Positions 1 through 6,488 of a DNA stretch of 6,488 nucleotides are shown piece after piece. Position numbers and translations under genes: made by a program. The DNA lies in assembly GCA_937967805.1 (NCBI GenBank), contig CALBTC010000535.1, forward strand, positions 1 through 6,488, in the 5' to 3' direction. This stretch comes from an uncultured Anaerolineaceae bacterium (GTDB taxonomy: Bacteria; Chloroflexota; Anaerolineae; Promineifilales; Promineifilaceae). The notes beneath the pieces were generated by a model. That model ran no database searches. It had not been told where the DNA came from and saw nothing but the letters and a program-made list of their open reading frames with translations. Positions within the stretch are counted from its first letter, which is position 1, and every line of letters starts with the position of its first letter.

Positions 1-361
1 AGTTCACCGACACGGCAACCATTGAGATCAACGTCACCGATGTTAATGAAGCCCCAACCGTGGACCCCAACACCTTCACTGTGCCGGAAAACAGCTCGAA
101 CGGATCAAATGTTGGCACCCCGGTTACTGCTTCTGACCCCGAAGATGACAGCCTGACGTTCAATATAATCAGCGGCGATCCCGACAATGTCTTTGACATT
201 GGTACCACCTCCGGCCAGATTACGGTTGCCAATAACAGCTTCCTGGATTTTGAAGACCAGGGCGCCACCCCCCACTTCTCTCTCACGGTCGAAGTTGATG
301 ACGGCGAGTTCACCGACACGGCAACCATTGAGATCAACGTCACCGATGTTAATGAAGCCCC
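1..361 (+). repeat. 55-bp exact direct repeat at 1-55 and 307-361
   Basis: Bases 1-55 and 307-361 are identical. They encode FTDTATIEINVTDVNEAP at the end of two consecutive cadherin-like domains. The spacing is 306 bp, exactly 102 codons, the length of one domain. The next two domains have diverged in sequence, so this pair reflects a recent duplication or gene conversion of one domain unit. The identity may extend further to the left, outside the window. Confidence 0.95.
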
Positions 362-1367
362 CACTGTAAACGACAATTCATTCAGCATCAATGAAAATAG
401 CAGTAATGCAACTGAGGTTGGTACCGTCATTGCTTCAGACCCGGACGCTGCCGACGTAAATGCCCTTAATTTTGGCATTCTTTCCGGTAATGGAAGTGGT
501 GCTTTTGCTATTGCCAATTCCAACGACGGCAACAACAACGGTATCATTACAGTAGCAAACAGTAGCCTACTTGATTATGAAACGACACAAAGTTTTATGT
601 TAGGCGTTGTCGTCACTGACACTGGCGGTTTGCAAAATACCGCCAATGTGACCATCAACCTCAACAACCTTTTTGATGAGGCGCCAACAGTAAATAATGC
701 AACTTTCACAGTGGCTCAAGGCAGTAATGACGGTGTTGTCGTCGGTACCGTTTCCGCTACAGATCCAGAATTTGCCAGTGGCGACACGTTAACCTTCTCG
801 ATTATTGGTGGCAATACCGGCTTTGTCTTTGCCATCAACAGCAGCAGCGGTCAAATTACCGTGCCTGATGCCAGCAAACTTGATGCAGACGCCATGCCCA
901 CCTTCAACCTAACTGTTCAAGCTATCGACGAGGGTGACAATATTGATACAGGCATCATAACGATAAATGTGTCGCCACTGCCAATCACCTACGTCTACTT
1001 GCCAATCATGCTGAACAACTACCCGCCCATTGAGCCAAACGACAATTGTAGCCAGGCCTATGGCATCAGCAGCGGTCGGGATTATGAATTCACGGCCGAT
1101 GATGTTGAAGATTGGTACGCCATCACGCTGACAAGCGCTGCCAACCTGACCGTGATTTTGTCCAGCTTTGAGCCGGCTCAAGGGCAGTTGATCGTATACG
1201 ACGGCACAACCTGTCCTAACCCCACGTTGATAGCCAATAACGGAACGCCCGACACCACCGAGAAAGTCTTAAATTTGGGCGTTCGCCCGGCAGGTCGTTA
1301 TTACATTCGTGTGTTCAGCCAACCGGTGACAAACACGACCTACACGCTTCGGGTCAACATCAACTAA
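1..1367 (+). CDS. Secreted multi-cadherin-domain protein with C-terminal PPC-like domain (5' end outside the window)
   Basis: The frame is open from base 3, so the gene begins upstream; the GTG at 60 is internal. Seen: the tail of one cadherin-like domain (to about 55), then three further copies at roughly 57-362, 363-690 and 690-990. They show the usual marks: PEN or NEN near the start, DPE/DPD calcium-type motifs, SGQITV, LD-E/LDYE, and DVNEAPTV linkers. The third copy is divergent: it has AQGSN in place of xEN and ends in INVSPLPI without a DxNEAPT linker. Next comes a hydrophobic linker VYLPIMLNNY, then about 110 residues starting EPNDN with DDVEDWY, RPAGRYYIRV and YTLRV, typical of pre-peptidase C-terminal (PPC) domains. 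This domain has two cysteines (codons 1047 and 1212) that could pair. Such proteins are normally exported and act in adhesion or as surface enzymes; the N-terminal part that would show the activity is missing. Asn/Thr richness and lower GC set it apart from its neighbours. It ends convergently with the acyl-CoA dehydrogenase gene. Confidence 0.88.
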   Translation, partial: FTDTATIEINVTDVNEAPTVDPNTFTVPENSSNGSNVGTPVTASDPEDDSLTFNIISGDPDNVFDIGTTSGQITVANNSFLDFEDQGATPHFSLTVEVDDGEFTDTATIEINVTDVNEAPTVNDNSFSINENSSNATEVGTVIASDPDAADVNALNFGILSGNGSGAFAIANSNDGNNNGIITVANSSLLDYETTQSFMLGVVVTDTGGLQNTANVTINLNNLFDEAPTVNNATFTVAQGSNDGVVVGTVSATDPEFASGDTLTFSIIGGNTGFVFAINSSSGQITVPDASKLDADAMPTFNLTVQAIDEGDNIDTGIITINVSPLPITYVYLPIMLNNYPPIEPNDNCSQAYGISSGRDYEFTADDVEDWYAITLTSAANLTVILSSFEPAQGQLIVYDGTTCPNPTLIANNGTPDTTEKVLNLGVRPAGRYYIRVFSQPVTNTTYTLRVNIN

Positions 1368-1368
1368 C

Positions 1369-1422
1369 GTGATGCGTGAAACGTGAAACGTGATTTTGTT
1401 TGAGTCACGTTTCACGCATCAC
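1369..1422. repeat. Intergenic inverted repeat, TGAAACG family, 18-bp perfect arms
   Basis: GTGATGCGTGAAACGTGA (1369-1386) is the exact reverse complement of 1405-1422; the loop is 18 nt. The left arm continues as a partial tandem repeat (GTGAAAC twice), so the right arm can also pair in a second register with 1383-1393. It fills the gap between two convergent genes and could serve both as a transcription end. Neither side has a T-run, so it is not a standard intrinsic terminator. The first 19 bases (1368-1386) recur exactly at 5601-5619, which points to a dispersed REP-like element. Confidence 0.85.
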
Positions 1423-1431
1423 CCCCAGTCT

Positions 1432-2580
1432 CTATAAATTCAAAATGTGTCGGGCAATAACCAGCCGCTGAATTTCGCTGGTGCCTTCGCCGATGGTCAT
1501 CAGCCGCGTGTCGCGGTACATGCGCTCTACCTCGAATTCACTGCTGTAGCCGTAGCCGCCGTGAATCTGGATGGCGTTGCGGCAAACGCGCTCGCTGACC
1601 TCTGTGGCAAACAGCTTGGCCATCGCCGCTTCTTTGGTAAATTTCTTGCCGGCCCCTTTGAGGGATGCCGCCCAGTAGACCATCAGGCGAGCTGCCTGAA
1701 GCTCGGTGGCGGCGTCGGCCAGCATCCACTGGATGGCCTGGTGCTGGGCGATGGGCTTGCCAAATGTTTCGCGCTCATGGGCGTACTGCACGGCCGTTTC
1801 ATACGCCGCCTGCCCCAAACCAATGGCCAACGCGCCGATGCCCACGCGCCCACTGTCCAACGTAGCCAACGTTTGCTGCAAACCACGCCCCTCTTCCCCC
1901 AGCAAGTTCTCCAACGGCACGCGCACCTCTTCAAACGTCACGGCGTGGGTGGGTGAGCCTTTTAGCCCCATCTTCTTTTCCGCCGGACCAATCGTAATGC
2001 CCGGCGTATCTGTAGGCACCAAAATGTGGCTCAGTGAATGGCTGCCGCCGGCATTATCGGTGCGGCACAGCACCACCATCAAATCGGAGATGGAAGCATT
2101 GGTCATCCACATCTTGGCCCCGTCGATGATCCAGGAGTCGCCTTCTTTGACGGCCGTTGTCCGCATCCCACCCTGCAAATCAGACCCCGCCCCCGGCTCC
2201 GTGAGCGATAGGCAGCCTAACTTTCCTTTGCCTGTTGCCAGAGGCGGCAGCCACAGTTCTTTTTGCGCCTCGTTACCATATTTCACGATAGGTCCCAGCG
2301 CCAGGCCGTTGTGGGCCGACACGGCCAGCGCCGTGGAACCACAGCCCCAGCCCAACTCTTCCACAGCAATGGCCGCGCTGACAGCATCCACCTGGGCTCC
2401 GCCATATTCTTCGGGCACTTCCAGACCCAGCAGGCCAATGGGACCCATCTTTTTAACGGCCGTCCAGTTAAACTCGCCAGATTCATCCGTTTCTCGGGCC
2501 ATCGGCTTTAGCTCTTTGGCCACAAAATCATGCACAATATGTTGAAACTCGCGCTGTTCTTCACTTAGTTCAAAGTTCAT
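1432..2580 (-). CDS. Acyl-CoA dehydrogenase (FAD-dependent, short/branched-chain type)
   Basis: This flavoenzyme oxidises an acyl-CoA to the 2,3-enoyl-CoA in the cytoplasm and passes electrons to electron-transfer flavoprotein. The 382 residues match the normal family length, with an N-terminal helical domain (about 6-117), a middle beta domain (about 121-215) and a C-terminal helical domain (about 225-375). Seen: LTEPGAGSD at 126-134, WMTNAS at 158-163, ERETFGKPI at 269-277, QIHGGYGY at 338-345 and IGEGTSEIQR at 363-372. Glu365 in that last motif sits where the catalytic base of short- and medium-chain enzymes lies. The chain length of the substrate cannot be read from sequence: butyryl-, 2-methylbutyryl- or another acyl-CoA are all possible. 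The ATG at 2580 is preceded by AAGGAAGAAGAG, an acceptable ribosome-binding site. It lies 55 bp after the peptidase gene on the same strand, so the two may share a transcript. No ETF or other beta-oxidation genes are visible next to it. Three ACGGCCGT octamers lie inside. Confidence 0.95.
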   Translation of the reverse strand: MNFELSEEQREFQHIVHDFVAKELKPMARETDESGEFNWTAVKKMGPIGLLGLEVPEEYGGAQVDAVSAAIAVEELGWGCGSTALAVSAHNGLALGPIVKYGNEAQKELWLPPLATGKGKLGCLSLTEPGAGSDLQGGMRTTAVKEGDSWIIDGAKMWMTNASISDLMVVLCRTDNAGGSHSLSHILVPTDTPGITIGPAEKKMGLKGSPTHAVTFEEVRVPLENLLGEEGRGLQQTLATLDSGRVGIGALAIGLGQAAYETAVQYAHERETFGKPIAQHQAIQWMLADAATELQAARLMVYWAASLKGAGKKFTKEAAMAKLFATEVSERVCRNAIQIHGGYGYSSEFEVERMYRDTRLMTIGEGTSEIQRLVIARHILNL

Positions 2581-2609
2581 AGCTCTTCTTCCTTTTTAGT
2601 GGGACTTGG

Positions 2610-2622
2610 TTTCACGCTTCAC
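2610..2622. repeat. Degenerate half copy of the TGAAACG repeat
   Basis: TTTCACGCTTCAC differs at one base from the right arm of the inverted repeat at 1369-1422 (TTTCACGCATCAC). No matching left arm is seen within the 55-bp gap between the peptidase and the dehydrogenase genes. It is probably a decayed or partial copy, although at 13 bp a chance match cannot be excluded. Confidence 0.45.
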
Positions 2623-2635
2623 TATCTATATTAGT

Positions 2636-3805
2636 CTAGATGCCGGCTACAGAAAGTGCCAGCAGCAGCAGTTGCTGCATCCCGGCAGCCAGGTGGGTGC
2701 TGTCCATGTACTCATCCAGTCGATGGGCGTGGCCGGATTCGGTGAGGCCGATGCATACGGCCGTAAATCCCTGGCTCAACGGCACGTTGGCATCTGTGCT
2801 GCTGGCAATGAAGCTGATTTTTTCACAGCCCACATGCTTCAGCGCCGCCTTCGCCTGCTGCACCAGGGGATGCTGCCGTGGCAGATGCCCCGCCGGGCGA
2901 TTGCCGATTTGCGTCATTTTCACCGTCACTTTAGGCACCTGTTGTCGCAATGAGACCAGCTTCTCCACTTCTGCCAGCAAGATGGCCAACCGGCTTGGCT
3001 CCTCAGAACGCAAATCGAGCAGCATCCTGGCCGATTGGGCAATCGTGTTGATCGACGTGCCACCCTCAACAATGCCTGCATTATAGGTGGTTTTGGGCCG
3101 TGCCGGCAGTTGCAGCTTGTCGATGGCGGCAATCAGGTGCCCCAGTTCATGAATGGCGCTGGGCTGGCCAAAATTGCCCCAGGAATGGCCGCCCGGCGTG
3201 CTGATGCTGATTTCAAAGCGCTGCACGCCAATGGCCTGGTGAGAAATCTGCCCATACAGCCCGCCTTCAATGATCAGGTAAACCGCCTCACCGCCAAACC
3301 GCTCTACCACGGCCCACATGCCGCGTAAATCGCCCAACCCTTCTTCACCCACGTTGGCCACAAACCAGATGTCGGCTAACGGCCGTATCTCACAAATCTG
3401 CAACGCTTCAACCAGGGCCAATAAACCGGCCACGCCGGTGGAATTGTCGCCAATGCCGGGGCCATAAATAAGCTGGTCTTCGCGTCGAATGGTGAGATCA
3501 GTTTCGGCGGGGAAAACGGTGTCGCTGTGGGCCGAAATGATAAGCGGGTGATGCTCTGCTGGTTGGCTGCCGGGGAAACGGCCGTACACGTTATGCAGTT
3601 CGTCCTGGGCCACATCTACCAGGCCAACTTCGGCAAACTGCTGCTCTAAATAGGCGGCCCGTCTGGCTTCGGCAAAGGTGGGGGCCGGAATTTGCTGGAT
3701 AGCAATGGCCTGCTCCACCAGTTGGGGAACCGTCTCAGAAAAGTGAATGAGGGCAGCTTGAACACGGCCGTTTTGGGCAACAGCTTCAATTGGAATCATG
3801 CGCAT
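2636..3805 (-). CDS. M20-family metallopeptidase (PepT/ArgE/DapE-like zinc hydrolase)
   Basis: Cytoplasmic dizinc hydrolase of the M20 clan, which cleaves dipeptides, tripeptides or N-acyl amino acids. With the start at 3805 (389 residues), the metal and catalytic set is complete: SAHSDTVF with His93 and Asp95, GIGDNSTG with bridging Asp120, GEEG with Glu154/Glu155, IIEGG with Glu180, and AHRLDEY with His361 near the C-terminus. A lid/dimerisation domain lies between, from about QRFEISISTPGGHSWGNFG to the stretch before SSTDAN. The motifs are intact, so it is probably active; the substrate is unknown. Start choice: the longest frame begins at a GTG (3838) directly behind an in-frame TAA, but that GTG lies within an inverted-repeat arm, so I prefer ATG 3805 or ATG 3799. 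Neither has a clear ribosome-binding site. It lies upstream of the acyl-CoA dehydrogenase gene and behind a palindrome-rich gap. Confidence 0.92.
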   Translation of the reverse strand: MRMIPIEAVAQNGRVQAALIHFSETVPQLVEQAIAIQQIPAPTFAEARRAAYLEQQFAEVGLVDVAQDELHNVYGRFPGSQPAEHHPLIISAHSDTVFPAETDLTIRREDQLIYGPGIGDNSTGVAGLLALVEALQICEIRPLADIWFVANVGEEGLGDLRGMWAVVERFGGEAVYLIIEGGLYGQISHQAIGVQRFEISISTPGGHSWGNFGQPSAIHELGHLIAAIDKLQLPARPKTTYNAGIVEGGTSINTIAQSARMLLDLRSEEPSRLAILLAEVEKLVSLRQQVPKVTVKMTQIGNRPAGHLPRQHPLVQQAKAALKHVGCEKISFIASSTDANVPLSQGFTAVCIGLTESGHAHRLDEYMDSTHLAAGMQQLLLLALSVAGI

Positions 3806-3825
3806 GAAAAGATGGGCAACTGTAC

Positions 3826-3890
3826 AGGTGCGACGCACTTACACCAAAGTTAAGTACGGCAAGCAGTGCTCATGAAAGTGCGTCGCACCT
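3826..3890. repeat. 65-bp palindromic unit with 15-bp perfect inverted arms
   Basis: AGGTGCGACGCACTT (3826-3840) is the exact reverse complement of 3876-3890. Each arm is itself almost palindromic around GTGCG-n-CGCAC. The 35-bp centre contains another short near-palindrome (AGCAGTGCT at 3862-3870). The unit lies just upstream of the peptidase gene, and its left arm covers the GTG at 3838 and the preceding TAA. No transposase is seen. It looks like a REP- or MITE-type element. Together with the two units that follow, it fills the 231-bp gap 3806-4036; I see no promoter or RNA gene there that I can support. Confidence 0.85.
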
Positions 3891-3932
3891 CCAGCACCGA
3901 GTCGTTGCGAAAAACAAGATAGAGGGACTAGT

Positions 3933-3984
3933 ACAGTCCGGCGGAAATTCACACAACGATATTATGTCGAGCTCGCCGGACTGT
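3933..3984. repeat. 52-bp inverted repeat with 11-bp perfect arms (ACAGTCCGGCG)
   Basis: ACAGTCCGGCG (3933-3943) pairs perfectly with CGCCGGACTGT (3974-3984) around a 30-nt, AT-richer centre. It lies between the small membrane protein gene and the peptidase gene. The arms are unrelated in sequence to the neighbouring units. There is no T-run directly after either arm, so a standard terminator is unlikely on sequence alone; a REP-like element or processing hairpin is the alternative. Confidence 0.8.
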
Positions 3985-3987
3985 TTA

Positions 3988-4038
3988 AGTATTGCGCCGC
4001 AGTCCATAACCTGATGCGAACTTCTGGGGCGCAATACT
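3988..4038. repeat. 51-bp inverted repeat (AGTATTGCGCC arms) overlapping a stop codon
   Basis: AGTATTGCGCC (3988-3998) pairs perfectly with GGCGCAATACT (4028-4038). The stem continues inwards to 4002/4024 after one mismatch, giving 14 of 15 pairs and a 21-nt loop. It starts three bases after the previous repeat ends. Its right arm reaches into the TAG stop (4037-4039) of the small membrane protein gene, so the hairpin would form at the very end of that coding sequence. It could halt transcription or protect the 3' end of the hflX transcript, but no T-run follows it. Confidence 0.8.
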
Positions 4039-4255
4039 AGGTCAACGGCCGTACAACCAGCAAGCCAATTAGACTGATAATAAGACCCAGGTGCAGCAAA
4101 ATGTGCCGGTCAACAAACCAACTGCCTGGAAAAATCTGTAAAATTAAATTTAAAATAATGAGAACAAGGCCAAGCAGCGGCAAAAATCCTGGATATTTAC
4201 TAATTAACTCACCAAGTCTGTCGATAAATTCATTCATTGGCTGTCTGCCGTCCAT
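4037..4255 (-). CDS. Small two-helix membrane protein, unknown function
   Basis: I do not recognise a family. The 72-residue product has a short charged N-terminus (NEFIDRLGELISKYP), then a hydrophobic segment at about 23-42 (GFLPLLGLVLIILNLILQIF), a short loop with PGSWFVDRH, and a second hydrophobic segment at about 51-68. This predicts two inner-membrane helices joined by a tight turn. The frame overlaps the end of hflX: the first ATG is at 4255, and a second at 4237 forms ATGAATGA with the hflX stop TGA. Either start suggests translational coupling to hflX. The second start would give 66 residues and is the more typical arrangement. The TAG stop is embedded in an inverted repeat, and an ACGGCCGT octamer lies at 4045-4052. 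I count it as real because of the coherent hydrophobic pattern and the tight overlap; a chance frame remains possible. Confidence 0.68.
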   Translation of the reverse strand: MDGRQPMNEFIDRLGELISKYPGFLPLLGLVLIILNLILQIFPGSWFVDRHILLHLGLIISLIGLLVVRPLT

Positions 4256-5648
4256 TCATGTAAGGTTCAAAATATGGTACCAGTCGTTTTGGCAAACGTC
4301 CATAAACAATGACGCCCTCCGCCGTGTGTTCCTCACCATCCACCTGGCCGCGTTCATACATCAGCGAAAGCAAATCGCCTCGTTTGTAAGGCAGCAGCAC
4401 GGTCAACGGCTGCAAGTAGCGCACCATGGCGGCGTCAATTGCTACCAGCAGTTCCTGAATACCTTCGCCCGTCACGGCCGAAACCGGCACCGTCGGATAA
4501 GGTAAATCAAACAGTTTCATCGGCTCTACATTTTCTGGCAGCAAATCAATCTTGTTCAGCGCCACCACCATCGGTAAATGATCTACCTCAAGCTCAGCCA
4601 GGGTATCTTCTACGGATTCGATTTGCGCTTCTGCGTTGGGATGGGTGGCATCCACGATGTGCAGCAGCATATCGGCCTCGGTAATCTCTTCCAGCGTGGC
4701 GCGAAAAGCGGCCACAATGTCCGTCGGCAGCTTTTGAATGAAGCCCACCGTATCGGTAAAGAGCAGCTCACGGCCACCGGGCATATTTACTTTGCGCGTG
4801 GTGGGGTCCAGCGTGGCAAACAGCATGTCGGCCGAAAGCACGTTCGCGTCGCTTAATTTGTTGAGCAGCGTCGATTTGCCCGCGTTAGTGTAGCCGACAA
4901 TGGCCACCACTTGCAGCTCTGTTTGCTGCCGTTTGGCTCGATGCCGCTCGCGATGGGCCCGCACATTTTCTAATTGATCTTTGATGTGGGCAATGCGCCG
5001 CCCAATTTCACGCCGGTCCGTTTCCAGCTGGGTTTCACCAGGACCGCGCAGGCCAACGCCACCGCCCATGCCACCCACGCGGCCACCTGCCTGCCGGGCC
5101 AGGTGGGTCCACATGCGCGTCAGGCGCGGCACACGGTATTCCAGTTGGGCCAGCTCCACCTGGAGCTTGCCCTCACGCGTTTGGGCATGTTGAGCAAAAA
5201 TGTCCAGAATCAGCGCCGTACGGTCAATGACTTTCACATCTTCGCCAAACTCTTTTTCCAGCTCGCGCTGGTGGCGTGGGTTCAGTTCATCATCAAAGAG
5301 AACCACGTCAGCATCCAGCTCCTCGATGAGTATTTTAACTTCTTCAACCTTACCGGAACCGATGAAGGTGGCGCTGTCGGGGCGATCAAACCGCTGGACG
5401 GTTTGTCCCACCACAACCAACCCGGCCGTATCGGCCAGGCGTTGCAGCTCCAGCAAGCTATCCTCGACGGGCAGTAACGGCCGTCCCTGTTTCAATTCTG
5501 CCCCAACCAAAAAAGCGCGCTCTTTTGGCCGCGTGGTCTCGTAAAATTTTTGGGAAATAGTGACCTCCGCTGAAAAGGTGGTTCTTTGGAAATTCAGGCG
5601 CGTGATGCGTGAAACGTGATTCTTCTCACGTTTCACGCCAAACCTCAT
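4230..5648 (-). CDS. hflX: GTPase HflX, ribosome-associated
   Basis: HflX binds the large ribosomal subunit and, in characterised bacteria, splits or rescues stalled ribosomes under stress using GTP. Numbered from ATG 5648 (472 residues): the HflX N-terminal domain begins at about RAFLVGAEL (44-52). IGSGKVEE and DDELNPRHQRELE follow, then a coiled linker and the glycine-rich loop GGMGGGVGLRGPGETQLETDRR (about 193-213). The G domain has G1 GYTNAGKST (252-260), G2 within ATLDPTTR, G3 DTVGF (299-303), G4 NKID (365-368) and G5 SA (390-391). A short C-terminal domain completes the protein. All nucleotide-binding motifs are intact. The start is uncertain: TTG 5666, TTG 5657, ATG 5648 and GTG 5636 all lie upstream of or on the edge of an inverted repeat, while a GGAGGT stands just before an in-frame ATT at 5558, which would give a 442-residue protein with the usual N-terminus. 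The gene follows the MuiA-like gene and overlaps the small membrane protein gene. Confidence 0.96.
   Translation of the reverse strand: MRFGVKREKNHVSRITRLNFQRTTFSAEVTISQKFYETTRPKERAFLVGAELKQGRPLLPVEDSLLELQRLADTAGLVVVGQTVQRFDRPDSATFIGSGKVEEVKILIEELDADVVLFDDELNPRHQRELEKEFGEDVKVIDRTALILDIFAQHAQTREGKLQVELAQLEYRVPRLTRMWTHLARQAGGRVGGMGGGVGLRGPGETQLETDRREIGRRIAHIKDQLENVRAHRERHRAKRQQTELQVVAIVGYTNAGKSTLLNKLSDANVLSADMLFATLDPTTRKVNMPGGRELLFTDTVGFIQKLPTDIVAAFRATLEEITEADMLLHIVDATHPNAEAQIESVEDTLAELEVDHLPMVVALNKIDLLPENVEPMKLFDLPYPTVPVSAVTGEGIQELLVAIDAAMVRYLQPLTVLLPYKRGDLLSLMYERGQVDGEEHTAEGVIVYGRLPKRLVPYFEPYMNGRQTANE
5556..5568 (-). promoter_or_regulatory. Perfect Shine-Dalgarno GGAGGT before an in-frame ATT: candidate true start of hflX
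   Basis: Read on the - strand, GGAGGT occupies 5568-5563, then CACT, then ATT at 5558-5556 in the hflX frame. Translation from here would begin SQKFYETTRPKERAFLVG, placing the conserved HflX start about a dozen residues in, as in typical members. No ATG, GTG or TTG in frame lies nearby. AUU is a known rare start codon, used by infC and pcnB in E. coli. The alternative is that GGAGG is a chance match within Ala-Glu-Val codons. Confidence 0.45.
5601..5638. repeat. Second copy of the TGAAACG inverted repeat, 13-bp perfect arms
   Basis: GCGTGAAACGTGA (5607-5619) pairs perfectly with TCACGTTTCACGC (5626-5638) around a 6-nt loop. Bases 5601-5619 are identical to 1368-1386, and 5626-5638 are identical to 1405-1417. 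The outer GTGAT of the left arm has no partner on the right here, so this copy is a shortened version with a smaller loop. It lies between the stop of the MuiA-like gene and the conserved part of hflX, either in the leader or, if an upstream start is used, within the first codons of hflX. There it would fold into a strong hairpin in the mRNA. Confidence 0.88.
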
Positions 5649-5672
5649 AAAGTCCAAATAACCCAAATCATA

Positions 5673-6488
5673 CTAATCCAACAGTCCAACCACGTTCAAG
5701 TTTCGTGGATGCTCGACGCTGTATTCGTAGCGCACGGTTTCCTCCGCGCCGTTGGCCAAATTAAGCTGCCATTCCAGCAGGTTCAAATCGGTTTGCTCCG
5801 TGGGCTGCGGCCGTACGTCTTCTAATTTTACCTTGATCTGCTCGTGGCGCGAAACGGGAATGTGATCTTTAACCACAATTCGGGCCTCGGTTTTGAGCAA
5901 GTTTTTCAGAGCAATGGTGGAACCATAGCGCAGCTGCCGCTGATCGCGCAGCAATTTTTTGTCCACGTCGCGCCGGGCCAGCTTTCGTTCAACGATGATG
6001 CGGTCTTCTACACCCAGCAGCAGTTCCAATTCATCCCCCTGGGCGGTGAATTTAATCTGAGTTTGGCCAATATATTCTTCACCAACAAACAGGCTGGCAG
6101 CACCGGGCAGCAGCGGACCGGACTGCTCATAGGCCACCGTCGCCCGCCGGAAAACGGCATCACTGTATTTGGGGATGGTGAGATAATCCAGCTTCGGCTC
6201 CAGGCGGATTTGCTGCAAGGTGGTTTTGTGGGGCGACCCGTCGTTGGGAATATCGGTTTGGCCTGGGGCGCGGAAGGTTACGGCCGTTCCCTCCGACTGT
6301 ACCTCCGCCGCCACCGTTTCAGCGGCAACTCTTTCCGCGGCCGCCTCCGGCTCCGGTGAAGCTTCGGCCACCATCATCTCCATTTTGGCGGCAGCCGGGG
6401 CAGGCTGGGCGGCACGCACCAGTTGGCGCGGCTGGGGCGGCTGGTATTCACGAATGAACCAGGGTTGAATCTCCGGCAATCTCTGGTT
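5673..6488 (-). CDS. MuiA-family protein, C-terminal DUF4139 domain (5' end outside the window)
   Basis: The frame is open to the right edge (codons AAC CAG AGA precede the TTG at 6479), so about half the protein is missing. The visible part starts with a Pro/Ala/Glu-rich low-complexity stretch (PAPAAAKMEMM to EVQSEG) that separates the DUF4139 core from the unseen N-terminus, where this family has DUF4140 and a coiled coil. Then come features of DUF4139: NDGSPHKTTL, LDYLTIPKYSDAVFRRATV, GPLLPGAASLFVGEEYIGQT, GDELELLLGVEDRIIVERKL, and a C-terminal beta-rich stretch with RHEQIKVKLED and LEWQLNLANGAEETVRYEYSVEHP. Some members are called mucoidy inhibitor MuiA, but the biochemical role is unknown; the beta-rich fold suggests a structural or binding job rather than catalysis. 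No signal peptide can be judged. It ends about 105 bp before the Shine-Dalgarno site of hflX, on the same strand. Confidence 0.85.
   Translation of the reverse strand, partial: NQRLPEIQPWFIREYQPPQPRQLVRAAQPAPAAAKMEMMVAEASPEPEAAAERVAAETVAAEVQSEGTAVTFRAPGQTDIPNDGSPHKTTLQQIRLEPKLDYLTIPKYSDAVFRRATVAYEQSGPLLPGAASLFVGEEYIGQTQIKFTAQGDELELLLGVEDRIIVERKLARRDVDKKLLRDQRQLRYGSTIALKNLLKTEARIVVKDHIPVSRHEQIKVKLEDVRPQPTEQTDLNLLEWQLNLANGAEETVRYEYSVEHPRNLNVVGLLD

Follow-up and report, generated by a model that had tools for sequence, protein, structure and literature searches.

A HIP1-like palindromic octamer with species dialects in one family of Chloroflexota

Introduction

Among the described systems closest to the element reported here are the cyanobacterial octamer HIP1, Chi sites, which are octamers over-represented across the genome but asymmetric and oriented, and the DNA uptake sequences of Neisseriaceae and Pasteurellaceae, which are conserved, occur densely and combine an invariant core with flanking bases that vary by lineage, and of which to our knowledge none is palindromic. 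Chi has the sequence GCTGGTGG (PMC5101192), uptake-sequence dialects have been described (PMC3630211), and in Neisseriaceae an atypical distribution of uptake sequences is the sign by which integrative elements are recognised (PMC7371117). The role of HIP1 is unsettled, with chromosome structure, recombination and gene regulation all named in one account (PMC6604393). According to Elhai (PMC4390886), HIPs reach about 500-2500 per Mb, deviations are rare at positions 4/5 and commonest at positions 1/8 (section 2.6), some lineages swap in another palindrome and some are without any.

Here we describe an octamer, ACGGCCGT, that works like HIP1 but in another phylum and around a different core, that has dialects, and for which no cognate methyltransferase was found in the families searched. 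A literature search listed neither a genome in which this octamer had been reported nor an iterated palindrome in Chloroflexota. The octamer occurs in one unrelated paper.

Results

The window, by which we mean the whole stretch of 6,488 nucleotides that was analysed, contains ten copies of ACGGCCGT (Table 1), against a mean of 0.12 and a maximum of 2 in 200 dinucleotide shuffles, in agreement with the expectation of about 0.1 given in a first-pass annotation. Among all 256 palindromic octamers it ranks first in the window, and the runners-up have 2 copies each. As that annotation had also claimed, the copies spread over five unrelated genes, all on the minus strand (acyl-CoA dehydrogenase 3, M20 peptidase 4, and a small ORF, HflX and DUF4139 1 each), and a frame check confirmed that all three phases are used, with TAV read from five copies, RPL from three and GR from two. 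Because the open frame 4040-4255 ends in VVRPLT, RPL is the right reading for the copy at 4045. By contrast, its suggestion that the left-edge surface-protein (cadherin) gene is foreign or differently evolved, being free of copies, does not stand: at the ACGGCCGT density of the nearest relatives, a stretch of 1.37 kb would lack copies with a probability of about 0.12, and two copies are present in the homologous region of G041 and one in the part of G042 that aligns (G numbers denote genomes).

Table 1. Copies of the octamer and their host genes in the window, with the state of each copy in the relatives compared
Feature	Position	Strand	Remarks
ACGGCCGT copy 1, Thr-Ala-Val, acyl-CoA dehydrogenase	1790..1797		intact G041, G042; one change G001
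ACGGCCGT copy 2, Thr-Ala-Val, acyl-CoA dehydrogenase	2150..2157		intact G001, G002, G003; one change in each of G041, G042
ACGGCCGT copy 3, Thr-Ala-Val, acyl-CoA dehydrogenase	2456..2463		intact G041, G042, G001, G002, G003
ACGGCCGT copy 4, Thr-Ala-Val, M20 peptidase	2757..2764		intact G041, G042, G043, G001, G002; one change G003
ACGGCCGT copy 5, Arg-Pro, M20 peptidase	3379..3386		intact G041, G042, G043, G001; absent G002, G003, G004
ACGGCCGT copy 6, Gly-Arg, M20 peptidase	3578..3585		intact in 7/7 relatives compared
ACGGCCGT copy 7, Gly-Arg, M20 peptidase	3764..3771		intact G041, G042, G043, G001; G002, G003, G004 not alignable
ACGGCCGT copy 8, Arg-Pro, end of small ORF (open frame 4040-4255, minus)	4045..4052		intact G041, G042, G043, G001; G002, G003, G004 not alignable
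ACGGCCGT copy 9, Arg-Pro, hflX	5477..5484		intact G041, G042, G002, G003, G004; changed G043, G001
ACGGCCGT copy 10, Thr-Ala-Val, DUF4139 gene	6280..6287		intact in 7/7 relatives compared
Acyl-CoA dehydrogenase gene, copies 1-3	1432..2580	-	Pfam PF00441, PF02771, PF02770
M20 peptidase gene, copies 4-7	2636..3838	-	Pfam PF01546
hflX GTPase gene, copy 9	4230..5666	-	Pfam PF16360, PF13167, PF01926
DUF4139 protein gene, copy 10, truncated by window end	5673..6488	-	Pfam PF13598

Genome-scale counts were taken from relatives of the window, namely 52 species genomes of the GTDB family of its closest named relative, with hflX as the marker for finding relatives and for the tree. Twenty-seven of the 52 are motif-rich, with 2,984-15,176 copies of ACGGCCGT each (1.0-2.1/kb), and abundance is restricted to this one family, since the 397 genomes outside it among 400 Chloroflexota surveyed have at most 471 copies each. 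The octamer stands at 28-134 times the second-order Markov expectation in all but one of the 26 motif-rich genomes whose DNA is readable (G043 reads as N and was left out), the exception being G023 at 12 times. Palindromes one symmetric change away reach 0-1.24 of expectation in pooled motif-rich DNA, and for the reversed octamer TGCCGGCA the count in a motif-rich genome is 40-459. The HIP1-like over-representation suspected from the window is thus upheld by whole-genome counts and by the phylum survey; the counts lie far above the Markov expectation, and an equal excess of similar GC-rich octamers was looked for and not seen among related palindromes.

Coding sites divide by frame into 851/512/217 (n=1580), Thr-Ala-Val being the commonest. 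The genomes using ACGGCCGT have 1.58/kb in coding DNA and 1.01/kb outside called genes, and density is lower outside called genes in 4 of 5 sets, where the outside-gene DNA includes unrecognised short genes. Coefficients of variation of site spacing (0.81 in G024 and 0.83 in G040, about 2.3 sd below random; 0.89 in G020, 1.5 sd; 1.12 in G022) point only weakly to regular spacing. Fourteen of the 52 family genomes have neither abundant ACGGCCGT nor another dialect nor the bare-core (CGGCCG) pattern seen in G058-G061, and the element is therefore dispensable over evolutionary time.

Conservation of the octamer at its sites is far stricter than that of the surrounding genes. At 72-80% identity it was retained at 663/940 sites, against 2030/17518 for control octamers, and at 55-65% identity it was intact at 885/2153 sites (41%), against 818/21948 (3.7%) for octamers of the same composition; the orthologue pairs overlap, with hflX and rpoBC recurring among them, and these counts are therefore not independent. 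With a single partner taken for each protein, retention was 210/398 against 355/5617. Codon constraint, beyond which conservation had been proposed as a check, does not account for this: where the amino acids are identical in both genomes the octamer persisted in 727/747, 825/969 and 232/277 cases, one figure per frame (84-97%), and other codings of peptides able to encode it in 0/21, 24/184 and 0/65 (0-13%). One-base-off states are rare. At 55-65% identity they make up 1.5% of 749 sites, whereas the share is 10.9% in comparisons with motif-less genomes and 11.9% among other palindromes; at 65-80% identity the corresponding values are 3.6%, 12.2% and 29.5%. Among 111 single changes, 70 fell on the outer base (positions 1/8) and 0 on the central positions 4/5.

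Other palindromes with the same core take the place of ACGGCCGT in some species, so that the outer base of the octamer sets A, T and G dialects around CGGCCG within one family. G024 and G040 use TCGGCCGA (T dialect) and G008 uses GCGGCCGC (G dialect), while TGCCGGCA is the palindrome of G036; the dialects other than A thus rest on 2, 1 and 1 genomes, in palindrome spectra that cover 50 of the 52 genomes (G043 and G051 read as N) and of which several come from less than 10 kb. Beyond the 8 bp, flanks show soft, extended preferences that differ by species. Switching of dialect in place is rare, from A to T at 4/129 and from A to G at 9/116 aligned positions. The old octamer is gone at these 129 and 116 positions, whereas motif-less genomes retain about 7% (48.5/679), and depth of divergence may be the cause of the loss. 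Systematic rewriting of all sites in place at a dialect change finds little support, as most new-dialect sites are located elsewhere than the old ones.

The motif imposes amino-acid changes on proteins. The enriched tripeptide follows the dialect, with observed/expected ratios of 6.1 for TAV in the A dialect, 6.2 for SAE in the T dialect and 4.3 for AAA in the G dialect. Compared with orthologues from genomes that lack the motif or use another dialect, threonine within the motif agrees in 247/1123 cases and threonine elsewhere in 18272/29239.

Tailed phages carry the motif as well. On twelve viral contigs it reaches 1.40-3.46/kb, at or above host density, where 11 of the 12 contain a motif pair and were selected for it, L447 alone was found via protein similarity only, and the hosts are inferred from the motif. 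Some phages are denser in the motif than any measured host chromosome. From 120 stretches listed and a flank-specific scan (98 stretches), TCGGCCGA was the clear top palindrome at 2 of 99 loci. L629 is a phage in the T dialect with a T-dialect flank. L547 proved a false lead, all 11 of its copies lying inside one ORF with G or C preceding the motif. No phage with GCGGCCGC was found among 120 stretches listed by a separate scan for that octamer. In parts of two Nostoc phages, which have a HIP1-type host, HIP1 is the top palindrome.

Discussion

Like HIP1, the Chloroflexota element is an octameric GC-rich palindrome; its 1-2 copies per kb match the density reported for HIPs, its deviations follow the same positions, some lineages swap in another palindrome or have none, and phages carry the motif in both systems. 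It differs from HIP1 in phylum, in core (CGGCCG against CGATCG), in having outer-base dialects within one family and species-varying soft flanks, in its large, measured effect on protein sequence, and in that its carriers share no universal methyltransferase family among those searched. Its sequences are ACGGCCGT, TCGGCCGA, GCGGCCGC and TGCCGGCA, none of them the GCGATCGC of HIP1 in the strict sense.

We lean towards a HIP-type element, a genome-wide 8-bp palindrome with soft outer preferences that would be kept and restored by a putative cell factor recognising the dyad. The octamer is over-represented genome-wide, lies in unrelated genes, in all frames and between genes, deviates at its ends with the centre spared, and is maintained in place, as is characteristic of HIP-type elements. 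The factor would be a symmetric DNA-binding one with an outer-base preference differing by species, and it may act on every DNA present in the cell, that of phages as much as the chromosome, near-matches being converted to full matches and losses reversed. Either DNA with well-placed sites could be better repaired, organised or spared, or repair itself could favour the site. A strong force would have to act on each site, and a dedicated methylation enzyme would not be required in every species.

A small but real chance is left to a rival explanation in which an orphan methyltransferase marks the core (GGCC or CGGCCG) and methyl-directed mismatch repair ratchets near-sites to full sites, the combination modelled by Elhai in 2015 for HIP1 (PMC4390886). 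The three CGGCCG-core dialects hold GC within GGCC and are usable by the G-meC model described there, the conserved centre and deviating ends follow the HIP1 pattern of the same paper (PMC4390886), a GG(m4C)C enzyme has strong phenotypes in Synechocystis (PMC6604393), and a related m5C enzyme is common to G003, G033 and G039 (76-82% identical). However, PF00145 (m5C) matched in 14 of the 27 motif-rich genomes and not in the other 13, and the fetched sequences form several groups. Five of the 27 (G022, G028, G041, G042 and G052) are without a PF01555 match better than 9.5e-10, four of them (G022, G028, G042 and G052) also without PF00145, and yet G022, one of these four, has 14,867 copies. HflX was found in 27/27 and ComEC in 25/27 of the motif-rich genomes. 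The most widespread group of PF01555 (N4/N6) sequences, with 7 of the 30 loci and a single locus in each genome, is also present in motif-poor G006, and in G001, the one case inspected, it adjoins a BglII-type endonuclease and therefore looks like an ordinary restriction-modification pair; the avoidance of a site by host phages that goes with restriction-modification was not observed here, with hosts inferred from the motif. Vsr was found in 8/52 genomes. The distributions of m5C and N4/N6 methyltransferases, of Vsr and of DndC do not match that of the motif, and all four were rejected as its cause. The orphan enzyme for CGGCCG that the first-pass annotation suggested looking for gained no support, neither family searched (PF00145, PF01555) being present in all motif-rich genomes, and the cognate methyltransferase that carriers of a strict HIP1 would have was likewise not found throughout the carriers in these two families. 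Section 3.4 of Elhai (PMC4390886) lists some HIP1 genomes without a CGATCG enzyme, and the cognate-enzyme rule is therefore not absolute. The view of a dedicated methyltransferase as the cause is weakened by genomes that follow the central-base rule although no such enzyme turned up in them.

We consider it unlikely that the motif is an uptake sequence comparable to the dialect-forming ones of Neisseriaceae and Pasteurellaceae, by which motif DNA would be preferentially taken up and restored by recombination. Its constant core, varying outer bases and soft, extended flanks do resemble uptake sequences, and ComEC is present in 47/52 genomes. However, ComEC occurs both with and without the motif and fails to separate motif-rich from motif-poor genomes, so that it was dropped as a discriminator. 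Unlike the uptake sequences we know of, the motif is palindromic, and it is dense in tailed phages, at or above host density; the poor or atypical content expected of mobile elements was not seen on the viral contigs (1.40-3.46/kb, 11/12 selected for a motif pair). Being a dyad also sets the motif apart from Chi.

That codon bias, mutation bias or a protein motif produced the octamer is very improbable. Thr-Ala-Val is the commonest frame (851/1580 coding sites), but the octamer lies in all three frames and in DNA outside called genes, its retention at fixed amino acids far exceeds that of the alternative codings, related palindromes are not in excess, and the enriched tripeptide varies with dialect; chance, composition and codon use are rejected by shuffles, Markov spectra, fixed-amino-acid retention and related-palindrome counts together. 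DNA phosphorothioation (Dnd), the Streptomyces form of which has a GGCC core, is hardly credible, for only this core speaks for it and the distribution of DndC (TIGR03183; at cut-off in 5/52 genomes, any match at E 0.001 in 10/52) largely refutes it.

A bolder and rather doubtful proposal is that the motif is a licence required of any DNA that lives in these cells, a mark of self that consists of sequence and not of methylation. DNA carrying enough sites in the right dialect would be organised, repaired or spared by a host system, and DNA lacking them would be disfavoured. If so, phages would have evolved the motif, at least one of them in the T dialect, a species that changed its dialect would raise a barrier against foreign DNA, and the HIP1 of cyanobacteria would be a licence of the same sort.

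With its dialects, species that lack the element and phages that have it, a second system outside the cyanobacterial phylum makes the HIP1 puzzle a comparative one, in which a gene varying with dialect would be a candidate for the factor. The strong imprint on proteins represents a case of a DNA-level signal shaping proteins, and the motif may serve as a tag for phages of uncultured hosts.

Abundance of the octamer and its dialects

The first-pass annotation had claimed ten exact copies of the palindrome ACGGCCGT (core CGGCCG) in the window, spread over unrelated genes and reading phases. All ten were recovered at their claimed positions, within five genes of the minus strand and in all three frames, and dinucleotide shuffles of the window (n=200) gave a mean of 0.12 and a maximum of 2. 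The window's HflX protein was used to scan named genome contigs, which yielded 80 Chloroflexota loci. Among the nine closest by HflX, five carried ACGGCCGT at 1.55-2.03 per kb, one (L006) had 7 copies, L007 had one, L005 had none and L008 had GCGGCCGC in its place (43 copies in 21 kb), while L010-L080 held 0-2 ACGGCCGT copies each. Exact whole-genome counts were then available for the GTDB family of the genome bearing locus L001 (52 species genomes), and 27 of these carried 2,984-15,176 copies, at a density of 1.0-2.1 per kb (genome sizes rounded), with 40-459 copies of the reversed octamer. Three genomes were intermediate (G025, G029 and G057, 0.4-0.5 per kb) and the remaining 22 were below 0.2 per kb. 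The order provides only four additional genomes beyond the family; a phylum-wide draw of 400 Chloroflexota genomes included three family members, and the other 397 had at most 471 copies.

The window's HflX neighbours are all motif-rich (G041, G042, G043 and G001, at 93%, 92%, 88% and 85% identity). In a midpoint-rooted HflX protein tree, motif-poor G006, G007 and G046-G050 are nested within the motif-rich part, which suggests that the motif was lost in them. By whole-genome counts, 48 of the 52 genomes contain more CGGCCG than reversed GCCGGC, so some of the core excess reaches wider than the octamer. GCCGGC itself is nearly absent from several genomes (G008, 51 in 8.0 Mb; G025, 132; G001, 864; G042, 869) but common in a close relative, G041 (5,116), a pattern that resembles avoidance of a site targeted by a restriction-modification system.

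Fetched DNA was readable in 50 of the 52 genomes, several with under 10 kb, and when palindromic octamers were compared with a second-order Markov model, ACGGCCGT ranked first in all 26 readable motif-rich genomes, at 28-134 times expectation except in G023 (12). No equal excess of similar octamers accompanied it, the palindromes one symmetric change away standing at 0-1.24 of expectation in pooled A-dialect (ACGGCCGT) DNA. Other genomes have another top palindrome: TCGGCCGA, the T dialect, in G024 and G040 (142 and 165 copies, each in 108 kb), and GCGGCCGC, the G dialect, in G008 (238 in 139 kb, beside one ACGGCCGT), where GCCGCGGC too exceeds its expectation (28 vs 4.2, 147 kb). In G036 it is TGCCGGCA (62 in 61 kb), a further iterated palindrome with a core other than CGGCCG; the whole genome holds 3,665 copies and few CGGCCG (447), and G037 holds 886. 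In G025 and G057-G061, CGGCCG occurs at 2.7-6.0 per kb and no outer base strongly dominates, ACGGCCGT nonetheless being top in G025 and G057.

Flanking bases extend the dyad in T and G dialects and in A-dialect genomes. An A or T precedes the motif at 94% of T-dialect sites, a C or T at 91% of G-dialect sites, and in the A dialect the preceding base varies by genome (A 95% in G027; C 37-45% in G002 and G019-G023; G 46% in G039; 17-275 sites per genome). GG is favoured at -4/-3 in the A dialect, within and outside called genes.

Conservation of sites in place and effect on proteins

Window sites were intact at 9/10 in G041, 9/10 in G042 and 8/10 in G001, with nucleotide identity outside the sites of 0.84, 0.80 and 0.78, and at 6/7 alignable sites in G043 (0.78). 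Within the A dialect we compared 2,312 ordered pairs of orthologues between genomes, with genes called by a simple longest-frame rule and 1,078 same-composition octamers lacking CGGCC or GGCCG as control. At 55-65, 65-72, 72-80 and 80-90% identity, ACGGCCGT sites were intact in 885/2153, 643/1287, 663/940 and 264/303 cases vs 818/21948, 1644/20351, 2030/17518 and 1112/3792 for control octamers, counts that are not independent trials because hflX and rpoBC recur among overlapping pairs. Limited to one distant partner per protein, the figures were 210/398 vs 355/5617. Conservation extends beyond codon constraint: where both genomes encode the identical peptide, the octamer was kept in 97%, 85% and 84% by frame, and other codings in 0%, 13% and 0% (control counts 21, 184 and 65).

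ACGGCCGT sites are either unchanged or much changed. With every site weighted once, at 55-65% identity 39.1% of sites were unchanged and 1.5% had one change, other palindromes giving 0.9% and 11.9%, and ACGGCCGT sites compared with motif-less genomes 6.4% and 10.9%. The shares with a single change at 65-80% were 3.6%, 29.5% and 12.2%, in the same order. Single changes between A-dialect genomes (n=111; 21 + 90 pair counts) fell on the outer base in 70 cases, position 3 in 32, position 2 in 9 and the two central bases in none. Elhai (PMC4390886) describes for HIP1 (GCGATCGC) deviations avoided at positions 4 and 5 and in excess at 1 and 8, the same central avoidance and outer-base excess as found here.

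The motif also marks proteins. Thr inside the motif matched the residue of orthologues from motif-less or other-dialect genomes in 247/1,123 cases, and Thr elsewhere in 18,272/29,239; deficits were smaller for Arg, Pro and Gly and slight for Ala and Val. Thr-Ala-Val occurs at 6.1 times expectation in A-dialect proteins (T 1.0, G 0.5, motif-less 1.3), Ser-Ala-Glu at 6.2 in the T dialect (A 0.7, G 1.4, motif-less 0.8) and Ala-Ala-Ala at 4.3 in the G dialect (motif-less 2.0, G036 2.7). TAV and SAE are the tripeptides most enriched over the motif-less set in the A and T dialects, while unrelated tripeptides with small counts head the list in G-dialect and TGCCGGCA genomes.

Motif-bearing phages

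An IMG/VR scan for two ACGGCCGT copies within 30 bases returned at least 120 stretches; among the 120 matches listed, median density was 0.36/kb and the top ones reached 2.5-4.2/kb. Selected proteins from 11 motif-bearing contigs were scanned with PHROGs, some with Pfam too, and 7 of the 11 had terminase, portal, head or tape-measure genes. Since each of the 11 holds the motif pair and was found through it, they are biased towards dense contigs; L447, found solely via its tape-measure protein, had 9 ACGGCCGT in 6.4 kb. Over the pieces examined, these 12 viral contigs carry 1.40-3.46/kb. The tailed phage 3300048592_001391 has 120 ACGGCCGT in 36 kb (3.34/kb vs a maximum of 2.1/kb in host genomes), and its putative host is assigned through the motif.

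Two flank-bearing TCGGCCGA copies were found in 98 IMG/VR stretches. In one of these, L629 (contig 3300030397_000542, 14.7 kb), TCGGCCGA clearly leads the palindromes, with 11 copies over at least 6 genes; 22/22 flanking bases are A or T (two forced by the search pattern), the context of T-dialect bacteria, and the encoded proteins form a tailed-phage structural module of head, connector, tape-measure and tail. Among the 120 matches listed from a scan for the G-dialect octamer GCGGCCGC, no G-dialect phage appeared. As a yardstick, the 256 palindromic octamers were counted in the opening 30 kb of Nostoc phages N1 (L569) and A1 (L570), and GCGATCGC ranked first in both (19 and 18 copies, at 36-37% GC); the cyanobacterial palindrome is thus also present in phages that infect a Nostoc host. 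No report of this appeared in the portions of the literature that a search returned.

Features of the window, of a family locus and of motif-bearing viral contigs
Sequence	Coordinates	Feature
Window	1-1367	Cadherin-repeat surface protein, end segment YVYLPIMLNN; several overlapping matches to the repeat in G041, so repeat number may differ
Window	1369-1425	Intergenic inverted repeat of GTGAAACGTGA and TCACGTTTCACGC (by eye), after or between genes; looks like a REP or terminator-like element
Window	3838-4040	Intergenic; more inverted repeats, GTGCGACGCAC ... GTGCGTCGCAC and AGTCCGGCG ... CGCCGGACT (by eye)
Window	5605-5640	As 1369-1425, similar repeat
L105 (locus)	1378-3015	N4/N6 DNA methyltransferase with SPPY motif, adjoining BglII-type restriction endonuclease; methyltransferase group in at least 7 family genomes, with and without octamer
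3300048592_001391 (L446, L375, L427)		Portal, head, tape-measure and exonuclease genes; also ParB and a PAPS-reductase-like gene
3300037518_000469		Terminase, portal, head or tape-measure genes
3300024518_000002		Terminase, portal, head or tape-measure genes
3300025615_000033		Terminase, portal, head or tape-measure genes
3300003885_000957		Terminase, portal, head or tape-measure genes
3300005673_000193		Terminase, portal, head or tape-measure genes
3300048589_000504		Terminase, portal, head or tape-measure genes
3300037470_000663		Endolysin, DnaB, integrase, tail-spike match
3300033417_000002		ParA, P22-type anti-repressor, lytic transglycosylase, FtsK-like protein
3300037515_000543		Helicase loader
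3300042196_000315		No match (one protein scanned)

Candidate factors and relation to HIP1

The first-pass annotation had suggested looking for an orphan methyltransferase recognising CGGCCG; profile searches with PF00145 and PF01555 gave none common to the motif-rich genomes. PF00145 has matches in 24 of the 52 family genomes, among them 14 of the 27 motif-rich ones, and its fetched sequences form several groups. PF01555 is sporadic and often multi-copy, with no match better than 9.5e-10 in G022, G028, G041, G042 and G052, four of which are without PF00145 as well. Genome incompleteness alone is an unlikely cause, because the same motif-rich genomes have HflX in 27/27 and ComEC in 25/27. Vsr is present in 8/52 family genomes, and DndC is over cut-off in 5/52. 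Elhai (PMC4390886) connects the central avoidance in HIP1 with selection on the methylated base position in GATC. In the present data the avoidance also occurs across a genome set with no common methyltransferase among PF00145 and PF01555 matches. Compared with random placement, sites in G024 and G040 are spaced somewhat more evenly and those in G020 slightly so, whereas G022 shows no such evenness.

A symmetric DNA-binding factor acting on every DNA molecule of the cell, possibly by way of biased repair, chromosome organisation, recombination or protection, would fit the element's dyad symmetry, its soft flanks that vary by species, its protected centre and its spread to phages. A role as DNA uptake sequence is disfavoured by the motif-carrying phages, and the same phages count even more against a restriction site. 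The Chloroflexota palindrome works like HIP1 and is not HIP1. PF00145 and PF01555 searches found no cognate methyltransferase for it, and within the HIP kind its dialects, its core and its phylum are new.
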